A stretch of DNA of 64,000 bases. Source: Bacteroidia bacterium (GTDB taxonomy: Bacteria > Bacteroidota > Bacteroidia > Cytophagales > Flammeovirgaceae). The stretch is taken from positions 62,001 to 126,000 of the forward strand of contig JAUIAB010000002.1 of assembly GCA_030425505.1 (NCBI GenBank). The letters run 5' to 3'. The notes below the pieces were generated by a model, which did not search any database, was not told the DNA's origin, and saw nothing but the letters and a program-made list of their open reading frames with translations. Of this stretch, positions 1-64,000 are shown piece by piece (positions within the stretch are counted from its first letter, which is position 1; each line of letters begins with the position of its first letter). Both the position numbers and the translations under genes were made by a program.

Positions 1-661
1 TAGGATTATGATGCTTTTTGCCTTCTAAAAGCCCTTCTTCAATCCATTTTTTTATCCACTTTTCATGCTCGTTCATAGGCAAATACCAATGTTTAGTCTT
101 TTTTAGTATAGGAGAATTTCCAGTAATGGTTGATTTAGGGTTAATAAGCTCAGAAGGGTTTAAAGAACTACCGCATTTTTCACATTGGTCTCCATAGGCA
201 TCTTCATAATGACAGTTTGGGCATTCTCCTTTAATGTATCTGTCTGCTAAAAACTGTTCTACTTTTTCATCATAGAACTGCTCAGATTCTATTTGAGTTA
301 AAGCACCATTTTCATAAAGCTTTTTAAAAAAACCTTGAGAGGTTTCGTGATGTAGGGTAGAAGATGTTCTGTGATAAATAGAAAAAGCAATTCCAAAGTC
401 TTCAAATGCTTTTTTATTTAGTTGATGAAATTTATCAACTATAGCTTGTGGTGTTGTATTTTCTTTTTGTGCTTTTATAGTAATTGCAGCTCCGTGCTCA
501 TCACTCCCACAAATAAATGCTACATCTTTATTATTAGCTCTGAGATATCTGACATATATGTCTGCTGGTAAATAAGCACCTGCAATATGACCAATATGCA
601 AGGGTCCATTAGCGTAGGGTAGGGCAGCTGTGATTAAATATTTTTTATTGTTTTCTTTCAT
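1..661 (-). CDS. metG: methionyl-tRNA synthetase, N-terminal part (cut by window edge)
   Basis: Charges tRNA-Met with methionine in the cytoplasm. The gene reads leftward from an ATG whose complement is at 659-661 and runs off the left edge, so only about 220 N-terminal residues are present. Visible are the start [19 protein letters not shown], the class I signature HIGH in PLHIGHIAG, the [13 protein letters not shown] segment, the CGSDEHGA motif, and zinc-knuckle cysteines in [18 protein letters not shown]. These fit the MetG1 type with a zinc-binding connective peptide. The KMSKS loop and anticodon domain lie outside the window. The identification is secure, but completeness cannot be judged. 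Confidence 0.96.
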
Positions 662-797
662 GAAAGGCTAATTCAAATTTGAAAATTACTCACTAGAGAA
701 GATTTCAAAGCCTCGAAGCTTGCTCCAATTATAAAAATGTTTTTCATTATTATGCTTCGTAGAATTGATCCAAGGTAGTTGACTCTATCTATTATGG

Positions 798-1376
798 TTA
801 CTTCATATCTCTTTGAAGGTTTTTTACAGCTACTTTTAGTATGTCTTCATCACTTTCTACCTCATCAGGTATTGGAAAAAAATAACTAACTCCATTGTAA
901 GTATACTCTAGGGTTTTAGGAAGAGTAGATCCAGCTATCAATACTCTACTTGGATCTTTTAAAGAAAATATTTTTTCATTTTTTGATTTTAAGAGCACTT
1001 CAAACTTTTCAGAATTGGCTAAATCAAAAACACCTCCTCCCTCATATAAACTATTAATATTAACTATAGCATAGCTCCCTTTTGAGTGAGGATTGAAAAA
1101 GTAGGAGTGACCATTTTTGTCTTTATTAATCTCAACACTTGCGCTATCGATTAATTCACCTTTATGAATAGCCTTAATATGATGAATGCCTTCTTTAAGG
1201 AAAATGGATGCAATAGGCACTTTGGGTTGATAGTAAGAAGCCTTAAGAGAATCATTAACCTCAAATACCATAGGGTATTGACCTGTCATATTTACGCAGT
1301 TGACGGTATATCTAAAATCAGAAGAAGAACAGCTTTGTAAGAAAAAGCTTATTAGAATAAGATAAAAGAATCGCAT
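798..1376 (-). CDS. putative lipoprotein, function unknown
   Basis: About 192 residues from the chosen start. The frame could open 42 bases further upstream at 1418, but that would overlap prs and put charged residues before the signal peptide. The ATG at 1376 gives MRFFYLILISFFLQSC, a clean lipoprotein signal with a lipobox ending at Cys. The rest is a compact soluble domain rich in beta-strand-like segments with no motif I recognise. It contains a tract about a bound or presented ligand region (IASIFLKEGIHHIKAIHKGE) that resembles PEGA-like or carrier-type beta domains only vaguely. It lies just downstream of prs on the same strand and may be cotranscribed. Likely exported and lipid-anchored; the role is unknown. 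Confidence 0.7.
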   Translation of the reverse strand: MRFFYLILISFFLQSCSSSDFRYTVNCVNMTGQYPMVFEVNDSLKASYYQPKVPIASIFLKEGIHHIKAIHKGELIDSASVEINKDKNGHSYFFNPHSKGSYAIVNINSLYEGGGVFDLANSEKFEVLLKSKNEKIFSLKDPSRVLIAGSTLPKTLEYTYNGVSYFFPIPDEVESDEDILKVAVKNLQRDMK

Positions 1377-1398
1377 TTTATTGTATTTAAGTTTAAAC

Positions 1399-2328
1399 CT
1401 ATTGTAAAAATAAAGCACTTATCGATTCCTGCCTATTTATTTTATGTATTGCTTTTGAAAACAAGTCAGCACTACTTAATACATTTATTTTATTGCAGAC
1501 CTGTTTTAAAGGGAGAGTATCTGTAGAAATGAGCTCTGTTAGTACAGATTTTTGAATCTTATCATAAGCATCTCCAGATAAAACAGGATGAGTGATTACT
1601 GCTCTTACACTTTCCGCTCCATGCTCCATAATAAGCTTAGCGGAGTTGCATATTGTCCCGGCAGTATCAATAATATCATCAACAATGAGGACATTTTTTC
1701 CTTTTACATCCCCAATTAGCTGCATTGAGGCAATTTCATTTGCTCTAACTCTATGTTTATCACAAATTGCCATATCCGCATTAAAATAGCTGGCATACCT
1801 TCTTGCTCTTGCAACTCCACCCATATCTGGAGCAGCAATTATTAAATTATCCAGCCCTAAATTTTTTATATAAGGAACAAATACGGGTGAGGCTTGTAAG
1901 TGGACAACAGGAATATCAAAAAAACCTTGCAATTGATCACTGTGGAGGTCAAAAGTAATAAGTGATGTAGCTCCAGAAGCTTGTAAAAGGTTTGCAATCA
2001 ATTTAGCACTAATAGCTACGCGGGCTTTATCTTTTCTGTCTTGTCTGGCATATCCAAAATAAGGTATTATAGGTGTAACCGTTCTTGCTGAAGCCCTATG
2101 TGCAGCATCTACCATTAAAAGTAACTCCATAATATTCTCTGCAGGAGCTCCTGTTGATTGTACAATAAAGACATCCTGACCTCTGACAGAATCATTTAAA
2201 AAAGTATTGATTTCTCCATCACTAAATTTTTCTGTTATAGACTTTCCTAATGGCTGTCCAAAGCTCTTTGCGATTCTTTCAGAGAGATGCCTAGTTTTAG
2301 ATCCAGAGAATATTACAGTCTTTATCAT
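1399..2328 (-). CDS. prs: ribose-phosphate pyrophosphokinase (PRPP synthetase)
   Basis: Makes phosphoribosyl pyrophosphate from ribose 5-phosphate and ATP for nucleotide, His and Trp synthesis. The 309 residues match the family length. Recognisable parts are the N-terminal FSDGEINTFLNDSVRG loop, the pyrophosphate-loop region YFGYARQDRK (ATP binding), the flexible-loop stretch KARVAISAKLIANLLQ, and the ribose-5-phosphate/PRPP loop VLIVDDIIDTAGTI. The class I allosteric FDLHS motif is also seen (ITFDLHSDQLQGFF). The sequence diverges somewhat from the most conserved bacterial Prs (for example FSGSKTRHLSERIAKSFG at the N-terminus), so a second, canonical copy elsewhere in the genome is possible. 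The identity is firm. Confidence 0.95.
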   Translation of the reverse strand: MIKTVIFSGSKTRHLSERIAKSFGQPLGKSITEKFSDGEINTFLNDSVRGQDVFIVQSTGAPAENIMELLLMVDAAHRASARTVTPIIPYFGYARQDRKDKARVAISAKLIANLLQASGATSLITFDLHSDQLQGFFDIPVVHLQASPVFVPYIKNLGLDNLIIAAPDMGGVARARRYASYFNADMAICDKHRVRANEIASMQLIGDVKGKNVLIVDDIIDTAGTICNSAKLIMEHGAESVRAVITHPVLSGDAYDKIQKSVLTELISTDTLPLKQVCNKINVLSSADLFSKAIHKINRQESISALFLQ

Positions 2329-2425
2329 ACTTCAAAAAAAGTAAAATTTCTTCGAGTTATTGATAATTTAGAAGAATCAAAATAGAATTGGTTGTCTTTT
2401 TTAGGATAAGTATAAAACTGCTGAA

Positions 2426-4327
2426 TTGATTAATAAGATTATAATATCAGGATTATTTGTGATAGTTATTGTATTTTTCAAAAATACGAACCATACTCAT
2501 GCAAAATCTGATAGTAGTACTCTGGACAGTATTCTAAATAATAAAAAGCAGATCAAGGTTTACTACAACGAAAATTATCCATTCATCTACAAAACAGAAA
2601 AAGGCTTTGCAGGTATAGAATATGAAATTATACATGCTTTCACTAAATATGTAAATAAAAAGTATAGCACTAATCTAAAAAAAAAGTGGATTCCAAAGGA
2701 TATACTGTCTAATTTTGAAGAAACAGTTAAAGAAGTTGATAAAAACTGCATTTTAGCTTCTTCTATTTCCATTACAGAGGACAGGAAAAAACATGTTAGG
2801 TTTTCGCCAGCTTATATGCCTGATATAGAAGTTATTGTAACTAGTGACAACTCTGTAGATTATAAAAATATTTCGGAATTTATAAGAGCTTTAAGTTCAG
2901 GTACGGCTGTGTTAATTAGAGGCTCTACATTTGAAGAAAATATACTCCGATTGGAAAAAGAACACAAGGTTACATTCCAAAAAACATATGTTACCAATTT
3001 AAATCAGGTGATCGAAAAAGTAGCTTTAAACCCTGGTTTTTGGGCCTATACACAGCTGTCTAATTATTTTTTCGCAGCAGCAAGTGGAAAAAGAGTTAAA
3101 AGGCAGCGATTTTATCAGGTATCACATGTAGGGCTGGCTCTTGCAATGCCTCATTCCAGCTTTTGGAGTTCATATATAGAAGACTTTTTTAAAACAGAAG
3201 AGTTTAGGCAAGTTTTGGCAAAATCTACTAAACGCTATTTTAAAGAGTTTTCAAGCGGTTTGATGGAACATGATAAAGCTATTTCCACCTCTTTTTTTGA
3301 CTCATTAAATAGTACAGAGGCTGAAAATAAACTTTTGATGATAGAGAGTAAGCTTAAAGAGCTTCAAATAAAAGAAAAGGAAGCTAAGCTTAAGGAGGAG
3401 AGGTTACTACGCAATCTTTTCTTTTTTGGCTTTGGAACATTAATTATTTTCTTGTTTATTCTTTTAAATCTGAACAATATTAAAAAGAGGTCTGCTAAAG
3501 AACTCCATAAGAAAAATAAGGAGATCGAGAAAAAGTCAAATGAGCTAGAGATTTCATTCCAAAATGTAAAAAAGCTGAATGAAAAGATTGAAAAAAAGAA
3601 AACACAGTTGGAAGAAACTAACTTAGAATTAATAGAGCTTAATAATGAAAAGAATTATTTATTAAGTGTATTGGCGCATGATCTTAGAAACCCTTTGACT
3701 AGTTCTCTAAGTGTATTGAATGGAATAAAGAGTAGTGAGGTAACCTATGGCGAAGATATGGAGCTTGGACTTGGTCTAGTTTCTAGGTCTTTGGATAATA
3801 TAAAAGTTATCATAGAAAGAATGCTGGAAAAGAAAAGTACAATAGATTCCAGTGGACTTTTGTGGGAAGGCATTGACCTGAAAGTATTTATTGAGGAAAG
3901 CTTAGATAAGTACAATCTGATTGCAAGCAGAAAGCGAATAAAAATCAAACATGAGTTAGAGTCTTTGACAGTAAAAATAGATAAATTCTATTTGAACCAA
4001 ATATTGGATAACCTTATTTCCAATGCAATTAAGTTTTCTCCTTTTGACAAAAATATTATTATAAATCTAATTGAGAATGAAGGAAATGCCAGATTAGAAA
4101 TAATCGATCAAGGCCCTGGTTTTACTGAAGAGGATAAACAGAAAATTTTTGGAAAGTTTCAACGGTTAAGTGCTAAGCCTACCGATGGGGAACCTTCTAC
4201 AGGCTTGGGTTTATCCATTGTAAAGAATTATGCAGAGCTACTCAAAGGGAAAGTATGGTGTGAAAGTACTGTTGGAAAAGGTGCTAAGTTTATTGTAGAG
4301 TTTGGAGTAATTGATGTTTCTGTTTAA
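2426..4327 (+). CDS. sensor histidine kinase with periplasmic solute-binding-type sensor domain
   Basis: A membrane two-component kinase of 633 residues. The only start in frame after the upstream stop is TTG at 2426, which gives a signal peptide or first membrane segment (GLFVIVIVFF). Residues about 35-275 form a periplasmic SBP_bac_3-like domain (IKVYYNENYPFIYK, GIEYEIIHAFTKYV, ASSISITEDRKKHVRFSPAY). A transmembrane helix follows at about 328-348, then a long coiled coil (350-405), a HisKA domain with phospho-acceptor His418 in LAHDLRNP, and a HATPase_c domain with the N box NLISNAIKFS, G1 IDQGPGFT and G2 GLGLSIVKNY. No receiver domain is fused and no response regulator lies beside it. By analogy with BvgS/EvgS-type kinases it probably senses a small solute. 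The ligand is unknown. Confidence 0.9.
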   Translation: MINKIIISGLFVIVIVFFKNTNHTHAKSDSSTLDSILNNKKQIKVYYNENYPFIYKTEKGFAGIEYEIIHAFTKYVNKKYSTNLKKKWIPKDILSNFEETVKEVDKNCILASSISITEDRKKHVRFSPAYMPDIEVIVTSDNSVDYKNISEFIRALSSGTAVLIRGSTFEENILRLEKEHKVTFQKTYVTNLNQVIEKVALNPGFWAYTQLSNYFFAAASGKRVKRQRFYQVSHVGLALAMPHSSFWSSYIEDFFKTEEFRQVLAKSTKRYFKEFSSGLMEHDKAISTSFFDSLNSTEAENKLLMIESKLKELQIKEKEAKLKEERLLRNLFFFGFGTLIIFLFILLNLNNIKKRSAKELHKKNKEIEKKSNELEISFQNVKKLNEKIEKKKTQLEETNLELIELNNEKNYLLSVLAHDLRNPLTSSLSVLNGIKSSEVTYGEDMELGLGLVSRSLDNIKVIIERMLEKKSTIDSSGLLWEGIDLKVFIEESLDKYNLIASRKRIKIKHELESLTVKIDKFYLNQILDNLISNAIKFSPFDKNIIINLIENEGNARLEIIDQGPGFTEEDKQKIFGKFQRLSAKPTDGEPSTGLGLSIVKNYAELLKGKVWCESTVGKGAKFIVEFGVIDVSV

Positions 4328-4821
4328 AAGTTAATTTTATGCTTTTTGCAATATAAATGCGGGTTACAGTCAGAAATTATACATCCACCAAGCTTTAATT
4401 CCTCTTTCTCTGCACTTTCAAAAGCTTTTTCTGAAGGAAAGCCGTAAAGTATCGGTATAATGTGATCTTCATGCCCATATGGGCATATTGCTGCTAAGGT
4501 CTCACATGAATTTGGGTAAAAAAAGTTAATATTATCTAGACATGGTTCTAAATTATAGTTTAAAATTAATTTATCTCTATACTCACTTGTGCTTAGCTTA
4601 ATGTCATATGTATTTGGTGAGATGTTTTTAATTTCATAATTACCGTTTTTATCTGAATGTCCATTAAATTCTACCTTTCCATCTTTTATTAACTCTATCT
4701 TGACCCATGAAAAAGCAGTGCTATCCCGAAAATCATTTATATGGCCACTGATATCAAAAGTTTGACTGAAAGAGTTAATAGTGCTGATTAAAATTATACT
4801 TATTAAATATATTCGTTTCAT
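4324..4821 (-). CDS. secreted protein: carboxypeptidase-regulatory-like domain plus Cys/His C-terminal motif
   Basis: 165 residues with a signal peptide (MKRIYLISIILISTINSFSQ). Residues 21-90 look like a carboxypeptidase-regulatory/transthyretin-like beta domain (ISGHINDF, GHSDKNGNYEI, ISPNTYDIKLS). The C-terminal third is different. It has CPYGHEDH (Cys113, His117, His120), IIPILYGFP (121-129), LGGC (144-147), then Cys152, Cys158 and His161 in LYCKKH. This spacing resembles the short bacterial CPxCG...YGxP...LGGC...C zinc-ribbon-like proteins, here with the first knuckle turned into Cys/His and attached to an exported domain. Metal binding is an inference. The gene overlaps the end of the convergent kinase gene by 4 bases. 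Confidence 0.65.
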   Translation of the reverse strand: MKRIYLISIILISTINSFSQTFDISGHINDFRDSTAFSWVKIELIKDGKVEFNGHSDKNGNYEIKNISPNTYDIKLSTSEYRDKLILNYNLEPCLDNINFFYPNSCETLAAICPYGHEDHIIPILYGFPSEKAFESAEKEELKLGGCIISDCNPHLYCKKHKINF

Positions 4822-4875
4822 TGTTTTTGTAAATTGCGTGTACTTTGTTTATAAAATTCTATGCCTTTATTGAAC

Positions 4876-4951
4876 TTTCGAAACGAAATCGAAGAACTAA
4901 TTTCTTTCATAACTAGTTTTTTACCTGTAACTTATAATAAGTTATTAACTT
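4876..4951. promoter_or_regulatory. cluster of palindromes upstream of the metal-uptake operon
   Basis: Three inverted repeats lie between the divergent 4324-4821 gene and the operon starting at 4968. They are TTTCG-AAA-CGAAA at 4876-4888, AACTTAT-A-ATAAGTT at 4929-4943, and the overlapping AAGTTA-T-TAACTT at 4939-4951. The last two share an arm and so could be alternative sites for one dimeric regulator. They end 16 bases before the GTG start of the HYC_CC_PP gene, a position expected for a repressor or promoter element. In such AT-rich DNA some symmetry arises by chance, and no regulator can be assigned from sequence. Confidence 0.35.
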
Positions 4952-4967
4952 CGGAGTTTATATTCTT

Positions 4968-5357
4968 GTGAAGAGGCTTGTCTATATATTGTTTCTAGCT
5001 TTTTATGTGTCAGCTTCAACTGGCATAGCAGTTAATATACATTATTGCTCTGGACATGTAGAGTTTGTTGAGCTTATCATTGTAGATGGTAAGTGCAGTT
5101 GTGGAGATAAAGGAAATGCTGATGACTGTTGTGATGATGAAACATTTTTTTTCCAGCTTGATCAAGCGCAACAGTTAACCAAGAACCTGAAGGCTATGAG
5201 TAGCCGAACTAACTTTAGTGAAATCTTCTCTTTCTATACTGCTGGTAATTATTTCCCTTTAGGTAAGAAAGAGGTTAATTTTGATCTTAAAGATTTTTTA
5301 CCTCCTCCAAAGAAACATAGTTGGTTAGTTAACTGTTCTTTAATTTACTATGGATAA
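4968..5357 (+). CDS. HYC_CC_PP family small exported protein (metal uptake locus)
   Basis: 129 residues starting at GTG 4968, the only in-frame start that keeps the signal peptide (LVYILFLAFYVSASTG). It shows the family hallmarks in order: His-Tyr-Cys at 25-27 (NIHYCSGH), Cys43-x-Cys45 followed by adjacent Cys54-Cys55, and a Pro-Pro motif near the C-terminus (FLPPPKKHSW). These proteins are found in Bacteroidota next to HMA chaperones and TonB receptors for heavy metals, which is the arrangement here. The Cys/His set suggests periplasmic metal (copper-type) handling, though the biochemical role is not established. It is the first gene of a three-gene plus-strand operon. Confidence 0.85.
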   Translation: MKRLVYILFLAFYVSASTGIAVNIHYCSGHVEFVELIIVDGKCSCGDKGNADDCCDDETFFFQLDQAQQLTKNLKAMSSRTNFSEIFSFYTAGNYFPLGKKEVNFDLKDFLPPPKKHSWLVNCSLIYYG

Positions 5358-5430
5358 TGTTTACTTTTGCTAAAATTATCTATTGATATATAATAGGATT
5401 TGTATCTAATCAATTTTAAAAACTAATCTA

Positions 5431-5793
5431 ATGAAAACGACTATAAATAAATTTTTGATACTATTTTTTGCTTTACTTACAGCATCTTCTGCTTTTGGAC
5501 TAAAACAAGATAAGAAAGTCGTAAAAACTGCATTCAAAGTATCTGGTACTTGCGGGTTTTGTGAAAAGCGTATTGAAATGGCAGCTCAAATAAAAGGAGT
5601 TAAGTATGCAGAATGGGATAAACATACTAAAGTACTTGAGGTGTTTTACAAACCTAGCCAAACTGATGAAGAATCGATTCATGAAGCGGTAGCAGAAGCA
5701 GGTCACGATACAGAGAAAGTGAAAGCTTCTGACAGAAGCTATGAAAAATTACCTAGCTGTTGTGCTTATCGTGATGGTGCTCATGTGCATTAA
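5431..5793 (+). CDS. exported heavy-metal-associated (HMA) domain protein
   Basis: 120 residues: a signal peptide (residues 1-24), then a ferredoxin-like HMA domain with the metal-binding loop GTCGFC (Cys41, Cys44). The fold continues through VLEVFYKPSQTDEESIHEAVAEAGHD. A C-terminal tail LPSCCAYRDGAHVH carries an extra Cys pair and His residues, typical of the Bacteroidota periplasmic form. It probably binds Cu(I) or a similar soft metal in the periplasm and passes it to or from the outer-membrane receptor encoded 11 bases downstream. The metal identity is inferred from the family and not seen. Confidence 0.88.
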   Translation: MKTTINKFLILFFALLTASSAFGLKQDKKVVKTAFKVSGTCGFCEKRIEMAAQIKGVKYAEWDKHTKVLEVFYKPSQTDEESIHEAVAEAGHDTEKVKASDRSYEKLPSCCAYRDGAHVH

Positions 5794-5804
5794 ACTAAGC
5801 GATA

Positions 5805-8048
5805 ATGAAACAGAAAGGATGGATAGTATTCTTTCTGTTATTTTTTTCAACTAGCCTTTTCGGACAGAAAAGTAAAAAATACATTGAGGGAAAAGTAACA
5901 GAAGAATCAAATACTGATGAAGAGATTTCTCTCATTGGTGCTAATGTTTATTGGCTTCATACAACTGAGGGAAGTTCAACGGATGCAAACGGAAACTTCA
6001 AGCTAAATCGTATTGAAGAGACAAGTAAGCTTGTTATTAGCTATATCGGCTATCAGAGCGATACTATTGATACCCAAGGAAAGAATTTTATTCATGTTCA
6101 TCTGATAGCTAGTTTATTAGATGAAGTTGAGGTAGTATATCGTCAAAAGTCAACAGAGATCGACTATATCGACCCAATAAAAGTAGAGCATATTGGGGAG
6201 AAAGAATTGTTGAAAGCTGCTTGCTGTAACCTTTCGGAAAGCTTTGAAACTACACCAAGTGTAGATGTTTCTTTTACAGATGCGGTTACTGGTACACGAC
6301 AGATACAAATGCTTGGATTGGCAGGACCTTATACTCAAATAACAAGGGAAAATATGCCTGATGTAAGAGGGCTATCTGCTGTATATGGTCTTACGTATGT
6401 TCCTGGAACATGGGTAGAGGGTATACAGTTGAATAAAGGGGCTGGTTCTGTTGCAAATGGTTTTGAGAGTATAGCTGGACAGATAAATGTAGAACTTCGT
6501 AAGCCAGAGGATGCCGAGCAATTGTATTTGAATGCTTATGCTAATGAGGGCGGCAGGGTAGAGGTAAATGCTAATTTTGCGCATAGATTCAAAGAAAACA
6601 GATGGTCGACTGCTTTATTACTACATGGAAAGAATAATTCAGTAAAATGGGATAGAAATAAAGATGGTTTTCTTGATAATCCCTTGAGTAATCATTTCAT
6701 TGGTTTAAATAGATGGAAGTATATCAGTTCTAGCGGTTTGCGTTTTCAGTTTGGGGTAAAAGCAACTTATATTGATAATATAGGAGGGCAAATCGGCTTT
6801 GATCCATCAAGAGATGCTTTAGGAAATGATAAATGGGGGATGAACCTAAATATGCAGCGATTGGAAGGATGGGCTAAAGTGGGTAAAGTTTATGAACAAA
6901 TGCCTTGGAAGAGCCTTGGCTTTCAGATTTCTGGAGCAACACATAAACAGGATAGCTATTTTGGGTTAAATGATTACGATGCTTCACAGAATTCATTTTA
7001 TGCTAATTTTTTATATCAAAGTATTTTGAGCAATAATAATCATAAGTTTAAAACGGGGATAAGCTTGCAGTATGACGATTATAAAGAAATGCTTAATAAT
7101 GCTGCTTTTGACCGCACTGAAATAGTTCCAGGAGCATATTTGGAGTACACTTACAGCCATTTAGAAAAGTTTAGCCTTGTTGCTGGTGTTAGAGCTGATT
7201 ATCACAATCTTTTTGGGGCTTTTGTAACGCCAAGACTGCATCTTAGATATGCCATAACTGAAAATACGATTCTACGGGCTAGTGGGGGTAGGGGACAGCG
7301 TACAGCAAATATATTATCTGAAAACAATGCTTTACTAGCAAGTTCCCGACAAATTATTATTCAAGGCGATGATAGCGATAAGCCCTATGGTTTAAAACCT
7401 GAAGTAGCATGGAATTACGGTATTAATTTGACTCAGTCATTTCGACTTAACTATAAAGAAGGAACCATAAGTGCTGACTTTTATCGTACAGACTTTGAAA
7501 ACCAGATTGTTACAGATCTTGATCAAAGCCCTCAAGAGGTGGTATTCTATAACTTGCAAGGAAAATCGTATTCGAATAGTTTTCAGGCACAGCTAGACTA
7601 TGAAATAGCTGAGCATTTTGATATAAGACTGGCGTATAGGTGGTTTGATGTTCGAACTACTTACCATGGAAACCTGATGCAAAAGCCACTGATAGCTGCG
7701 CATCGTTCTTTTTTAAACCTTGCTTACGAGACACATAGTAACTGGAAGTTTGATTATACTATCAATTGGCAGGGACAAAAACGTATTCCGTTTACGGAAA
7801 GTAACCCTGAGGAGTACCAACTAAAGTATTACTCGCCTGATTTTACTGTGATGAATGTGCAAGTTAGTAAAATGTGGAAGGAGAAGTTTGAAGTGTATTT
7901 TGGCGTTGAAAATTTGCTTGGTTTTAGGCAGTCAAATCCAATACTTTCCAGCGAGCAACCTTTTAGCCCTAATTTTGATAGTTCTTTGGTTTGGGGACCA
8001 ATATTTGGGAGAAATACTTATGTTGGAGTGCGGTATAGATTGAAGTAG
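5805..8048 (+). CDS. TonB-dependent outer-membrane receptor, putative copper/heavy-metal type
   Basis: 747 residues with a signal peptide ending near LFGQ. A carboxypeptidase-regulatory-like domain spans about 24-105 (VTEESNTDEEISLIGANVYW, ISYIGYQSDTI). The plug domain follows (about 120-225; ESFETTPSVDVSFTDAV, QIQMLGLAGPYTQI, GAGSVANGFESIAGQINVEL). The rest is a long beta-barrel ending in GRNTYVGVRYRLK, the usual aromatic-rich outer-membrane insertion end. The plug is the subtype seen beside HMA and HYC_CC_PP proteins, so the cargo is probably a metal or metallophore, although vitamin or siderophore uptake is not excluded. It needs TonB/ExbBD, which are not in this window. A strong hairpin follows the stop codon. 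Confidence 0.9.
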   Translation: MKQKGWIVFFLLFFSTSLFGQKSKKYIEGKVTEESNTDEEISLIGANVYWLHTTEGSSTDANGNFKLNRIEETSKLVISYIGYQSDTIDTQGKNFIHVHLIASLLDEVEVVYRQKSTEIDYIDPIKVEHIGEKELLKAACCNLSESFETTPSVDVSFTDAVTGTRQIQMLGLAGPYTQITRENMPDVRGLSAVYGLTYVPGTWVEGIQLNKGAGSVANGFESIAGQINVELRKPEDAEQLYLNAYANEGGRVEVNANFAHRFKENRWSTALLLHGKNNSVKWDRNKDGFLDNPLSNHFIGLNRWKYISSSGLRFQFGVKATYIDNIGGQIGFDPSRDALGNDKWGMNLNMQRLEGWAKVGKVYEQMPWKSLGFQISGATHKQDSYFGLNDYDASQNSFYANFLYQSILSNNNHKFKTGISLQYDDYKEMLNNAAFDRTEIVPGAYLEYTYSHLEKFSLVAGVRADYHNLFGAFVTPRLHLRYAITENTILRASGGRGQRTANILSENNALLASSRQIIIQGDDSDKPYGLKPEVAWNYGINLTQSFRLNYKEGTISADFYRTDFENQIVTDLDQSPQEVVFYNLQGKSYSNSFQAQLDYEIAEHFDIRLAYRWFDVRTTYHGNLMQKPLIAAHRSFLNLAYETHSNWKFDYTINWQGQKRIPFTESNPEEYQLKYYSPDFTVMNVQVSKMWKEKFEVYFGVENLLGFRQSNPILSSEQPFSPNFDSSLVWGPIFGRNTYVGVRYRLK

Positions 8049-8067
8049 TCAAGCAGCGAGGGTTATA

Positions 8068-8116
8068 AACAATAAAACAGCTTCTTATAGAGCTTAGTGA
8101 GCTGCTTTATTGTTTT
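8068..8116 (+). terminator. terminator hairpin after the metal-uptake operon
   Basis: Arms AACAATAAAACAGCT (8068-8082) and AGCTGCTTTATTGTT (8100-8114) form a 15-bp stem with a 17-base loop, ending in a short T run. It lies 20 bases past the TonB receptor stop and 23 bases before the end of the convergent DUF6428 gene. The A-rich left arm means it could act in both directions. Confidence 0.75.
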
Positions 8117-8138
8117 AAGTTTGGAGGAAGTTGATAAC

Positions 8139-8606
8139 TTAACAACAACCACTGTTTGGTTTGCAACAGTCAGAGTTTTGTATACTTGATAGTTTTACTT
8201 TGGGCTTTTCAGTTGGAATACCACATTTGTCTTTAGCTAAACAGTTTGTATACTTTGAGGTCAATAAAAAATTGCTTCCATCAAAGCCTAGTCCAAACTT
8301 TTGAATAGTCTGTCCTTGGTACTCAACCTCAACTTCTGAATCTTCAATGCCTAGCGTTTTCTCTGAAAGTTCTATAATCTGCAGCAGTTTTTTTGGATGC
8401 AACCTATGGTCATAGTCATTTGCATTCCAAAGTTGGAAGTTCACAACTTCTTCCTTGCGGGCTGTTCCACCACAGTCAATAAAGTGTTTATTTACTTTAC
8501 CCACTTCTGTAACGTGAAAATGCCAAGGAACTAATTCTCCATTAGGTAATTTAAACGCAATGGTTTCTAGTTTATTTAAAATTGATTTTACTTCTGATAC
8601 TTTCAT
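8139..8606 (-). CDS. DUF6428 family protein (arsenic/metal-resistance neighbour)
   Basis: 155 residues with no signal peptide. Family features seen are PWHFHVTEVGKVNKHFIDCG, VVNFQLWNANDYDHRLHP, and a Cys-rich tail DCCKPNSGCC. DUF6428 proteins typically lie beside arsR in Bacteroidota ars loci; their role is unknown. The conserved His residues and terminal Cys pairs suggest soft-metal or arsenite binding. Here the gene follows arsR on the same strand with a 150-base spacer that holds a repeat and a site matching the one upstream of arsR. No arsC, arsB or acr3 gene is nearby. Confidence 0.85.
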   Translation of the reverse strand: MKVSEVKSILNKLETIAFKLPNGELVPWHFHVTEVGKVNKHFIDCGGTARKEEVVNFQLWNANDYDHRLHPKKLLQIIELSEKTLGIEDSEVEVEYQGQTIQKFGLGFDGSNFLLTSKYTNCLAKDKCGIPTEKPKVKLSSIQNSDCCKPNSGCC

Positions 8607-8621
8607 AATTTGTATTATTTT

Positions 8622-8641
8622 ATTGCGATATAGCGATTAAT
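8622..8641 (-). promoter_or_regulatory. candidate ArsR operator upstream of the DUF6428 gene
   Basis: The 20-mer ATTGCGATATAGCGATTAAT (plus strand) begins 16 bases upstream of the DUF6428 start codon. It matches 16 of 20 positions with the site at the same distance upstream of arsR (9101-9120). The pairing of two similar sites in front of two genes of one locus suggests a shared ArsR-controlled promoter/operator. Confidence 0.5.
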
Positions 8642-8697
8642 TTTTATTATTTACACTTTTCTAGAGCAGTGCATTTACTTTGAAGCACTACTTTTTG

Positions 8698-8751
8698 ATC
8701 AGAGGCTTACCCGTTTCTGCTTAATAAGCCCCGAATTATTTGGGTTAAATT
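8698..8751. repeat. repeat family A, copy 1 (two-hairpin element)
   Basis: About 54 bp beginning ATCAGAGGCTTACC and ending GGGTTAAATT, closely matched at 27812-27864. It can fold as two adjacent stems: GGCTTA (8704-8709) with TAAGCC (8725-8730), then CCGAA (8731-8735) with TTTGG (8739-8743). It lies in the arsR-DUF6428 spacer and ends 5 bases from the arsR stop codon. No coding potential is seen. Confidence 0.7.
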
Positions 8752-8756
8752 TTTTG

Positions 8757-9086
8757 TTAACAACAATTTGTTGCAGAGATATCTAAGTTTAAAAACATAG
8801 TTATTTTTTCTTTCATCTTTTCCCAGTTTTGGAGATCAATACAGTAACAAACACTTGTGCCTTCAACCGTTCCTTTGATTAGACCCATGTGTTTTAGTTC
8901 TTTAAGGTGTTGTGAAATGGTAGGTTGAGCTAAACCAATTTCATCTACTAGGTCTCCACATACACAGGCATTAATCTTAAATAGATGTTGCAAAATTGCT
9001 ACCCTTGCTGGGTGGCCTAACACTTTAGCAAATGATGCAATTTCATTTTGTTGTGAGTTGAAAATAGCTGTTTTAGTTAAACCCAT
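8757..9086 (-). CDS. arsR: ArsR/SmtB-family metal-sensing repressor
   Basis: 109 residues, the usual size of this winged-helix family. The recognition helix region reads LAQPTISQHLKELKHMGLI. The sensing motif ACVCGDLVDEI (Cys41, Cys43) corresponds to the ELCVCDL alpha-3 site of arsenite and soft-metal sensors, and an additional Cys pair closes the protein (NCC, 108-109). It probably represses its own transcription and that of the DUF6428 gene downstream, because similar sites precede both. The inducer (arsenite, antimonite or copper) cannot be fixed from sequence. Confidence 0.9.
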   Translation of the reverse strand: MGLTKTAIFNSQQNEIASFAKVLGHPARVAILQHLFKINACVCGDLVDEIGLAQPTISQHLKELKHMGLIKGTVEGTSVCYCIDLQNWEKMKEKITMFLNLDISATNCC

Positions 9087-9100
9087 TCAATTATTGTTTC

Positions 9101-9149
9101 ATTGCAATAATACGATTAATAATTTAGAAATTCAAAATATTGCGATATA
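9101..9149 (-). promoter_or_regulatory. candidate ArsR operator/promoter upstream of arsR
   Basis: The 20-mer ATTGCAATAATACGATTAAT (9101-9120) starts 15 bases before the arsR start codon and matches the site at 8622-8641. A second partial copy, TATTGCGATATA (9138-9149), is identical to the first 12 bases of the 8621-8632 stretch. Repeated ATTGCRATA cores in both leader regions are what an autoregulated ArsR locus would show. No biochemical support is available. Confidence 0.5.
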
Positions 9150-9176
9150 ATTCTTCATATACTTTAAAAAGTGAAT

Positions 9177-10232
9177 TCACCTAAAGCTAAGCGCAACTCC
9201 TCCAGTAGCAGATAAATACTTATTTGCAGTGATGTCAGCCCAAATGTGGAGTATAGAAAGGTCAAGCATAATCCCTGCGGTACTTCTAAATCCGTTACCT
9301 GAGACATTGAAAGAGAACGGGTCTTTGAAGTTAACAGATGTAGTTTGGTTAGTATAAATATCAGTATAGGTAATGCTGTAATCTCCAAGCATATTTAATG
9401 ATGTATTGTATTTATCATAGCCAACGGCACCATAAAATGTTAAGAAGCTGTAGGTTTTTGATATTATCCCTTGAAATGTAAGCCCATAAATATTTAAGTC
9501 TAACCCAGAACCTTGGCTGGCTCTTATACCATCCGTATTAAATTCAGTGGTATTCGTATATCTAAGATTCAAATTGGTAAATCCTCCCATTATGGATAAC
9601 TCAAAAGGTCTTTTGTCTTTTTCAAAGATCCATTCTGCTACATTATGTGATATTCCTCCTCCCTTCAGATCAACAGAAAAACCTTCGTATTCATATTTTG
9701 GCATATACCGAAGCCTCAAATTAGTCCCTTTGAATACACCTACACCAGCTTGTACCATCGGCATTGGTATATAAGGAACTCCTAGCCCAGGTATACCATC
9801 AAATTCAAAATTGAGGTTGTATTCATTTCCATCAATATTTATAGCACCACTGTATTGAAGTTTAGGGGCATCGCTTGAACCTGCAATAGTTGGGAGTTTA
9901 CCATCAGACGTATCTACAGCATTAATATCGCTCAACCCTAAGTTTTGAAGATTGAAGCTTTGCTCGCTCCCAGGTATTTGTGCTACAGAAGCTGTAACTG
10001 CAATGTCAAACCCTAATATTTTGTGTGATTTTGCTGTATTGTACCAGCCATTATTGATACCATGCCCCATTCCATGTAAAGCAGGATTTAAGTATGCCTG
10101 TAGTATTTTTTGAGCATTACCATTTTCTATTCCAGCTTTGAGAAATGTAGTAATATCATCTTGTGCTATTAGGCTACTTGTGAATAAAGATAAGGCAATC
10201 AGAGTAGCTGTTCTAGTAAATTTATTTTTCAT
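9177..10232 (-). CDS. DUF6588 family outer-membrane-type protein
   Basis: About 351 residues from the ATG at 10232; another ATG three codons upstream is equally possible. A signal peptide ends near SSLIAQ. The mature part resembles the Bacteroidota DUF6588 family: an N-terminal segment with repeated GMGHGINNGWYNTAK, GLGVPYIPMPMVQAGVGVFKGT, LRLRYMPKY and alternating polar/aromatic strands suited to a beta-barrel, ending YLSATGGVALSFR with a terminal aromatic residue. Likely outer membrane; the function is unknown. It lies alone between the arsR locus and a deacetylase gene. Confidence 0.75.
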   Translation of the reverse strand: MKNKFTRTATLIALSLFTSSLIAQDDITTFLKAGIENGNAQKILQAYLNPALHGMGHGINNGWYNTAKSHKILGFDIAVTASVAQIPGSEQSFNLQNLGLSDINAVDTSDGKLPTIAGSSDAPKLQYSGAINIDGNEYNLNFEFDGIPGLGVPYIPMPMVQAGVGVFKGTNLRLRYMPKYEYEGFSVDLKGGGISHNVAEWIFEKDKRPFELSIMGGFTNLNLRYTNTTEFNTDGIRASQGSGLDLNIYGLTFQGIISKTYSFLTFYGAVGYDKYNTSLNMLGDYSITYTDIYTNQTTSVNFKDPFSFNVSGNGFRSTAGIMLDLSILHIWADITANKYLSATGGVALSFR

Positions 10233-10307
10233 GATAAACAATGATTTAATTTAGACAATGAGCCATTGTTTAATCAGGAAATCGAACTATATTAAACTAG
10301 CGGCCTA

Positions 10308-10943
10308 CTATAGTTTTACGAAAGAGAAGCCTTGTTGCTGAAAATGGTGAAGTATTTTGGGTAAAACGAATGTAAGGTTTGATTCTGCCTTTAAGCTATC
10401 ATGAAAAACAATGATAGATCCGGGTTCAATATTTCTCTTCGTTTTTTTTAAACATCTTTCTGGTGTTAAGTTACTTTTATAGTCACCACTTAGTACATCC
10501 CACATGATTATATTATACTCCTTTTTGAGAAGACCAATTTGGCTAAATTTTATTCTTCCATATGGAGGTCTGAAGAGAGGTTTCTGGTCAAAGGAGTGGT
10601 ATCCCTGTGCTAATAGTTCCATCTGGCATCTTTTTATATCTTGTTGATATTCATAGTCATCAACAGCCCACCCGTTTAAATGTTTATGCGTATGATTTCC
10701 AATACTATGACCTTCATTTATTATTCTGCTAAATAGTCTAGGGTATTTGTTAACATTATCTCCAATACAAAAAAAGGTGGCTTTTGCATCATATTTGTTT
10801 AGCTCTTCTAAGATATAAGGAGTTGTTTTTGGGTTAGGTCCATCATCAAAAGTTAAGAAGATTTCTTTATCAAAAGCTTTCTTTTTCCAAGTGAGCATTG
10901 GATATAAAAATTTTTGCAAAAACCAACCTGTCTTAAATAGCAT
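10308..10943 (-). CDS. polysaccharide deacetylase (NodB homology) family protein
   Basis: A metal-dependent carbohydrate N-deacetylase of about 211 residues. The NodB motifs are intact: TFDDGP (catalytic base Asp and metal Asp), HTHKH (metal His pair), RPPYG (motif 3), DVLSGDY (motif 4) and FHDS (motif 5). The N-terminal MLFKTGWFLQKFLYPMLTW could be a short membrane-associating segment. I chose the ATG at 10943 because it matches the usual family start and overlaps the upstream mscS-like gene by only 11 bases; a start at 10970 is also open. It is coupled to the MscS gene as an operon. The substrate (peptidoglycan or exopolysaccharide) is unknown. Confidence 0.88.
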   Translation of the reverse strand: MLFKTGWFLQKFLYPMLTWKKKAFDKEIFLTFDDGPNPKTTPYILEELNKYDAKATFFCIGDNVNKYPRLFSRIINEGHSIGNHTHKHLNGWAVDDYEYQQDIKRCQMELLAQGYHSFDQKPLFRPPYGRIKFSQIGLLKKEYNIIMWDVLSGDYKSNLTPERCLKKTKRNIEPGSIIVFHDSLKAESNLTFVLPKILHHFQQQGFSFVKL

Positions 10944-11853
10944 TATTGGCAGATTTAAGCTCTTCTCCAATATATTTTACTACGCTTCTCACCGTAAGTT
11001 TTTTAATGTCTTTTTCTAAATCTCTATTTGGTTTTTTTAAAAGATACTGAAATTTTAGCCAGATAGAATCTTTCTTAATTTCTTTTACTTTCAGCGTGAA
11101 ACTATTGTCTTCTATTTCATTTTTAAATACATGTAATTTTTTGATAAGAAATTCTTCTAAAGCATCTACATCTTTTACGGCATTTAAAGATACTTCCAGG
11201 TCAAGGGAAATTTTACGAATAGGCCTTTTTGTGTAGTTAATTACATTAGTTGTAAGTACAATATTGTTAGGAATATATATGATATCGTCATCTTCATTTA
11301 GTAGATGGATATTTGTAAGAGTAATATTGATGATTTTACCTTTAAAAGCACCAACTTCAACAAAATCGTTGATAGAGATTTGGTCTGAAAACATAATTAT
11401 CATTCCATTGATCATGTTGGAGACATAGTCTTTGGATAGTATTGCAATTGCTGCTGCAAAAATACTTATGGAAGTAAAAAAGCCTTGGAGGCTTATGTCG
11501 AAAAGCATTCCAATCGATAGCAGGAGGATAACTATTTTCACTAATGAAGCTATAGTATTGATGCCAATTACAAAATTATAGGACAGCTTTCCAGACCTTC
11601 TCTTTCTTATGAAGTAAGAGACAGTAAGAGTTCTACCAATAGAAATTAGAATATTAAACCCCAAATAAAATAGAATTGCATTAATATATATCTGTGTTAG
11701 CTTTAAGGTCTTAAGTAATTCAGGATGAAAGCTTTGTACATATACTATCCCAGAAAGTATAATTACTTTTATAAGTAATAGAATTTTTCTTCTATTCTCA
11801 TATTCTAGTACTTTCCTAACCACAAGACTTAAAGGTTCTTTTTCTTTCTTCAT
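10933..11853 (-). CDS. small-conductance mechanosensitive channel (MscS family)
   Basis: 306 residues. About three to four hydrophobic helices in the first 150 residues are followed by the pore-lining helix GFFTSISIFAAAIAILSKDY. The beta domain comes next (ISINDFVEVGAFKGKIINITLTNIHL, IIYIPNNIVLTTNVINYTKRP) and then the C-terminal alpha/beta cage. Its length and arrangement are standard for MscS-like channels that relieve turgor on hypo-osmotic shock. It is the first gene of a two-gene minus-strand unit with the deacetylase, which suggests a shared envelope role. Confidence 0.9.
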   Translation of the reverse strand: MKKEKEPLSLVVRKVLEYENRRKILLLIKVIILSGIVYVQSFHPELLKTLKLTQIYINAILFYLGFNILISIGRTLTVSYFIRKRRSGKLSYNFVIGINTIASLVKIVILLLSIGMLFDISLQGFFTSISIFAAAIAILSKDYVSNMINGMIIMFSDQISINDFVEVGAFKGKIINITLTNIHLLNEDDDIIYIPNNIVLTTNVINYTKRPIRKISLDLEVSLNAVKDVDALEEFLIKKLHVFKNEIEDNSFTLKVKEIKKDSIWLKFQYLLKKPNRDLEKDIKKLTVRSVVKYIGEELKSANNAI

Positions 11854-11988
11854 TTATCTTATTTGTGAATACTAAGAAATAGTTAATTATCATGTACAAA
11901 CGTTAATACTTAACCTTTTTGTTCCTTATCAAAAACACTTAATGATATTTTTCAGTATAACTTAGTACGACTAACTAATATTTAATTA

Positions 11989-11996
11989 TAACTTTG
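11989..11996 (+). promoter_or_regulatory. Bacteroidota-type -7 promoter element
   Basis: TAACTTTG matches the Bacteroidota -7 consensus TAnnTTTG and lies 23 bases before the TTG start at 12019. No clear TTTG is present at -33, so support is partial. Confidence 0.35.
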
Positions 11997-12018
11997 CAAT
12001 TGTAAAAATAAATGCGAT

Positions 12019-12672
12019 TTGAATAAAATTAGGCTTGAAGTACTAGGTTTATCCGCAAGACATGTTGAATCTGACTCATGCGCATTAGTTTTAGGAGAAG
12101 CATCTGGTACCAGAAGGCTTCCTATAATTATTGGTATACCTGAAGCTCATGCTATTTTTGTTGAAATGCACGATGTAACTGCTAGCATGGCTCATAAAAA
12201 AAGACCTATGCCACATGATCTATTTAAGGGTCTAGCCGATCACTACAATGTTAATGTTCATGAGGTTTTAATAAATGCGTTAAAAGAGGGTGTTTTTTAT
12301 GCAAAAATTATTTGTTCTTTAGAAAGTGGAGAAGGTTATCTTGAGTTAGATTCCAGAACTTCTGATGCTATAGCTATTTCTATACGAGTTGGCTGCCCAG
12401 TATACGTGGATAGCAAAATTATGGATGAAGCTGGAGTTGAACTTAGCGAAATAGAAGGAGAGAAAAAGAAAAAAACAAGTTCTTCCATTGCACAAAAGAC
12501 ACCTCAAAAGTCCTATCAATCAGATATTAGCCAAACCCCTTCCAATAAAAAAAGCTCTTTTGAAAATCTTTCTTTAGATCAGCTAAACGCTCTTTTATTA
12601 GATGCTGAAAAGAACGAAGACTATGAAAAATGTGCTCAAATAAAAGAAGAGATAGATAAGAGATCTAAATAG
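12019..12672 (+). CDS. bifunctional nuclease family protein (DUF151) with UvrB/UvrC motif
   Basis: 217 residues starting at TTG 12019. The nearby ATG at 12012 is in another frame and meets a stop after four codons. Residues 1-140 form the DUF151/BFN domain (LGLSARHVESDSCALVLGEA, RRLPIIIGIPEAHAI, DSRTSDAIAISIRVGCPVYV), found in proteins with reported DNase/RNase activity. A low-complexity Ser/Lys linker (155-180) leads to a C-terminal UVR motif (LNALLLDAEKNEDYEKCAQI), a UvrB/UvrC-type interaction helix pair. This two-part form is common in Bacteroidota. The cellular target is unknown. Confidence 0.9.
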   Translation: MNKIRLEVLGLSARHVESDSCALVLGEASGTRRLPIIIGIPEAHAIFVEMHDVTASMAHKKRPMPHDLFKGLADHYNVNVHEVLINALKEGVFYAKIICSLESGEGYLELDSRTSDAIAISIRVGCPVYVDSKIMDEAGVELSEIEGEKKKKTSSSIAQKTPQKSYQSDISQTPSNKKSSFENLSLDQLNALLLDAEKNEDYEKCAQIKEEIDKRSK

Positions 12673-12691
12673 ATAAGTTTTTTGTGTGCTT

Positions 12692-15600
12692 TTAACTTTT
12701 CTTTTTCGAAAGTATTAATAATAGACCTATTAGGATGACTAATATTAAGATTAGCCATATATAAATGTAATTTATTTCTATGCTAATTGATTGGGTATTG
12801 CCTATTGGAGCAAATGAAGCCCAATAATAGGGTTGTGAAGTGTTTTCATCAGTAGTTTTAAGATAACTTAGTTTGGCCTTTCTTAAAGCATTATCTTTTG
12901 GTAACCCTTCTTTTAAATTTTGATAAAAGGATTTCATTATCTCCACTGTGCTGTAATCGTCTACGTCCCAAAGGCTCATGACCAGGCTGGGGCTTCCTGC
13001 ATACATGAACGCTCTAGCTAAGCTTATGACTCCTTCCCCTTGTTCTAGTTTACCACTTCCCGTCTGGCAAGCACTTAGTACCACCATTTGCGAAGGAAAC
13101 TGCAAATTGTATATCTCATGAATGTGCAGCTGACCATCTTCTATAGAGTCAGTGGATGGTGCAAATAAAAGCCTTGAATTTTGTGGGTTTACATCATCTA
13201 CTATGCCATGCATTGCAAGGTGAATAATCTGGTATTGCTTGGCAAATTGTTTGAAATTATTTTCTGTAGCTTCTTCACCGACAAAAAAAGATCCTTTTGT
13301 ATAGTCAGATATTGCTTTTACTTCCTGAAGAGCTCCTGGAAGGTTGGTGTTTGGTATTTGAATTTTGATATTATTAAGTTTTCCTCGAAATGAAAATGAT
13401 GGGTTTTGGCTTATTTCTACATTAGGGTCATAAATTGGGGCAAAGGCTAGACATTTGGTGCTTTTTGTATTATTTTTTGTTTGGTTTTTAGCCCAAATGG
13501 TAGAGGATAGATTATAAGAAATTGCTACTTTTTTTATTAAATAGTTTAAGGTAGAAAAGCTACTTTGTTGATCTACACTACTTACTAGTAGTTCAAAGGG
13601 AAGGTAGTGCAATTGCCCATCTGGTATTATAGTCATATTTTCAGTTAGAGCCGTAGTTTTTACTATAGGCTGAATTAGTTTTTCCCAGAGGGAATGTCCA
13701 ATTTTAGAAAAAAGAGCTTTGTCAGAGCTTTTTGAGGTTATTAAATTCCTGAAATTGGTAATATACTGATAAAGGGTTGAATCTATATTTGAGGAGAAAA
13801 GCTGAAATTTATCTTTTTTAATGTGAAAAAGGAAGAGCTTTTTTTTGCCCATAAAATATTCTATTATGGAATGGGTAGAATCGGGTAGGAGGGACTGAAT
13901 ATCATTTATGGAAGATATCTCATGTTGATATTTAAGATCGTAATACTCTGGAAATGTGTTTTCAAAGTAGGTTATAAGTGAGTCTAGTTTTCTTGATACA
14001 TTAAAAAGATTTTTTTGATGTAGGCTTACTTTGATAGAATCTTTTTTTATAGATGCACTGGTAAGTTGTTTTTCGTAGAATGCTTTTTGTCCTCTAAGGT
14101 CTTTTTCTTTAATTATTAGAGAATCTGGAATATTGGCAAATTTTTTAGCATAGGATTCTCTAATGGCTTTTTGTAGAAAAAAAGATTTGCTTTTCTCAGC
14201 TAATACAAACGCATTATGTAAATAACTAGAGTCAGTAGTTTTAAGAAAAAGTTGTTGAGCTGTTCGGATGCTTCCTTCATAAATTTCTAGTCCTGTTTCA
14301 TTTAAAACTTTGGTATTTTCTTTTCCAAGTTCAAATCTTAGGGTATCAATAAGCTGAGTAGCAAGGGAGTAGGTATTAAATGAAGCAGCCAGATATTTTA
14401 TTTTTTCAGAATCATTTTCGGTAGAATAGTCGTCTAATATTTTAGCCTTAATATCAAGTACTTTTAAAAGGGTAGCTTTAGAATTTATCGCTCGAAGCGG
14501 AGGGTTAGTGAATATATTTTCATTATTAAATTGAGTAGCCAAGTTAATTATAGCCTCCTGACAGTTTTCTAAGGCAAAAGTATATTCCCCTTTTGTCATA
14601 TATGCTTTGCCAATGTTATAGTATGAAGCTCCAAGATTGGGATGTTTTTCTGCATAAGATTTTCGCCTTATTTTTAGAGCTTTATTATAATAAAAAAGAG
14701 CTTTATCATAGTCATCATTCATAAAGTAAGCCACTCCCATTTTATTGTAATTACTTGCTAGGTAAGGATGATTTTCTCCAAGTAATTCAATTAAAATTTC
14801 CTCGGATTTTTCGTAATAGCTTTTTGCGGTTGAGAAATTATCTAGAAAAAGATATGAATCAGCTATGTTGCTAAATACAATCGCTGTATGTACATGTTTT
14901 ACTCCATAAGTATTTTGCAAAATATTTATTACTTTATTGTATACTTCAATTGCTTTAGTATAATTTTCTGTTTTATGAAAATTGATGGCGATAGAATTAT
15001 AATAGTTAGCTACTGTAACATGATTATTTCCAAAAATACGAATCGCAATATCAATAGCTTTTTGGTTGTATTCAATAGCTTTTTTATAATCTCCTAAATC
15101 TTTAAAACAAGCACTCATGCTGTGATAGAAAAGGGCTAAGTCTTGTTGGTCTGACTTAAAAATTTTTATACCAATTTGTATTGCCTCATTATAAAACTTT
15201 AGAGCACTTTCATAATTTCCTATGAATCTGTTAATTTGTCCTAAATCATTCAAAGCATTAGCGACTTTTTCATGATTAAATCCAAATGCTTTTTTTCTTA
15301 TATCTAAAACTTCATTAAAAATTATTAAGGCACTATCATAATGTCCGTTGGTTTGCATCAAAAATCCCACCTCTCTTTTGGTATCTGCCACAAGAGGATG
15401 ATTTTCTCCATAAGTCCTTGTTCTGATTTTTATAGATTTATAAAAGTTTTTTAGTGCTTCATCATATTTGCTTTTCTTTCCAAAAAAATCTCCGATATTA
15501 TGATAGCTTAATCCAACAGATGGGTGGTTTTCTCCAAAATAGTTAATATTAATCTCTAATGCTTTTTTGTAACTCTCAAGTGCTTTCTCATAATCTCCCA

Positions 15601-16237
15601 TTTTGTTTTGACAAACACCAATATTTCCATATACCAAGGCTGTTTTATAATGGTTTTCTCCTAGTCTTTTTTTTCTTATTTCTAAGGCTTTAGTATAAAA
15701 TTCTAATGCTTTTCGAAATTCCCCTTGCTTATTTAAGCATTGTGCTATATTGTTATAGGAACTTGAGGCTTCTATACTTTCTTCATTAGTTGTTTCTTTC
15801 CAAATTTTCAAAGATTTTTTATAGTATTCTATTGCTTTTGGATAGTTACTCTTTTCATACTGCCACAGTCCAAAACCATTATAATTTGAAGCAATTTCTG
15901 GGTGAATTTCTCCAAGTTTTTTAATGCCTATTTGTAATGCTTTTTCGAGTAAAAGTAGTGAAGTATCGTAGTTCGCTTTGCTTCTGTAAGAATTAGCAAT
16001 TCTATTTAAAGATTTCACATAGTTAGACCAATCTTCTGATGCTTCATAGACTTTATTTGCTTTTTGAGCATAATAAATGGTACTATCATAATTGGCCTTT
16101 TCATTGAAAGCCATAGCTTTTTCAAAAAGCCTATTTGCAGTGACGGTATCGCTTTTAATAGAGTTTTGACTCCAGGTTGGATTCGTTATGAGAATCAATA
16201 AGGTTAGAAGTGAAGAGGTTTTTAACACGTGATGCAT
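12692..16237 (-). CDS. large exported TPR-CHAT protein (caspase-like peptidase domain)
   Basis: 1181 residues with a signal peptide (LLTLLILITNPTWSQ). Residues about 30-560 hold a long array of kinesin-light-chain-type tetratricopeptide repeats of about 42 residues (recurring YxKALEIRKKxxGExHPxxA), followed by a helical linker. The C-terminal CHAT domain (about 850-1135) has catalytic His1010 in LAMHG and Cys1057 in SACQTGSG, with the supporting FMYAGSPSLVMSLWDVDD. A transmembrane helix (IYIWLILILVILIGLLLIL) and a Lys tail end the protein. The signal peptide plus C-terminal anchor would place TPR and CHAT on the periplasmic side. CHAT proteins are caspase/separase relatives, and both catalytic residues are kept. 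Substrate and trigger are unknown. Confidence 0.9.
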   Translation of the reverse strand: MHHVLKTSSLLTLLILITNPTWSQNSIKSDTVTANRLFEKAMAFNEKANYDSTIYYAQKANKVYEASEDWSNYVKSLNRIANSYRSKANYDTSLLLLEKALQIGIKKLGEIHPEIASNYNGFGLWQYEKSNYPKAIEYYKKSLKIWKETTNEESIEASSSYNNIAQCLNKQGEFRKALEFYTKALEIRKKRLGENHYKTALVYGNIGVCQNKMGDYEKALESYKKALEININYFGENHPSVGLSYHNIGDFFGKKSKYDEALKNFYKSIKIRTRTYGENHPLVADTKREVGFLMQTNGHYDSALIIFNEVLDIRKKAFGFNHEKVANALNDLGQINRFIGNYESALKFYNEAIQIGIKIFKSDQQDLALFYHSMSACFKDLGDYKKAIEYNQKAIDIAIRIFGNNHVTVANYYNSIAINFHKTENYTKAIEVYNKVINILQNTYGVKHVHTAIVFSNIADSYLFLDNFSTAKSYYEKSEEILIELLGENHPYLASNYNKMGVAYFMNDDYDKALFYYNKALKIRRKSYAEKHPNLGASYYNIGKAYMTKGEYTFALENCQEAIINLATQFNNENIFTNPPLRAINSKATLLKVLDIKAKILDDYSTENDSEKIKYLAASFNTYSLATQLIDTLRFELGKENTKVLNETGLEIYEGSIRTAQQLFLKTTDSSYLHNAFVLAEKSKSFFLQKAIRESYAKKFANIPDSLIIKEKDLRGQKAFYEKQLTSASIKKDSIKVSLHQKNLFNVSRKLDSLITYFENTFPEYYDLKYQHEISSINDIQSLLPDSTHSIIEYFMGKKKLFLFHIKKDKFQLFSSNIDSTLYQYITNFRNLITSKSSDKALFSKIGHSLWEKLIQPIVKTTALTENMTIIPDGQLHYLPFELLVSSVDQQSSFSTLNYLIKKVAISYNLSSTIWAKNQTKNNTKSTKCLAFAPIYDPNVEISQNPSFSFRGKLNNIKIQIPNTNLPGALQEVKAISDYTKGSFFVGEEATENNFKQFAKQYQIIHLAMHGIVDDVNPQNSRLLFAPSTDSIEDGQLHIHEIYNLQFPSQMVVLSACQTGSGKLEQGEGVISLARAFMYAGSPSLVMSLWDVDDYSTVEIMKSFYQNLKEGLPKDNALRKAKLSYLKTTDENTSQPYYWASFAPIGNTQSISIEINYIYIWLILILVILIGLLLILSKKKS

Positions 16238-16352
16238 AAGAATAGTACTCTTCGTAAATATAATCTATCCTTATTTTTTCAAGTGATTTATTTTTTTCTA
16301 GTAAAGGCTGAGGAGTTAATTAGAGTAGGTTAATTATTTATTTAAACAATAT

Positions 16353-16377
16353 ATTTTAAAAAATTGATAATCAATTA
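16353..16377 (-). terminator. weak hairpin plus T run after the ccmF-like gene
   Basis: Read on the minus strand, AATTGA-TTA-TCAATT (16376-16362) is followed by a T-rich stretch. It starts just past the stop codon of the haem lyase gene. The stem is short and AT-only, so termination strength is doubtful. Confidence 0.4.
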
Positions 16378-16378
16378 A

Positions 16379-18910
16379 TTAAAGTTTTTTATTTAAAGTG
16401 TTTTTTCTTGAAAATTGATTGTAAAAAGAAATAAGAAACCCAATGCTCATTAGAATAGATCCTGACCATAACAGGCTAATGAATGGCTTTTCCATAGCGT
16501 TGATTATGATCCAATCTTTTTGAGTAGTTGAGACTTTAAACGTAAAGTTTTCATCTGTGGGGTTAATTTTTTCTAAAGTTATTTTTAGTCCTAATGCTCT
16601 ATTAACATCTGGAATAATCCCTGGTGATTTGTCTTTGATTATGTACTTTGGATCTAGTATGTAGTCTTTTTGATTTCCCAGAACTCTAATATTAGCAGTA
16701 ATTGCAATATCATTCTGGTCTAAATCAACTTCTAGTAACTCTTTTTCTCTATAAACATTCTCAAGTATAGCGATGTAGTCGTTTATGATAATAGTATCTC
16801 CCATAGATAAAGTGTAGTCTACAGGCTTGCTCCATTCGTCTTCATCATTGCCGACTCCCCGAGCTGCAGCTATGTGTGTGTAGATATCTTTATCCCATTG
16901 GTGAATAATATCAGGAGATACGGCAACTCCCATTTTAGGATTGTCCTGAACTCTTGGGTAGAGTTTTAGTGTTTCTCCAGTTTCTAGATGTTCAAAGCTT
17001 ATTTCATAGTATGTGTTTTCATTGTATATCTGTAAGGTATCGCCCTTTCTTAAAGAGTAATTACTCACAGTGTCTGTAAAACTCTTTTTTACGACTGCCT
17101 TATATGGATTACTGGTTGGCAAAAGTTCTTCTTTATTTAAAAAACCATCTACATCTTCTGACTCCATTTTAGGACTTAGATAGGTGAGTTTATAGCCTTG
17201 CATCGTTCTTGGCTGATCTCTGAAGAGAAGAAGGTTTTCTTTACTAAAGGATTCTGGCAAATCTTTACCATATTTTTGCCCCGTACTATTGATGGAGACA
17301 ACTTTAGAGTACCCTGATGATAGTAAAATACCAATAAACATCAGTGCTATTCCTATGTGTGCTAATGAGCCTCCAGCTAATTGGATTTTTTTCTTTATAA
17401 GTTTTATAAGAGTGCTAGCATTAACTACGATAGAGAAAACACTAACTGTCAGTAGTACTATATACTTCCAATTTTTCACTCCTAGTACGGTCATAAGAAC
17501 AGCAGATAGAATCAGCGTGAGAATAATTGGCAGGTAGAAGGCATCTTTTAGGTTAGACTTTTTGATGTTTTTCCAATAAAAAAATTGTCCTAAAGAAGAT
17601 AGTAAAGCAATAAAGACGGCAAACCACATTTGAAAGTTTGTGTAGAATGCCACAGGTTCAGCAGGTGGAGCTAAAGTGGATTGTATTCCAAAGAAGTTGA
17701 GGAATTTATTAATGGCAGGGATAGAAGTTGGTAGAATAACCTGAAATCCTGCCAAGCAAAGGATTATTGCACCGATGAAAACCCAAAAGTCCCAATTCAA
17801 GGGGTTGGTAGACATGGATTCTTTTGAAGCATTTTTCCATCCTTTCATAAGGATAAAACCTGAAAGTACACTAAAGAAAAGTAAGTAGATTAGAAGTTGA
17901 CCAGAGAGACCAAGGTCTGTAAAAGAGTGTACTGAAGTATCACCTAATACCCCACTTCTGGTTAAAAAGGTAGAGTAGAGTATTAGAATAAAGCTTATAA
18001 TAACTAAGATGCTAGCTTCTTTTAAAGCTTTACCTTTTCTTATGAAAATAATAGATAGGTGTACTGCTGCTACTAGCGTGAGCCAAGGAATGTATACGGC
18101 ATTTTCTACAGGATCCCAACTCCAGTACCCTCCAAAGTTGAGAGTTTCGTATGCCCAGTAGGCACCCATGATAATACCGACGCCAAGTATTACTGTAGCG
18201 AGTAATAGCCATTTGTAGGAAGGCTTTACCCAGTCTTGATATGCTTTCGTGCTCCATCCAGCAATGCTATAAGCAAAAGGAACTAGTGCCAGTGCAAAGC
18301 CTAAGAAAAGTACTGGGGGATGAATTACCATCCAGTAGTTTTGCAATAAGGGATTGAGACCATTGCCATCTTGTGGTATGAACTCAGGATTTAACTGAAA
18401 AATAGGTGCTTCAGAAATTTCTCTTAACAACACAAAAGGAGAGCTTCCTATTTTTATGGTATTAAAAAATGCTACACCTAATATCATTGAAAGTAGGAAG
18501 GCTTGAACTAAGTTGAATACTACCATTACTGGCGATTCCCATTTTCCAGAAAGTTTTATTAGAAAAATGCCAATGATAGCATGCCAAAATATCCATAGTA
18601 AAAAGCTTCCTTCTTGCCCTTCCCAGAAGCATGAAATCATAAAGTGGGTTGGAAGGTTATTCGAAGAATGGCTGAAGGCGTAATGGTATTCGTAGTAGTG
18701 ATTATAAATTATCCAAAACAGCGAAAGGATTATTCCGAAAATTGCAGCTACTTGAATAGAAAAGGTTGTTCTTGAAAACCTAAGCCAGCTTTTCTTATGC
18801 ATTTCCGTATTATTTGAACTAGCAAAATAGTAACCAATAGTACTTACTAGTGATGCTATGAAGGCAGTGATTACACTTAAATGACCAATGTTTCCAATCC
18901 AGTAATGCAT
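16379..18910 (-). CDS. ccmF: cytochrome c maturation haem lyase, CcmF/CcsA type
   Basis: About 843 residues. I prefer the ATG at 18910 (MHYWIGNIGHLSVI); an ATG at 18925 lies inside a palindrome. Many membrane helices are seen. The haem-binding WWD-like domain is clear (GGYWSWDPVENAVYIPWL), along with conserved periplasmic-face histidines (VIHPPVLFLG). A large C-terminal periplasmic part contains beta segments (about 540-800) and a final membrane helix near 818-840. It attaches haem to apocytochromes c, which fits the many CxxCH proteins of the act cluster at 35-42 kb. Only this component is present here; ccmE and the ccmABC exporters are not in the window. Confidence 0.9.
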   Translation of the reverse strand: MHYWIGNIGHLSVITAFIASLVSTIGYYFASSNNTEMHKKSWLRFSRTTFSIQVAAIFGIILSLFWIIYNHYYEYHYAFSHSSNNLPTHFMISCFWEGQEGSFLLWIFWHAIIGIFLIKLSGKWESPVMVVFNLVQAFLLSMILGVAFFNTIKIGSSPFVLLREISEAPIFQLNPEFIPQDGNGLNPLLQNYWMVIHPPVLFLGFALALVPFAYSIAGWSTKAYQDWVKPSYKWLLLATVILGVGIIMGAYWAYETLNFGGYWSWDPVENAVYIPWLTLVAAVHLSIIFIRKGKALKEASILVIISFILILYSTFLTRSGVLGDTSVHSFTDLGLSGQLLIYLLFFSVLSGFILMKGWKNASKESMSTNPLNWDFWVFIGAIILCLAGFQVILPTSIPAINKFLNFFGIQSTLAPPAEPVAFYTNFQMWFAVFIALLSSLGQFFYWKNIKKSNLKDAFYLPIILTLILSAVLMTVLGVKNWKYIVLLTVSVFSIVVNASTLIKLIKKKIQLAGGSLAHIGIALMFIGILLSSGYSKVVSINSTGQKYGKDLPESFSKENLLLFRDQPRTMQGYKLTYLSPKMESEDVDGFLNKEELLPTSNPYKAVVKKSFTDTVSNYSLRKGDTLQIYNENTYYEISFEHLETGETLKLYPRVQDNPKMGVAVSPDIIHQWDKDIYTHIAAARGVGNDEDEWSKPVDYTLSMGDTIIINDYIAILENVYREKELLEVDLDQNDIAITANIRVLGNQKDYILDPKYIIKDKSPGIIPDVNRALGLKITLEKINPTDENFTFKVSTTQKDWIIINAMEKPFISLLWSGSILMSIGFLISFYNQFSRKNTLNKKL

Positions 18911-18918
18911 AAACAAAA

Positions 18919-18936
18919 AGTACAATCTTTTGTACT
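18919..18936. promoter_or_regulatory. 18-bp palindrome in the ccmF leader
   Basis: AGTACAA-TCTT-TTGTACT has perfect 7-bp arms with a 4-base spacer and lies 9 bases upstream of the preferred ccmF start. It could be a dimeric repressor site or an mRNA hairpin that shields the start codon. Confidence 0.4.
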
Positions 18937-18973
18937 ACTGCAAAGTTGCAACTTGATTGTGAGATAGTGAAAT

Positions 18974-19011
18974 AAAAAAGCCTTACTAATAAATTTAAGC
19001 AAGGCTTTTTT
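18974..19011 (-). terminator. terminator of the 19035-19865 lipoprotein gene
   Basis: On the minus strand AAGCCTTGCTT is followed, after a short loop, by AAGGCTTTTTT: the arms AAAAAAGCCTT (18974-18984) and AAGGCTTTTTT (19001-19011) are complementary. It begins 24 bases after the stop codon at 19035. The T run on both strands makes it a good intrinsic terminator. Confidence 0.75.
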
Positions 19012-19034
19012 GTAATATTTACTGTTTATGGAAA

Positions 19035-19865
19035 TTAGTTACAGTCATATATAAACTGAAGCTCATAGACGTCATAATAACTTTCACCCCCTGAGCTAGT
19101 TATTTTCAAAGTTTTTATACTTTTTTCATCGTTGTCTAAAAAAGTGTATTCAAATGTGGTTGCATCATCATAATAAACTTTTTCAGTTGTTGTATCATAA
19201 TAACCAACATTTATTGATTTAATAGCTTTTTTATTTTTTATTGCCAAATCCTGAAAATCCAAAAAATAAATATTACTCAAAGAATAATCAAAATCATAGT
19301 ATACATAACTTATTATTTCGGATAAAACTTCATCACCACTTTCATTTACAGTATAAAGTTTCTCTTCTTCTATTTCTTCATCGTTAGCATAACTATACTG
19401 ATAGACATATTTTAATTTATAATCTTCAGCACTTTTTACTAATATTTCTCTTCTTCTGAGTGTTCCATTAGTGTTGTAATGATATATCGTTTTTTCGTTA
19501 TCTGCATTTGAATAATTTACTATATCATTTATTTCTTTTATTTTTTCTCCTTCATATACTATTGTTCTTTCTGCTTCAATAGCACCATTTTCTAAAGAGG
19601 AAATTTTCACTAACTTATGATTATCATATTCAAAGAATCGATCAAGAGTAGATGTCTGGTGAACTTGTTTTGTTTTTGAAAGCAAACCATTATCGTAAGT
19701 AAGCTTAATTACTAAATCTTGATTAGCATCTTCAATACGTACTGGCTTGCACTCTTGCTTTGCAATTAATGGTTCTACTTTGCTGTTGTCATCACCTTTA
19801 TCACAACTTACAAATAAAACACTCATGGTAAGAATCATTAAAATAATCGAACTATACTTTTTCAT
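19035..19865 (-). CDS. putative lipoprotein, paralogue of the adjacent upstream gene
   Basis: 276 residues with a lipoprotein signal (MILTMSVLFVSC). The mature part starts with a low-complexity acidic linker, then ECKPVRIEDANQDLVIKLTYDNGLLSK and a series of YxYxxxGxL-like beta hairpins similar to RHS/YD-type or DUF4595-like lipoproteins. A Cys close to the C-terminus (FIYDCN) could pair with the Cys of ECKP. The neighbour at 20041-20889 has the same plan (NCKP near the start, TLECE at the end, a YYDFDxS segment in the middle), so the two arose by tandem duplication. Each has its own terminator. Function unknown. Confidence 0.75.
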   Translation of the reverse strand: MKKYSSIILMILTMSVLFVSCDKGDDNSKVEPLIAKQECKPVRIEDANQDLVIKLTYDNGLLSKTKQVHQTSTLDRFFEYDNHKLVKISSLENGAIEAERTIVYEGEKIKEINDIVNYSNADNEKTIYHYNTNGTLRRREILVKSAEDYKLKYVYQYSYANDEEIEEEKLYTVNESGDEVLSEIISYVYYDFDYSLSNIYFLDFQDLAIKNKKAIKSINVGYYDTTTEKVYYDDATTFEYTFLDNDEKSIKTLKITSSGGESYYDVYELQFIYDCN

Positions 19866-19976
19866 AATCTAGCTTTAAGTTTTTAAAATTGTTTGCTAGT
19901 ATGACAGGCTAAAATGAAGAGTTGACAAAAAGATCTAAAAAACTCTTGAAGAAAAGCAGTTAGGATAAGGTAAGAA

Positions 19977-20010
19977 CAAAAAAGCTCCAGAAGTTTAAAC
20001 CTCTAGAGCT
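19977..20010 (-). terminator. terminator of the 20041-20889 lipoprotein gene
   Basis: On the minus strand AGCTCTAGAGGTTTAAAC folds with CTTCTGGAGCT and is followed by TTTTTT. Plus-strand arms are AGCTCCAGAAG (19983-19993) and CCTCTAGAGCT (20000-20010). It lies 30 bases past the stop codon. Confidence 0.7.
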
Positions 20011-20040
20011 ACAAAAGTTATGGTTTTAGTTTTTAGCTAA

Positions 20041-20889
20041 CTATTCACATTCTAAAGTGAATTTGTATATAAAAGGTTCTTGAAAATCAGAAAATGAGAC
20101 TTTTACTTCAGATATTTTTGTTTTAGCATCATCTTCAAAAAGATACTGATAGGTGGTAGTAACTTCACTTTCAATATCACCATTTTCATATTCTGTTGTT
20201 GTGAAACTCTTTACAGCTTTGGTGCGATTGAGCGCTAAGACATCTGTGCTGGTAATTACAGCTTTGGAAAAATCAAAGTCAAAATCATAATAGTCGTATT
20301 GTATTTTTGAAGCCAAAACCCTTTCGCCTTCAACTATGTCATATGTGTCTTCAACCTTGATATTACCTTCTTCATTATAGGAATATTCTGTTACTTGACT
20401 TAGGGTGAAGTCTCTGAAATCAGGTGATTGAGAAAAACTTTCCTTTCTAATAAGTTTTTCTGTAGTGTTGTATATATAATTATCATATGAATTAGCAATT
20501 ATTTTTATGCCATTAAAATTCAAATGACTTTTTATATGTATGGAGGTTAGGCGGTTGCCATCATAGTTGATACTGTCAATTCTTACGGTATCAATCCCAT
20601 TTATAGAAAGTAGCATCTTAGATACTTTGTCATTTTCATAATAATAAGTATATGTGCTATTGATTACATCGGAGGAATTTAATCTCATTTCGGATAGGTT
20701 TCCGCTAGTATCATAAATAAAATTCGCTTCAAAGCCTTGTTCTTCATCTACAATACTCAAAGGTTTGCAGTTTTCATTTGCTGTAATAGGATCTTCAACA
20801 GGTTGAACATCATCATCTTTGTCTTTGCAAGAAAAGAAAAACAATAATGAGCTAGTGATTAATAATAAAATGGACAGTTTCTTTTTCAT
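20041..20889 (-). CDS. putative lipoprotein, paralogue of the adjacent downstream gene
   Basis: 282 residues with a lipoprotein signal (LLITSSLLFFFSC) and an acidic linker (KDKDDDVQPVEDP). It then has NCKPLSIVDEEQGFEANFIYDTSGNLSE and repeated short strands of the form YxYxxxxxKxxL. The later part, YDYYDFDFDFSKAVIT, NRTKAVKSFTTTEYENGD and the final FTLECE, aligns by eye with the neighbouring gene. Probably surface or periplasmic and lipid-anchored. No enzymatic motif is seen, and the role is unknown. Confidence 0.75.
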   Translation of the reverse strand: MKKKLSILLLITSSLLFFFSCKDKDDDVQPVEDPITANENCKPLSIVDEEQGFEANFIYDTSGNLSEMRLNSSDVINSTYTYYYENDKVSKMLLSINGIDTVRIDSINYDGNRLTSIHIKSHLNFNGIKIIANSYDNYIYNTTEKLIRKESFSQSPDFRDFTLSQVTEYSYNEEGNIKVEDTYDIVEGERVLASKIQYDYYDFDFDFSKAVITSTDVLALNRTKAVKSFTTTEYENGDIESEVTTTYQYLFEDDAKTKISEVKVSFSDFQEPFIYKFTLECE

Positions 20890-20938
20890 AATTGTAAAAG
20901 ATTTGTTTATACATTAAGATCAACAACTATTCCATGTT

Positions 20939-21584
20939 TTATGACTTAGGTGTTAAATTATCTGAAATCTCTAACAAACAGTTAAGGCAAAAGGATGCTT
21001 GATCAATGTTTTTTTGTGAAAGTAAATCATGGGTAGCAATACCAGTCAAACGATAAAGATTCTCCGTTTTGGTTGCGTTTAAGGAGATAGGGAAAGTCTT
21101 ATTATGATTAGATTTCTGCTTACGCTTGATAATATCTATCATATTAGGAGGAATAGATTCTTTACTTTTAAGGCTTGCAAAATCATTTGTGAGCGATTCT
21201 AACTTTTCTGGTTGAAATGCAATTAGGGATAATATCAAAGCTTTTTAAACTTTCATTATTCTGAAAATAAATGTTGACGAACAAATACATTCTACCTTTT
21301 ATGAATTTTGCAACTTTGCCATCTCGAGTAGAGTAAAGAGCTCTTTTTGAAGACATTTCTGTGATGTAAACAGAAAATCTATTTATTTTTCCTTTTAATC
21401 TTGGATAAATATGAAATAGTATTTTTAGAGGTATCTCCTCCATTTTTAAGCCATAGTTTTTAGCTAGTATGTTAAAGTGTTTTTTTCTTTTCCTATTAAA
21501 GAAGGATATTACTCCAACCCCAACAGAAACTATAAAGGCTACTGGGACTATTAACAAACCAATGATTAAGATTAAATCTTCCAT
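20939..21584 (-). pseudogene. small membrane-anchored protein gene, apparently frameshifted
   Basis: Two overlapping frames read leftward. The first (21584-21183) starts at an ATG and encodes a membrane helix (LIIGLLIVPVAFIVSVGVGV) and a soluble domain, and it runs into YFQNNESLKSFD. The second (21238-20939) has no ATG, only a TTG at the junction, and continues LSLIAFQPEKLESLTNDF through a plausible soluble tail. Joining them with a +1 shift near 21236 gives one protein of about 215 residues, whereas the first frame alone ends in an unlikely stretch (PNCISTRKVRIAHK). Either a one-base indel has broken the gene or the assembly has an error here. A programmed shift is less likely. No known family recognised. 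Confidence 0.55.
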
Positions 21585-21681
21585 TTAATAAATTTAGGGC
21601 TGTATAAGATCATTTTTTCTTGAAATTATCCTCAATATATTTCAAATTTGAAATGTTGAGCGATGTAATTAATCTTTATAG

Positions 21682-22500
21682 ATGGATTTTGATTTAAAAG
21701 ATTTTCAAAAAGATGTAATTGAGAAAAGCTATAATACACCAGTACTGGTTGATTTTTGGGCTTCTTGGTGTCAGCCTTGTGTTACCTTAGTACCAATTCT
21801 TGAAAAGTTAGCAAAAGAAGGTAAAGGAAAATGGAACTTTGTTAAAGTTAATGTGGATGATCATGCACAATTAGCTGCAGATCAGAAAGTAAGAGGTATT
21901 CCTGCGGTTAAACTATACGTAGATGGCGAGGTTATCAATGAGTTTACTGGGGCTTTCCCAGAGCATGAAGTAAGAGTCTGGTTACAACAAAATCTACCTT
22001 CTGGTTTAGATAAAGAAGTGAGCATTGCCGAACAAAAGCTTGCTCACGGAGATGAAATAAGTGCAATAGAGGTTTTAGAGAAAGTGTTAAACGAAGATAA
22101 GAACCACATAAAAGCAAATTTTTTACTAGGTAGACTTTTGGTTTTTGAAGATGCTACCAGAGCTACTAGTTTGCTTACTAAGGCAGAAAAGTCTTCACAA
22201 TTTTTAAATGAAATTCTAGATATTAAGGTATTGATTTCTGGGCTGGAAAAATTAAAAGAATTAAACGAGGTAGAAGATTCGCAAGGCAGTTTGGAAGAAG
22301 CACTCAAAGATGGGTTATCTTATTTAGCAGAAAAGAACTTTGACAAAGCATTAGAAGAGCTGATTTCAGTAGTGATGAAAGACAAGTCATATCAAAATGA
22401 ATTGCCTCAAAAACTGTGTGTTTCCATTTTTCACTATCTGGGCGAAGATCATTCTACTACAAAAAAATATCGGAAGCGATTTGATATGGTACTTTATTAA
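21682..22500 (+). CDS. thioredoxin-TPR fusion protein (CnoX/YbbN-like)
   Basis: 272 residues. Residues 1-105 form a thioredoxin domain with active site WCQPC (Cys30, Cys33), the cis-proline segment RGIPAVKLYVDGEV and the EFTGAF turn. The remainder is helical tetratricopeptide-like sequence (KVLNEDKNHIKANFLLGRLL, KNFDKALEELISVVMKDKSY), the architecture of the holdase/redox chaperone CnoX (YbbN). No signal peptide, so cytoplasmic. It likely protects or reduces client proteins under oxidative stress. It is the first gene of a tight plus-strand group with folA and an MFS transporter. Confidence 0.9.
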   Translation: MDFDLKDFQKDVIEKSYNTPVLVDFWASWCQPCVTLVPILEKLAKEGKGKWNFVKVNVDDHAQLAADQKVRGIPAVKLYVDGEVINEFTGAFPEHEVRVWLQQNLPSGLDKEVSIAEQKLAHGDEISAIEVLEKVLNEDKNHIKANFLLGRLLVFEDATRATSLLTKAEKSSQFLNEILDIKVLISGLEKLKELNEVEDSQGSLEEALKDGLSYLAEKNFDKALEELISVVMKDKSYQNELPQKLCVSIFHYLGEDHSTTKKYRKRFDMVLY

Positions 22501-22509
22501 CTTGCATAT

Positions 22510-23001
22510 ATGATCGTTTCTCTCATTGCTGCAAAAGGAAAAAATAATGTTATTGGCAATGGATATAAAATTCCATGGCACTTACCTAAAGATTTTGCTT
22601 TTTTCAAGGAGAAAACGATGGGACATTGTCTAATAATGGGGCGGAAAACGTATGTTTCTTTAGGAAAAGCCTTACCAGGAAGGTACTGCATTGTGCTTTC
22701 TAGAGATAAGGATTTTATTGCTGAAGACTCATATGTAGTTCAAAGTATTGATAAAGCTTTAGCAAAGTGTAAATCTCTAAAAGCTAAAGAAGTATTTATA
22801 GCTGGCGGAAGCAATGTTTATAAAGAGATGCTTTCAAGAGCAGATAAAATGTATTTAACCGAAATTGATCATTCTTTTTCTGGAGATATTTTCTTTCCTA
22901 AGTTTAATAGTGAAGAGTGGGAGAGGAGGGCAGTCATGTCGCATAGTGCAGATGCAAAAAACCCCTATGATTTCACCATTTTTGAGTATACAAGAAAATG
23001 A
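22510..23001 (+). CDS. folA: dihydrofolate reductase
   Basis: Reduces dihydrofolate to tetrahydrofolate with NADPH. The 163 residues match the chromosomal bacterial type. MIVSLIAAKGKNNVIG (substrate pocket), the IPWHLPKDFAFFKEKT segment with the Met20-loop Trp-His-Leu-Pro and catalytic acidic residue, GRKTYVSLGKALPGR (NADPH binding) and FIAGGSNVY are all seen. It begins 9 bases after the thioredoxin gene and overlaps the MFS gene by 4 bases, so translational coupling is likely. Confidence 0.95.
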   Translation: MIVSLIAAKGKNNVIGNGYKIPWHLPKDFAFFKEKTMGHCLIMGRKTYVSLGKALPGRYCIVLSRDKDFIAEDSYVVQSIDKALAKCKSLKAKEVFIAGGSNVYKEMLSRADKMYLTEIDHSFSGDIFFPKFNSEEWERRAVMSHSADAKNPYDFTIFEYTRK

Positions 23002-24317
23002 TTAAGAGTTTTAAAAGCTTACCCAAAGAACAAAGGAAACTTTTGAACGCCTGGTGTTCTTATGATTGGGCTAATTCTGTTTATAATCTTATCGTTACTA
23101 CAGCTATTTTCCCTGTTTACTATTTAGGAGTGACAAAGCTGGCTTTTTCTGGAGATGTAGTTTCATTTTTTGGTTTTTCATTCAAAAATGAAGTGTTGTA
23201 TTCTTATGCCATTTCATTTTCTTTTTTAGTCATAATGCTGCTTTCTCCAATTTTGTCTGGTATTGCAGACTATGGGGGAAAGAAAAAGAAGTTTATGCAG
23301 TTTTTTACTTATTTGGGAGCTAGTGCTTGTATTGGGCTTTATTTTTTTACTGGAGAAAATATAGTGTATGGGGTTAGTTGTGCTGTTTTGGCAAGCCTTG
23401 GTTATGCTGGGTCTCTTGTTTTTTACAATGCATTTTTAGCAGATATTTCACCTAAAGACTTGGTAGATGATGTTAGTGCTAAAGGTTTTTCTTTAGGTTA
23501 TATTGGGAGTGTTATTTTATTGATAGTCAGTTTATTGATTATTACTTTTTTTGATTCTTTTGGCTTTTCTGATAAATTGGCAGCTACGCGGTTTATATTT
23601 CCTTTAGTTGGTATTTGGTGGATAGGTTTTGCTCAAATCGCTTTCAATAAACTCAAAGATAAAAGTGCTGATCAATCTAAAGAGAAAGTAAATTATCTTA
23701 AAAATGGTCTTCTTGAGCTATCTAAAGTTTTAAAGAAAATAATCTCCTTTCCTTCTTTAAAAAAGTTTTTAGCGGCATTTCTTTTCTATAACCTTGGAGT
23801 GCAAACGGTGATGCTTCTTGCACCGCTTTTTGGGGAAAAAGAAATAGGAATGGAAGGAACGGAAATGATCCTTGTGGTATTAATTCTACAGCTTGTGGCT
23901 ATTGCTGGAGCGTCATTAATGGCTAAGTTATCGGATAGAAAAGGGAACAAGTTTGCGATACTAGGAGCTCTTTTGATATGGCTTTTTATTTGTATAGCAT
24001 CGTTTTTTTTGAGTTCTAAGATTCAGTTTTATGCCTTAGCGGCTTTACTTGGTTTTGTAATGGGGGGAATTCAGTCTTTATCGCGTTCTACTTATGCTAA
24101 ACTACTGCCTGATAATGAGCATGATACTGCTTCGTTTTTTAGTTTTTATGATATTACTGAAAAGCTTTCTATCGTTGCAGGTACTTTCTTGTATGGTTTT
24201 ATTGCAGAAATTACAGGAAGTATGCGGAATAGCACCCTTTTTATGGCACTCTTCTTTATTGCTGGTATTTTAATATTGTTGACTGCAAAGCTTCCCCTAA
24301 AAAAATATAATAGATAG
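22998..24317 (+). CDS. MFS transporter, UMF1/Atg22-like family
   Basis: 439 residues with about twelve membrane helices. The family signature near the N-terminus is KLLNAWCSYDWANSVYNLIV, followed by a central cytoplasmic loop (GVTKL...KKKKFMQF) and the second-half motif GGIQSLSRSTYAKLLPDNEH. This subgroup of the major facilitator superfamily is related to vacuolar amino-acid exporters (Atg22), but the bacterial substrate is unknown. It is the last gene of the thioredoxin-folA unit, overlapping folA by ATGA, and converges on the response regulator gene with a 2-base gap. Confidence 0.9.
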   Translation: MIKSFKSLPKEQRKLLNAWCSYDWANSVYNLIVTTAIFPVYYLGVTKLAFSGDVVSFFGFSFKNEVLYSYAISFSFLVIMLLSPILSGIADYGGKKKKFMQFFTYLGASACIGLYFFTGENIVYGVSCAVLASLGYAGSLVFYNAFLADISPKDLVDDVSAKGFSLGYIGSVILLIVSLLIITFFDSFGFSDKLAATRFIFPLVGIWWIGFAQIAFNKLKDKSADQSKEKVNYLKNGLLELSKVLKKIISFPSLKKFLAAFLFYNLGVQTVMLLAPLFGEKEIGMEGTEMILVVLILQLVAIAGASLMAKLSDRKGNKFAILGALLIWLFICIASFFLSSKIQFYALAALLGFVMGGIQSLSRSTYAKLLPDNEHDTASFFSFYDITEKLSIVAGTFLYGFIAEITGSMRNSTLFMALFFIAGILILLTAKLPLKKYNR

Positions 24318-24319
24318 TT

Positions 24320-24739
24320 TCAACTAAAATACCTACTCATTATACCAGAAATATACTCTTTTGTAACTGGCTTATTCATAAAATCACTAACCTCATTATA
24401 TGAAGTAGCTTTTTCTTTATCTTCTGGTAAAAGTGAGGTGGTTAGCATTACAATTATGATTTCACCTTTTATTTCTTTAGGTAAGTTATGGTACTCCTCT
24501 AAAAACTCAAATCCATCCATTACTGGCATATTTATATCCAGCAAGATCAGGTCAGGCTTGGGATATTTAGTGCCATTTTCTATGTATTTCCCCTGATTAG
24601 TAATATAATCTAAAGCTTCCTTACCATTAGTTGTTATTTGAATATTTTTCACAATGCCAGTATCTTCTAGTATAAATTTGTTATACATATTACCAGCTTC
24701 ATCATCATCTATTAGAAGTACACAATCTAGTTTTTTCAT
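24320..24739 (-). CDS. single-domain response regulator (CheY/Rcp1-like)
   Basis: 139 residues consisting only of a receiver domain. The acidic pocket LLIDDDEAG, phospho-acceptor Asp in LILLDINMPVMDG, the Thr switch (VMLTTS) and the Lys in FMNKPVT are all intact. No output domain, so it works through protein contact. It follows the PAS kinase gene by 45 bases on the same strand and is probably its partner. A close paralogue is encoded at 60237-60632. Confidence 0.93.
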   Translation of the reverse strand: MKKLDCVLLIDDDEAGNMYNKFILEDTGIVKNIQITTNGKEALDYITNQGKYIENGTKYPKPDLILLDINMPVMDGFEFLEEYHNLPKEIKGEIIIVMLTTSLLPEDKEKATSYNEVSDFMNKPVTKEYISGIMSRYFS

Positions 24740-24784
24740 TTTTATGTGTTCTTTCGATCATAAGAGTAAGGAGCAAAGATACCT

Positions 24785-27529
24785 TTAAAATGTTAGTTTT
24801 TTATTTTTTTCCTTTTTAGGACTTTCTATTTTCTCTATAGCTAAGTTATTTTTAAGAAATACTTTGAATGTACTCCCTTTTCCTTCTTCACTTTCTACTT
24901 CAATAGTGCCTTCCAATTTTTCAACAGCTTTTTTTACAATATAAAGGCCTATTCCACTTCCTTCATGAGAGGTATTGGCTCTTTTAAAGAGTTCAAAAAC
25001 TTTTGTTTTGTTATGACCACTAATTCCAATTCCATTATCAGAAATACCAATATAGATCATATTTCCATTTTGCTTGATTTCTATTTTAACAATTGGCGTC
25101 TCTTGTTCTGACCTATACTTTATCGCATTACTAATAAGGTTCTGTAGTATTGCATTAACATGCTTTTTTGATGATATAATTTCAGATGATAGACTTATCG
25201 TCTTAATGATTTTTATTTTATTTTTTTCTATTGTAGAACTCAGACTATCTAAAGTATTATTGATCTTAGCTTTTAAATCTATAGCTTCTAGTTTAACGAT
25301 AGTATCTCGAGCCTGAGCTACAGTGACGAGTTCTAGTATTTTCTTTTTAGAATGTTCAATAGACCGCTCTATCCATTTTAAAGATTGAAGCGATCGTTCA
25401 CTTTTAATATCTGAATCCTGCTTTAAAAAACGCAAATAGCTCTCTATATTAGTAATAGGAGATTTTATATCGTGTGTAGCTACATAAGTAAACTGCTTTA
25501 ACTCCTCAGTATATTCTCTTAGTTTGTTTTCTGACTCCTTTCGAAGTGTAATATCTTCTACAGTAGACCAAAGCCTCTTTTTCCCATCAGAATAGTTAAC
25601 TACTACTCCATTTAATAAAACAGGAATTCTTTTTCCATCTTTTCTGAAATATTCTTTCTCAAAAGGACCGTATTTCCCAAGAGTGTTAATTGACTTAAGT
25701 TGTTCTATCTCGACCTCTTCATATTCTTTAGGTGTAATATCCCAATAGGATAGCTTTTTTATTTCATCTAAAGAGGAGTAGCCAATTATATCCAAATAGG
25801 CTTTGTTAACATCGATAAAAGATCCATCCATTTCGCAAAGAGCTAGTCCTAAAGGAGATTCCTCATACAAAAACCGGAATTTTTCTTCTGAATCCGCTAA
25901 TTGCTTCTGAGAGAGCTTTTGCTGGTCTATATCACTAATTGAGCCTGTCATTCTAGTTATATTGCCATTTTTATCTTTTACCACATTAGCCCTACATCTA
26001 TACCATCTATAGCCTTTATTTTTATGTTTTAATCTATGTTCGACATCAAATGCAGAATTTTCACCTTGACAAGAGCTAATAGCTTCAAGGGTCGCACTAA
26101 TATCTTCAGGGTGAAGTAGAAAGTCTTTAAAAATTGAAAACTTCGAATCAATTTCACCTCTTTTATAGCCTAAAAGCTCATAGAATTTATCAGACCACCA
26201 TTCTTCATCTGCGGATGTATCATACCAATCCCAGACACCATCATTGCTTCCTTTTATTGCTAGGTCTAATCGCTCTTTGTTCAATTCTAATTCCTCTTTT
26301 GCTCTTACCTGCTCATCAATATCTTGAAATACTCCTCTAGCTCCCACAACTTCTCCATTTTTCTTTACTACACTACCTTTTGCTCTTACCCATTTTTTAT
26401 TCCCTTTTGCAGTAATTAACTTTAGCTCTAAATCATATTCAGTCCCGTTTTCTATAGATTCTTTAACTGCAGCTTCAATTATTGGTCTATGATCAGGGTG
26501 ATAAAAATTTATTCCTTCTTCTAGAACTACTTTAGTACCTATAGGTACTTCGTGAATTCTATAAACTTCATCTGACCAGTATAATTCTTTTGTTTTGAGG
26601 TTAATTTCCCAGCCTCCTATATTTCCTATTTTTTGCGCTTCATTCAATAAAAATTCACTCCTGATTAATTGCTCATTTTTTTCTTTTCTTTCAAAAATAT
26701 TTCCGATCCACTGAGCCATTATTTGTACCAGTCGTGTATCATTTTTATTAAACTTTTTCTGATAAGGATTTGAGCTTGAGAAGTTTAAAGTACCATAAAC
26801 AGCTCCATTTACTTTTATAATGGATCCGATATAACTTTCCAGTTTAAAAGAGTTATAGCATGGGTGGTTATGAAATTTGCTTTCTTTCATATGAGAAATG
26901 GCAAGACTTCTTTTATTATTTTTTATGAGAATGTCACAATACGTATTGCCTAAATTGAATATTTGATTTTTTGATAAAGCATTTTCAGGGTGGTAAGCTT
27001 CGTATATTTCATAGTTACTATCTTGAATTTTACTAATAATACCAATGTCTTGTTTTAGTAGCATTGCTACGCTTTTTAATATCTGAGGCAGTTTTTTGTC
27101 AATCTCTACAGCTGAAAGAGCAGAGATTTCATACAGATATCTCATTCTTTTTTCGTTTTCTTGTAGCTGTATTTTATTTTCTTTTTCAGAGGTTATATCT
27201 ACTGCAGCAGCATATAAAGTTCCATCTGGAGTAGGCTCTGCAGACCAGGAAAGCCATTTATACGAACCGTTTTTGCATAAATATCTATTTTCAAACTTTA
27301 TAGTTGTAGCTCCTTTACTCAACTTTTCTATTTCATCTAATGTACTTTGAATGTCATCAGGGTGAATAAACTCTAAGAAAGGTTTTGCCATCAACTCTTC
27401 ATCAGTCCATCCCAAAGTTTTGCTAAAAGCAGGGTTCAGTTTTCTAAAGTATCCATCTGTTCCTGCTATGCATAGCATGTTAACAGATAGTTTAAAAAAA
27501 TTCTCAAAATCTTTAGTCTGAAAGCTCAT
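24785..27529 (-). CDS. multi-PAS/GAF sensor histidine kinase
   Basis: 914 residues with no membrane segment, so probably cytoplasmic. In order there is a PAS domain (1-120), a GAF domain (about 135-280), three more PAS/PAC units (about 290-410, 415-545, 550-670; the PAC motifs VKKNGEVVGARGVFQDIDE and VVKDKNGNITRMTGSISDID are clear), a HisKA domain with His686 in VATHDIKSPITN, and a HATPase_c domain (NLISNAIKYRS, ISDNGIGISGH, GSGIGLYIVKKAVEK). This is typical of Bacteroidota light/redox or small-ligand kinases paired with Rcp1-like regulators, here encoded directly downstream. The signal is unknown. The gene has a 385-base leader region that holds repeat family A. Confidence 0.92.
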   Translation of the reverse strand: MSFQTKDFENFFKLSVNMLCIAGTDGYFRKLNPAFSKTLGWTDEELMAKPFLEFIHPDDIQSTLDEIEKLSKGATTIKFENRYLCKNGSYKWLSWSAEPTPDGTLYAAAVDITSEKENKIQLQENEKRMRYLYEISALSAVEIDKKLPQILKSVAMLLKQDIGIISKIQDSNYEIYEAYHPENALSKNQIFNLGNTYCDILIKNNKRSLAISHMKESKFHNHPCYNSFKLESYIGSIIKVNGAVYGTLNFSSSNPYQKKFNKNDTRLVQIMAQWIGNIFERKEKNEQLIRSEFLLNEAQKIGNIGGWEINLKTKELYWSDEVYRIHEVPIGTKVVLEEGINFYHPDHRPIIEAAVKESIENGTEYDLELKLITAKGNKKWVRAKGSVVKKNGEVVGARGVFQDIDEQVRAKEELELNKERLDLAIKGSNDGVWDWYDTSADEEWWSDKFYELLGYKRGEIDSKFSIFKDFLLHPEDISATLEAISSCQGENSAFDVEHRLKHKNKGYRWYRCRANVVKDKNGNITRMTGSISDIDQQKLSQKQLADSEEKFRFLYEESPLGLALCEMDGSFIDVNKAYLDIIGYSSLDEIKKLSYWDITPKEYEEVEIEQLKSINTLGKYGPFEKEYFRKDGKRIPVLLNGVVVNYSDGKKRLWSTVEDITLRKESENKLREYTEELKQFTYVATHDIKSPITNIESYLRFLKQDSDIKSERSLQSLKWIERSIEHSKKKILELVTVAQARDTIVKLEAIDLKAKINNTLDSLSSTIEKNKIKIIKTISLSSEIISSKKHVNAILQNLISNAIKYRSEQETPIVKIEIKQNGNMIYIGISDNGIGISGHNKTKVFELFKRANTSHEGSGIGLYIVKKAVEKLEGTIEVESEEGKGSTFKVFLKNNLAIEKIESPKKEKNKKLTF

Positions 27530-27811
27530 GAGTGGAAGTGTGTTAAAGTGAATTCGTTGTGACTTTCTAAAAGTAGATAGTCATTCTATTTTTTTACTAT
27601 ACATTTTTTTTAAGAAAAAACATATGTGATAATTTTCAGTAAATTCAATAAAATGTACAATACTTTATTAATCTGCATTATTCATTAGGCTTTTATTTTT
27701 TTTACAATAAGTATTTGATTTTAAGGTATTTATAATTTAAATCATACAATGTTTTATTGCTCAAACTTGGGGTTCAGTTATATCAAGCCTTACCTAATCA
27801 ATTGCTTTGTA

Positions 27812-27864
27812 ATCAGAGGTTTACCTGTTCGATTAAATAAGTCCCGAATTATTCGAGTTAAATT
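27812..27864. repeat. repeat family A, copy 2 (two-hairpin element)
   Basis: About 53 bp starting ATCAGAGGTTTACC and ending GAGTTAAATT, matching copy 1 at 8698-8751. Stem 1 is GGTTTA (27818-27823) with TAAGTC (27838-27843) using G-U pairs; stem 2 is CGAA (27845-27848) with TTCG (27852-27855). The base changes relative to copy 1 mostly keep pairing. It lies 50 bases upstream of lpdA. Confidence 0.7.
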
Positions 27865-27865
27865 A

Positions 27866-27884
27866 TAAGTTTGTACTAGTTTTG
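27866..27884 (+). promoter_or_regulatory. candidate lpdA promoter -7 elements
   Basis: TAAGTTTG (27866-27873) and TAGTTTTG (27877-27884) both fit TAnnTTTG and lie 30-50 bases upstream of the lpdA ATG, directly after repeat A. No TTTG sits at the expected -33 spacing, so this is suggestive only. Confidence 0.3.
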
Positions 27885-27914
27885 ATCTGGTATTTTATTT
27901 AAATAAGATTATTT

Positions 27915-29306
27915 ATGAATAAATATGATATTATCGTTATCGGTAGTGGTCCTGGAGGATATGTAGCCGCAATAAGAGCAGCTCAGCTTGGGTTTAAAGT
28001 AGGTGTTGTAGAAAAAGAAAGTTTAGGAGGTATCTGTCTTAATTGGGGCTGTATTCCAACAAAGGCATTACTAAAAAGTGCGCAAGTTTTTGATTATATC
28101 AAGCATGCTTCTGACTATGGAATAACAGTAAAAGACTCTAAGGTAGATTTCGGTGCTACTATAAAAAGAAGTAGAGAGGTAGCGAATGGCATGAGCAAGG
28201 GGATTGAGTTTCTTTTTAAGAAAAATAAGATTGATAAGATATTTGGACATGGAAAGCTAGTAGCTAAAAACAAGGTTAGCGTAAAAGATGACAAGGGAAA
28301 AGAAACTACTTATGAAGCAAAGCATATCATATTAGCTACTGGTGGAAGATCCAGAGAGTTGCCAAATATTCCTATCGATGGCAAAAAAGTAATTGGCTAC
28401 AGAAAGGCGATGTCTTTAGAAAAGCAGCCTAAGAAAATGGTTGTAATCGGTTCTGGAGCTATAGGAGTTGAGTTTGCCTATTTTTACAATTCTATTGGAA
28501 CAGAAGTAACAATAGTAGAATACCTGCCTCGTATTGTTCCTTTTGAAGATAAAGATGTCTCTTCGGAGTTAGAAAAGCAATATAAGAAAGCTGGAATTAA
28601 AATAATGACCAACTCAAGCGTAGAAAGTGTTGATACGAAAGGGAAAGGCTGTAAAGTAAAAGTAAAGACTAAAAAAGGAGAAGAAGAGATTGCTTGTGAT
28701 GTAGTGCTTTCTGCAGCTGGAGTGACTACTAATCTGGAAAATATTGGATTAGAAGGAGTAGGAGTGAAGCATGAAAAGGGTAAGGTATTGGTAGATGATT
28801 TCTATAAAACAAATGTTGATGGTGTTTATGCTATTGGAGATATAGTGCATGGCCCAGCTCTTGCTCACGTAGCTTCAGCAGAAGGGATAATTTGTGTAGA
28901 AAAGATTGCCAATAAAAATCCTGAGCCTTTAGATTATAACAATATACCATCTTGCACCTACTGCCAGCCTGAAGTGGCATCTGTAGGATATACAGAAGAG
29001 GCTGCAAAAGAAGCTGGGTATGATATCAAAGTTGGGAAGTTTCCATTTTCTGCTTCTGGGAAGGCAAGTGCTGCAGGGGTAAAGCAAGGGTTTGTTAAAG
29101 TAATCTTTGATGCTAAATATGGTGAATGGTTAGGTGCGCATATGATAGGCGCAAATGTTACAGAAATGATTGCTGAAGCTGTTACTGCCAGGAAGTTGGA
29201 AACAACAGGACATGAGATCATAAAATCTGTACACCCACATCCAACTATGTCTGAGGCAGTTATGGAGGCTGCTGCTGCTGCTTACGATGAGGTAATTCAT
29301 TTGTAA
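27915..29306 (+). CDS. lpdA: dihydrolipoyl dehydrogenase (E3)
   Basis: Reoxidises dihydrolipoamide of 2-oxoacid dehydrogenase complexes and the glycine cleavage system, reducing NAD. 463 residues: FAD-binding Rossmann motif IIVIGSGPGGYVAA, redox-active disulfide CLNWGC (Cys41, Cys46), NAD-binding GSGAIGVEFAYFYNSIGTEV, second FAD contact VYAIGDIVHGPALAHVASAE, and the C-terminal interface with the catalytic His-Glu pair (HPHPTMSEAVMEA). It stands apart from any E1/E2 gene in this window, so it may serve several complexes. Confidence 0.96.
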   Translation: MNKYDIIVIGSGPGGYVAAIRAAQLGFKVGVVEKESLGGICLNWGCIPTKALLKSAQVFDYIKHASDYGITVKDSKVDFGATIKRSREVANGMSKGIEFLFKKNKIDKIFGHGKLVAKNKVSVKDDKGKETTYEAKHIILATGGRSRELPNIPIDGKKVIGYRKAMSLEKQPKKMVVIGSGAIGVEFAYFYNSIGTEVTIVEYLPRIVPFEDKDVSSELEKQYKKAGIKIMTNSSVESVDTKGKGCKVKVKTKKGEEEIACDVVLSAAGVTTNLENIGLEGVGVKHEKGKVLVDDFYKTNVDGVYAIGDIVHGPALAHVASAEGIICVEKIANKNPEPLDYNNIPSCTYCQPEVASVGYTEEAAKEAGYDIKVGKFPFSASGKASAAGVKQGFVKVIFDAKYGEWLGAHMIGANVTEMIAEAVTARKLETTGHEIIKSVHPHPTMSEAVMEAAAAAYDEVIHL

Positions 29307-29324
29307 TAAAAACTGTAAATCTGA

Positions 29325-29906
29325 GTGGTAAGAAAATATCAACAACTAATAGCTGTTTTTTCTTTCTTTATATTTTTTTTACCACTCAGGCTTTTTAGTC
29401 AAACTGGTAATAAAGATTTCTTTGTAGAAAAAATAACATCTAAGCATTATAAAAACCTATTTAAAGTAAACAATCAAATTTACAGATCAGAGCAACCACT
29501 AAAAAAAGCTGTTGTAGAACTTGAAGAGTTAGGAGTAAAAACTATTCTTAATTTAAGAAGAAAGCAAACAGATAAAACTTTAAATTGGAGAAGTCAACCT
29601 CAACTTGTATCGTTACCTATTAATACTAGTAAAATTTCTGAGGAAGATATATTTAAAGCTTTGCAGATAATACAGCAGTCTGAGAAGCCAATTCTAATTC
29701 ATTGTTACCATGGATCGGATAGGACAGGTGCTATTATTGCCGCTTACAGATTAGTCTTTCAAGATTGGGAAAAAGATAAAGCAGTAAGAGAAATTTTAAA
29801 CCCTAATTACGGATTTCATAAGTTTTGGTTTCCTAATATTATCAATCTGATTAGGGATTTGGACATTATTAGCCTTAAGCAAAAATTGAAGTTGAATGAT
29901 GAATGA
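29325..29906 (+). CDS. exported dual-specificity-type protein phosphatase
   Basis: 193 residues from GTG 29325. The N-terminal segment IAVFSFFIFFLPLRLFSQ is a signal peptide or anchor. The phosphatase domain follows (FKVNNQIYRSEQP, GVKTILNLRRK) with the P-loop HCYHGSDR (nucleophile Cys127, Arg133), the CX5R signature of Tyr/dual-specificity phosphatases. It resembles Bacteroidota and eukaryote-like DSP proteins of the YRSEQP type. The exported location suggests a role on periplasmic phospho-substrates or phosphoinositide-like molecules, which is not proven. It begins 18 bases after lpdA and may be cotranscribed. Confidence 0.82.
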   Translation: MVRKYQQLIAVFSFFIFFLPLRLFSQTGNKDFFVEKITSKHYKNLFKVNNQIYRSEQPLKKAVVELEELGVKTILNLRRKQTDKTLNWRSQPQLVSLPINTSKISEEDIFKALQIIQQSEKPILIHCYHGSDRTGAIIAAYRLVFQDWEKDKAVREILNPNYGFHKFWFPNIINLIRDLDIISLKQKLKLNDE

Positions 29907-29916
29907 GAAAATAATT

Positions 29917-30888
29917 TTACTCACAGCTTTTAAGTTCATTTGTTAGTTGTTTTATAATATCTTTTACTGGTTTTATTTTATCTACATATTCAATACTTGG
30001 TCCCGCACACCAAAGAGTTTTGTAAGTTGCTTTAAATGCAGCTTTTTCCACCGCTTTCATCCCTTTAACAGCTAATAGTAGTTTTACATATTTTTTTAGT
30101 TTCTTGTTCTTATTAAGAAGCCTTTCTAAAAATCCAGGCTTTGTTCCCATCTTTTGCACATAGGGTGTATTGATTACAGTTAGAGCTGACCCTGAGATCT
30201 TTGTTGTTTTAACTATATCTTTTCCTTTGTATTGAACAATAGCATCTTTATACTCTTTAGATACTGGGGCTTCCTCAGAGGCAATAAAGATAGTTCCTAC
30301 AGAAACTCCACTGGCTCCTAAGTCCAATGCCTCTTTGATATGTTCACCTTTCGCTACACCTCCAGCAGATATGATAGGTATTTTAAGGTTTTCTCGCAAA
30401 AGTGGGAGCAAATCTTTTTTATCGAAACTTCCTGCATGGCCACCTGCACCAGAGTTAACAGCTATAACTCCATCTGCTCCTAGCTCTTCTACTTTTTTAG
30501 CATACTTTAAGTCTACAACATCACAAAAAACCTTAATTCCTCTTTCTTTACATTGGTTTATGACATCTTTTGGGTTTCCTAAAGAAGTAATTATATAGTC
30601 TACCTTCATTTCTAAGCATGTTTTTAGCTGTTGCTTAAGCTTTAGGTTAGACTTATTTACAATAAGGTTTATTCCAAAAGGTTTATTAGATGTATTCTTT
30701 ATTTCTTGGATAGCATTTCTTAACTCCTGATCTGTTCTATAGTTGAGTGCTGGTATTGCACCAGTTATTCCACAACTCAAAGCTTCAATTATCATCTTAG
30801 AGTTAGATATCAAAAACATTGGAGCCATAATAATAGGATAATCTATTCCTAAAAGCTGCTTTAGAGATAATTTTGGTTCAGAAGTCAC
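29917..30888 (-). CDS. nitronate monooxygenase family flavoprotein
   Basis: 323 residues forming an FMN-binding TIM barrel of the 2-nitropropane dioxygenase family. Features seen are YPIIMAPMFLISN (start of strand 1, FMN site), GFGxN-like PFGINLIVN, VIAVNSGAGGHAGSF (FMN phosphate loop with the conserved His), IPIISAGGVAKGEHIKEAL and GASGVSVGTIFIASEEAP. Family members oxidise alkyl nitronates, and some are trans-2-enoyl-ACP reductases (FabK). FabK is an alternative reading, but the C-terminal region favours NMO-like. No operon partner. Confidence 0.85.
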   Translation of the reverse strand: MTSEPKLSLKQLLGIDYPIIMAPMFLISNSKMIIEALSCGITGAIPALNYRTDQELRNAIQEIKNTSNKPFGINLIVNKSNLKLKQQLKTCLEMKVDYIITSLGNPKDVINQCKERGIKVFCDVVDLKYAKKVEELGADGVIAVNSGAGGHAGSFDKKDLLPLLRENLKIPIISAGGVAKGEHIKEALDLGASGVSVGTIFIASEEAPVSKEYKDAIVQYKGKDIVKTTKISGSALTVINTPYVQKMGTKPGFLERLLNKNKKLKKYVKLLLAVKGMKAVEKAAFKATYKTLWCAGPSIEYVDKIKPVKDIIKQLTNELKSCE

Positions 30889-30946
30889 TATTAAATAAGG
30901 GGTTTATAGAATATGATAAAGTTAAAGATTAGGAATATTTGAATAT

Positions 30947-30976
30947 AAAAAAAGGAATAGTTAATAAACTACTCCC
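30947..30976 (-). terminator. terminator of the act-cox operon
   Basis: On the minus strand GGAGTAGTT-TATT-AACTATTCC (9-bp stem including one G-T pair) is followed by TTTTTTT. It starts 33 bases after the coxA stop codon, which marks 31009 as the 3' end of the respiratory operon. Confidence 0.75.
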
Positions 30977-31008
30977 TTCAGTATCAGCTAAACTCTAGTA
31001 AATTAAGC

Positions 31009-32865
31009 TTAAGAAGCTCCCTTTTCCAGCTCCTTAAGCATTTCATTCTCTCCCGGTAGATTAGATTCTTTAGTTTCACTCAAAGGAATATGTTGCGGAA
31101 TAAAGTCATCTTCAGCTCCAGGTTTACTATAATCATAAGGCCATCTATAGACAGAAGGTATTTTTCCAGGCCAGTTTCCATGCCCAGGCAACCTAGGCGT
31201 AGTCCATTCTAAAGTATTAGACTTCCAAGGGTTTTTAGGAGCATATCTTCCTCTAAAAATGCTAAATAAGAAATTGAATAAGAAAATAAACTGTGCCCCT
31301 ACAGTTATAATAGCGGCAATACTTATAAATGCATTCAAATCTGTATATGAGCTAAAAGCATCAAAGTTTGTAAAAGAGTAATACCTTCTTGGGAATCCTG
31401 CAATACCGATATAGTGCATTGGGAAAAATACCAAATAAGCACCTATAAATGTGAGCCAAAAATGGATATAACCCAATTTAGCATTCATCATCCTACCAAA
31501 CATTTTTGGAAACCAATGATAAACACCAGCCATCATGCCAAAGAAAGAAGCGCTACCCATTACCAGGTGAAAGTGCGCTACAACGAAATAAGTATCATGC
31601 AATTGAATATCAATAGCGGAGTTTCCAAGTATTATTCCCGTTACGCCTCCAGAGATAAATAAGGATACAAGACCTATAGAAAATAGCATGGCTGGAGTAA
31701 AGATTATATTTCCTTTCCAAAGGGTAGTTATATAATTAAATGCTTTAATTGCCGAAGGGACAGCTATTATGAGTGTCAGAAACATAAATATACTTCCAAG
31801 GAATGGATTCATTCCAGATACAAACATGTGGTGAGCCCAAACAATAAAAGATAGGAATCCAATACCTAATATAGATCCAATCATAGCCCGATATCCAAAT
31901 ATTGGTTTTCGCGAATTAGTAGCAATTATCTCAGAGCTAATACCTAATGCTGGAAGCAAAACGATATATACCTCAGGGTGTCCTAAAAACCAAAATAAGT
32001 GTTGAAATAGAATAGGACTACCTCCAACGTTTGACAAAGCTTCACCAGCTATATATATTTCGTCTAAGAAAAAGCTCGTTCCAAAGCTTCGATCAAAAAT
32101 TAAAAGAAGTGCAGCAGCAAAGAGTACTGGAAAAGATAAAACACCTAATATAGCTGTTACAAAGAAAGCCCAAATTGTGAGAGGAAGCTTAGCAAATGAC
32201 ATCCCTTGTGTCCTCATATTTATTATGGTAGCAATATAATTTACTCCACCTAATAAACTTGAGACAATAAAAAGAGCCATACTCACCAGCCAAAGGGTCA
32301 TACCTAAACCAGAACCAGATATAGCTTGAGGTAAAGCACTCAAAGGAGGGTAAATAACCCAACCTCCTCCAGCTGGTCCTGTTTCTATAAATAGAGAAAC
32401 AAACATTATAAGCCCTGAAATGAAAAAGAACCAGTAGGAGAGCATGTTCATAAACCCAGAAGCCATGTCTCTTGCTCCAATTTGAAGGGGTATTAAGAAG
32501 TTACTAAACGTACCACTCAAACCCGCAGTAAGTACAAAAAATACCATGATAGTTCCGTGCATGGTAACAGCAGCCAGATAAAACTCGGTATCCAATTTTC
32601 CTTCTGCAGTAATCCAGTCACCAAGTATAGGTTTCAAAACCTCCAAATTTGCATCTGGAAAACCAAGTTGAAGCCTAAATATCAAGGATAACATACCACC
32701 AATAATGGCCCAAAACATTCCTGAAAGCAGGAACTGCTTGGCTATAGTTTTATGATCGTATGAGAAAACATACTTTGTGAAAAAGTTTTCTACATGCTCA
32801 TGATCATGGTGTTCGTCATGGTCATGAGATGCTGTTAAGTCTTGTTCTAGAGCTGTACTAGCCAT
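31009..32865 (-). CDS. ctaD: cytochrome c oxidase subunit I
   Basis: Catalytic haem-copper subunit that reduces O2 and pumps protons. 618 residues with about 12 membrane helices. The signatures are VTMHGTIMVFFVLT (haem ligand His), HLFWFLGHPEVYIVLLPALG (CuB His and the His-Tyr cross-link pair, K-channel region), VWAHHMFVSG (CuB His pair) and HDTYFVVAHFHLVMGSA (haem a and a3 ligands). The N-terminus is unusually His/Asp-rich (HDHDEHHDHEH). It ends the act-cox operon. Subunits III and IV are not in the window, so they must lie elsewhere. Confidence 0.96.
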   Translation of the reverse strand: MASTALEQDLTASHDHDEHHDHEHVENFFTKYVFSYDHKTIAKQFLLSGMFWAIIGGMLSLIFRLQLGFPDANLEVLKPILGDWITAEGKLDTEFYLAAVTMHGTIMVFFVLTAGLSGTFSNFLIPLQIGARDMASGFMNMLSYWFFFISGLIMFVSLFIETGPAGGGWVIYPPLSALPQAISGSGLGMTLWLVSMALFIVSSLLGGVNYIATIINMRTQGMSFAKLPLTIWAFFVTAILGVLSFPVLFAAALLLIFDRSFGTSFFLDEIYIAGEALSNVGGSPILFQHLFWFLGHPEVYIVLLPALGISSEIIATNSRKPIFGYRAMIGSILGIGFLSFIVWAHHMFVSGMNPFLGSIFMFLTLIIAVPSAIKAFNYITTLWKGNIIFTPAMLFSIGLVSLFISGGVTGIILGNSAIDIQLHDTYFVVAHFHLVMGSASFFGMMAGVYHWFPKMFGRMMNAKLGYIHFWLTFIGAYLVFFPMHYIGIAGFPRRYYSFTNFDAFSSYTDLNAFISIAAIITVGAQFIFLFNFLFSIFRGRYAPKNPWKSNTLEWTTPRLPGHGNWPGKIPSVYRWPYDYSKPGAEDDFIPQHIPLSETKESNLPGENEMLKELEKGAS

Positions 32866-32893
32866 AATTTATTTGACTTTAATATTTATAATT

Positions 32894-33931
32894 CTATTTA
32901 TCTGTAGCAACTAATTGTTTTGAACTTTCTATATCTATACCAATAGAAGTAAGGTAATCTTTATTCTTACTAGCCCAAGGTTCTTGCTCATTAAACCACT
33001 TTTCATACTCTTCTGGGTCATCTACAACTAGTATAAACCGCATTGCAAAATGTCCGCTACCACAAATTTCTGTACAAGCAAGCTCATAATTAAAGTCAGG
33101 ATTTCCTAACTCTTCTCTCATTTCAGTAGTAGTTTTAGTAGGTACAAACCAAAAAGAAGTTGGCATTCCTGGTACAGCATCCATCTTTACTCTAAAATGA
33201 GGCAAAAAGACACTATGTAATACATCCCTAGATCTGATATTTAAAAGCACATTTTTCCCTTTAGGAATATGAATTTCCCTAGGCATAAAATCATCCAAAC
33301 TAGCTCTATCTGTAAAATCAACTCCCATTGAGTTTGTAGCATCAATTTTAGTAAAATGATGCTTACCTAAAGTTTTGTCTTTACCAGGGTATCTAACCTG
33401 CCAATTAAACTGTTTTCCCATAATCTCTAATTGAACAGAGTCAGATGGGGCGGGTTTAGTGATTTCACTCCACGTAAACCATCCTGATACCACTAAAATA
33501 GCCATCACAATTGCAGGAACAATTGTCCAAACTAATTCAAGGGTGTTATTGTCAGGGTAGTATAAAGCTTTATTTTCTTTTTTATATTGGTAAAAATAAG
33601 GAAAGAAAAAAAGCAAGATATGAGTAATAAAAAAAGCAAACCCTACAATTCCTAGGGATAACCAAAATAAAAAATCTGTGGATTTACCATGCACAGAAGC
33701 AGCTTCAGGTAAAAAATCTTCTTTTGCAATGCCCGAGTACCAGTAAATAGCAATAAAGCCAATTACAAATAGTAAAGGAAAAAGAAATGCATTTACCTTA
33801 TTGCTAAAGCTGGTTTTTTCTGCACTTGCATTTTTATTCTTAGCAATACTAACTAAAGTTAGAATTCTGTAGACCAGTCCTAAAATAACTAGAAGTAGGA
33901 TCGAACCAGATATAATCAGTACAGTTGTCAT
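32894..33931 (-). CDS. ctaC: cytochrome c oxidase subunit II
   Basis: 345 residues. N-terminal membrane segments (ILLLVILGLVYRIL and AFLFPLLFVIGFIAIYWY) precede the usual two-helix hairpin (about 90-115 and 135-155), an N-terminal extension seen in Bacteroidota CoxB. The periplasmic cupredoxin domain carries the CuA site: HSVFLPHF (first His region) and CTEICGSGHFAM (Cys-x3-Cys-x3-His-x2-Met). No haem c motif is fused, so electrons must come from a separate cytochrome c or directly from ActE/ActA. It lies 28 bases upstream of ctaD. Confidence 0.95.
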   Translation of the reverse strand: MTTVLIISGSILLLVILGLVYRILTLVSIAKNKNASAEKTSFSNKVNAFLFPLLFVIGFIAIYWYSGIAKEDFLPEAASVHGKSTDFLFWLSLGIVGFAFFITHILLFFFPYFYQYKKENKALYYPDNNTLELVWTIVPAIVMAILVVSGWFTWSEITKPAPSDSVQLEIMGKQFNWQVRYPGKDKTLGKHHFTKIDATNSMGVDFTDRASLDDFMPREIHIPKGKNVLLNIRSRDVLHSVFLPHFRVKMDAVPGMPTSFWFVPTKTTTEMREELGNPDFNYELACTEICGSGHFAMRFILVVDDPEEYEKWFNEQEPWASKNKDYLTSIGIDIESSKQLVATDK

Positions 33932-34016
33932 TTATATATTTAATTTTCTAATTTAAAGTATTGTCTAATAGCAATGTTTTGTATAAAAAAAGCATATTAC
34001 TCTTAAAATAGATTTT

Positions 34017-35303
34017 TTATGTATGGTGATATAAACTTTCCTCAAGCATTGGGTGATTTTTAGGTATTAGTGCAACCTTAGAAAGTCCACTCAAGACCAC
34101 ATATGCAAAAGCAGATAGATACACCATAGGTAACCCTATTTCAAGAAAACCTAAACCACCTAGTTCTTTTAAAGTACCAGGAGTTACCATCAGATAAAAA
34201 TCTAACCAGTGACCTATTAAAACTACCACACAGACAATTTTCAAGAAAGTTATTTTTCTCTTTGCATCTCTTGTCATTAAGCCTAAGAAAGGAAAGAAGA
34301 AATTCAAAAATAGATTAACGAAGATAAACTTACTATAGTAATCACTTTTAAGCCTTTCCCAGAAATAAACTGTCTCTTCAGGTATGTTGGCGTAATAAAT
34401 TAAAAGAAATTGAGAAAACCAGATATACGTCCAAAAGATGCTGAAGGCAAAAACAAATTTACCCAGATCATGTAGATGATTTTCTGTAACAGGTTTTAAA
34501 TATCCCCAATCTTTTAGCAGTACTACCAAAAGAGTTATTCCCGCGAGTCCTGATACAAACCAGCTTGCAAAAACATACCAACCAAACATAGTACTAAACC
34601 AGTGCGTGTCAATAGACATTATCCAGTCCCATGCTGAAATAGAGCTGGAAACACCAAAGAAAATTAAAAAACCCACAGAAATTCTAACTAACCTTCTATA
34701 ATATTTAGTGCCACCATTAGCATCTTCGCTTAAAGCATTTTTTCTAAGTACAAAAGCAAAAATGCTCCAAACAGTAAAAAATGCTATCATTCTAGTTAGA
34801 TAAAAAGGGGTGTTTAAAAATGGAGCTTTCCCAGCTATAATAGGATCATATTCTGGGTGAGCCTCATCATATAGATAGTCATGTGTCCAGTGAAATAGGT
34901 CATGACTAGCAAAAAAGAAAACGACTAACATTAAAACTCCTGCAATTGGTAAAAACCTTCCAAATGAAGAAATAACCCTAAGAAGTATTACTGACCATCC
35001 TGCATTAGCAACATATTGAACTGCAAAAAAGAATACGCCAATGATTGAAAGACCAGTAAAAAATAAATTATTAATCCAAAGGTTTGCAAAAAGTCTCTTT
35101 ACCCAATCAGCAGATCCATGATGTTCAGCCATAGCATGTTCTGCAACATGACCAGCTTCATGTCCATGATGTCCCCCAAAATTCATAACCAGAATACCTA
35201 TGATCGAAAGGATAATTCCTACAATTCCAATTATAAATACTTGTTTTTTCAGCTTTGGGCTAAAAGAGAACTTTTCGTCAATATTTTGTGCAACTATTTC
35301 CAT
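34017..35303 (-). CDS. actF: alternative complex III membrane subunit ActF
   Basis: 428 residues with about ten membrane helices; homologous to half of the NrfD-type subunit ActC and annotated in the family as a quinol:cytochrome c oxidoreductase membrane subunit. Conserved stretches seen are SWDWIMSIDTHWFSTMFGWYVFA, HDLGKFVFAFSIFWTYIWFSQF and YYANIPEETVYFWERL. A His-rich loop between helices 1 and 2 (GGHHGHEAGHVAEHAMAEHH) is notable. It sits between actE and coxB, the standard order. Confidence 0.92.
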   Translation of the reverse strand: MEIVAQNIDEKFSFSPKLKKQVFIIGIVGIILSIIGILVMNFGGHHGHEAGHVAEHAMAEHHGSADWVKRLFANLWINNLFFTGLSIIGVFFFAVQYVANAGWSVILLRVISSFGRFLPIAGVLMLVVFFFASHDLFHWTHDYLYDEAHPEYDPIIAGKAPFLNTPFYLTRMIAFFTVWSIFAFVLRKNALSEDANGGTKYYRRLVRISVGFLIFFGVSSSISAWDWIMSIDTHWFSTMFGWYVFASWFVSGLAGITLLVVLLKDWGYLKPVTENHLHDLGKFVFAFSIFWTYIWFSQFLLIYYANIPEETVYFWERLKSDYYSKFIFVNLFLNFFFPFLGLMTRDAKRKITFLKIVCVVVLIGHWLDFYLMVTPGTLKELGGLGFLEIGLPMVYLSAFAYVVLSGLSKVALIPKNHPMLEESLYHHT

Positions 35304-35332
35304 CTCTTATGGTGAATGATTAGCAATTACTT

Positions 35333-36013
35333 TTATTTTCCTTTTTGAAGTTCTTGTACATATCTAACAATCTTCCATCTTTCCTCAGGGTTTAGCTGAG
35401 ATTTGTGAGGCCACATTCTTCCTTTTCCATGTGTAATAGTATGAAAAATATGTCCTTCAGATAGAGTAGCGTATCTTCCTTGAGAATAATTAGGAACTCC
35501 TTTGTAAACCTGACCAACTTTCCCTTTCCCGTCTCCCGTTTCTCCATGACAAGGAGCACAAAACCCTAAATAAAGATGCTGTCCATCTTTTACGATATCT
35601 TTTGTATCTGGGAGAGGGTTTTTTAGAACTCTAGCAGCGAGATCTATACTATCCTTATGTAGATTGTATAGTAATAGTTCTTTATTGCTATCAGGTCTAT
35701 TAATAATAGAATGATCCGAAAAGCTTTGCCTTGAAACAGTTCCAGGCACAGGCAAAAGCTCATTCATAGGTTTTTTGCCATTGTAATCGTTATACGGTAA
35801 AGAGTTTGGAATGTAATACCTAGATGATATCATACCGTCTGGAATACCTTCTTTGGTTATTTGTGTCAATGGCTCGTAAGGAATGGAATGATACATTTGA
35901 GGGGCATATTCTATTCCAGGATCATTTCCTCCTGCACTACAACCCATTAAAAAAGCTAAAATTCCAAAAACTAATGTAGCCTTATATATATTAAGCAATT
36001 TCTTCATTTTCAA
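35333..36013 (-). CDS. actE: alternative complex III cytochrome c lipoprotein ActE
   Basis: 226 residues (the ATG at 36007 is an equally possible start). The lipoprotein signal ends in FLMGC. A single haem c site CAPCH (GFCAPCHGETGDGKG) and the distal Met region (GRMWPHKSQLNPEERWKIV) form a class I cytochrome c domain in the C-terminal half. The N-terminal half contains the family segment YAPQMYHSIPYEPL. It carries electrons from ActA to the oxidase side of the complex at the periplasmic face. Confidence 0.93.
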   Translation of the reverse strand: MKMKKLLNIYKATLVFGILAFLMGCSAGGNDPGIEYAPQMYHSIPYEPLTQITKEGIPDGMISSRYYIPNSLPYNDYNGKKPMNELLPVPGTVSRQSFSDHSIINRPDSNKELLLYNLHKDSIDLAARVLKNPLPDTKDIVKDGQHLYLGFCAPCHGETGDGKGKVGQVYKGVPNYSQGRYATLSEGHIFHTITHGKGRMWPHKSQLNPEERWKIVRYVQELQKGK

Positions 36014-36025
36014 CTTTCTAAAAAT

Positions 36026-36640
36026 CTACGATAAACTTCTACTTGAACTCGTAACTCCATTGGAAAATAAATCAACAACATACTTTACAAAAGAAGCTTC
36101 ATTATCTGAATCAGTGAAGTTTCTTGTGTTAACTTCTTCTGCACCAGATTCTTGCAAAATAGAAGTTAGTTCATCTTGTGTCTTTTCATTATTTGCTACC
36201 AAATCAATAGCAACAATATGCTTATCATCTGTACTTCTTCTATCAAAAACTCTAGGAACTTTGTATGGCTTCAAATCTCTGACAAAGAAAAAAGTACCCA
36301 CCATACCAAAAGCAGCAAATAAAACTGTCATTTCAAACGAAACAGGCACAAAGTCAGGAATAGAAATAAATGGTTTACCACCAATAATCATAGGCCAATC
36401 TACTCCGAGCATTAAAACCTGCATTAAAATAGCACACGTAGTACCTGTTATGCCAAACAAAAATGCAGCTTTAGGCATCCAAGATCTTTTATAGCCTAAG
36501 GCATCTTCTAGGTGATGAACAGGGTAGGGGGTAAAGACTTCGTGAATCTTTATATTTTTCTCCCTAATCTTTTTTACAGCACTCAAGAGAACTGAATGAT
36601 CGCTAAAAACGCCTGTTATAAAATGTTTATTTTTTTCCAT
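36026..36640 (-). CDS. actD: alternative complex III subunit ActD (DUF3341)
   Basis: 204 residues. The N-terminal cytoplasmic ferredoxin-like part (FITGVFSDHSVLLSAVKKIR, VHEVFTPYPVHHLEDALG) precedes two membrane helices (about 77-100 and 115-142) and a C-terminal cytoplasmic tail. This is the DUF3341 family pattern. It is a structural subunit of the act complex, located between actC and actE with gaps of about 12-20 bases. Confidence 0.93.
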   Translation of the reverse strand: MEKNKHFITGVFSDHSVLLSAVKKIREKNIKIHEVFTPYPVHHLEDALGYKRSWMPKAAFLFGITGTTCAILMQVLMLGVDWPMIIGGKPFISIPDFVPVSFEMTVLFAAFGMVGTFFFVRDLKPYKVPRVFDRRSTDDKHIVAIDLVANNEKTQDELTSILQESGAEEVNTRNFTDSDNEASFVKYVVDLFSNGVTSSSRSLS

Positions 36641-36658
36641 GAGATTTTAAGCTGTGTC

Positions 36659-38080
36659 TTAAGTTAAAACTTTATCTTCATCTGGTACAACATTATTAGG
36701 TATAGTCACCCTTCCTTTATAAACCTTTGAGTCTGAATCCTTTAATACAGCCTTAACTTCTGCCATATTTATCACTGGGAAAAATTTGGCAAACATAAAG
36801 AATAATGTAAAGAACAAACCAAAAGAGAAAACATAACACATAATGTCATGGATAGTAGGAGAGAAGTATACCCAGCTTGAAGGAAGATAATCTCTATGCA
36901 ATGATGTTACGATAATTACAAATCGCTCAAACCACATCCCGATATTAACAATGACAGACAAAATGAACGTCATCATTATATTGGTTCTGATTTTCTTAAT
37001 ATAGAACAACTGAGGTGAAATAACATTACATGTCATCATAGACCAGTATGCCCACCAGTAAGGCCCCGTCATTCTATTAATAAATGCATACTGCTCATAC
37101 GGCACTCCTGAATACCATGCAATGAAGAACTCTGTAATATATGCTATACCAACAATAGAACCTGTTACTGTGATGATGATATTCATCAACTCTATATGTT
37201 CTAATGTTATATAGTGTTGTAAATTATAGACATATCTGGTAATAAGCATAAGGGTTAATACCATAGCAAAACCAGAGAAGATAGCTCCTGCGACGAAGTA
37301 AGGAGGGAAAATAGTAGTATGCCAACCTGGAATAACAGACGTAGCAAAGTCAAAACTAACTATTGTATGAACAGAAAGTACGAGAGGTGTAGAAAGTCCT
37401 GCTAGAATTAAAGAAACTGATTCATAGTGCATCCAGGTTTTAGCAGACCCATCAAAACCAAAACTCAACATTCCATAAACTAATCTAGATACTTTTGTTT
37501 TTGCCCTATCTCTTATCGTTGCAAAGTCAGGGATTAAACCAATAAACCAAAAGACTAATGAAACAGAAAAATAAGTACTAATAGCGAATACATCCCAAAG
37601 TAGGGGAGAGTTAAAGTTCACCCATAATGACCCAAACGTATTTGGTAAAGGCAAAGCCCAATAAGCACCTAACCACGGTCTACCCATATGTACTACCGGC
37701 CATAAAGCTGCACAGATTACGGCAAAAATAGTCATTGCTTCTGCTGCTCTGTTAATAGAGGTTCTCCACTTTTGTCTAAATAAGAGTAAAACGGCAGAAA
37801 TAAGTGTCCCCGCATGTCCAATACCAACCCACCAAACAAAGTTTGTGATATCCCAAGCCCATTGAACCGTTTTATTTAACCCCCACTTTCCGATACCATT
37901 CCAAAGCATATCTCCCATGAAATAACCTCCAGCAGCAAGGGTGATAATAGATGCCGTAACAGCAACTAACCAAGATTTATTTGGCTTTGCTTCTACTGGC
38001 TTACAGATATCTTCTGTAATGTCTTTGTAGGTTTTACCACCAGTAACTAATGGCTCTCTTACTTGTGAAACAATTTGCAT
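36659..38080 (-). CDS. actC: alternative complex III quinol-binding membrane subunit ActC
   Basis: 473 residues of the NrfD/PsrC family with about ten membrane helices. Seen are FVWWVGIGHAGTLISAVLLL, WRTSINRAAEAMTIFAVICA, SFDFATSVIPGWHTTIFPPYFVAGAIFSG and FFIAWYSGVPYEQYAF. The conserved His/Asp residues near the periplasmic side belong to the menaquinol site of the family. It works with ActB to oxidise menaquinol and pass electrons to the haems of ActA. Confidence 0.95.
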   Translation of the reverse strand: MQIVSQVREPLVTGGKTYKDITEDICKPVEAKPNKSWLVAVTASIITLAAGGYFMGDMLWNGIGKWGLNKTVQWAWDITNFVWWVGIGHAGTLISAVLLLFRQKWRTSINRAAEAMTIFAVICAALWPVVHMGRPWLGAYWALPLPNTFGSLWVNFNSPLLWDVFAISTYFSVSLVFWFIGLIPDFATIRDRAKTKVSRLVYGMLSFGFDGSAKTWMHYESVSLILAGLSTPLVLSVHTIVSFDFATSVIPGWHTTIFPPYFVAGAIFSGFAMVLTLMLITRYVYNLQHYITLEHIELMNIIITVTGSIVGIAYITEFFIAWYSGVPYEQYAFINRMTGPYWWAYWSMMTCNVISPQLFYIKKIRTNIMMTFILSVIVNIGMWFERFVIIVTSLHRDYLPSSWVYFSPTIHDIMCYVFSFGLFFTLFFMFAKFFPVINMAEVKAVLKDSDSKVYKGRVTIPNNVVPDEDKVLT

Positions 38081-38141
38081 ATGTACTTAATTGTTTACTA
38101 CTTAAAATTCAGTTTCTTATACTAATTAAATCGAGAAGCAT

Positions 38142-41100
38142 TTAAGCCTCTGCTTTATCTTTATTCCTAACTTTAGTCATATACCAAACATTAGGATTTA
38201 CATTTATCTCTTCTAAAACATTATAAGCTCTCTCATCCAACTCATTTTCCATTACCTGTCTTATTTCACTGTTGGTATCATTTAAATCTCCAAATACAAT
38301 TGCCTTACTAGGACAAGCACTTGCACAAGCCGTGGATACATCCGTGTCTTTAACTTCTCTTTTCTCCAATTTTGCTTTAAGCTTGCCTGATTGTATTCTC
38401 TGCACACAAAGAGAGCATTTTTCCATAACCCCTCTTGATCGTACCGTTACATCAGGATTCAATACCATCTTCCCTAGGTCATTATTCAAATGATAGTCAA
38501 ATTCGTCATTATTGTGGTATTTGAACCAATTGAACCGTCTTACCTTATAAGGGCAGTTATTGGCACAATACTTAGTTCCAATACACCTGTTATAAGTCAT
38601 TTGATTTAACCCTTCAGAACTATGCGTGGTAGCTGCAACTGGACAAACTGTTTCACAAGGGGCATTATTACAATGCTGGCACATCATTGGCTGAAAAACA
38701 ACCTCTGGGTTTTCAGCAGTTTTAGCTAGATCTTCATAGTTATTTTTATTTGCATCAGAAGGGTTGCTATAGTACCTATCTATTCTGATCCAATGCATTT
38801 CTCTTCTATTGATAACCTCTTGCTTTCCTACAACAGGAACATTGTTTTCAATAGTACAGGCAACAACACAAGCAGAACACCCATTACAAGAGTTTAGATC
38901 AATTACTAATCCCCAGTGATGGTTATTGTATTCATGTTTATCTGCCTTTATACCAACTCGCTCATGCCATAACAGTTGAGTTGATGACTTTTTTGCTTTC
39001 TCCTTGTGATTACCCTTTTCAGAATAGCCGTCACTGCTAACATCCCAAAGAGAAATATCATTAGGATCTACTTTACCTTTCCCTGTAGCTATTTTAGGCA
39101 TATACCTTCCAGCTCTAGGGTTAGCTTTATATTCAGGTAAAGTTGTTTCCTGTATGATCGTTTCTCTACCCATTATCGTCTGGTGGGTTTGTGTCTGAGC
39201 TACTGTCTCCAGATTACCTGTTGGCTTTAATGAAAACTGTTTGTTTCTATCATGAGCAAGTGCGCTAAAACCATCCACAATACTTGTGAACATAAATGCA
39301 TTAACTCCAGCAGCCTGAGAGGCTACTTTGCCAATATTCTTCCCTTCTCTACCATAACCTAAAGCTATACCAACAGTATTTTCTGCCTGCCCTGGCTGTA
39401 CAATAGCAGGAACAGTATACTTTTTATTATTTACAGATAATTCGATTGTAGGAACTTTGTTCTCTACTTGTTTTGGTAGATTATATCGCTTTGCTAGAGA
39501 AGGACTTATAGATAAATAGTTGCCCCAGCAAACCTTAGAAATCGGATCTGGTGTTTCTTGTAGTATTGGGTTGTTTGCCTGGTTACCAGTGCCAATTACA
39601 TTAGAAGAATAAACAACTAGATTTATTTCTTGAGAATTCGAAGGGTATTTCTTCTTTATATTAGAAAATACTTGCCCTTCATCATAGGGAGCAATAGTAT
39701 CACTTGCTTTTTCATCCCTATGAGCTAGTGTGCTTCTGTTTTTAACTTCATAGACTCCATCATGCAAACCTTTCTGCCAGAACTTAGTAAAATCAAGAGT
39801 ACTATTTTGAGTCTCAAAAAGATTTTCTTCCCAAAAGCTCTTAATATAATCAGAATAGTCAGTGCTATTTCCTGACCATTTTAAGAAACTCTGTTGAGCT
39901 TGTCTGGTATTGAATATCGTTCTTATAGTGGGCTGACATAAAGAAAAATGCCCCTTCTTTTGTTCTGCATCATTCCACGACTCTAGGAAGTGACTGTCAG
40001 GACATAAATATCCGCATAAAGAGGCAGTCTCATCCATTCTGTCTGCTGTAGAAATAGCCAACTTTACATTTTTAAGACCTTCTGCCAGCTTATCGCCTAA
40101 AGGATGATCATAAACAGGGTTGCAATTGTAAAATAGTACCCCTGATAGTTGTTTAGAGCTAGCCTTATTGATAAAATCAACCATTCTTTTATCATCTCCC
40201 TGCTTTGTGTAAAGAGGAGTTGAATTGTCGATGGTATTGTCATAATTACTTAAAAGGCTATTTATTTTCGCAACAATAAGCTGGAGATCTAAGTCATTAA
40301 TTCCACAAACGACAAGAGATTTACCCCTTGTGTTTCTTAAATCCTTAGCAGCTTTATTAATGTTTTCAAAAGATGATTTAGACTTAGCACCAGAAAGCAC
40401 CTCATATAAATCTAGAATTGCTAAACCTATTTTTGAAGAATCAATAGGAGTTCTGTAATCAGCACTTGCTCCAGTGATGGATAATATAGATTCAAATTGA
40501 TAGTGCCTTGACATATCCTTTTTATCCTTTCCTACTTTTCTAGTTTGCTGATATTGAGCAGTAAACTCTACACCGTTTATCCAGTTGGCTAGGAAGTCAG
40601 CTCCAAAACTTACAATGGTTTCTGCTTTGCTAAAATCAAAGGAAGGAACCCATGCTTTTCCAAAAAGAATATTATTTGCTTCAGTCAGTGCAGAAGCTGA
40701 CTCTTGGTCATACATTACCAATTCTGCACCGTATTTTTCAGAAAACTCTTTTAATACTTTGTCAGTAGAAGGACTACATATTGAGTTAGACACTACATAT
40801 AGAGCTTCACCATTTGCACTAATACTGTTTAGCCCATTGATGATATCTTTATCAACCTCTTCCCAACTTGATTCTTTCCCTTTCTTGTAGGGTGATTTAG
40901 CTCTTGCATTATCATAAAGCATCATTACAGAAGCATTAACTCTTGGGTTTGTGCCTCCTTTTGTAATACTGCTGAAGCCATTACCTTCAATAAATATTGG
41001 TCTTCCCTCTCTGGTTTTTACCACTACAGGAATACAATCACTTCCATCAAAATAAGTTGAAGCGTAGTAATTAGGTATCCCCGGATCTATATTCTCAGGT

Positions 41101-41339
41101 TTATTAAGATAAGGAATAGCTTTTCGAACTGGAGCCTCACATGCAGCCATAGATACAGCTGCTACGCTAAATCCCATTAGCTTTAGAAAGTCTCTTCTAG
41201 TGCTATCTGTGGAGTTAGATGTTTCTTTAAGCTCTTTTTGAGTAGGTAGCTTTTCTGGAAATTCTTTTTCAGAATATTTAAGAAAATCAGCTTCCTCATT
41301 TAATTGTTCAAGCCCTTTCCAATATATTTTTTTACTCAT
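38142..41339 (-). CDS. actB: alternative complex III iron-sulfur/molybdopterin-like subunit ActB
   Basis: 1065 residues. The twin-arginine signal variant STRRDFLKLMGF is followed by VSMAAC, a lipobox-like Cys, so the protein is exported folded and is probably lipid-anchored. The N-terminal two thirds (to about 740) is a molybdopterin-oxidoreductase-like domain without evident cofactor Cys ligands. The C-terminal third is a four-cluster ferredoxin region: CNGCSACVVACTIENN, CQHCNNAPCETVCP, CIGTKYCANNCPYKVRRFN and CSLCVQR with CASACPSKA. This matches the fused B1/B2 form seen in Bacteroidota. Confidence 0.95.
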   Translation of the reverse strand: MSKKIYWKGLEQLNEEADFLKYSEKEFPEKLPTQKELKETSNSTDSTRRDFLKLMGFSVAAVSMAACEAPVRKAIPYLNKPENIDPGIPNYYASTYFDGSDCIPVVVKTREGRPIFIEGNGFSSITKGGTNPRVNASVMMLYDNARAKSPYKKGKESSWEEVDKDIINGLNSISANGEALYVVSNSICSPSTDKVLKEFSEKYGAELVMYDQESASALTEANNILFGKAWVPSFDFSKAETIVSFGADFLANWINGVEFTAQYQQTRKVGKDKKDMSRHYQFESILSITGASADYRTPIDSSKIGLAILDLYEVLSGAKSKSSFENINKAAKDLRNTRGKSLVVCGINDLDLQLIVAKINSLLSNYDNTIDNSTPLYTKQGDDKRMVDFINKASSKQLSGVLFYNCNPVYDHPLGDKLAEGLKNVKLAISTADRMDETASLCGYLCPDSHFLESWNDAEQKKGHFSLCQPTIRTIFNTRQAQQSFLKWSGNSTDYSDYIKSFWEENLFETQNSTLDFTKFWQKGLHDGVYEVKNRSTLAHRDEKASDTIAPYDEGQVFSNIKKKYPSNSQEINLVVYSSNVIGTGNQANNPILQETPDPISKVCWGNYLSISPSLAKRYNLPKQVENKVPTIELSVNNKKYTVPAIVQPGQAENTVGIALGYGREGKNIGKVASQAAGVNAFMFTSIVDGFSALAHDRNKQFSLKPTGNLETVAQTQTHQTIMGRETIIQETTLPEYKANPRAGRYMPKIATGKGKVDPNDISLWDVSSDGYSEKGNHKEKAKKSSTQLLWHERVGIKADKHEYNNHHWGLVIDLNSCNGCSACVVACTIENNVPVVGKQEVINRREMHWIRIDRYYSNPSDANKNNYEDLAKTAENPEVVFQPMMCQHCNNAPCETVCPVAATTHSSEGLNQMTYNRCIGTKYCANNCPYKVRRFNWFKYHNNDEFDYHLNNDLGKMVLNPDVTVRSRGVMEKCSLCVQRIQSGKLKAKLEKREVKDTDVSTACASACPSKAIVFGDLNDTNSEIRQVMENELDERAYNVLEEINVNPNVWYMTKVRNKDKAEA

Positions 41340-41376
41340 AGTTTTCTGAAAGCAAATTATCTAACCATTAATAATT

Positions 41377-42627
41377 TTAATAATGACACTTCGAACACTC
41401 TAAACCTCCAATATCTTCTACCACCATAGGATCATTTCCTTGGTGAGCTTCTAGAAGCCTTGAGTAGTACTCATTATTTTTAACATTAACTTCTGTTTTT
41501 CTATGGCAGTCAATACACCATCCCATAGTAAGTAGGGAGTGTTGTTGTACAACTTCCATTTCTGTAATTTCTCCATGACATGTTTCACACTCAAGTCCCG
41601 CAACTTTTACGTGCTGCGAGTGATTGAAATAGGATAAGTCGGGGAGATTATGTACTCTTACCCACTGTATTGGTTCATCATTTTCCAGTGCAGTATATAT
41701 TTTTTGTATCTCAGGCGAAGTAGTTTTAATCGTATTATGGCAGTTCATACAAATATTAGCCGAAGGGATATTTGCATTTTTACTTTTCTCAACAGAAGTA
41801 TGACAATACTTACAATCAATTTCATAAAAACCTGCGTGGAGTTTATGCGAAAATTTAATCGGCTGATCAGGAGCATATCCTTGTTGAACTCCTATAGAAA
41901 ATAATCCGTCAACTGTTGCTTTAGCTGCAAATGTTATAAAGACAAGTGCAACTACAGTAACAAAAGTTTGGCTCCTAAGAAGAGTAGAAAATTTAAACTT
42001 TTGATTCAAATATTCTTGATCCTCTTCGCTTAGGTCTCCTTGTTTCCTAATGAATTTTGATAGTACAGAAATCATCAAAATCATTGCAATCATAACAATG
42101 ATAAGCAATGCAATCAAAAGACCTATTATTGTTAAAAGCAAGTTAGTGTTAAAGCCACTTTGTTGACCTCCCCCTGTAGTACCACTATCGTTGCTAGCAA
42201 CATTTTCAGCTGGTGGAGGACCTTCAATCGTTTTTGCTTTTACATAAGATAAAATAGACTTGATTTCCTCATCACTTAAAAAGTCATGATTAGGCATGTA
42301 TTGCTTATACTTTTCATATAGAGCTACTGCATACTCATCTCCACTTTCTATTACTTTTTGAGGATACTTAATAAAGCTTATAAGCCATTCTACCGATTGT
42401 CTTTCGTAAACACCAGCCAACTTAGGACCTACAACTTGCTCATGCACAGCATGACATTGAGTACAGTTGCCACTAAAAAGTTGTTCTCCTTTTGAAACTA
42501 CCGCTGCTTCAACGCTCAAACCATCACTGCCAGATGTATTTTCATCTTGTGCAAATGAGTGGTAAGAAGATAGTATGAATACTAATAGTAATATTCTGAA
42601 AGACTTCACATATGTGCTGATTTTCAT
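41377..42627 (-). CDS. actA: alternative complex III multihaem cytochrome c ActA
   Basis: About 416 residues from the ATG at 42627, which gives a signal peptide (FRILLLVFILSSYHSFAQ); an open frame to 42711 has no such signal. Six CxxCH sites are seen. One lies in an N-terminal monohaem domain (NCTQCHAVHEQVVGPKLAG), then a membrane helix (TNLLLTIIGLLIALLIIVMIAMILM), then five more in the C-terminal c3-like part (CKYCH, CMNCH, CETCH, CIDCH, CSKCH). It is the first gene of the operon and passes electrons through the complex to ActE and the oxidase. Confidence 0.94.
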   Translation of the reverse strand: MKISTYVKSFRILLLVFILSSYHSFAQDENTSGSDGLSVEAAVVSKGEQLFSGNCTQCHAVHEQVVGPKLAGVYERQSVEWLISFIKYPQKVIESGDEYAVALYEKYKQYMPNHDFLSDEEIKSILSYVKAKTIEGPPPAENVASNDSGTTGGGQQSGFNTNLLLTIIGLLIALLIIVMIAMILMISVLSKFIRKQGDLSEEDQEYLNQKFKFSTLLRSQTFVTVVALVFITFAAKATVDGLFSIGVQQGYAPDQPIKFSHKLHAGFYEIDCKYCHTSVEKSKNANIPSANICMNCHNTIKTTSPEIQKIYTALENDEPIQWVRVHNLPDLSYFNHSQHVKVAGLECETCHGEITEMEVVQQHSLLTMGWCIDCHRKTEVNVKNNEYYSRLLEAHQGNDPMVVEDIGGLECSKCHY

Positions 42628-42892
42628 AATCAAATTTAGATAATTGCTTAGCACTAGATATCGCTTCATTTGTAAACAGAGCAAATGTAGTATCGGAAGG
42701 TTTTTAATCAAATAAGATTTGTTCTATAAATGAACTTTTTTTCAGCTTGGTCTAAAAAAAAATCCTACTGAGGAGCAATGCTTTAGTAAAAGCTAATTAT
42801 TTGGGGTTTATTTAAAATAATTCTAAATAAAATATTTAAAAAGGAAAGAAGTAGCATATTATTAGTTGCTAATATTTCTTGAGGAGAAGAAG

Positions 42893-42963
42893 AGGTCACG
42901 AGCGGATTCGAACCGCTGTAGGAGCTTTTGCAGAGCCCAGCCTAGCCACTCGGCCACGTGACC
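42893..42963 (-). tRNA. tRNA-Cys (anticodon GCA)
   Basis: Read on the minus strand, the acceptor arms GGTCACG and CGTGACC pair over 7 bp. The D-arm region is TGGCCGAGTGGCTAGGC. The anticodon arm is GGGCT-CTGCAAA-AGCTC with anticodon GCA. The T-arm is CAGCGG-TTCGAAT-CCGCT. The 3' CCA is not encoded. It separates the act operon from the candidate peptide locus. A tRNA gene next to an accessory locus is a common integration point, but I see no integrase or att duplication. Confidence 0.95.
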
Positions 42964-43125
42964 TTTCAAGATCAAAGTTCAAAGTTAGAAATAATAAAAA
43001 ACTGTAGCAACATAGTTGAGTATATTATTTTGAAAGAATCAGCGAAAAGATAACTTTAGTCAAGTTAATAGAAAACTCTAAACTTTCGTGCCCACCTGTT
43101 TTGTAAAAGTGAAAATTCTTAGCCA
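42964..43125. other. intergenic region between tRNA-Cys and the TPR gene
   Basis: With the tRNA and the actA leader, this is part of a stretch of about 500 bases (42628-43125) without a protein gene. The part left of the tRNA (42628-42892) should hold the actA promoter. I see no clear promoter consensus, repeat or open frame in either part. Confidence 0.5.
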
Positions 43126-43983
43126 TTAATTTTTACAGTTTTCTAAAATAGACTGTTCAACTTGTTGCTCGTAGATTTCTGAAAATAACTCAACATAAGT
43201 ATCAGAGGATTTATACCCTTGCTTAATTAATATGTAGGCCTTATTAAGATTGTGGCAAGCAGTATCTTTATCTTTTAAATCTAATTTTAACAGAGCAAGT
43301 CCTTTGTAATAATAAGCTTCAGAAGATTTATCATTACTCTTAATTGCTTTATTGAATACTACAATAGCCTCTTCGTGCATCTTCAAATTGAATAAGCATA
43401 TTCCCTTATTAAGGTAAACTTGATAATCTACCCAACCCTCCCCATGCTCTTTAGATGCATTATCTATGGAAGTATTAAATTCTTGAATGGCTATTTCATA
43501 TTTATGAAGTTGCATATAAGCTAACCCTTTCAAATAGTGAATACATTCACCCATAGGCCAATCCGAAAAACCTGGAGTTGAATCATCATATTTATTCAAA
43601 ATTTCTAGAGATTTTTCATAATCATGATAATAGTATAATAAAACCCATCCATAATACGCTCCAGCTTCATCAGGATCCATTTCATATGCCTTTTCTAATG
43701 CAGACATAGCAATATTGTAATTACCATTTTTTGTATTTTGAACAGATAGCGCATGGTAAATTTCAGCGCTTGGATTTTCCATTTTAGATATAGCAAAACT
43801 CATAATTTGATTGCCTCGTTCATTATTACCATTATATACTTGTGAGTAACCAAAATAAAATAGTAACATATAAACAACTTGATTAAATATAACACCAAGA
43901 ATAGTGATCAGTAAAAACAGTGATAGAAAAAAGATTAAAATTCTCTTTTTCCTTTTTTTTTTCTTCTCTTTTGATTTAATCAT
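43126..43983 (-). CDS. membrane-anchored tetratricopeptide repeat protein of the peptide locus
   Basis: 285 residues. A Lys/Arg-rich start (KSKEKKKKRKKR) precedes one long hydrophobic segment (ILIFFLSLFLLITILGVIF), so the rest would be outside the cytoplasmic membrane. About five TPR units follow (NYNIAMSALEKAYEMDPDEA, KYEIAIQEFNTSIDNASKE, MHEEAIVVFNKAIKSNDKSS, DTACHNLNKAYILIKQ). No catalytic motif is seen. The ATG overlaps the stop of the lipoprotein gene (43980-43983), so it is cotranslated with it as the last gene of the locus. Possible roles are docking, secretion or immunity for the peptide product; none is demonstrated. Confidence 0.8.
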   Translation of the reverse strand: MIKSKEKKKKRKKRILIFFLSLFLLITILGVIFNQVVYMLLFYFGYSQVYNGNNERGNQIMSFAISKMENPSAEIYHALSVQNTKNGNYNIAMSALEKAYEMDPDEAGAYYGWVLLYYYHDYEKSLEILNKYDDSTPGFSDWPMGECIHYLKGLAYMQLHKYEIAIQEFNTSIDNASKEHGEGWVDYQVYLNKGICLFNLKMHEEAIVVFNKAIKSNDKSSEAYYYKGLALLKLDLKDKDTACHNLNKAYILIKQGYKSSDTYVELFSEIYEQQVEQSILENCKN

Positions 43984-44420
43984 TTTGGTAAAATATCTAT
44001 TAATCTTCCATCAGCAACTTTAAAAGCTAAAAACTTGTGGCTATCAATACTTTCACCGTCATCATCTATAGCTGGAATCCAATTTTTCAAACCTTTGGTT
44101 AAGCGCAATAATTGATCAATTATTTTTTGATTAATTGTTTCATATTCATAATCAAGAGAGTATGTAGCTATTTTATAATTTCCTGCTTCTCCCGAACAAT
44201 TTACTTGAAACTGAATACGTACTATACCTGTACTTTTATCACTCTGTATGTTTTTATAATTGTCGTAGAAATGTTTTTTTATCTCATAAAAATCACCCTC
44301 ATAATAAAGAGTAGGATAATAGTATGGATACTTTTCACTCGAACATAGCTGGAAATCACTATTTGAGGAATTACAGGCAGCTAATAAAAAAGTAAGAATT
44401 ATCGAAAAATTACTTTTCAT
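43980..44420 (-). CDS. lipoprotein with TonB-C-like domain in the peptide locus
   Basis: 146 residues with a lipoprotein signal (IILTFLLAAC). The mature domain runs from STGIVRIQFQVNCSGEAGNYKIATYS through YETINQKIIDQLLRLTKGLKNWIPAIDDDGESIDSHKFLAFKV. This is the pattern of the C-terminal domain of TonB-type proteins: a GxVRxxFxV strand, a helix with KxxKxWxPA, and a final strand. There is no N-terminal membrane helix or proline-rich linker, so it is not a classical TonB. The start overlaps the end of the HQTGH protein gene by 11 bases and its stop overlaps the TPR start, which shows operon coupling. It may help export or surface display of the peptide. Confidence 0.72.
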   Translation of the reverse strand: MKSNFSIILTFLLAACNSSNSDFQLCSSEKYPYYYPTLYYEGDFYEIKKHFYDNYKNIQSDKSTGIVRIQFQVNCSGEAGNYKIATYSLDYEYETINQKIIDQLLRLTKGLKNWIPAIDDDGESIDSHKFLAFKVADGRLIDILPK

Positions 44421-45621
44421 CTAAATGAATAGGGTTTAGCTCTTTAAATAAAGAATAAGAAAAATTGTATAGCTGGTTGTCAAGCTTTAAATTTTGAACT
44501 TTCGTAAACCATTTTTTACTCACTTCAATGTGTTTTCTTTTCACTTCAGTAAAAATTTTTAATCCTTTTTTAGTAAATAGCTTTTTTGGATCTGTATCAA
44601 TGTTTTTGCTTTCTTCAAAAATTTTTAAATCCAAATAGCATTTTCCTATATAAAATTTCATTCTTCCTAAAAGCTCATGCAATTTTTCGCCATCAAATAC
44701 ATTTTTTTCTAACATTGCATCTAAGCATATGAATGTTGTGTAATATGTATAAAGAGCATGAAAAACAACATGTATATCTCTAGTTTCAACTATTTCATTT
44801 TCATTATTTTTTAGCTCTTGAACTATATATGAAGGCTCAATACTGAGAAAATCACCTATATCATAAATTAAAGCATTAAATATTATATGACCTGTTTGAT
44901 GCGCAATATCATCAACAAAGAATACCTCATTATAATTTTCTTGATAAGCATTAAAAAAAGCAATGCCTTGAGCGCTTAGCGTTGCAAATGAATTTCTTAA
45001 ATTATCACTGACATTGAAAATAACCACTTTCTTAGTAACTGATTCAATAAGTTGATAATGTTCGGGAATATGCTTCTTGATTAAATGGAAGGCTGTGGTT
45101 AAATTTTCTTTGTGTTTTATTGTGATTTTCTCAATTTCAACTTCTATTCTATTTAAATATTCATCATAATAAAATTGCTCTAATATTGGGATAGGGTATT
45201 TAATCAACTCTATTTTAGTATCTTTAATTATTTCACTTGGTTCATATTTAAACTCGTAAATATTATGACTGTCTTTTAATGAAAAGTTTTGACTTGATTT
45301 AGTTAGTTCTAACCCTTTTAGCTTATACTTTGTAACTAACCATCCACTATTTGGGATGTAAACCCTACCATATTTATCGGTGCTAACCTTAATTATATAT
45401 TTCGGATTACTACTGTAACCAATAATTATTAAATCAAGATACTCTTTGTAATTCTCTTTATTCTTGAAATAAGCAAAAAACAATGGTTCTTGATAAATTT
45501 TATCATCTTCAAAATCTAAAATTTCAAAAATATCTTGTCTCTCTTTGTATAGTAATATTTTTATATTTTCAATTAATTGTTCCCTGCCAGTTCTAAATTT
45601 ATTTTCTACTTCTTCAAACAT
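44410..45621 (-). CDS. candidate RiPP-modifying enzyme, HExxH-type peptide hydroxylase-like (HQTGH variant)
   Basis: 403 residues, no signal peptide, so cytoplasmic. Residues 1-195 are not recognised. Residues about 200-330 resemble the mod_HExxH/alpha-ketoglutarate HExxH peptide beta-hydroxylase family seen beside peptide precursors. The helix DDIAHQTGHIIFNALIYD has His241 and His245 with Gln instead of Glu at 242. About 40 residues later comes RDIHVVFHALYTYY (His284, His288), where the family has its further metal-ligand segment. The Glu-to-Gln change would spoil a zinc protease but not an Fe/2-oxoglutarate centre held by two His. The gene follows the precursor peptide gene on the same strand. 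The family assignment is by eye and needs profile testing. Confidence 0.6.
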   Translation of the reverse strand: MFEEVENKFRTGREQLIENIKILLYKERQDIFEILDFEDDKIYQEPLFFAYFKNKENYKEYLDLIIIGYSSNPKYIIKVSTDKYGRVYIPNSGWLVTKYKLKGLELTKSSQNFSLKDSHNIYEFKYEPSEIIKDTKIELIKYPIPILEQFYYDEYLNRIEVEIEKITIKHKENLTTAFHLIKKHIPEHYQLIESVTKKVVIFNVSDNLRNSFATLSAQGIAFFNAYQENYNEVFFVDDIAHQTGHIIFNALIYDIGDFLSIEPSYIVQELKNNENEIVETRDIHVVFHALYTYYTTFICLDAMLEKNVFDGEKLHELLGRMKFYIGKCYLDLKIFEESKNIDTDPKKLFTKKGLKIFTEVKRKHIEVSKKWFTKVQNLKLDNQLYNFSYSLFKELNPIHLDEK

Positions 45622-45713
45622 TTATTATTTATTATAATATATTAACTCATTTAGCTTTTAAAATTATAATAATGTGTGAAGCTTTTATATGTTGCCTAAG
45701 CACATTAACTTAA

Positions 45714-45750
45714 ATGTAAAGAGGCTGTTTTTTCTTGCAGCCTCATTTAA
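45714..45750 (-). terminator. intercistronic hairpin between precursor and enzyme genes
   Basis: Arms GAGGCTG (45721-45727) and CAGCCTC (45738-45744), extended by TTAAATG and CATTTAA outer pairs, fold on the minus strand 20 bases after the precursor stop. The trailing sequence is only moderately T-rich. It could end most transcripts and let some read through, giving more precursor than enzyme. Confidence 0.6.
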
Positions 45751-45763
45751 AAGCATTCTTTGA

Positions 45764-45964
45764 TTAATCCCACCAATGTCTTGTGTGGTCATCCTCATCA
45801 GGAGTGAAAAGATCCTTCAGATAATTCATTACTTTTGCACCAGTACCATCGCATCCATGACAGTCTGACCAATTTCCTCCTTGAACTTTCTCAAGCACTT
45901 TGTCAGTGTTTACATTTTCTACTTTTGCCTTAAAAGCCTCGAGACTTAATCTTTTTTTGCGCAT
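45764..45964 (-). CDS. candidate RiPP precursor peptide with double-glycine leader
   Basis: 66 residues. The leader (1-30) is charged and helical, RLSLEAFKAKVENVNTDK then VLEKVQGG, ending at Gly29-Gly30, the classic site for a peptidase-containing ABC transporter. The core (31-66) begins NWSDCHGCDG, with Cys35 and Cys38 in a CHGC motif, and ends DDHTRHWWD, rich in Asp, His and Trp. Size, leader and neighbours fit a modified peptide or bacteriocin precursor of Bacteroidota. A TATATTTG promoter lies upstream and a hairpin separates it from the enzyme gene. No exporter gene is in the window. A plain class II bacteriocin is the alternative. Confidence 0.7.
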   Translation of the reverse strand: MRKKRLSLEAFKAKVENVNTDKVLEKVQGGNWSDCHGCDGTGAKVMNYLKDLFTPDEDDHTRHWWD

Positions 45965-46030
45965 AATTATAGATTTTTAAACATATTACCTACTCTATTA
46001 GCTTTTCGGTTTCCGCTATCTTAATCAATA

Positions 46031-46038
46031 CAAATATA
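46031..46038 (-). promoter_or_regulatory. Bacteroidota -7 element for the peptide locus
   Basis: On the minus strand TATATTTG matches TAnnTTTG exactly. It lies about 67 bases upstream of the precursor ATG, which leaves a leader of roughly 55-60 bases. The -33 TTTG is not at the usual spacing (TTTTTG occurs 12 bases upstream). Confidence 0.4.
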
Positions 46039-46083
46039 AAGAGGCTTCTGCAAAAAGAGTAAGCTAGTGGTTGGAAGTCTATG

Positions 46084-46142
46084 TATCCTTATCAGGATAG
46101 TAGTCGACATGAAATACCTCAAGATAGAGCCTTTTCTATCTT
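46084..46142. other. two small palindromes downstream of the BT_3928-type gene
   Basis: TATCCT-TATC-AGGATA (46084-46099) and AAGATAGA-GCCTTT-TCTATCTT (46121-46142) lie just after the stop codon of the minus-strand gene ending at 46156 and before the peptide-locus promoter. The second may be its terminator, though no T run follows on the minus strand. Either could also be a regulator site. Confidence 0.35.
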
Positions 46143-46155
46143 TTAATTAGCATTC

Positions 46156-47262
46156 TCAATATTTTGAATTAAAGTAACTACCTATTTTGTCTGGAGTTTC
46201 AGGGAAATCATTGTAGTGCCACTTTTTTAGTATTGTACCTTCCTTTAAAGCTAGAAAACCTGGATTAGACCGTACCATTGTTTTAAGAACGGTAGCATCC
46301 ACAAGGTAGTAGGGTAGAGGTAGATCATTTTTCTTTAGAAAAGCGTCTGTTTTTGTTTCGCTTGCTGTGAGAATAAGTACCTCATAGTCAGTATTTTCTG
46401 ATGCAAAACCTTTAATATTAGCCTCAAGCAGTTTTTTCTCCACTTTTTTATTCATTTTATGAACTACAACGAATAGTTTCCTTCCAGAAAGAGAAGCTTG
46501 CGTAAAATCTTCTCCAAGAGGAGAAGTTAGATTATAATCTGTGATTTTTGGAGAACACTCTTTCTCATTAATCACTTTTACATCTTTATAGGTATATCCT
46601 GGCTTTTTAACGTACTTCTCAAATTCTACTTCATCTCCATCTTTTTCAAAAATGTATTTGTATTTACAAGGAACACTTGCTTGCATCAAAGATGGAATAT
46701 TTGCACCCTCTTTATAAACTCTAAAATCTATGAATGGCAAATGATTTATCGCATAAACTCCCAAAAAAGTTAGTGCACCAGTTAGAAAAAGAGTAGCAAT
46801 TGCTTTTTGTTTAAATTTTGAGCCTTTGCTTTTCTCCTTTACAAATAAAAGAAGAGAGATAATCAAGAGAAGAATAATGTCTTTACCAAAAGATTGCCAG
46901 GGAGTAAGAGGTATAGCATCTCCAAAGCAACCACAGTCGGTTACTTTATTAAAATAGGCAGAATAGAAAGTTAGAAAGGAAAAAAAGATAATTAAGCCAG
47001 CTGTAATTCTAATGGCCAGCTTTCTTTTAAAGTTTATAATTAGGGCTACTCCAAGTACTATCTCTAAAATATTTAGTACTAAAGCAATAATAAGAGAATA
47101 AGGCTCCAGGTATTTGAAAAGAGAGGTAAAGTCTTCTGAGAAAACACTGAAATATTCTTCTAACTTTATGGCAGTACCAACGGGATCGTTAAGCTTTACA
47201 AGTCCCGAAAAAATAAATACTATTCCTACAAATACTAAGGCAGCTTTATAAATAGTTCTCAT
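46156..47262 (-). CDS. BT_3928-type DoxX/MauE-like membrane protein
   Basis: About 368 residues from the ATG at 47262. The frame is open for 15 more codons, but that extension is made of repeat family B sequence. Four membrane helices in residues 1-140 form a DoxX/MauE-like unit (VFIFSGLVKLNDPVGTAIKLEEYF) with the cysteine motif DCGCFGDAI in a loop. A further helix near 165-185 precedes a C-terminal soluble domain resembling a thioredoxin-like fold (LFVVVHKMNKKVEKKLLEAN, YYLVDATVLKTMVRSNPGFL) without a CxxC. Related MauE/DoxX proteins take part in thiol or quinone redox exchange in the membrane. The exact role is unknown. Confidence 0.82.
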   Translation of the reverse strand: MRTIYKAALVFVGIVFIFSGLVKLNDPVGTAIKLEEYFSVFSEDFTSLFKYLEPYSLIIALVLNILEIVLGVALIINFKRKLAIRITAGLIIFFSFLTFYSAYFNKVTDCGCFGDAIPLTPWQSFGKDIILLLIISLLLFVKEKSKGSKFKQKAIATLFLTGALTFLGVYAINHLPFIDFRVYKEGANIPSLMQASVPCKYKYIFEKDGDEVEFEKYVKKPGYTYKDVKVINEKECSPKITDYNLTSPLGEDFTQASLSGRKLFVVVHKMNKKVEKKLLEANIKGFASENTDYEVLILTASETKTDAFLKKNDLPLPYYLVDATVLKTMVRSNPGFLALKEGTILKKWHYNDFPETPDKIGSYFNSKY

Positions 47263-47265
47263 CTG

Positions 47266-47362
47266 TTTAAAATTTGTGACCTGTCTAGTTTGTTTGGCAC
47301 TCATCATAATAATTGTTTCGTATGTATCTCAGTTTTAAACTAGATATAGTCTATTTCATTTT
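47266..47362. repeat. repeat family B, copy 1
   Basis: Begins TTTAAAATTTGTGACC and ends with the palindrome TAGAT-ATA-GTCTA (47341-47353) plus TTTCATT. Matches copies at 51937-52014 and 57780-57873. It stops 4 bases upstream of the BT_3928-type gene start, the same spacing as copy 2 to its gene. Likely a promoter/operator cassette of the minus-strand gene. Confidence 0.75.
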
Positions 47363-47389
47363 TCTAAATTATAAAACCAGAAATAAAAC

Positions 47390-48085
47390 TTATGAAAATA
47401 AATCCCATATTGGGTCTTTTGGTAGAGGAGCTTCAATAGTGATATTTACTTTACTTACAGGATGTTTAAAACTAAGTTGTTTTGAGTGTAAATAGATTCT
47501 ACCTAATGGGAGATCTGTTTTAGAACCATATTTCACATCATTATATATAGGACTTATAGCATACGATACCTGTGATCTTATTTGATGGGATCTACCTGTA
47601 TGTGGTTCAACCTGAAGAAGTGTAAACTGATTTTTACTGACTAAACCTTCATAAGAAAGCAAAGCCTTTTTAGAGTTCTTCACTTCATAATCATAAGCCC
47701 TTGTTTTGTTTTTTACAGGGTCTTTTTTTAGCCAATGTTCCAGGTTTTCAACCTCTTTTTCTACTTTGTTAGTTACCAGTGCCCAGTATATTTTTTTTAC
47801 TTCTCTTTCTTTAAAAGCATTATTCATTCTGGCTAAAGCCTTTGAAGTTTTAGCAAATAAAATTACTCCTGAAACGGGTCTATCTAATCTATGAATTAGC
47901 CCACAAAACACATTTCCAGGCTTTTGGTATTTTTCTTTTAAATATGATTTTAGAGTATCTACCAAAGATTCATCTCCACTTTTATCACCTTGAGCTAGTT
48001 CTCCCCAGTTCTTATTGATCGCAATTAAGTGGTTGTCTTCAAATAAGATTCTTTTTTCTATACTATCAGTAAGACTCTTTTTCAT
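47390..48085 (-). CDS. RluA-family pseudouridine synthase
   Basis: 231 residues, without the N-terminal S4 domain of RluC/RluD. The catalytic motif [17 protein letters not shown] (Asp of RLD) is intact, and the later [11 protein letters not shown] and [14 protein letters not shown] are standard for the family. It converts uridine to pseudouridine in rRNA or tRNA; the target base cannot be told. The start overlaps panB by 20 bases, so the two are cotranscribed from panB. Confidence 0.92.
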
Positions 48086-48887
48086 TAGGGAAGCTTTTTT
48101 CCTTAATATCCTTTATGTATTCTTTTACAGAATCTTTAATTACTTGAGATAGATTTGCATATCTTCTTAAAAAACGAGGATTGAAGTCTTGCGTAATTCC
48201 CAGCATATCTTGCGTGACAAGTACTTGTCCATCCGTAGCAGAACCAGCTCCAATACCTATAGTGGGTATAGGTATCTCTTTAGAAACCTTTTCTGCCAAT
48301 TTTGCTGGAATTTTTTCTAAGACAATAGAAAAGCACCCATAAGAGGCAAGGGCCTTAGCATCACTTATTAATTTTGTAGCCTCTTCTTTTTCTTTTGCTC
48401 TTACTGTATATGTCCCAAACTGATAAATGGATTGAGGGGTAAGCCCTAGGTGACCCATTACAGGAATTCCAGCACTAACAATTCGTTTTACTGCATCTTT
48501 TATTTCTACTCCACCTTCCATTTTAACTGCATGTGCACCAGACTCTTTCATTATTCTAATCGAAGACTTCAAGGCTGTCATACAGTCTCCTTGATAGTAC
48601 CCAAAAGGAATATCTACTACAATTAAAGCTCTTTTTACTGCTTTTACTACAGAAGAAGCGTGATATATCATCTGATCTAGTGTGATGGGGAGAGTCGTTT
48701 CATGCCCAGCCATAACATTAGAGGCAGAGTCTCCCACTAAAAGGATGTCAATACCTGATTGATCAAGAATTTTGGCAGTGGAATAGTCATAGGCAGTAAG
48801 CATAGCTATTTTTTCTCCTGCCTCTTTCATAGCTTGTAGTTGGTGTGTGGTTACTAGTTTAGGGTTTTTAGCTTTTGCACTTGACAT
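48066..48887 (-). CDS. panB: 3-methyl-2-oxobutanoate hydroxymethyltransferase
   Basis: First step of pantothenate synthesis: ketopantoate from ketoisovalerate and 5,10-methylene-tetrahydrofolate. 273 residues forming a TIM barrel. [30 protein letters not shown] (Mg-binding Asp), [20 protein letters not shown] and [24 protein letters not shown] are the family signatures. The N-terminal extension ([20 protein letters not shown]) is ordinary for Bacteroidota. Confidence 0.96.
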
Positions 48888-48997
48888 ATTTTGTAGGTTT
48901 TTTATAAATCCAAATATCGAAATATTAGTTTGATTTAGCCTACCAAAAAAACTTTTGATTATGAAAATAATTATAGATTCGCTGCGTTACTATCAAA

Positions 48998-49013
48998 GTT
49001 GATTTAGATCAAC
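48998..49013. promoter_or_regulatory. palindrome in the panB-DUF4476 divergent intergenic region
   Basis: GTTGAT-TTAG-ATCAAC is a perfect 6-bp inverted repeat with a 4-base spacer, 111 bases from the panB start and 152 bases from the DUF4476 start. A dimeric regulator site is possible, and chance cannot be excluded. Confidence 0.25.
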
Positions 49014-49164
49014 CAACTTTTAAGTTTACATTATATTTTTGATTTATATGATATTGGGTTACAAATCTTGTCCTAGTTTGTATTTAAAGGTTACTCAAAA
49101 TATATAGTGATAAAAGACTTACTTGTTTTAGAAGTTTAACTGTTAATTATAATTTAATTAGAAA

Positions 49165-50079
49165 ATGAAAAAGAATGTTTTTACTATGCTACTGATGTTT
49201 ATTTCACTAGCATCAATCGCTCAAACCAAAGTACAAGTTAATTACAATGATTTAGACCTACCAGCTTATGCAGATTATGAAGGAGAAACGAGATGCCACT
49301 CTCCAATTAGTGAGGTGACTTTTATGACTGTTTTTTCAAAAGTAGGAAATATTTCTAATGAAACTGATCGTTTTAACAAAGCAGTTAAAAATGTAAAAAA
49401 TTGGTGTATGTCTGCTGCTCAGGTAATGAAACTAGCCACTTTGTTTGACACTAAAGACTATAGAGACCGACTTGTAAAAGTTGCTTGGAAAAAAGCATAT
49501 GATGTTGAAAACCTTACTGAGGCTACTGTTTATTTAGATGGTCTATTTAACGTAAATGTAGATGCAAATGTTGATATGCAGGTGTCTGAAACTAACACTT
49601 CAACAAACAATGAGTCTGAAAGCGGAAGCCTTAGTATGAATGTTAGCTTTAATGTAAATGAAAGTTCTTCTGAAGAGTTTAATAATAATAGTTCTATTCA
49701 AATGAATACTGAGCATAATGATTCCTATAATTCTAACTCCTCTGATGAGTTTTATTATAGCTCTTGTTATGTTTCAGATGATAAGCATGCTAGGTTAGTA
49801 AATAACATTAATTCAAAACCATATCCTGATGAAAAATTGAAAATACTTAAGGTAGGAGCAAAGTCTATGGATTGTCTTAGTTTAAAACAAGTAAAAGAAC
49901 TGCTACAGTTATTTGTTTATCCTAGTGATAAATTAAAAGTGGCTAAGTTTCTTTATAATAAAGTATCTTCAAGTGCAAAAGATGAGTATTATACAATTGC
50001 TGATGAGTTCACTAGTACTTTTGATAGAGATGATTTACTTGATCATATTAATGGAGATAGCCTTGATGATGATTTTTAG
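49165..50079 (+). CDS. exported DUF4476 protein with low-complexity linker
   Basis: 304 residues with a signal peptide (MLLMFISLASIAQ). Two DUF4476-like helical units are seen: one near 65-130 (CMSAAQVMKLATLFDTKDYR) and one at 205-300 (MDCLSLKQVKELLQLFVYPSDKLKVAKFLYNKVSS). They are joined by a Ser/Asn-rich linker of about 60 residues (about 140-200) with little secondary structure. The unit pattern is the same as in the next gene, so they are paralogues. Envelope location is likely; no function is known for DUF4476. Confidence 0.85.
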   Translation: MKKNVFTMLLMFISLASIAQTKVQVNYNDLDLPAYADYEGETRCHSPISEVTFMTVFSKVGNISNETDRFNKAVKNVKNWCMSAAQVMKLATLFDTKDYRDRLVKVAWKKAYDVENLTEATVYLDGLFNVNVDANVDMQVSETNTSTNNESESGSLSMNVSFNVNESSSEEFNNNSSIQMNTEHNDSYNSNSSDEFYYSSCYVSDDKHARLVNNINSKPYPDEKLKILKVGAKSMDCLSLKQVKELLQLFVYPSDKLKVAKFLYNKVSSSAKDEYYTIADEFTSTFDRDDLLDHINGDSLDDDF

Positions 50080-50102
50080 TCATTAAACTATAAACTGCTA
50101 AT

Positions 50103-50140
50103 AAAAAGCCACTTATTTACGTTTAAACTAAGTGGCTTTT
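50103..50140 (+). terminator. terminator after the first DUF4476 gene
   Basis: Arms AAAAGCCACTTA and TAAGTGGCTTTT form a 12-bp stem followed by a T run, 25 bases past the stop codon. It is a strong intrinsic terminator. Confidence 0.85.
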
Positions 50141-50441
50141 TTATTGAGTGGTTTTTAAGAGGAAAGCATAGAGATGCTTTATATGACTAACATTTTTCTG
50201 TATAAGCCACTGAATGTTGCGTAGAAAAGGTTTAAAAAGTTATATACACTTTACGAGCTTATTGAAAAGCCTCATAAAAAGACTAAACGAAACCCGGAGG
50301 ATTATTAAAATCCTTTGAGGTTTTTCTTTAGTTTTCACTATCAAAATAAAGGTTAAAAAAATAATTGAGTGATATACAATTTCCAACTAGAGCTGCCGTT
50401 ATCCTATCAACAAACAGTAATAACTTAAACGAATAGTAACT
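50141..50441. other. rest of the 362-bp gap between the two DUF4476 genes
   Basis: The gap 50080-50441 holds the terminator at 50103-50140, a second long hairpin at 50282-50335, and the presumed promoter region of the next gene. No TAnnTTTG is evident in the last 60 bases, and there is no credible small open frame. Confidence 0.5.
50282..50335. terminator. second long hairpin in the DUF4476 intergenic region
   Basis: AAACC...AGGAT (50289-50302) pairs with ATCCT...GGTTT (50309-50323), and outer bases ACTAAA pair with TTTAGT. The right arm is followed by TTTTC. It lies 200 bases past the previous stop with no gene before it, so it may terminate an unseen small RNA or be a leftover terminator. 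Confidence 0.5.
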
Positions 50442-51176
50442 ATGAAAAATGTATTGTTAATTATATCGATTTGCATAGCAGCTTCTTCATTTGCTCAAAG
50501 AGCAAACAAGCAACATGTTCAAAATAAAAAGCACTATCATGTTAACGTTCAATCTTCTGAAAAATATATTTCTTCAAGATATTCAAGTCATAGACACAGA
50601 GCTTTTACGAGGCTAATTCAAAGTTTAAAGTTTGAAAGTTCTCGAAGAAGAAAAATAGAGATAGTGAGATCAATAAGTGAATCACGCATTGTTTTTAGTT
50701 TAAATCAGGTTAGAAGAGTATTAAATGAATTTTCATTTTCTTCTGACAAGCTAAAGGTGGCAAAACTTCTTTACAGAAACACTAGGAAAAGAAGCAAAGC
50801 TATGTATTACACATTAGTGGATGAGTTGAATTTTAGATCTGAAAAAGAAGACTTGCTAACGTATATAAGTAGAGGTAATAATATGAGATTAGAAGAGCTA
50901 TTAGGAAGAAATATATCTTCTAGAAAAAAGATGGAGATGATAGAGAAAGCAAGTGAATCTTATATGTGTTTCAATTTAAAGCAGGTGAAAAGAATACTAA
51001 ATGAACTTACATTCTCATCTGATAAATTAAGAGCTGCGAAGTTATTGTACAAAAGAACTAGAGGTGAAGATAGAATGCTATACTATACTTTGATGGATGA
51101 GCTAACTTTTAACTCAGAAAGAGAAGAGCTATTCAACTACATCTCTAGCTGTAATAGCCTAGCATACAGATACTAA
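50442..51176 (+). CDS. exported DUF4476 protein, two tandem units, Arg/Lys-rich
   Basis: 244 residues with a signal peptide (MKNVLLIISICIAASSFAQ) and a His/Ser/Arg-rich segment to about 60. Two tandem DUF4476-type units follow (about 65-145 and 150-240). Each has the pattern SRRKxEIVxxxSES...F.LNQVRRxLNELxFSSDKLxxAKLLYxxTR and ends YYTLxDELxFxSExExLxxYIS. The pair is very similar, which indicates recent internal duplication. The protein is strongly basic, unlike the acidic neighbour. Envelope location is likely; the function is unknown. Confidence 0.85.
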   Translation: MKNVLLIISICIAASSFAQRANKQHVQNKKHYHVNVQSSEKYISSRYSSHRHRAFTRLIQSLKFESSRRRKIEIVRSISESRIVFSLNQVRRVLNEFSFSSDKLKVAKLLYRNTRKRSKAMYYTLVDELNFRSEKEDLLTYISRGNNMRLEELLGRNISSRKKMEMIEKASESYMCFNLKQVKRILNELTFSSDKLRAAKLLYKRTRGEDRMLYYTLMDELTFNSEREELFNYISSCNSLAYRY

Positions 51177-51199
51177 ATTTAGAGTCAAATTAAAGTTGT

Positions 51200-51235
51200 A
51201 AAAGGCTGCTTGAACTTACAGAGGCAGCCTTTTTT
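51200..51235. terminator. bidirectional terminator between DUF4476 and head-GIN genes
   Basis: AAAAGGCTGC (51200-51209) pairs with GCAGCCTTTT (51224-51233), with a T run on the right and an A run on the left. It sits between the two convergent stop codons (51176 and 51238) and can serve both genes. Confidence 0.85.
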
Positions 51236-51237
51236 GG

Positions 51238-51933
51238 CTAATCATCTTTTTTTACCGATCCTGAACCAGACACTTTAATTTTTTCAATGGAAGGTTCACC
51301 TCTGTATCTTACAGATCCACTTCCTGAAATACTAGCACTTAACTTTTTTTCTACTGTTAAGTCCACATCTCCAGATCCAGAGATAGATATATTCGCATTA
51401 TCAACTTTAAATGAAAAGGTATCTACGTCTCCAGATCCACTCAAATTAATATCTAGTTCTTTTCCTTTTCCTTCTAGGTTAACTTTTCCAGAACCGCTTA
51501 GATCAATATTTAAGTTGGGACAGTTTATATCTAAATAGAATTTGCTAGATCCACTACCAGAAATAGTGAATTCGTCAGAGCTAATGTTAGAATTTGTTTT
51601 AACAGTACTAGACCCAGAGGTTGAAATGCGGTTTAGTTTCTTGTAACCAATTACTAAGTTTCCTTTTGCAGAGTTCCATTTTTTCTTAGAGTATATTTTT
51701 AATTTGCTACCATCAACCTCTGTAATTACATCTTTCACATCGCCTTTTTCGAGTTCAATTTTCACAAACTCCTTTCTTCCTTCTTTCAATTCAACATCAA
51801 AAGATCCTCTTACACTAATTTGATCAAAGTCTTTTAGGTTTTCTCTAACGTCTTCCTTCTGAGCTTGGGCTAAAAAAGAAAGACTTATTAAACATACGAC
51901 TAAAAAGTTCTTTTTAAAGTTCATTTTTCTCAT
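51238..51933 (-). CDS. exported head-GIN domain protein (DUF2807)
   Basis: 231 residues with a signal peptide (FLVVCLISLSFLAQAQ). The mature part is a right-handed beta-helix-like series with the repeated ISGSGS motif (STSGSSTV, ISGSGSSKF, LSGSGKVNLEGKG, LSGSGDVDTF, ISGSGDVDLTV, ISGSGSVRYRG, VSGSGSVKKDD), the hallmark of the GIN/DUF2807 family of putative auto-adhesins. The ATG at 51933 is chosen because repeat family B ends exactly 4 bases upstream, as at the other gene it precedes. Cell-surface or periplasmic; the role is unknown. Confidence 0.9.
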   Translation of the reverse strand: MRKMNFKKNFLVVCLISLSFLAQAQKEDVRENLKDFDQISVRGSFDVELKEGRKEFVKIELEKGDVKDVITEVDGSKLKIYSKKKWNSAKGNLVIGYKKLNRISTSGSSTVKTNSNISSDEFTISGSGSSKFYLDINCPNLNIDLSGSGKVNLEGKGKELDINLSGSGDVDTFSFKVDNANISISGSGDVDLTVEKKLSASISGSGSVRYRGEPSIEKIKVSGSGSVKKDD

Positions 51934-51936
51934 CTT

Positions 51937-52014
51937 TTTAAAATTTGTGACCTGTCTAGTTTATATTGCCTTGAGTGCGCCTCAATTTTAAATCAGACAT
52001 GGTCTGTTTCATTT
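51937..52014. repeat. repeat family B, copy 2
   Basis: 78 bp starting TTTAAAATTTGTGACC and containing the palindrome CAGAC-ATG-GTCTG (51994-52006). The middle segment is about 18 bases shorter than in the other copies. It ends 4 bases before the head-GIN start codon. Confidence 0.75.
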
Positions 52015-52155
52015 TCAATAGTTACACTAAGAATTAGATACAAAACCTTTGCATAGGTTGCATAATGGAAAAAGATTTATTTGAATGTAAAGGAAAAACT
52101 ACTAACCTTCCATTAAAATAGTGGCAGTTGTTATCAAGTTAACTAGAAATGGACA

Positions 52156-53082
52156 CTAGTAATTTAATAGCTCAAGCAACTCAGGATCAGGCTCATATTC
52201 CTTTTTAATTTGGAATACTCTTGAAATATTAAATCCAAATCTAATACCGCCCTCTGACCATTTATCAATAGTTTGAGTCAAGAATTGTGTTTCAGAAAAC
52301 CCTGGAGAGTTAGAAAAGTTAAGTTGAAATACGTGTCCAGCAGTGCCAATTTCAATACCAAAAGTTAGAGGCATTTCCTGTGTGTCTTGAACATGGGAAT
52401 CAAAAACATGAAAATATTCTCCTGTTAATGCAACTCGCTTAGTCAACTTTAGTCTGAAAGCACCACCTAGATGATATATATCATTTGGATCTTCGTTAGT
52501 AAGAACAAGATTTCTATGTAAATACCCCGGCATTAGCTGAATTGAAAATGCCTGACTAAATTTTTTAGCTATAAGTATCTGACTAGCAAAACTAAATCTA
52601 TGCTTGAATTTATAGCTTATCTGAGTATTTGGAAAGTCTTTCGTTCTAAAGTGGACATTAGAGTATGTTACTATTGAAAAAGGGAAACCTCCAGCTCCAT
52701 AGGATTGTCTTACTAATTTTGTTTTATAGTAGCCGTCAACTACTCCATCGTTAGTGGATCTTCCAAACCCTAAAGCCAACCAGTCTTTGACCCCATATTC
52801 TATACCTAATCTCACTATCGCATTATCTAAACCAAAGCCTTGCTTATACCCATCTTCCAAACTGCTAAATCTATGTTGTATCAAAGCTTGCATTTCTCCT
52901 TCTTCCTGAAAGTCAACAGTATGAGCATTAATAACTCTTGTTGACTGAAATGTACCTTGAGCATATCGTTTCTCTGGTGTGGAAATACTGTCTAGCATTT
53001 CCAGAAGTTCATCTTGAGCGAAGGCATTATTTATAACAAGAAATGTAAAAAGTATAATTGCTAATGTATGTACTCTAGCCAT
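52156..53082 (-). CDS. DUF5777 family outer-membrane beta-barrel protein
   Basis: 308 residues with a signal peptide (LAIILFTFLVINNAFAQ). The mature protein begins with ELLEMLDSISTPEKRYAQGTFQSTRVINAHTVDF, then alternating strands (MQALIQHRFSSLEDGYKQGFGLDNAIVRLGIEYGVKDWLALGFGRS) in the DUF5777 pattern. The C-terminal tail is acidic and Leu-rich, not the usual barrel end. These proteins accompany small cytochrome-type lipoproteins in Bacteroidota, as here (next gene, 39 bases upstream). The function is unknown; an outer-membrane redox or porin role is possible. Confidence 0.82.
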   Translation of the reverse strand: MARVHTLAIILFTFLVINNAFAQDELLEMLDSISTPEKRYAQGTFQSTRVINAHTVDFQEEGEMQALIQHRFSSLEDGYKQGFGLDNAIVRLGIEYGVKDWLALGFGRSTNDGVVDGYYKTKLVRQSYGAGGFPFSIVTYSNVHFRTKDFPNTQISYKFKHRFSFASQILIAKKFSQAFSIQLMPGYLHRNLVLTNEDPNDIYHLGGAFRLKLTKRVALTGEYFHVFDSHVQDTQEMPLTFGIEIGTAGHVFQLNFSNSPGFSETQFLTQTIDKWSEGGIRFGFNISRVFQIKKEYEPDPELLELLNY

Positions 53083-53121
53083 TTTTTTTAGTTTTTAGAA
53101 AGATAATTTTAATCAACAAGT

Positions 53122-53508
53122 TTAATCTAGATTTCCTACCCAAGTTTCAATAATGCTAATGTTTTCATCACTAAGTGGTGGAGTTCCAGGAGGAAAAGGC
53201 ATTGGTCTTACTCCTGGTTCGCGTCTAATTACTTTTAATAGATCACCACTCTTTGCGACACTTACTGTAATGCAATAATCAAAATAATTATAACCTCTAA
53301 CTGAAGTTATTGCATCATGGCAGCCACTTAAAGCACAATTTGCAATTAATATTGGCTCTACATTATTCTTATAATAAGTGTCAGGTGCACACTCATCATC
53401 AACAATTTGTTCTTCCGTTAATTTTTCAATACTAGTCGAAGCACATCCGACTATGAAAAACAAAGCAGATAATATGCAGAGAATCAATAATTTATTCTTT
53501 AATTTCAT
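53122..53508 (-). CDS. small cytochrome-c-like lipoprotein with CX4CH motif
   Basis: 128 residues with a lipoprotein signal (ALFFIVGC). The mature domain has YKNNVEPILIANCALSGCHD: Cys58-x4-Cys63-His64, a CX4CH variant of the haem c motif. The distal part is MPFPPGTPPLSDENISIIETWV, with a Met that could be the axial ligand. Bacteroidota encode such cytochrome-like lipoproteins next to DUF5777 barrels, as here. Haem attachment is inferred. The gene is the first of a two-gene unit with DUF5777. Confidence 0.78.
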   Translation of the reverse strand: MKLKNKLLILCILSALFFIVGCASTSIEKLTEEQIVDDECAPDTYYKNNVEPILIANCALSGCHDAITSVRGYNYFDYCITVSVAKSGDLLKVIRREPGVRPMPFPPGTPPLSDENISIIETWVGNLD

Positions 53509-53596
53509 AACGTAACGTTTAATCTAACGTATCAAATACTAAAATATAACTATTCTCATTAATCTCTAATAAATATTGCTATATTTTTGTTTAAGA

Positions 53597-54613
53597 TTAA
53601 TTTAAATAATCATACATTTTTTGTGTAGCATCCAACTCTTTAGCTATTTTAAAGGCAATTTTTTCGGGTTTTATAACTCGTACATTTTTCCCATAGCTTA
53701 AAATTTTACTTAGAATTTCATGGTTGAAAATTAGAGTAAGCTCTATTCGTAACTCGCTTTCATTGTTTAATAAAACTTTTTGAGACTTATGAATAGGAGA
53801 TAGCAAAATGTACTTTCCTTGCGTAGCTAAGAAGGAAAGAATGATTTTTTCTGGTTTTTGATCCAGAGCAGTAATTCCATAGCAGTATTTAAAAAATTTG
53901 TCTGAATCAAAATTTGCGTTCCTTTCGCTTATAAATTTCTTAGAGTTTAATTTTTGATAAGAGATTAATCTGTCAACAGCAAATGTTCGAATTTTTTGAT
54001 TTTTTTCCTCAAAACCTATCAGATACCATAAACTATTGAACTCTTTCAATAAATAAGGATGTATATGGTAGTTTTTTTCATAGCTTTCATTAAACTTTTT
54101 ATACTTGATTTCAATTGGTATTCTTTTTTCTATTATTTGAAAAAGCTCCTTGAGGGATACTTGCGTTTTTATGTAGCTGGATCTTTCTACTTGAAAAAAG
54201 CTCTTTTTGTTAGATAAGTTTTCCTTGTTAATTTCCATAAGGTTTAGTCCATCTAAAACTTTGTCTACAGCTTCAGAAAATTCATTGAAAAATGGAATGG
54301 TTTTAAACTCTTCAAGAATGTGTTCTGTATTTTTCAATGCTTGAATATCGTCTGAGCTTAAGTATACTCTCGAAAACTTGTAGTTGCTATCACTATAGTA
54401 ATAACCTCTAAATTTTCTGTGGTATAAAATAGGGGCGTTGAAGTCTACTCGCATTGTACTGAGATCTTTCTCAATTGAAGAAATGGAAGTGACTCCAAAA
54501 TTATCTTTGCATTCTTGAAGAATTTCTTGGATAGTAGGATACTTTTTTAGCTTATTTCTAAGTATTCGGTCTATCAGTAGGTATCTGTAAAATGGAAGCT
54601 TGGTTTTAGGCAC
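53597..54613 (-). CDS. WYL-domain transcriptional regulator
   Basis: 338 residues. The N-terminal winged-helix/HTH (about 1-75) is RYLLIDRILRNKLKKYPT with SISSIEKDLSTMRVDF, followed by a WYL domain (about 150-235; YKKFNESYEKNYHIHPYLL and EFNSLWYLIGFEEKNQKIRTFAVDRL) and a C-terminal extension. Members of this YafY-like family sense ligands such as oligonucleotides or cyclic molecules and regulate defence, DNA repair or metabolism genes. No obvious target operon is beside it. Confidence 0.88.
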   Translation of the reverse strand: MPKTKLPFYRYLLIDRILRNKLKKYPTIQEILQECKDNFGVTSISSIEKDLSTMRVDFNAPILYHRKFRGYYYSDSNYKFSRVYLSSDDIQALKNTEHILEEFKTIPFFNEFSEAVDKVLDGLNLMEINKENLSNKKSFFQVERSSYIKTQVSLKELFQIIEKRIPIEIKYKKFNESYEKNYHIHPYLLKEFNSLWYLIGFEEKNQKIRTFAVDRLISYQKLNSKKFISERNANFDSDKFFKYCYGITALDQKPEKIILSFLATQGKYILLSPIHKSQKVLLNNESELRIELTLIFNHEILSKILSYGKNVRVIKPEKIAFKIAKELDATQKMYDYLN

Positions 54614-54667
54614 TTTACCACAAGTTAATTAAATATCTTACAGTGGATAATTACTAATATTTGTGTA

Positions 54668-55360
54668 TTAGTGATTAATGTCAATAAACTTTTTTATATC
54701 CTCATGTCTTCCCAGAAGCACTAGCAAATCAGAGCTTTGAATAACTGTTTCTGGGTTAGGTTTTCTCAAAAGGTGTCTTACTTGCGTTCTATTACCATCG
54801 TTTATTTCTTCATATAACCTGGAAATAGCAAATAGCTGTAAGTCGTAATTATCTTGAAAAGAAACATCAAAAATAGATTTATTTGCCACCTTTCTAGGTG
54901 TTTTCATTTTAATGATTTCGAAGTTATCAGGGAGGTATAGAAAGTCTTTTATATCAGGATTAAGCATCATTTCAGCTACACTATGACCTACTTCGTCTTC
55001 AGGAGAGAGTATTTCTTCTACACCAATTTTCTCTAAGATTAGCTTTTGTTGAGCACTCATAGCTCTGGCAATTAGTCTCTTAGGTTTCATTTCTAATAAT
55101 AGGACAGCTGTTAGAAGCATTCCTTCAATATTTTCACCAATAGCAAGTAGAATGCCGTCCATCTCAGATATATTCTGAGATTTCAGAGCTTTTAAGTCAG
55201 TAGAGTCTAAAGTTACCGCATATGCTACATCATCCTTTATCATTTCTACTCGTTCAATATCTTTATCTATAGCTAATACTTCAGCACCTCTGTCTGCTAA
55301 GTTTTTAGCAACAGCATACCCAAACTGACCAAGACCAATAACTGCAAATTTTTCTCGCAT
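54668..55360 (-). CDS. TrkA/KtrA-type potassium uptake regulator
   Basis: 230 residues: an N-terminal RCK_N NAD-binding Rossmann fold (VIGLGQFGYAVAKNLADRG, VLAIDKDIERVE, LDSTDLKALKSQNI), then an RCK_C ligand-binding half (DIKKFIDINH at the end, VIQSSDLLVLLG). This is the KtrA/TrkA-C type that gates a KtrB/TrkH K+ channel. No ktrB or trkH lies in the window, so its partner is encoded elsewhere. It follows udk by 13 bases and is probably cotranscribed with it. Confidence 0.92.
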   Translation of the reverse strand: MREKFAVIGLGQFGYAVAKNLADRGAEVLAIDKDIERVEMIKDDVAYAVTLDSTDLKALKSQNISEMDGILLAIGENIEGMLLTAVLLLEMKPKRLIARAMSAQQKLILEKIGVEEILSPEDEVGHSVAEMMLNPDIKDFLYLPDNFEIIKMKTPRKVANKSIFDVSFQDNYDLQLFAISRLYEEINDGNRTQVRHLLRKPNPETVIQSSDLLVLLGRHEDIKKFIDINH

Positions 55361-55373
55361 TTCTTAATATTTT

Positions 55374-56003
55374 TTACTGTAAACCACCTTGTTTTACTTT
55401 CAAAAATGTACCTATTACATCTACAGCGTTAATAATGTGTTCTCGATTATTATAAATTGTAAAATCAGCTAAGTGCTTATGTTGTTCGATATACCTCTCA
55501 TAAGAGGGCATTACATGCTTTTCATATCTGTATAATACATCTTCTAGCGTATATCCTCTTTCAACATTATCTCTTAAAATTCTTCTTTTAAGCTTCAATA
55601 CAGGTTTAGCATCAATGAATATTTTAAGATCAAACAGTTGATCTATTTTTTTAAAATGAAAAACAAAAATACCTTCGATAATTATTACTGGATTTGGTTT
55701 GAAAATAAAAGTTTTAGGCTTTTTATTTGGGTTATTATAGGTGTATTCTTGCTTTTCTACCGTTTTTCCTTCGATTAAAGAACTTATATCTTTAGCAAAT
55801 TGGTCACTATCAATAGACTCTGGGCTATCAAAATTTTCAATTCCATTCGCATCTTTTGGTTGTTCATTTTTAGGCTTGTAATAATTGTCTTGGGATATTA
55901 GCGTTACATTTTTACTTCCTACATATTCAAGAAGTTTATTCAGAAAGTACGTTTTTCCTGTTCCACTTCCACCAGTTATCCCAACTAAATACGGTTTTAC
56001 CAT
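55374..56003 (-). CDS. udk: uridine kinase
   Basis: Phosphorylates uridine and cytidine with ATP or GTP in pyrimidine salvage. About 209 residues from the ATG at 56003 (MVKPYLVGITGG, the usual start); an ATG at 56024 is also open. The P-loop GITGGSGTGKTYFL, the QDNYYKP segment, NFDSPESIDSDQF, PVIIIEGIFVFHFKKIDQLFDLKIFID and RRILRDNVERGY are all family signatures. Confidence 0.94.
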   Translation of the reverse strand: MVKPYLVGITGGSGTGKTYFLNKLLEYVGSKNVTLISQDNYYKPKNEQPKDANGIENFDSPESIDSDQFAKDISSLIEGKTVEKQEYTYNNPNKKPKTFIFKPNPVIIIEGIFVFHFKKIDQLFDLKIFIDAKPVLKLKRRILRDNVERGYTLEDVLYRYEKHVMPSYERYIEQHKHLADFTIYNNREHIINAVDVIGTFLKVKQGGLQ

Positions 56004-56144
56004 CAATTGAAAATTATAAGACATATAGAATTAAGACTCGAAATTACTTTAAAGTTTTGCTAAAAGGTAATTTATAGATTGCAAATATTTAGTAAGAAAA
56101 AAGTAATTACATTAGTCATTGTTAAATTTTAAAAAGTTATAATC

Positions 56145-56510
56145 ATGAATGCTGTAAATTGGTTTGAAATTCCAGTTAAAGACATGAGTAGAGCAAAAAA
56201 GTTTTACTCTTCTGTTTTCAATAAAGAGTTGATGGATATGAATAATCCAGAGATGGAAATGTCTGCATTCCCTTGGAAAGATGATGCTCCATATTCAGCT
56301 GGTGCATTAGTCAAATGCGAAGGGTATGAGCCTAGTAAGGTTGGTACAGTGGTTTATTTTCGATGCGATGATTTAGAGAATGAATTAGGTAGAATTGAAG
56401 CAAATGGGGGTAAAACCCTTGTGCCAAAGACATCTATTGGTGAACATGGTTTTATTGCTCATTTTTCTGATACTGAGGGGAATAGAGTAGCTCTTCATTC
56501 TGAGAAGTAA
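56145..56510 (+). CDS. VOC (glyoxalase/bleomycin-resistance) family protein
   Basis: 121 residues with two beta-alpha-beta-beta-beta modules: NWFEIPVKDMSRAKKFYSSV at the start, and GTVVYFRCDDLENELGRIEANGG then GFIAHFSDTEGNRVALHS at the end. This is a typical single-chain VOC metalloenzyme fold. The metal ligand set (His/Glu) is not fully evident, so it may be a binding protein rather than an enzyme. It stands alone, with its own terminator. Confidence 0.85.
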   Translation: MNAVNWFEIPVKDMSRAKKFYSSVFNKELMDMNNPEMEMSAFPWKDDAPYSAGALVKCEGYEPSKVGTVVYFRCDDLENELGRIEANGGKTLVPKTSIGEHGFIAHFSDTEGNRVALHSEK

Positions 56511-56514
56511 TTTA

Positions 56515-56552
56515 AGAAAGGCTATTTTAGTATAATTTGAAATAGCCTTTCT
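56515..56552 (+). terminator. terminator after the VOC gene
   Basis: AGAAAGGCTATTT (56515-56527) pairs perfectly over 13 bp with AAATAGCCTTTCT (56540-56552), loop 12 bases. The tract after it is not T-rich, so termination may lean on the stem. Confidence 0.7.
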
Positions 56553-56590
56553 AATAGTGTAATAAACTGCAAATCTAAATATGTAGATAA

Positions 56591-57784
56591 GTGCTTTATG
56601 AAATAAATGAAGAAGTAGAAAAATTCATTTTTGAGCATGAACATGAAGATATAAATAAACTAGCGCTTTACTTAAAAGGCATCCCAAACTTTACTAAGAC
56701 TTTTTTCCTTAATCAAATAAAAGGAAGGCAAATAGCAAAGAAAAAGCTTCCGACATTTTATAAAAATCACAAAATAGTTTATCCGTACAAGGTTTCTTTA
56801 GAGCAATCCTCTTCTGAGAAAACGGCATCGTTTAAAGCTGGTCTTATTGAAGGTAATACTCTTGCAGATTTGACTGGAGGCTTTGGTATTGATACGTACT
56901 TTTTTTCTGAGAAAGCAAAAGAAGTAATTTATGTAGAGCCAAATCAGGAGTTATTTGAAATTGTAAAGAATAATTTTCTAAAAGTTTTCGGCAAAAATAA
57001 TATTAGGCTTTGCAATGAACGGGCTGAGCCTTTTTTAGAATCTTTAAACAGGAAATTTGACATTATTTATCTTGATCCATCAAGACGAAATAATAATAAA
57101 CGCTTTTTTAAATTAGATAAGTATGACCCAAACATTATAGAAATTTTGCCTTTACTTTTTCAAAAGTCTAAAGAAGTAGTAGTCAAAATATCTACTATGC
57201 TAGATATTAAAAGAGCGATTACAGATTTAGAGAATAAAGTATATAAAGTAGCAGTTTTGCAGTCTGATAATGAGTGCAAAGAAGTATTACTGTTTTTAAA
57301 AGAAGGTGAATATTTAGATCCAATTATTCAGTGCTTTAATTTGGATAAAAAAGAGCCTTATTTAAATCGGTTTGAGTTTAGGTTTTCTGAAGAAAAAGAA
57401 GCCACAGCTCAGTTTTCAAAAGCAATTGAAAAGTATATTTTTATTCCTTCTGCAGCTATTATGAAAGCTGGAGCATTTAAACTTTTAACAAAAAAGTATG
57501 ATGTTAAAAAACTACACCCTAATTCACATGTATATACTTCTGATGAAGTAATATCCGATTTTCCAGGGAAGTCTTACCTTGTGCAAAATGTATTGGATTA
57601 TAAACCCAAAAAACTAAAAAGGCTTTTTGATGAATACTCTGCTAGAGTAATTGTATTAAACTTTCCTATAAAAGCTGCAGAGCTAAGAGAAAAACTAGGG
57701 ATATCCTCAGGAGAGACAAAAATATTAATTTGCACGACAGATTTTAATGAGAATAAAAAAGTTATTGAGGTTTCACCTTTTTAA
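56591..57784 (+). CDS. THUMP-like class I SAM-dependent methyltransferase family protein
   Basis: 397 residues from GTG 56591. The N-terminal helical part (about 1-85) is followed by a Rossmann-type methyltransferase domain with motif I LADLTGGFGIDTYFFSEKA, motif II VIYVEPNQELFEIVKNNF, and motif IV FDIIYLDPSRR (DPSRR rather than DPPY). The C-terminal THUMP-like domain follows. DPSRR-type proteins of this family are probable RNA or protein methyltransferases, and the substrate is unknown. The stop codon TAA (57782-57784) falls inside repeat family B copy 3. Confidence 0.82.
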   Translation: MLYEINEEVEKFIFEHEHEDINKLALYLKGIPNFTKTFFLNQIKGRQIAKKKLPTFYKNHKIVYPYKVSLEQSSSEKTASFKAGLIEGNTLADLTGGFGIDTYFFSEKAKEVIYVEPNQELFEIVKNNFLKVFGKNNIRLCNERAEPFLESLNRKFDIIYLDPSRRNNNKRFFKLDKYDPNIIEILPLLFQKSKEVVVKISTMLDIKRAITDLENKVYKVAVLQSDNECKEVLLFLKEGEYLDPIIQCFNLDKKEPYLNRFEFRFSEEKEATAQFSKAIEKYIFIPSAAIMKAGAFKLLTKKYDVKKLHPNSHVYTSDEVISDFPGKSYLVQNVLDYKPKKLKRLFDEYSARVIVLNFPIKAAELREKLGISSGETKILICTTDFNENKKVIEVSPF

Positions 57785-57873
57785 AATTTGTGATCTTCCT
57801 AGTTTTTTTGGCAGAAATCTTAACATTGTTTCGTGTGTGCCTCAATTTTAAATCAGACATGGTCTGTTTTATT
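57780..57873. repeat. repeat family B, copy 3
   Basis: 94 bp starting TTTAAAATTTGTGA and containing the palindrome CAGAC-ATG-GTCTG (57854-57866). Its left end supplies the stop codon of the upstream THUMP-like gene. Unlike copies 1 and 2 there is no minus-strand gene start 4 bases to its left; instead the plus-strand acyl-CoA dehydrogenase gene begins about 110 bases to its right. Confidence 0.75.
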
Positions 57874-57884
57874 AGTAAAAAGTA

Positions 57885-57917
57885 TTTGATATGCTAATAT
57901 TTGGTATGATATTTTTG
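57885..57917 (+). promoter_or_regulatory. candidate promoter of the acyl-CoA dehydrogenase gene
   Basis: TTTG (57885-57888) and TATTTTTG (57910-57917) separated by 21 bases fit the Bacteroidota -33/-7 consensus TTTG-N19-21-TAnnTTTG. It lies 65 bases upstream of the ATG and just right of repeat B copy 3. Confidence 0.4.
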
Positions 57918-57981
57918 AGAAAGGATAACTAACTTTGAACAATTTGATTTCAAATTAAATTAAAATAGTAAAACTCAGTAT

Positions 57982-59127
57982 ATGGAAGCACTTGCAACGG
58001 AAACTTTGGAAATGATATCACAGATGGTGAAAGACTTTGGCGAGTTGAATATTAAGCCATACCGTGATGAGTGGGATGAAAAAGAAATCTTTCCAGTTGA
58101 AGTATTTAAAAAGTTGGGAGAGTTAGGTCTGATGGGAGTACTTGTGCCTGAAGAATACGGAGGAGCAGGTTTTGGCTATGAAGAATATGTAACTGCAATT
58201 GCAGGTCTCGCTAAGTTTGATCCTGGGATAGCATTGTCAATGGCAGCACATAACTCCTTATGTACAGGTCATATTCTACAGTTTGCAAATGAAGAACAGA
58301 AAAGAAAGTATTTGCCTAAACTAGCTACTGCTGAGTGGATAGGAGCTTGGGGTCTGACAGAGCCAAATACTGGGTCTGATGCTGGAAATATGAAGACAAC
58401 AGCTGTAAAAGATGGAGAATATTGGGTAATCAATGGCGCTAAAAATTTTATTACACATGGTAAAAGCGGAGATGTTGCTGTAGTAATTGTGAGAACAGGT
58501 GAGGTGGGAGATTCCCATGGAATGACGGCATTTATTGTGGAGAAAGGAACATCAGGTTTTTCTAGTGGTAGGAAAGAAACAAAACTAGGCATGCGATGCT
58601 CTGAAACCACAGAGCTTATTTTTGATAATTGCAGAGTGCATGAAAGCTCTATAATAGGGGAGGTTGGGAAAGGATTTATACAAGCAATGAAAGTATTAGA
58701 TGGCGGTAGAATTTCTATTGCTGCGCTGAGTTTAGGAACAGCTCAAGGTGCATTCGAGCATGCACTTCAATACTCTAAAGAAAGAAATCAGTTTAACCAG
58801 CCGATTTCCAAATTTCAAGGGATCTCTTTCAAGCTTGCTGAAATGGCCACAGAAATTGAAGCCGCAAAGCTGCTTACTTACCAAAGTGCTAAAATGAAAA
58901 ATGCTGGTCTAGATGTAAATAGAGAGTCAGCAATGGCTAAACTTTATGCGTCTGAAACAGCAGTAAAAGTTTCTAATGAAGCGATTCAAATCTTTGGTGG
59001 GTATGGGTACACTAAAGATTATCCTGTTGAGAAATTTTACAGGGATTCAAAGCTTTGTACAATAGGAGAGGGTACAAGTGAGATACAGAAACTTGTAATT
59101 TCTAGAAGTTTGCTGAATGATAAGTAG
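57982..59127 (+). CDS. acyl-CoA dehydrogenase
   Basis: 381 residues of the FAD-dependent family that introduces the alpha-beta double bond into acyl-CoA. Seen are GLMGVLVPEEYGGAGFGYEEY, AWGLTEPNTGSDAGNMKT (FAD/substrate loop), TKLGMRCSETTELIFDNCRV, ERNQFNQPISKFQGI and the C-terminal IQIFGGYGYTKDYPVEKFYRDSKLCTIGEGTSEIQKLVISR. The catalytic Glu of the GxGTSEIQ region is present. Chain-length or branched-chain specificity cannot be told. No ETF or enoyl-CoA hydratase gene is adjacent. Confidence 0.95.
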   Translation: MEALATETLEMISQMVKDFGELNIKPYRDEWDEKEIFPVEVFKKLGELGLMGVLVPEEYGGAGFGYEEYVTAIAGLAKFDPGIALSMAAHNSLCTGHILQFANEEQKRKYLPKLATAEWIGAWGLTEPNTGSDAGNMKTTAVKDGEYWVINGAKNFITHGKSGDVAVVIVRTGEVGDSHGMTAFIVEKGTSGFSSGRKETKLGMRCSETTELIFDNCRVHESSIIGEVGKGFIQAMKVLDGGRISIAALSLGTAQGAFEHALQYSKERNQFNQPISKFQGISFKLAEMATEIEAAKLLTYQSAKMKNAGLDVNRESAMAKLYASETAVKVSNEAIQIFGGYGYTKDYPVEKFYRDSKLCTIGEGTSEIQKLVISRSLLNDK

Positions 59128-59153
59128 TTAATAAGCTTTTCTTATTAACTACT
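59123..59153. terminator. bidirectional terminator shared by convergent genes
   Basis: AGTAGTTAATAAG-CTTTT-CTTATTAACTACT is a perfect 13-bp inverted repeat that overlaps both stop codons (acyl-CoA dehydrogenase at 59127 and the phosphorylase end at 59145). There is no U tract on either side, so its action may be as an mRNA end-stabilising hairpin. Confidence 0.65.
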
Positions 59154-60026
59154 CACAACTTTATCTAAGATGTTAAGAATAAGTTTCTTAACTACAGCTA
59201 CGGGATCTTTACTAAACTCTCCCTTTACTCTATTCGCTATAATCGCACAACATGTGCAGCAATTATGACCAAGTAGAGACCCTAGAGAATAGACTCCGGA
59301 TGTTTCCATTTCTAGGTTGGTGATTCTGTAGTTATCATGTTTAAAAGATGCTAGTTTCTCATTCATATTAGCAAAAGCAGGCTTCAAATAAAGTTTTCTT
59401 CCCTGTGGCGCATAGAAACCAGTTGCTGTAGCAGTTATCCCTTTAATCATCCCTTCACTAAGTAAGCTTATCAGCTTTTCAGAAGCATTAATAAGATAAG
59501 GTTTGGCAAGATTAGAACTCCAGTTCAAATAATCATTAATTTTATTATTAAGATCTAAGACCTCTGGAGATACGTCATGATTGTAGTAGTAGAGCAAGCC
59601 ATCAAACCCGAGAGCATATTCTGAAATAAGAAAAGATCCTACATCAATATCTTCCTGCAAAGATCCTGATGTTCCTATTCGTATTAAGTTGAGACTTTGT
59701 CTTTTTTCCTCTAATGTCCTTTCAGAAAGATTAATATTTACAGCGGCATCTAGCTCATTAAGTACAATATCAATGTTGTCGGTACCTATTCCAGTAGATA
59801 ATACAGTAATTCTTTTATTTTTATAATAACCCGTATGAGTTAAAAACTCTCTGTTTTGTACCTTAAATTCTACTTTATCAAAATAGCTAGAAATAATTTT
59901 TACTCTTTCAGGATCTCCAACTAGTAAGACTGTATCTGCTATATGTTCTTTTTTTACTGCAAGATGGTATACACTTCCATCTTCATTAAGAATTAACTCC
60001 GAGCTGGGTATTTTATTTTGACTCAT
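59145..60026 (-). CDS. nucleoside phosphorylase (PNP/UDP family)
   Basis: 293 residues of the PNP_UDP_1 family, which split nucleosides with phosphate in salvage. Seen are VLLVGDPERVKIISSYFD (phosphate loop), STGIGTDNIDIVLNELDAAV, IRIGTSGSLQEDIDVGSF and ITNLEMETSGVYSLGSLLGH (ribose site). The length and sequence are closest to uridine phosphorylase-type enzymes, but the nucleobase cannot be fixed by eye. Pyrimidine salvage would fit with udk nearby (about 3 kb away). Confidence 0.88.
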   Translation of the reverse strand: MSQNKIPSSELILNEDGSVYHLAVKKEHIADTVLLVGDPERVKIISSYFDKVEFKVQNREFLTHTGYYKNKRITVLSTGIGTDNIDIVLNELDAAVNINLSERTLEEKRQSLNLIRIGTSGSLQEDIDVGSFLISEYALGFDGLLYYYNHDVSPEVLDLNNKINDYLNWSSNLAKPYLINASEKLISLLSEGMIKGITATATGFYAPQGRKLYLKPAFANMNEKLASFKHDNYRITNLEMETSGVYSLGSLLGHNCCTCCAIIANRVKGEFSKDPVAVVKKLILNILDKVVSS

Positions 60027-60236
60027 TATCTATACATTTTTAAGAATTAAATCAACAAAACTACCTTGCGTATAGAAAGCAAAGAGACATGGTGTTGATT
60101 GATTATTAAATTTACGAGGTAAGTCACAAAAGATTCAACCTCACTAATCACTAATAGGTAAAAATATTAAACTTATTTTTTTAAAGAAGATATTTAATGC
60201 TTTTAGTTTATATATTAGCTGTAGTTAGTATAAAAA

Positions 60237-60632
60237 GTGATATTAAGTAATAGGGAAATACGAGTTCTTTTGGTAGATGATAGTGAGGCTACAAACTATA
60301 TCCACCGTGTTTTACTTAAAGATATTGATACAGTAAAAGATATTCAGCTTGCACTTAATGGAGAAGAAGCGTTAAAAATTATTGATAAAGGGAGTAGACC
60401 AAACTTAATTCTTTTAGATATTAACATGCCAGTGATGGATGGTATACAGTTTTTAGAAAGCTACAGCAAGTTAGACGAAGAAACAAAAAAAGGCACTGTT
60501 GTGATAATGTTAACTACTTCACTTTTAGAAAGTGATAGAAAAAAGGCATTTTCTTATAGAGAAGTAAATGATTTCATGAATAAGCCACTTACAGAAGACT
60601 CCTTACAATCAATTTTGAGTAGATTCTTTTGA
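60237..60632 (+). CDS. single-domain response regulator, paralogue of the 24.3-kb one
   Basis: 131 residues from GTG 60237 (no ATG in frame). The acidic pair LLVDDSEAT, phospho-Asp in LILLDINMPVMDG, VIMLTTSLLESDRKKA and the Lys in FMNKPLT are intact. It is very similar to the regulator at 24320-24739 (shared LNGEEAL/TNGKEAL, DINMPVMDG, MLTTSLL, VNDFMNKP), so the two are duplicates. No kinase is adjacent, so it is an orphan. It overlaps the convergent TerC gene by 24 bases. Confidence 0.92.
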   Translation: MILSNREIRVLLVDDSEATNYIHRVLLKDIDTVKDIQLALNGEEALKIIDKGSRPNLILLDINMPVMDGIQFLESYSKLDEETKKGTVVIMLTTSLLESDRKKAFSYREVNDFMNKPLTEDSLQSILSRFF

Positions 60633-61406
60633 TTGTTTACTTTGGAGTTTCATTTCTTTAATTCTTAAAAGCTTCTTTTGATAGCGACTTTGCACTAGGT
60701 CTACAATTACTAAAACAAATATGACAAAGTAAAAAGTAGTCTTGCTCATTGGTGTAACTTCATTGCCAAAAAGTTTGAGATGTGACAAATGCCCTCCCTC
60801 TGATAATAACATAACTCCTACCAGAAATAAAATAAATAACCCTAAAACTTCGTACATTCTATTTTTAGCTAAAAAGGAAGAAACTTTATCAGATAACCAG
60901 ATCATTAGTATACCACTAATAATAATAGCTAGTGCCATTATCCAGAAAACCTTAGTCAATGCAATAGCACTTAAAATAGAGTCAAAAGAGAAAACTAAGT
61001 TCATTAAAACAATAAGAGTAATAACTTTTAATGTGGATGATTGCTTTTTTTTCTCCGCACCAAACTCTTCAAAAGAAATCATATGCCAAATTTCCTTTAT
61101 AGCTGTATATAGTATAAAGACTCCTCCTGCTAGAACAATTATGCTGTGCAGATTAAAAATACCATCAAAAATGTTAGAGTTATGTATCGAAAATAAAGGA
61201 TTTTGAAAGTATTTTATTAAGTTGACAAGTAAAAAAAGAAGTCCTATTCTAAGAATAATTGCTAGTCCTATTCCGAGTTTTCTTACCATGCTTTGTTTCT
61301 CTACAGGAGCTCTTTTAGACTCTAGAGATATGTAAAGGAGATTATCAAACCCTAAGACAGCTTGAAGTAATACTAGCATTACTAAAGTAAATATTTGATC
61401 GATCAT
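60609..61406 (-). CDS. TerC family membrane protein
   Basis: About 265 residues from the ATG at 61406 (MIDQIFTLVMLVLLQAVLGFDNLLYI); the frame is open nine codons further up. Eight or nine membrane helices with the family pair of acidic/Asn motifs GFDNLLYI and LVFSFDSILSAIAL, which bind a metal ion in TerC-type transporters (manganese efflux/exoenzyme metalation in characterised members). Likely a cytoplasmic-membrane metal exporter. The charged C-terminal tail is Lys/Gln-rich. Confidence 0.88.
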   Translation of the reverse strand: MIDQIFTLVMLVLLQAVLGFDNLLYISLESKRAPVEKQSMVRKLGIGLAIILRIGLLFLLVNLIKYFQNPLFSIHNSNIFDGIFNLHSIIVLAGGVFILYTAIKEIWHMISFEEFGAEKKKQSSTLKVITLIVLMNLVFSFDSILSAIALTKVFWIMALAIIISGILMIWLSDKVSSFLAKNRMYEVLGLFILFLVGVMLLSEGGHLSHLKLFGNEVTPMSKTTFYFVIFVLVIVDLVQSRYQKKLLRIKEMKLQSKQSKESTQN

Positions 61407-61533
61407 TTGCTCTATTTTATTTGCAAAGCACAAAAAAAATGATTTTTTATTGAAAGAAGTTAACTCTTATACTTATTCGATCTAAATAAATAATATTTCG
61501 TATTAATAGAGAAAGTCACTTTCTACAGTGTAT

Positions 61534-62520
61534 ATGAAAAGCATAGTAATAAATTATATAAAGCAAGTAATTACCGCCTTAATTCTATTAGTTACTTTTT
61601 CATGTGATAATAATGAACCAGTAGAAAATTTCTCTTCAATTATCATCCCTAAAGAGATAAAAGACACAATAGTATTTGTGCAATCCAAAGGTGTTATGGT
61701 GACAGTCTATTTAAGTTTTCCTGCAAATTGTAATCTTGTAAATAAACCTGCTGTAGTTGTACTTCATGGTTTTGGAGGTATGTGGAAAGATAATGATCCT
61801 GATCAAGGGATTATGTCTAGGCAAAATAGAGAGTGGAGGGAAATCTTGGATCAGGAATGTATAGTAGGTGCATATGTTGATAGCTACTCACCAAGAGGCT
61901 GCGTAGAAAGAGAAGGAAAGTGGGAAACTCCGCCAGAAGCATTTGATATAAGTTCTCAATTTGTAAGACCATATGATGCTTATGCTGCATTAAACTTATT
62001 AAAAAATCTAGTTGATGAAGCTGGGCAAAGCATAGTACATGCAGATCAAGTTGGTATTTTGGGTTTTTCTGATGGTGCAACAGCAGTGGCTGCCACATTA
62101 TTTGATGCTAATTTTACTCCATCAGTTTGGGAGTGGACACAAAAGTACGATGGAGAGGAGTTTACTAAACCAGATGGAGTTGAAGCTCCCTATGTAAGGG
62201 AAGCAGGAGAAAGTTTTGCATGTGGAATCTTTTACTATGGAGGATCTGTAGGGAATTCATATTGGGGAGGGAATCCTTGTAGTAGTCCAGATTATATTTA
62301 CTCTAATTACGCACCACTACTTTATCATTTGCCAGAAAATGGCTATTTGACGGAAAATACTTTGTGTTCTTATGATAAATTAAAAAATAGAGGGGCTCAA
62401 GTAGAAAAATATATTTATGAAAATGCCACCCATGGATTTGATGGAGATAAAGGTGATGAAAAAGAACATAGCGACCTAGCCAGAGCTCGTACCATTGAAT
62501 GGCTTAGGTCTCACTTCTAG
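61534..62520 (+). CDS. lipoprotein alpha/beta hydrolase (dienelactone-hydrolase-like)
   Basis: About 328 residues; the ATG at 61534 is preferred over GTG 61528. The lipoprotein signal ends in LILLVTFSC. The hydrolase core has VVVLHGFGGMW (oxyanion region), the nucleophile elbow GILGFSDGATAVAATLF (Ser in GFSDG), and the catalytic His in ATHGFDGD near the C-terminus, with an acid between. Several Cys (SCDN, NCNL, ECIV, GCVE, ACGIF, PCSSP) may form disulfides outside the cytoplasm. The substrate (ester or polymer) is unknown. Confidence 0.82.
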   Translation: MKSIVINYIKQVITALILLVTFSCDNNEPVENFSSIIIPKEIKDTIVFVQSKGVMVTVYLSFPANCNLVNKPAVVVLHGFGGMWKDNDPDQGIMSRQNREWREILDQECIVGAYVDSYSPRGCVEREGKWETPPEAFDISSQFVRPYDAYAALNLLKNLVDEAGQSIVHADQVGILGFSDGATAVAATLFDANFTPSVWEWTQKYDGEEFTKPDGVEAPYVREAGESFACGIFYYGGSVGNSYWGGNPCSSPDYIYSNYAPLLYHLPENGYLTENTLCSYDKLKNRGAQVEKYIYENATHGFDGDKGDEKEHSDLARARTIEWLRSHF

Positions 62521-62528
62521 CTATAAAG

Positions 62529-63053
62529 TTAAATAGAATCTTTAAAAGCCAGGCTAAGATCAAAAAAGCCAAAGGCTTCTTGGTAAGACTTAAATAAGTT
62601 TGACATATAGGCTTCATAGTTATCTGCCATAGCAGTCATTACCTTAGCTTTGATGGACTTATTTTCTTCAAACATCTGCAAAATATTATTACTAGGAATA
62701 ATATAGATGTCAGCCAATTCTGAAAAGCAAATAGCATTATATATTCTAGATCGTTGCTCCAGAAGAGCATTGTCGCCAAAAGACTCAGAAGCTTTTAATC
62801 GGTTTAATTCTTCAAACTTATCTTCAATATCAATAGTAAGAGACACAACCCCTCTTTTAATAATATAGATTCCCTGGCTCGGGTCTCCACGAAAGAAAAT
62901 AACTTCTCCTTTTCTGTAATTTCTAAGAAAAAGGTATGGCAACAGTTCATGCACTTCATCGTCTTTCAAGTGCCTAAAAAGATGGCATCTTTGCAAAAAC
63001 CTGATTTTCTTTTTTTCTTCAGGTGTATAACTTTTCTTAAAAAAATGTAGCAT
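62529..63053 (-). CDS. cyclic-nucleotide-binding-domain protein without DNA-binding domain
   Basis: 174 residues holding a single Crp/Fnr-type cNMP-binding domain (LPYLFLRNYRKGEVIFFRGDPSQGIYIIKRGVVSLTI, ESFGDNALLEQRSRIYNAIC) with the phosphate-binding-cassette pattern ExFGDxALLExRxR. There is no helix-turn-helix at the C-terminus; it ends in a short helical tail (AYMSNLFKSYQEAFGFFDLSLAFKDSI). So it is not a transcription factor but possibly a regulatory subunit. The cNMP contacts look partly kept (Arg in the cassette). The partner is unknown. Confidence 0.85.
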   Translation of the reverse strand: MLHFFKKSYTPEEKKKIRFLQRCHLFRHLKDDEVHELLPYLFLRNYRKGEVIFFRGDPSQGIYIIKRGVVSLTIDIEDKFEELNRLKASESFGDNALLEQRSRIYNAICFSELADIYIIPSNNILQMFEENKSIKAKVMTAMADNYEAYMSNLFKSYQEAFGFFDLSLAFKDSI

Positions 63054-63057
63054 AAAC

Positions 63058-63083
63058 TTTTCTTTCCTTTCAAAGAAAGAAAA
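63058..63083. promoter_or_regulatory. palindrome in the divergent region before the Nif3-like gene
   Basis: TTTTCTTTC and GAAAGAAAA (63058-63066, 63075-63083) flank a nearly symmetric CTTTCAAA centre, close to the starts of both divergent genes. A regulator site or simple purine/pyrimidine bias are both possible. Confidence 0.25.
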
Positions 63084-63121
63084 TTAGTAACAATTTTACA
63101 TGAAGTAAAACACTTTTAGTT

Positions 63122-64000
63122 ATGATTATTGGAGATGTAATTAAAAAACTAGAAAAAATAGCCCCATTGCAGTATCAAGAATCTTATGACAATTCAGGAT
63201 TGCTTGTGGGAAATCCAAAAGAAAAGTTTCAAAAAGCACTTGTGACTTTGGATTGTACTGAAGAAGTTGTTGAAGAAGCAATAAATGAGTCTTGTAATCT
63301 AATTATTTCGCATCATCCAATAATTTTTAAAGGTTTAAAGCAAATAACAGGAAAAAACTATGTGGAAAGAGTTGTTTTAAGTGCAATCAAAAATGACATT
63401 GCTATCTACTCTATTCATACTAACCTCGACAATGTTAACACTGGAGTTAATAAAGAAATATGCGATAGGCTTGGTTTAAATAACCTCTCTATTTTGTCAA
63501 ATAAGCCTTCAACTCTCTATAAACTAGAATTTTTTGTACCTGCTCAAGATAAAGAAAAGGTTATTTCTTCATTATTTGAAGTAGGAGCAGGGGAGATTGG
63601 TAATTACAGCAATTGTAGCTTCCAAGTGAGTGGTAAGGGCACATTTAAGCCAAATGATAAAGCAAGCCCTCATGTTGGACAAAAAAACAAATTAGAAGAA
63701 GCAGATGAAGTTAAAGCAGAGATTCTATTTCCCTTTTATCTGCAGCAAAAAATAATCAATACTCTTTTTGAAGCTCATCCTTACGAAGAAGTTGCATACT
63801 ATATTCATAAACTGGAGAATATAAATCAAGAAATAGGAGCGGGGATGATCGGAAGTATGGAAAATCCATTAGGGATTTCTGAGTTTCTTCAGCGTCTTAA
63901 AGAAAAAATGGATTTAAGGTGCATAAAGTATACAAAACCAATAGATAGAAAAATATCTAAAGTGGCAGTATGTGGAGGATCAGGAAGCTTTCTGATTAAA
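63122..64000 (+). CDS. Nif3-like dinuclear metal centre protein (cut by window edge)
   Basis: 293 N-terminal residues from ATG 63122 to the window end. Seen are YDNSGLLVGN, VTLDCTEEVVEEAI, NLIISHHPIIF (metal-binding HHP), IYSIHTNLDNV (second metal His/Asp) and the inserted PII-like domain (about 120-240) including AHPYEEVAYYI. These are the signatures of the YqfO/Nif3 type that binds two metal ions in a hexamer; older annotation calls it a GTP cyclohydrolase-like protein. The C-terminal metal site (GxGG...H) is just entered (VAVCGGSGSFLIK). No function is firmly known. Confidence 0.92.
   Translation, partial: MIIGDVIKKLEKIAPLQYQESYDNSGLLVGNPKEKFQKALVTLDCTEEVVEEAINESCNLIISHHPIIFKGLKQITGKNYVERVVLSAIKNDIAIYSIHTNLDNVNTGVNKEICDRLGLNNLSILSNKPSTLYKLEFFVPAQDKEKVISSLFEVGAGEIGNYSNCSFQVSGKGTFKPNDKASPHVGQKNKLEEADEVKAEILFPFYLQQKIINTLFEAHPYEEVAYYIHKLENINQEIGAGMIGSMENPLGISEFLQRLKEKMDLRCIKYTKPIDRKISKVAVCGGSGSFLIK

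Follow-up and report, generated by a model that had tools for sequence, protein, structure and literature searches.

A candidate RiPP locus in a Bacteroidota genome pairs a Gly-Gly leader peptide bearing a Cys-His motif with an enzyme of predicted HExxH oxygenase fold

We analysed a window of 64,000 nucleotides from a member of the Flammeovirgaceae (Bacteroidota), in which an initial annotation had marked four minus-strand genes as a candidate RiPP locus. Calling of open reading frames recovered all four on that strand in the order, and with the positions, lengths and overlaps, that had been claimed. The enzyme and lipoprotein frames overlap by 11 bases and the lipoprotein and TPR frames by 4 bases, and about 143 bp separate the peptide gene from the enzyme gene. 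The features, in window coordinates, are as follows.

45764..45964, minus strand: putative RiPP precursor of 66 residues, with a leader up to Gly29-Gly30 followed by the core NWSDCHGCDG... (open reading frame and alignment with 33 relatives)
45857..45862, minus strand: codons of Cys35-His36, the predicted modification site (invariant in the peptide alignment)
45721..45744, minus strand: hairpin GAGGCTG-loop-CAGCCTC with a 7-bp stem, a possible attenuator (between peptide and enzyme)
44410..45621, minus strand: alpha-ketoglutarate-HExxH-like enzyme of 403 residues, HQxGH variant (AF2 model, structure matches, weak TIGR04267 matches of relatives)
44887..44901, minus strand: HQTGH motif, residues 241-245, with His241 and His245 predicted to bind metal (sequence conservation)
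43980..44420, minus strand: putative lipoprotein of 146 residues, possibly TonB-C-terminal-domain-like (lipobox-like LAAC; homologues in related loci)
43126..43983, minus strand: membrane-anchored TPR protein of 285 residues (Pfam TPR_2; homologues in related loci)

The Gly-Gly peptide, the HQTGH motif and the hairpin are all present as annotated, and the RDIHVVFH segment downstream of HQTGH ends at His288. The hairpin stem appears in both the MFE and the centroid structures; the folding energy of the 86-nt segment around it is no better than that of shuffled sequences (z -0.55). The TPR protein carries a hydrophobic, Lys-rich anchor and is matched by Pfam TPR models down to 1.6e-13 (TPR_2), whereas the other three proteins have no Pfam match. 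Neither an MNIO nor a radical SAM protein was found among the four by Pfam and NCBIfam.

The 403-residue protein was matched by no Pfam or NCBIfam model. It had been annotated as resembling HExxH-type peptide hydroxylases, with TIGR04267 (mod_HExxH) as the profile to check. The window enzyme itself gave no match to this profile at E <= 5, but weak matches were obtained with 7 of 23 family members at E <= 1, all under the curated cut-off. The best of them, to a relative, had an E-value of 2.2e-6 and covered profile positions 2-160 of 177 with 27.8 bits against a cut-off of 40. At 1e-3 the profile found nothing in 198 genomes of the phylum, and its control match, in Haloferax volcanii, was weak. 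A scan of contigs with the single protein likewise found no relative, whereas an alignment-based scan found 20 loci. The relatives are 21-51% identical to the window enzyme over the alignment (25-51% once one degenerate copy is removed). The window enzyme has HQTGH and no literal HExxH; among 33 enzyme copies, H[QE]xxH is kept in 29 (HQxxH in 26, HExxH in 3) and neither form occurs in 4. His288 and Glu316 are also conserved in the family.

The AlphaFold (AF2) model of the enzyme has a pLDDT of 90.8. A structure search with it returned 22ob (SjiH) at E 4e-9 and 8s5f (the HExxH domain of ChlB) at E 2e-6, the next match being at 0.87. Structural alignment gave Z 24.5 for 22ob (4.3 A over 347 residues) and Z 23.1 for 8s5f (2.9 A over 281 residues), with the third-ranked structure at Z 7.5. 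Together with the weak profile matches of the relatives, this fold bears out the assignment to the HExxH type; the model predicts for the enzyme the fold of the iron/alpha-ketoglutarate HExxH oxygenases. Searches of PDB sequences did not match 8s5f or 22ob. One of them gave 84 matches at E <= 1, of which the 60 listed were hemagglutinins (best E 0.02), and a second gave a putative angiotensinogen (0.1); both were judged to be chance matches.

Related loci show the same pairing of peptide and enzyme. In 27 of 30 enzyme loci, the enzyme's strand also encodes a leader-type peptide carrying the motif GG-x(4-10)-Cys-His, within 1.3 kb of the enzyme in 22 loci and at 2.3-5.1 kb in five; in L007 the nearest precursor adjoins a LanB gene. 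A 28th locus, L029, has weaker peptides with ...GDCH and no GG, and the two loci without a peptide are short contigs. The table of 30 omits L009, which is the same locus as L022, and genomes G260, G738 and G848, which hold enzyme fragments only; it includes L025 (partial enzyme) and L099 (enzyme broken by frame into two ORFs), both outside the 33-copy tree. L007, L008 and L025 are outside A6 and A8, and the degenerate L018 copy is in A6 and excluded from A8. The stretches L110, L107 and L106 (G260, G738 and G848, respectively), L108 (G282) and L109 (the third peptide of G403) were also inspected. The counts of MTa/MTb, ABC, HlyD, TPR and TonB-C-like proteins were taken from phmmer matches to a small set of named query proteins, with Pfam/NCBIfam applied to examples only.

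When the window peptide was aligned with its 33 relatives, G29, G30, C35 and H36 were the only invariant positions. The 34 training peptides of the leader profile had been chosen by patterns, one of which requires CH. All 46 peptides found with the profile, two of them duplicates from L009 and nine from loci outside the training set, have GG-x(4-10)-CH, with exactly four intervening residues in 39. The motif also occurs in all seven held-out loci, which were located through the enzyme alone, but in just three of the 144 remaining small GG ORFs, and one of those three is a decayed precursor. The residue before CH varies (A in 20, D in 10, G in 5, S in 4, N in 3 and others in 4). The window's own genome has one match to the window peptide. 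Across 395 genomes of the phylum, precursor matches below 1e-10 are limited to the five that have an enzyme match; four of these had supplied training sequences and the fifth has enzyme fragments only. No NCBIfam family, including TIGR04149 of GG-leader peptides, matched the window peptide; 4 of 34 precursors matched TIGR04149 at E <= 1 (best 0.017). Because GG and Cys-His are the sole invariant features, the Cys-His pair is likely to be the target of modification, as far as can be judged from the alignments. The proposal of a RiPP locus, in which a GG precursor accompanies an HExxH-type enzyme, thus stands: the peptide is conserved at the protein level beside the enzyme in other genomes (28 of the 30 loci, counting L029), and the enzyme resembles the HExxH oxygenases in its predicted structure.

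The initial annotation had also held that the set is unusual in having no peptidase-type ABC exporter. None is indeed present at the window locus, but its absence is not distinctive, because 26 of the 30 related loci carry a peptidase-ABC exporter with HlyD and the same genome (G000) has such a pair elsewhere, on contig C6. The C6 pair is 53% identical to that of a relative; it is unlinked to the window locus and adjoins a GG peptide of its own that has no CH. The exporter matches TIGR01193 (peptide cleavage/export ABC) at 2.6e-131, under the cut-off of that model. Some HlyD proteins are short (169 aa in L018, 299 in L025 and 317 in L101), and the ABC gene of L012 is broken into two ORFs.

Homologues of the 146-residue lipoprotein occur in 12 of the 30 loci, the window's included, and in one fused ORF; those of the TPR protein occur in 22 of the 30, again with the window's. 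Both proteins appear from their distribution to be accessory, each being absent from many related loci. The model of the 146-residue protein (pLDDT 83) matches TonB C-terminal domains at Z 4.6-6.9, which is below a clear level and similar to the Z of ATP-grasp chains. The best TonB domain found with Foldseek had E 0.17, and Pfam gave no TonB match.

We consider it probable that the locus makes a RiPP, in which an alpha-ketoglutarate HExxH-like enzyme oxidises the GG precursor at or next to Cys-His and a peptidase-ABC/HlyD system exports the product. The enzyme would recognise the LSLExFK...GG leader, would coordinate Fe(II) through His241 and His245 together with either His288 or Glu316 as third ligand, and would use alpha-ketoglutarate and O2. 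The core would be oxidised at or beside Cys-His, the simplest case being beta-hydroxylation of His; in RiPPs, beta-hydroxylation by members of this enzyme family has been described for His, Asp, Phe, Gln and Pro (extracts of PMC13060819). The loci of one subclade also encode a histidine-type methyltransferase, homologues of which occur in 6 of the 30 loci, and a CmoA-like protein, and this addition points to His as the target; L022, a Croceitalea locus of the GILGACH type, has this methyltransferase pair. After modification the peptide would be cleaved behind GG and leave the cell through the export system, whose genes lie within the cluster in most relatives and which the C6 pair probably supplies in trans here. 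The lipoprotein and the TPR protein may act at the envelope in delivery, immunity or processing.

A different chemistry was considered, in which the enzyme joins the adjacent Cys and His by a crosslink or a sulfur-imidazole bond (a thiohistidine-like thioether) without hydroxylation. Cys-His is the only invariant pair of the core, and extracts of PMC12636437 cite an alpha-ketoglutarate enzyme by which Cys and Tyr of a RiPP are crosslinked; in the literature sampled in part, however, no HExxH member is described with such a bond. The methyltransferase of the subclade is related to the C-terminal part of OvoA and to carnosine N-methyltransferase, but its similarity to OvoA is remote (36 of 170 bits) and no PF07942 homologue was found in the window genome. 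We regard such a bond as unlikely.

It also seems to us improbable, though still worth weighing, that Cys-His is kept for metal binding or signalling and that the enzyme modifies another, variable residue. Cys and His form a possible metal-ligand pair, and the neighbouring residues vary. Double-CH peptides, however, occur only in the three loci where a degenerate clade of the enzyme, one that has no HxxxH, is present, and this doubling suggests that the enzymes read CH itself. The argument is weakened by L015, where a second enzyme copy has the broken motif KQSGH and yet only single-CH peptides are found.

There is little chance that the enzyme instead acts on the precursor as a zincin metallopeptidase, trimming or cleaving it without oxidation. 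The HxxxH motif does lie on a helix in the model, and the related alpha-ketoglutarate HExxH enzyme PflC hydrolyses a truncated, leaderless substrate (extracts of PMC12636437). Against this, 26 of the 29 motif-keeping copies, the window's included, have Gln at the position of the Glu that HExxH peptidases carry; the alpha-ketoglutarate HExxH folds are by far the closest, with metallopeptidases near Z 5; and the GG site is already served by the peptidase-ABC-type exporter in 26 of the 30 loci. A chance grouping of an unrelated small ORF with a hypothetical gene, which the three window proteins without a Pfam match might have suggested, is practically discounted, being ruled out by the enzyme relatives, the conserved peptide and the held-out loci, with peptide and enzyme parted only on the two short contigs.

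Among known systems, ChlB shares the predicted fold of the window enzyme and acts on a RiPP precursor, hydroxylating Asp and His as described in extracts of PMC12636437; it differs in sequence (about 11% identity when structurally aligned), in having HExxH where the window enzyme has HQTGH, and in its precursor. SjiH, the best structural match, is 10% identical, and no paper on it was found in one open-licence library, where the papers that came up were unrelated by title. PflC/PosC and PesO, from Pseudomonas and Peribacillus, are likewise alpha-ketoglutarate HExxH enzymes in RiPP clusters with a precursor gene, but the motifs of their precursors are others (a Gln run and ARMD; Pro before R(V/T)DN), and MNIO enzymes are encoded in those clusters (extracts of PMC12636437 and PMC13060819), unlike among the four window proteins. 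The TIGR04149 peptides, named as modified by radical SAM enzymes, have a leader similar to that of some relatives.

In one open-licence library, titles, abstract openings and extracts of a few papers, searched by terms other than the Cys-His motif, yielded no such locus type and nothing on hydroxyhistidine in RiPPs. The locus apparently represents a branch of modified-peptide natural products without prior description. More speculatively, and with rather low confidence, it may belong to a widespread Bacteroidota RiPP class in which the HQxGH enzyme modifies a near-universal Cys-His pair, possibly into an S-imidazole or thiohistidine-like metal unit, and in which the methyltransferase of the subclade, with the CmoA-like protein as a carboxy-SAM synthase, carboxymethylates His. 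If the product were a modified Cys-His metal site or a crosslink, the reaction would be one that the sampled extracts do not describe for this enzyme fold. With the family reported here, the alpha-ketoglutarate HExxH peptide oxygenases would reach into a branch of Bacteroidota that is missed by the NCBI model, and this branch would be linked to a single target of two residues, Cys-His. The GG-x(4)-CH rule may predict its substrates from sequence.

The four minus-strand open reading frames of the locus lie where the initial annotation had placed them:

45764–45964, minus strand, 66-residue peptide (Gly-Gly at 29–30, Cys35-His36 in the core)
44410–45621, minus strand, 403-residue enzyme
43980–44420, minus strand, 146-residue protein
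43126–43983, minus strand, 285-residue TPR protein

HQTGH occupies residues 241–245 of the 403-residue protein, with His288 further downstream; the 146-residue protein has a lipobox-like LAAC and the TPR protein a basic membrane anchor. The peptide and enzyme genes are separated by 143 bp, and the hairpin proposed in this spacer does include a 7-bp stem, but the full segment shows no exceptional stability. The TPR protein was the only one of the four to match Pfam; against NCBIfam it gave TPR-family matches, every one under its cut-off, and the 146-residue protein gave a single match at chance level. A tRNA-Cys gene (window 42892–42963) lies directly downstream of the TPR gene and is a possible insertion point for the cassette.

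When the window peptide was aligned with 33 relatives, the only invariant features were the Gly-Gly and the Cys-His pair. A leader-only profile retrieved 46 peptides from the pooled loci at E < 1e-6 (two duplicates, both from one genome, included), and all 46 contained GG-x(4-10)-CH, with exactly four intervening residues in 39. This pattern occurred in 3 of 144 other small GG ORFs. One of the three is a decayed precursor in genome G260, whose likewise decayed cluster (L110 1838–3824) retains enzyme and HlyD fragments and a surviving GG..CH peptide. Because one of the patterns used to select training peptides required CH, a held-out test is important: all seven held-out genomes, which were identified by the enzyme alone, carry a leader-type GG..CH peptide within 1 kb of it, bearing out the proposed pairing of peptide and enzyme. 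Among the 30 enzyme loci compared, 27 have a GG..CH peptide on the enzyme strand; its distance from the enzyme is within 1.3 kb in 22 cases and 2.3–5.1 kb in the other 5. The CH peptide count becomes 28 if the Aureispira locus L029 is included, whose weak profile matches (E 0.055–0.49) have no GG and keep ...LGDCH; the only two loci lacking a CH peptide are the contigs L023 (3.0 kb) and L025 (6.3 kb). Across 395 phylum genomes the precursor profile scored below 1e-10 only in the five enzyme genomes, four of which had supplied training sequences; the next best, G282 (7.9e-5), has weak leader-like peptides without CH and no enzyme match.

The window genome yielded one enzyme copy. Matches came from 2 of the 97 near genomes and 5 of the 395 phylum genomes (each count includes the window's own genome, and G260, in the second, has fragments only), from 11 of the 397 genomes in one family (G738 and G848 weak and partial only) and, in a further search, from 20 named loci. 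A tree of 33 copies covers, besides further genomes, Flavobacteriaceae, Weeksellaceae, Sphingobacteriaceae, Crocinitomicaceae, Paludibacteraceae, Chitinophagaceae, Saprospiraceae and Spirosomataceae. Copies from Flavobacterium, Chryseobacterium and an unplaced Flavobacteriales MAG share a clade with the window copy (support 98/99). This patchy spread suggests horizontal transfer of the enzyme.

Across 22 aligned copies there is no variation at His245, His288 or Glu316 and almost none at His241 and Arg320; H[QE]xxH is retained in 29 of the 33 copies (Gln in 26, Glu in 3). The expected similarity to TIGR04267, the alpha-KG-HExxH peptide beta-hydroxylase model, was seen for 7 of 23 members at E ≤ 1, the window copy not among them, and the best two matches seen (2.2e-6 and 3.2e-6) were below the cut-off. 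The resemblance to HExxH-type enzymes held at the level of predicted structure. For the window copy, AlphaFold modelling with 21 relatives gave a structure (pLDDT 90.8, pTM 0.91) that matched SjiH-Ni (22ob; E 4e-9, Z 24.5) and the HExxH domain of ChlB (8s5f, entitled an alpha-ketoglutarate dependent oxygenase; E 2e-6, Z 23.1), the next PDB entries being at E 0.87 and Z 7.5. Since these two alone stand out, the fold of the window enzyme can be predicted with confidence to be theirs; its cofactors and reaction we infer.

Second enzyme copies that have lost HxxxH form one clade (100/100):

L018:11904-13037, degenerate second copy
L100:7207-8346, degenerate second copy
L101:5814-6959, degenerate second copy

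Precursors with two CH motifs occur only in these three loci, and the degenerate copies may be pseudoenzyme partners. The association is not a general rule, as L015 has a second copy (9995–11167; KQSGH, Lys replacing the first motif His) outside this clade, beside an intact copy and with single-CH peptides.

The missing exporter, initially regarded as a special feature, is not one: 26 of the 30 loci have a peptidase-ABC and the same 26 an HlyD, and the window's own genome has the pair on contig C6:

L063 3219-3407, GG peptide without CH
L063 3716-5908, peptidase-ABC (53% identity to a relative's)
L063 6380-7672, HlyD

This set is probably a peptide system of its own, and we infer that its exporter perhaps serves the window peptide as well. 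No ABC was seen in the stretches taken for L099 and L100. L011 runs from peptide and enzyme through a lipoprotein-like gene, a TPR gene and one further gene to ABC and HlyD, so the window locus looks like a trimmed version. TPR homologues occur in 22 of the 30 loci and the TonB-C-like protein in 12; L008 has a further one joined to its enzyme ORF, possibly by a frameshift, since a signal-peptide-like stretch lies inside the fusion. LanB/LanC occur in 2 of the 30; these LanB/LanC-like genes lie at L015:14862-19526 and L007:894-5596, in loci with the HExxH-like enzyme. LanB adjoins the CH precursor in L007; LanC adjoins a different GG peptide, without CH, in L015.

Five loci with GILGACH-type peptides (L008, L021, L022, L024 and L028) have a CmoA-like protein adjoining a methyltransferase, for example:

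L022:12206-12913, CmoA-like protein (TIGR00740, 1e-43, under its cut-off)
L022:12922-14244, methyltransferase (carnosine N-methyltransferase family PF07942, 7e-15; ovoA_Cterm, 4.5e-9, under its cut-off)

The profile values are those of the L022 pair, to which the other four were assigned by similarity. Enzymes of these kinds are known to target imidazole or to synthesize carboxy-SAM. PMC12636315 mentions a carboxy-SAM dependent enzyme that carboxymethylates a RiPP thiohemiaminal. The presence of this pair beside GILGACH-type precursors suggests that their core His is methylated or carboxymethylated. The window genome gave no PF07942 match. L029 also has a methyltransferase of this type (PF07942, 5e-16); with its ...LGQVLGDCH peptides without GG and, in the same stretch, a homologue of the grasp-with-spasm ATP-grasp maturase and the CARME-type methyltransferase (549–725, 806–991, 4655–4837 and 1119–2114), it is possibly a hybrid RiPP locus.

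ChlB, BpmH, PflC/PosC, PesO and BipH are alpha-KG HExxH enzymes, described in PMC12636437, PMC13060819 and PMC12707348 as hydroxylating His, Asp, Phe, Gln or Pro, or as cutting the backbone. The present enzymes resemble them in predicted fold and precursor neighbourhood but fall under the curated profile cut-off and do not have a literal HExxH; we therefore class them as a new branch of the alpha-KG HExxH fold group, outside TIGR04267. No account of a Bacteroidota HExxH enzyme paired with a Cys-His precursor was found in the literature covered, which took in part of PMC10734526 and few subscription journals and was searched by terms other than Cys-His. The central proposal of a RiPP locus is upheld, and its product is quite likely a double-glycine RiPP modified by an oxygenase, with the invariant Cys-His as the target. 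The simplest candidate reaction would be beta-hydroxylation of the His, and the boldest the formation of a Cys-His bond.
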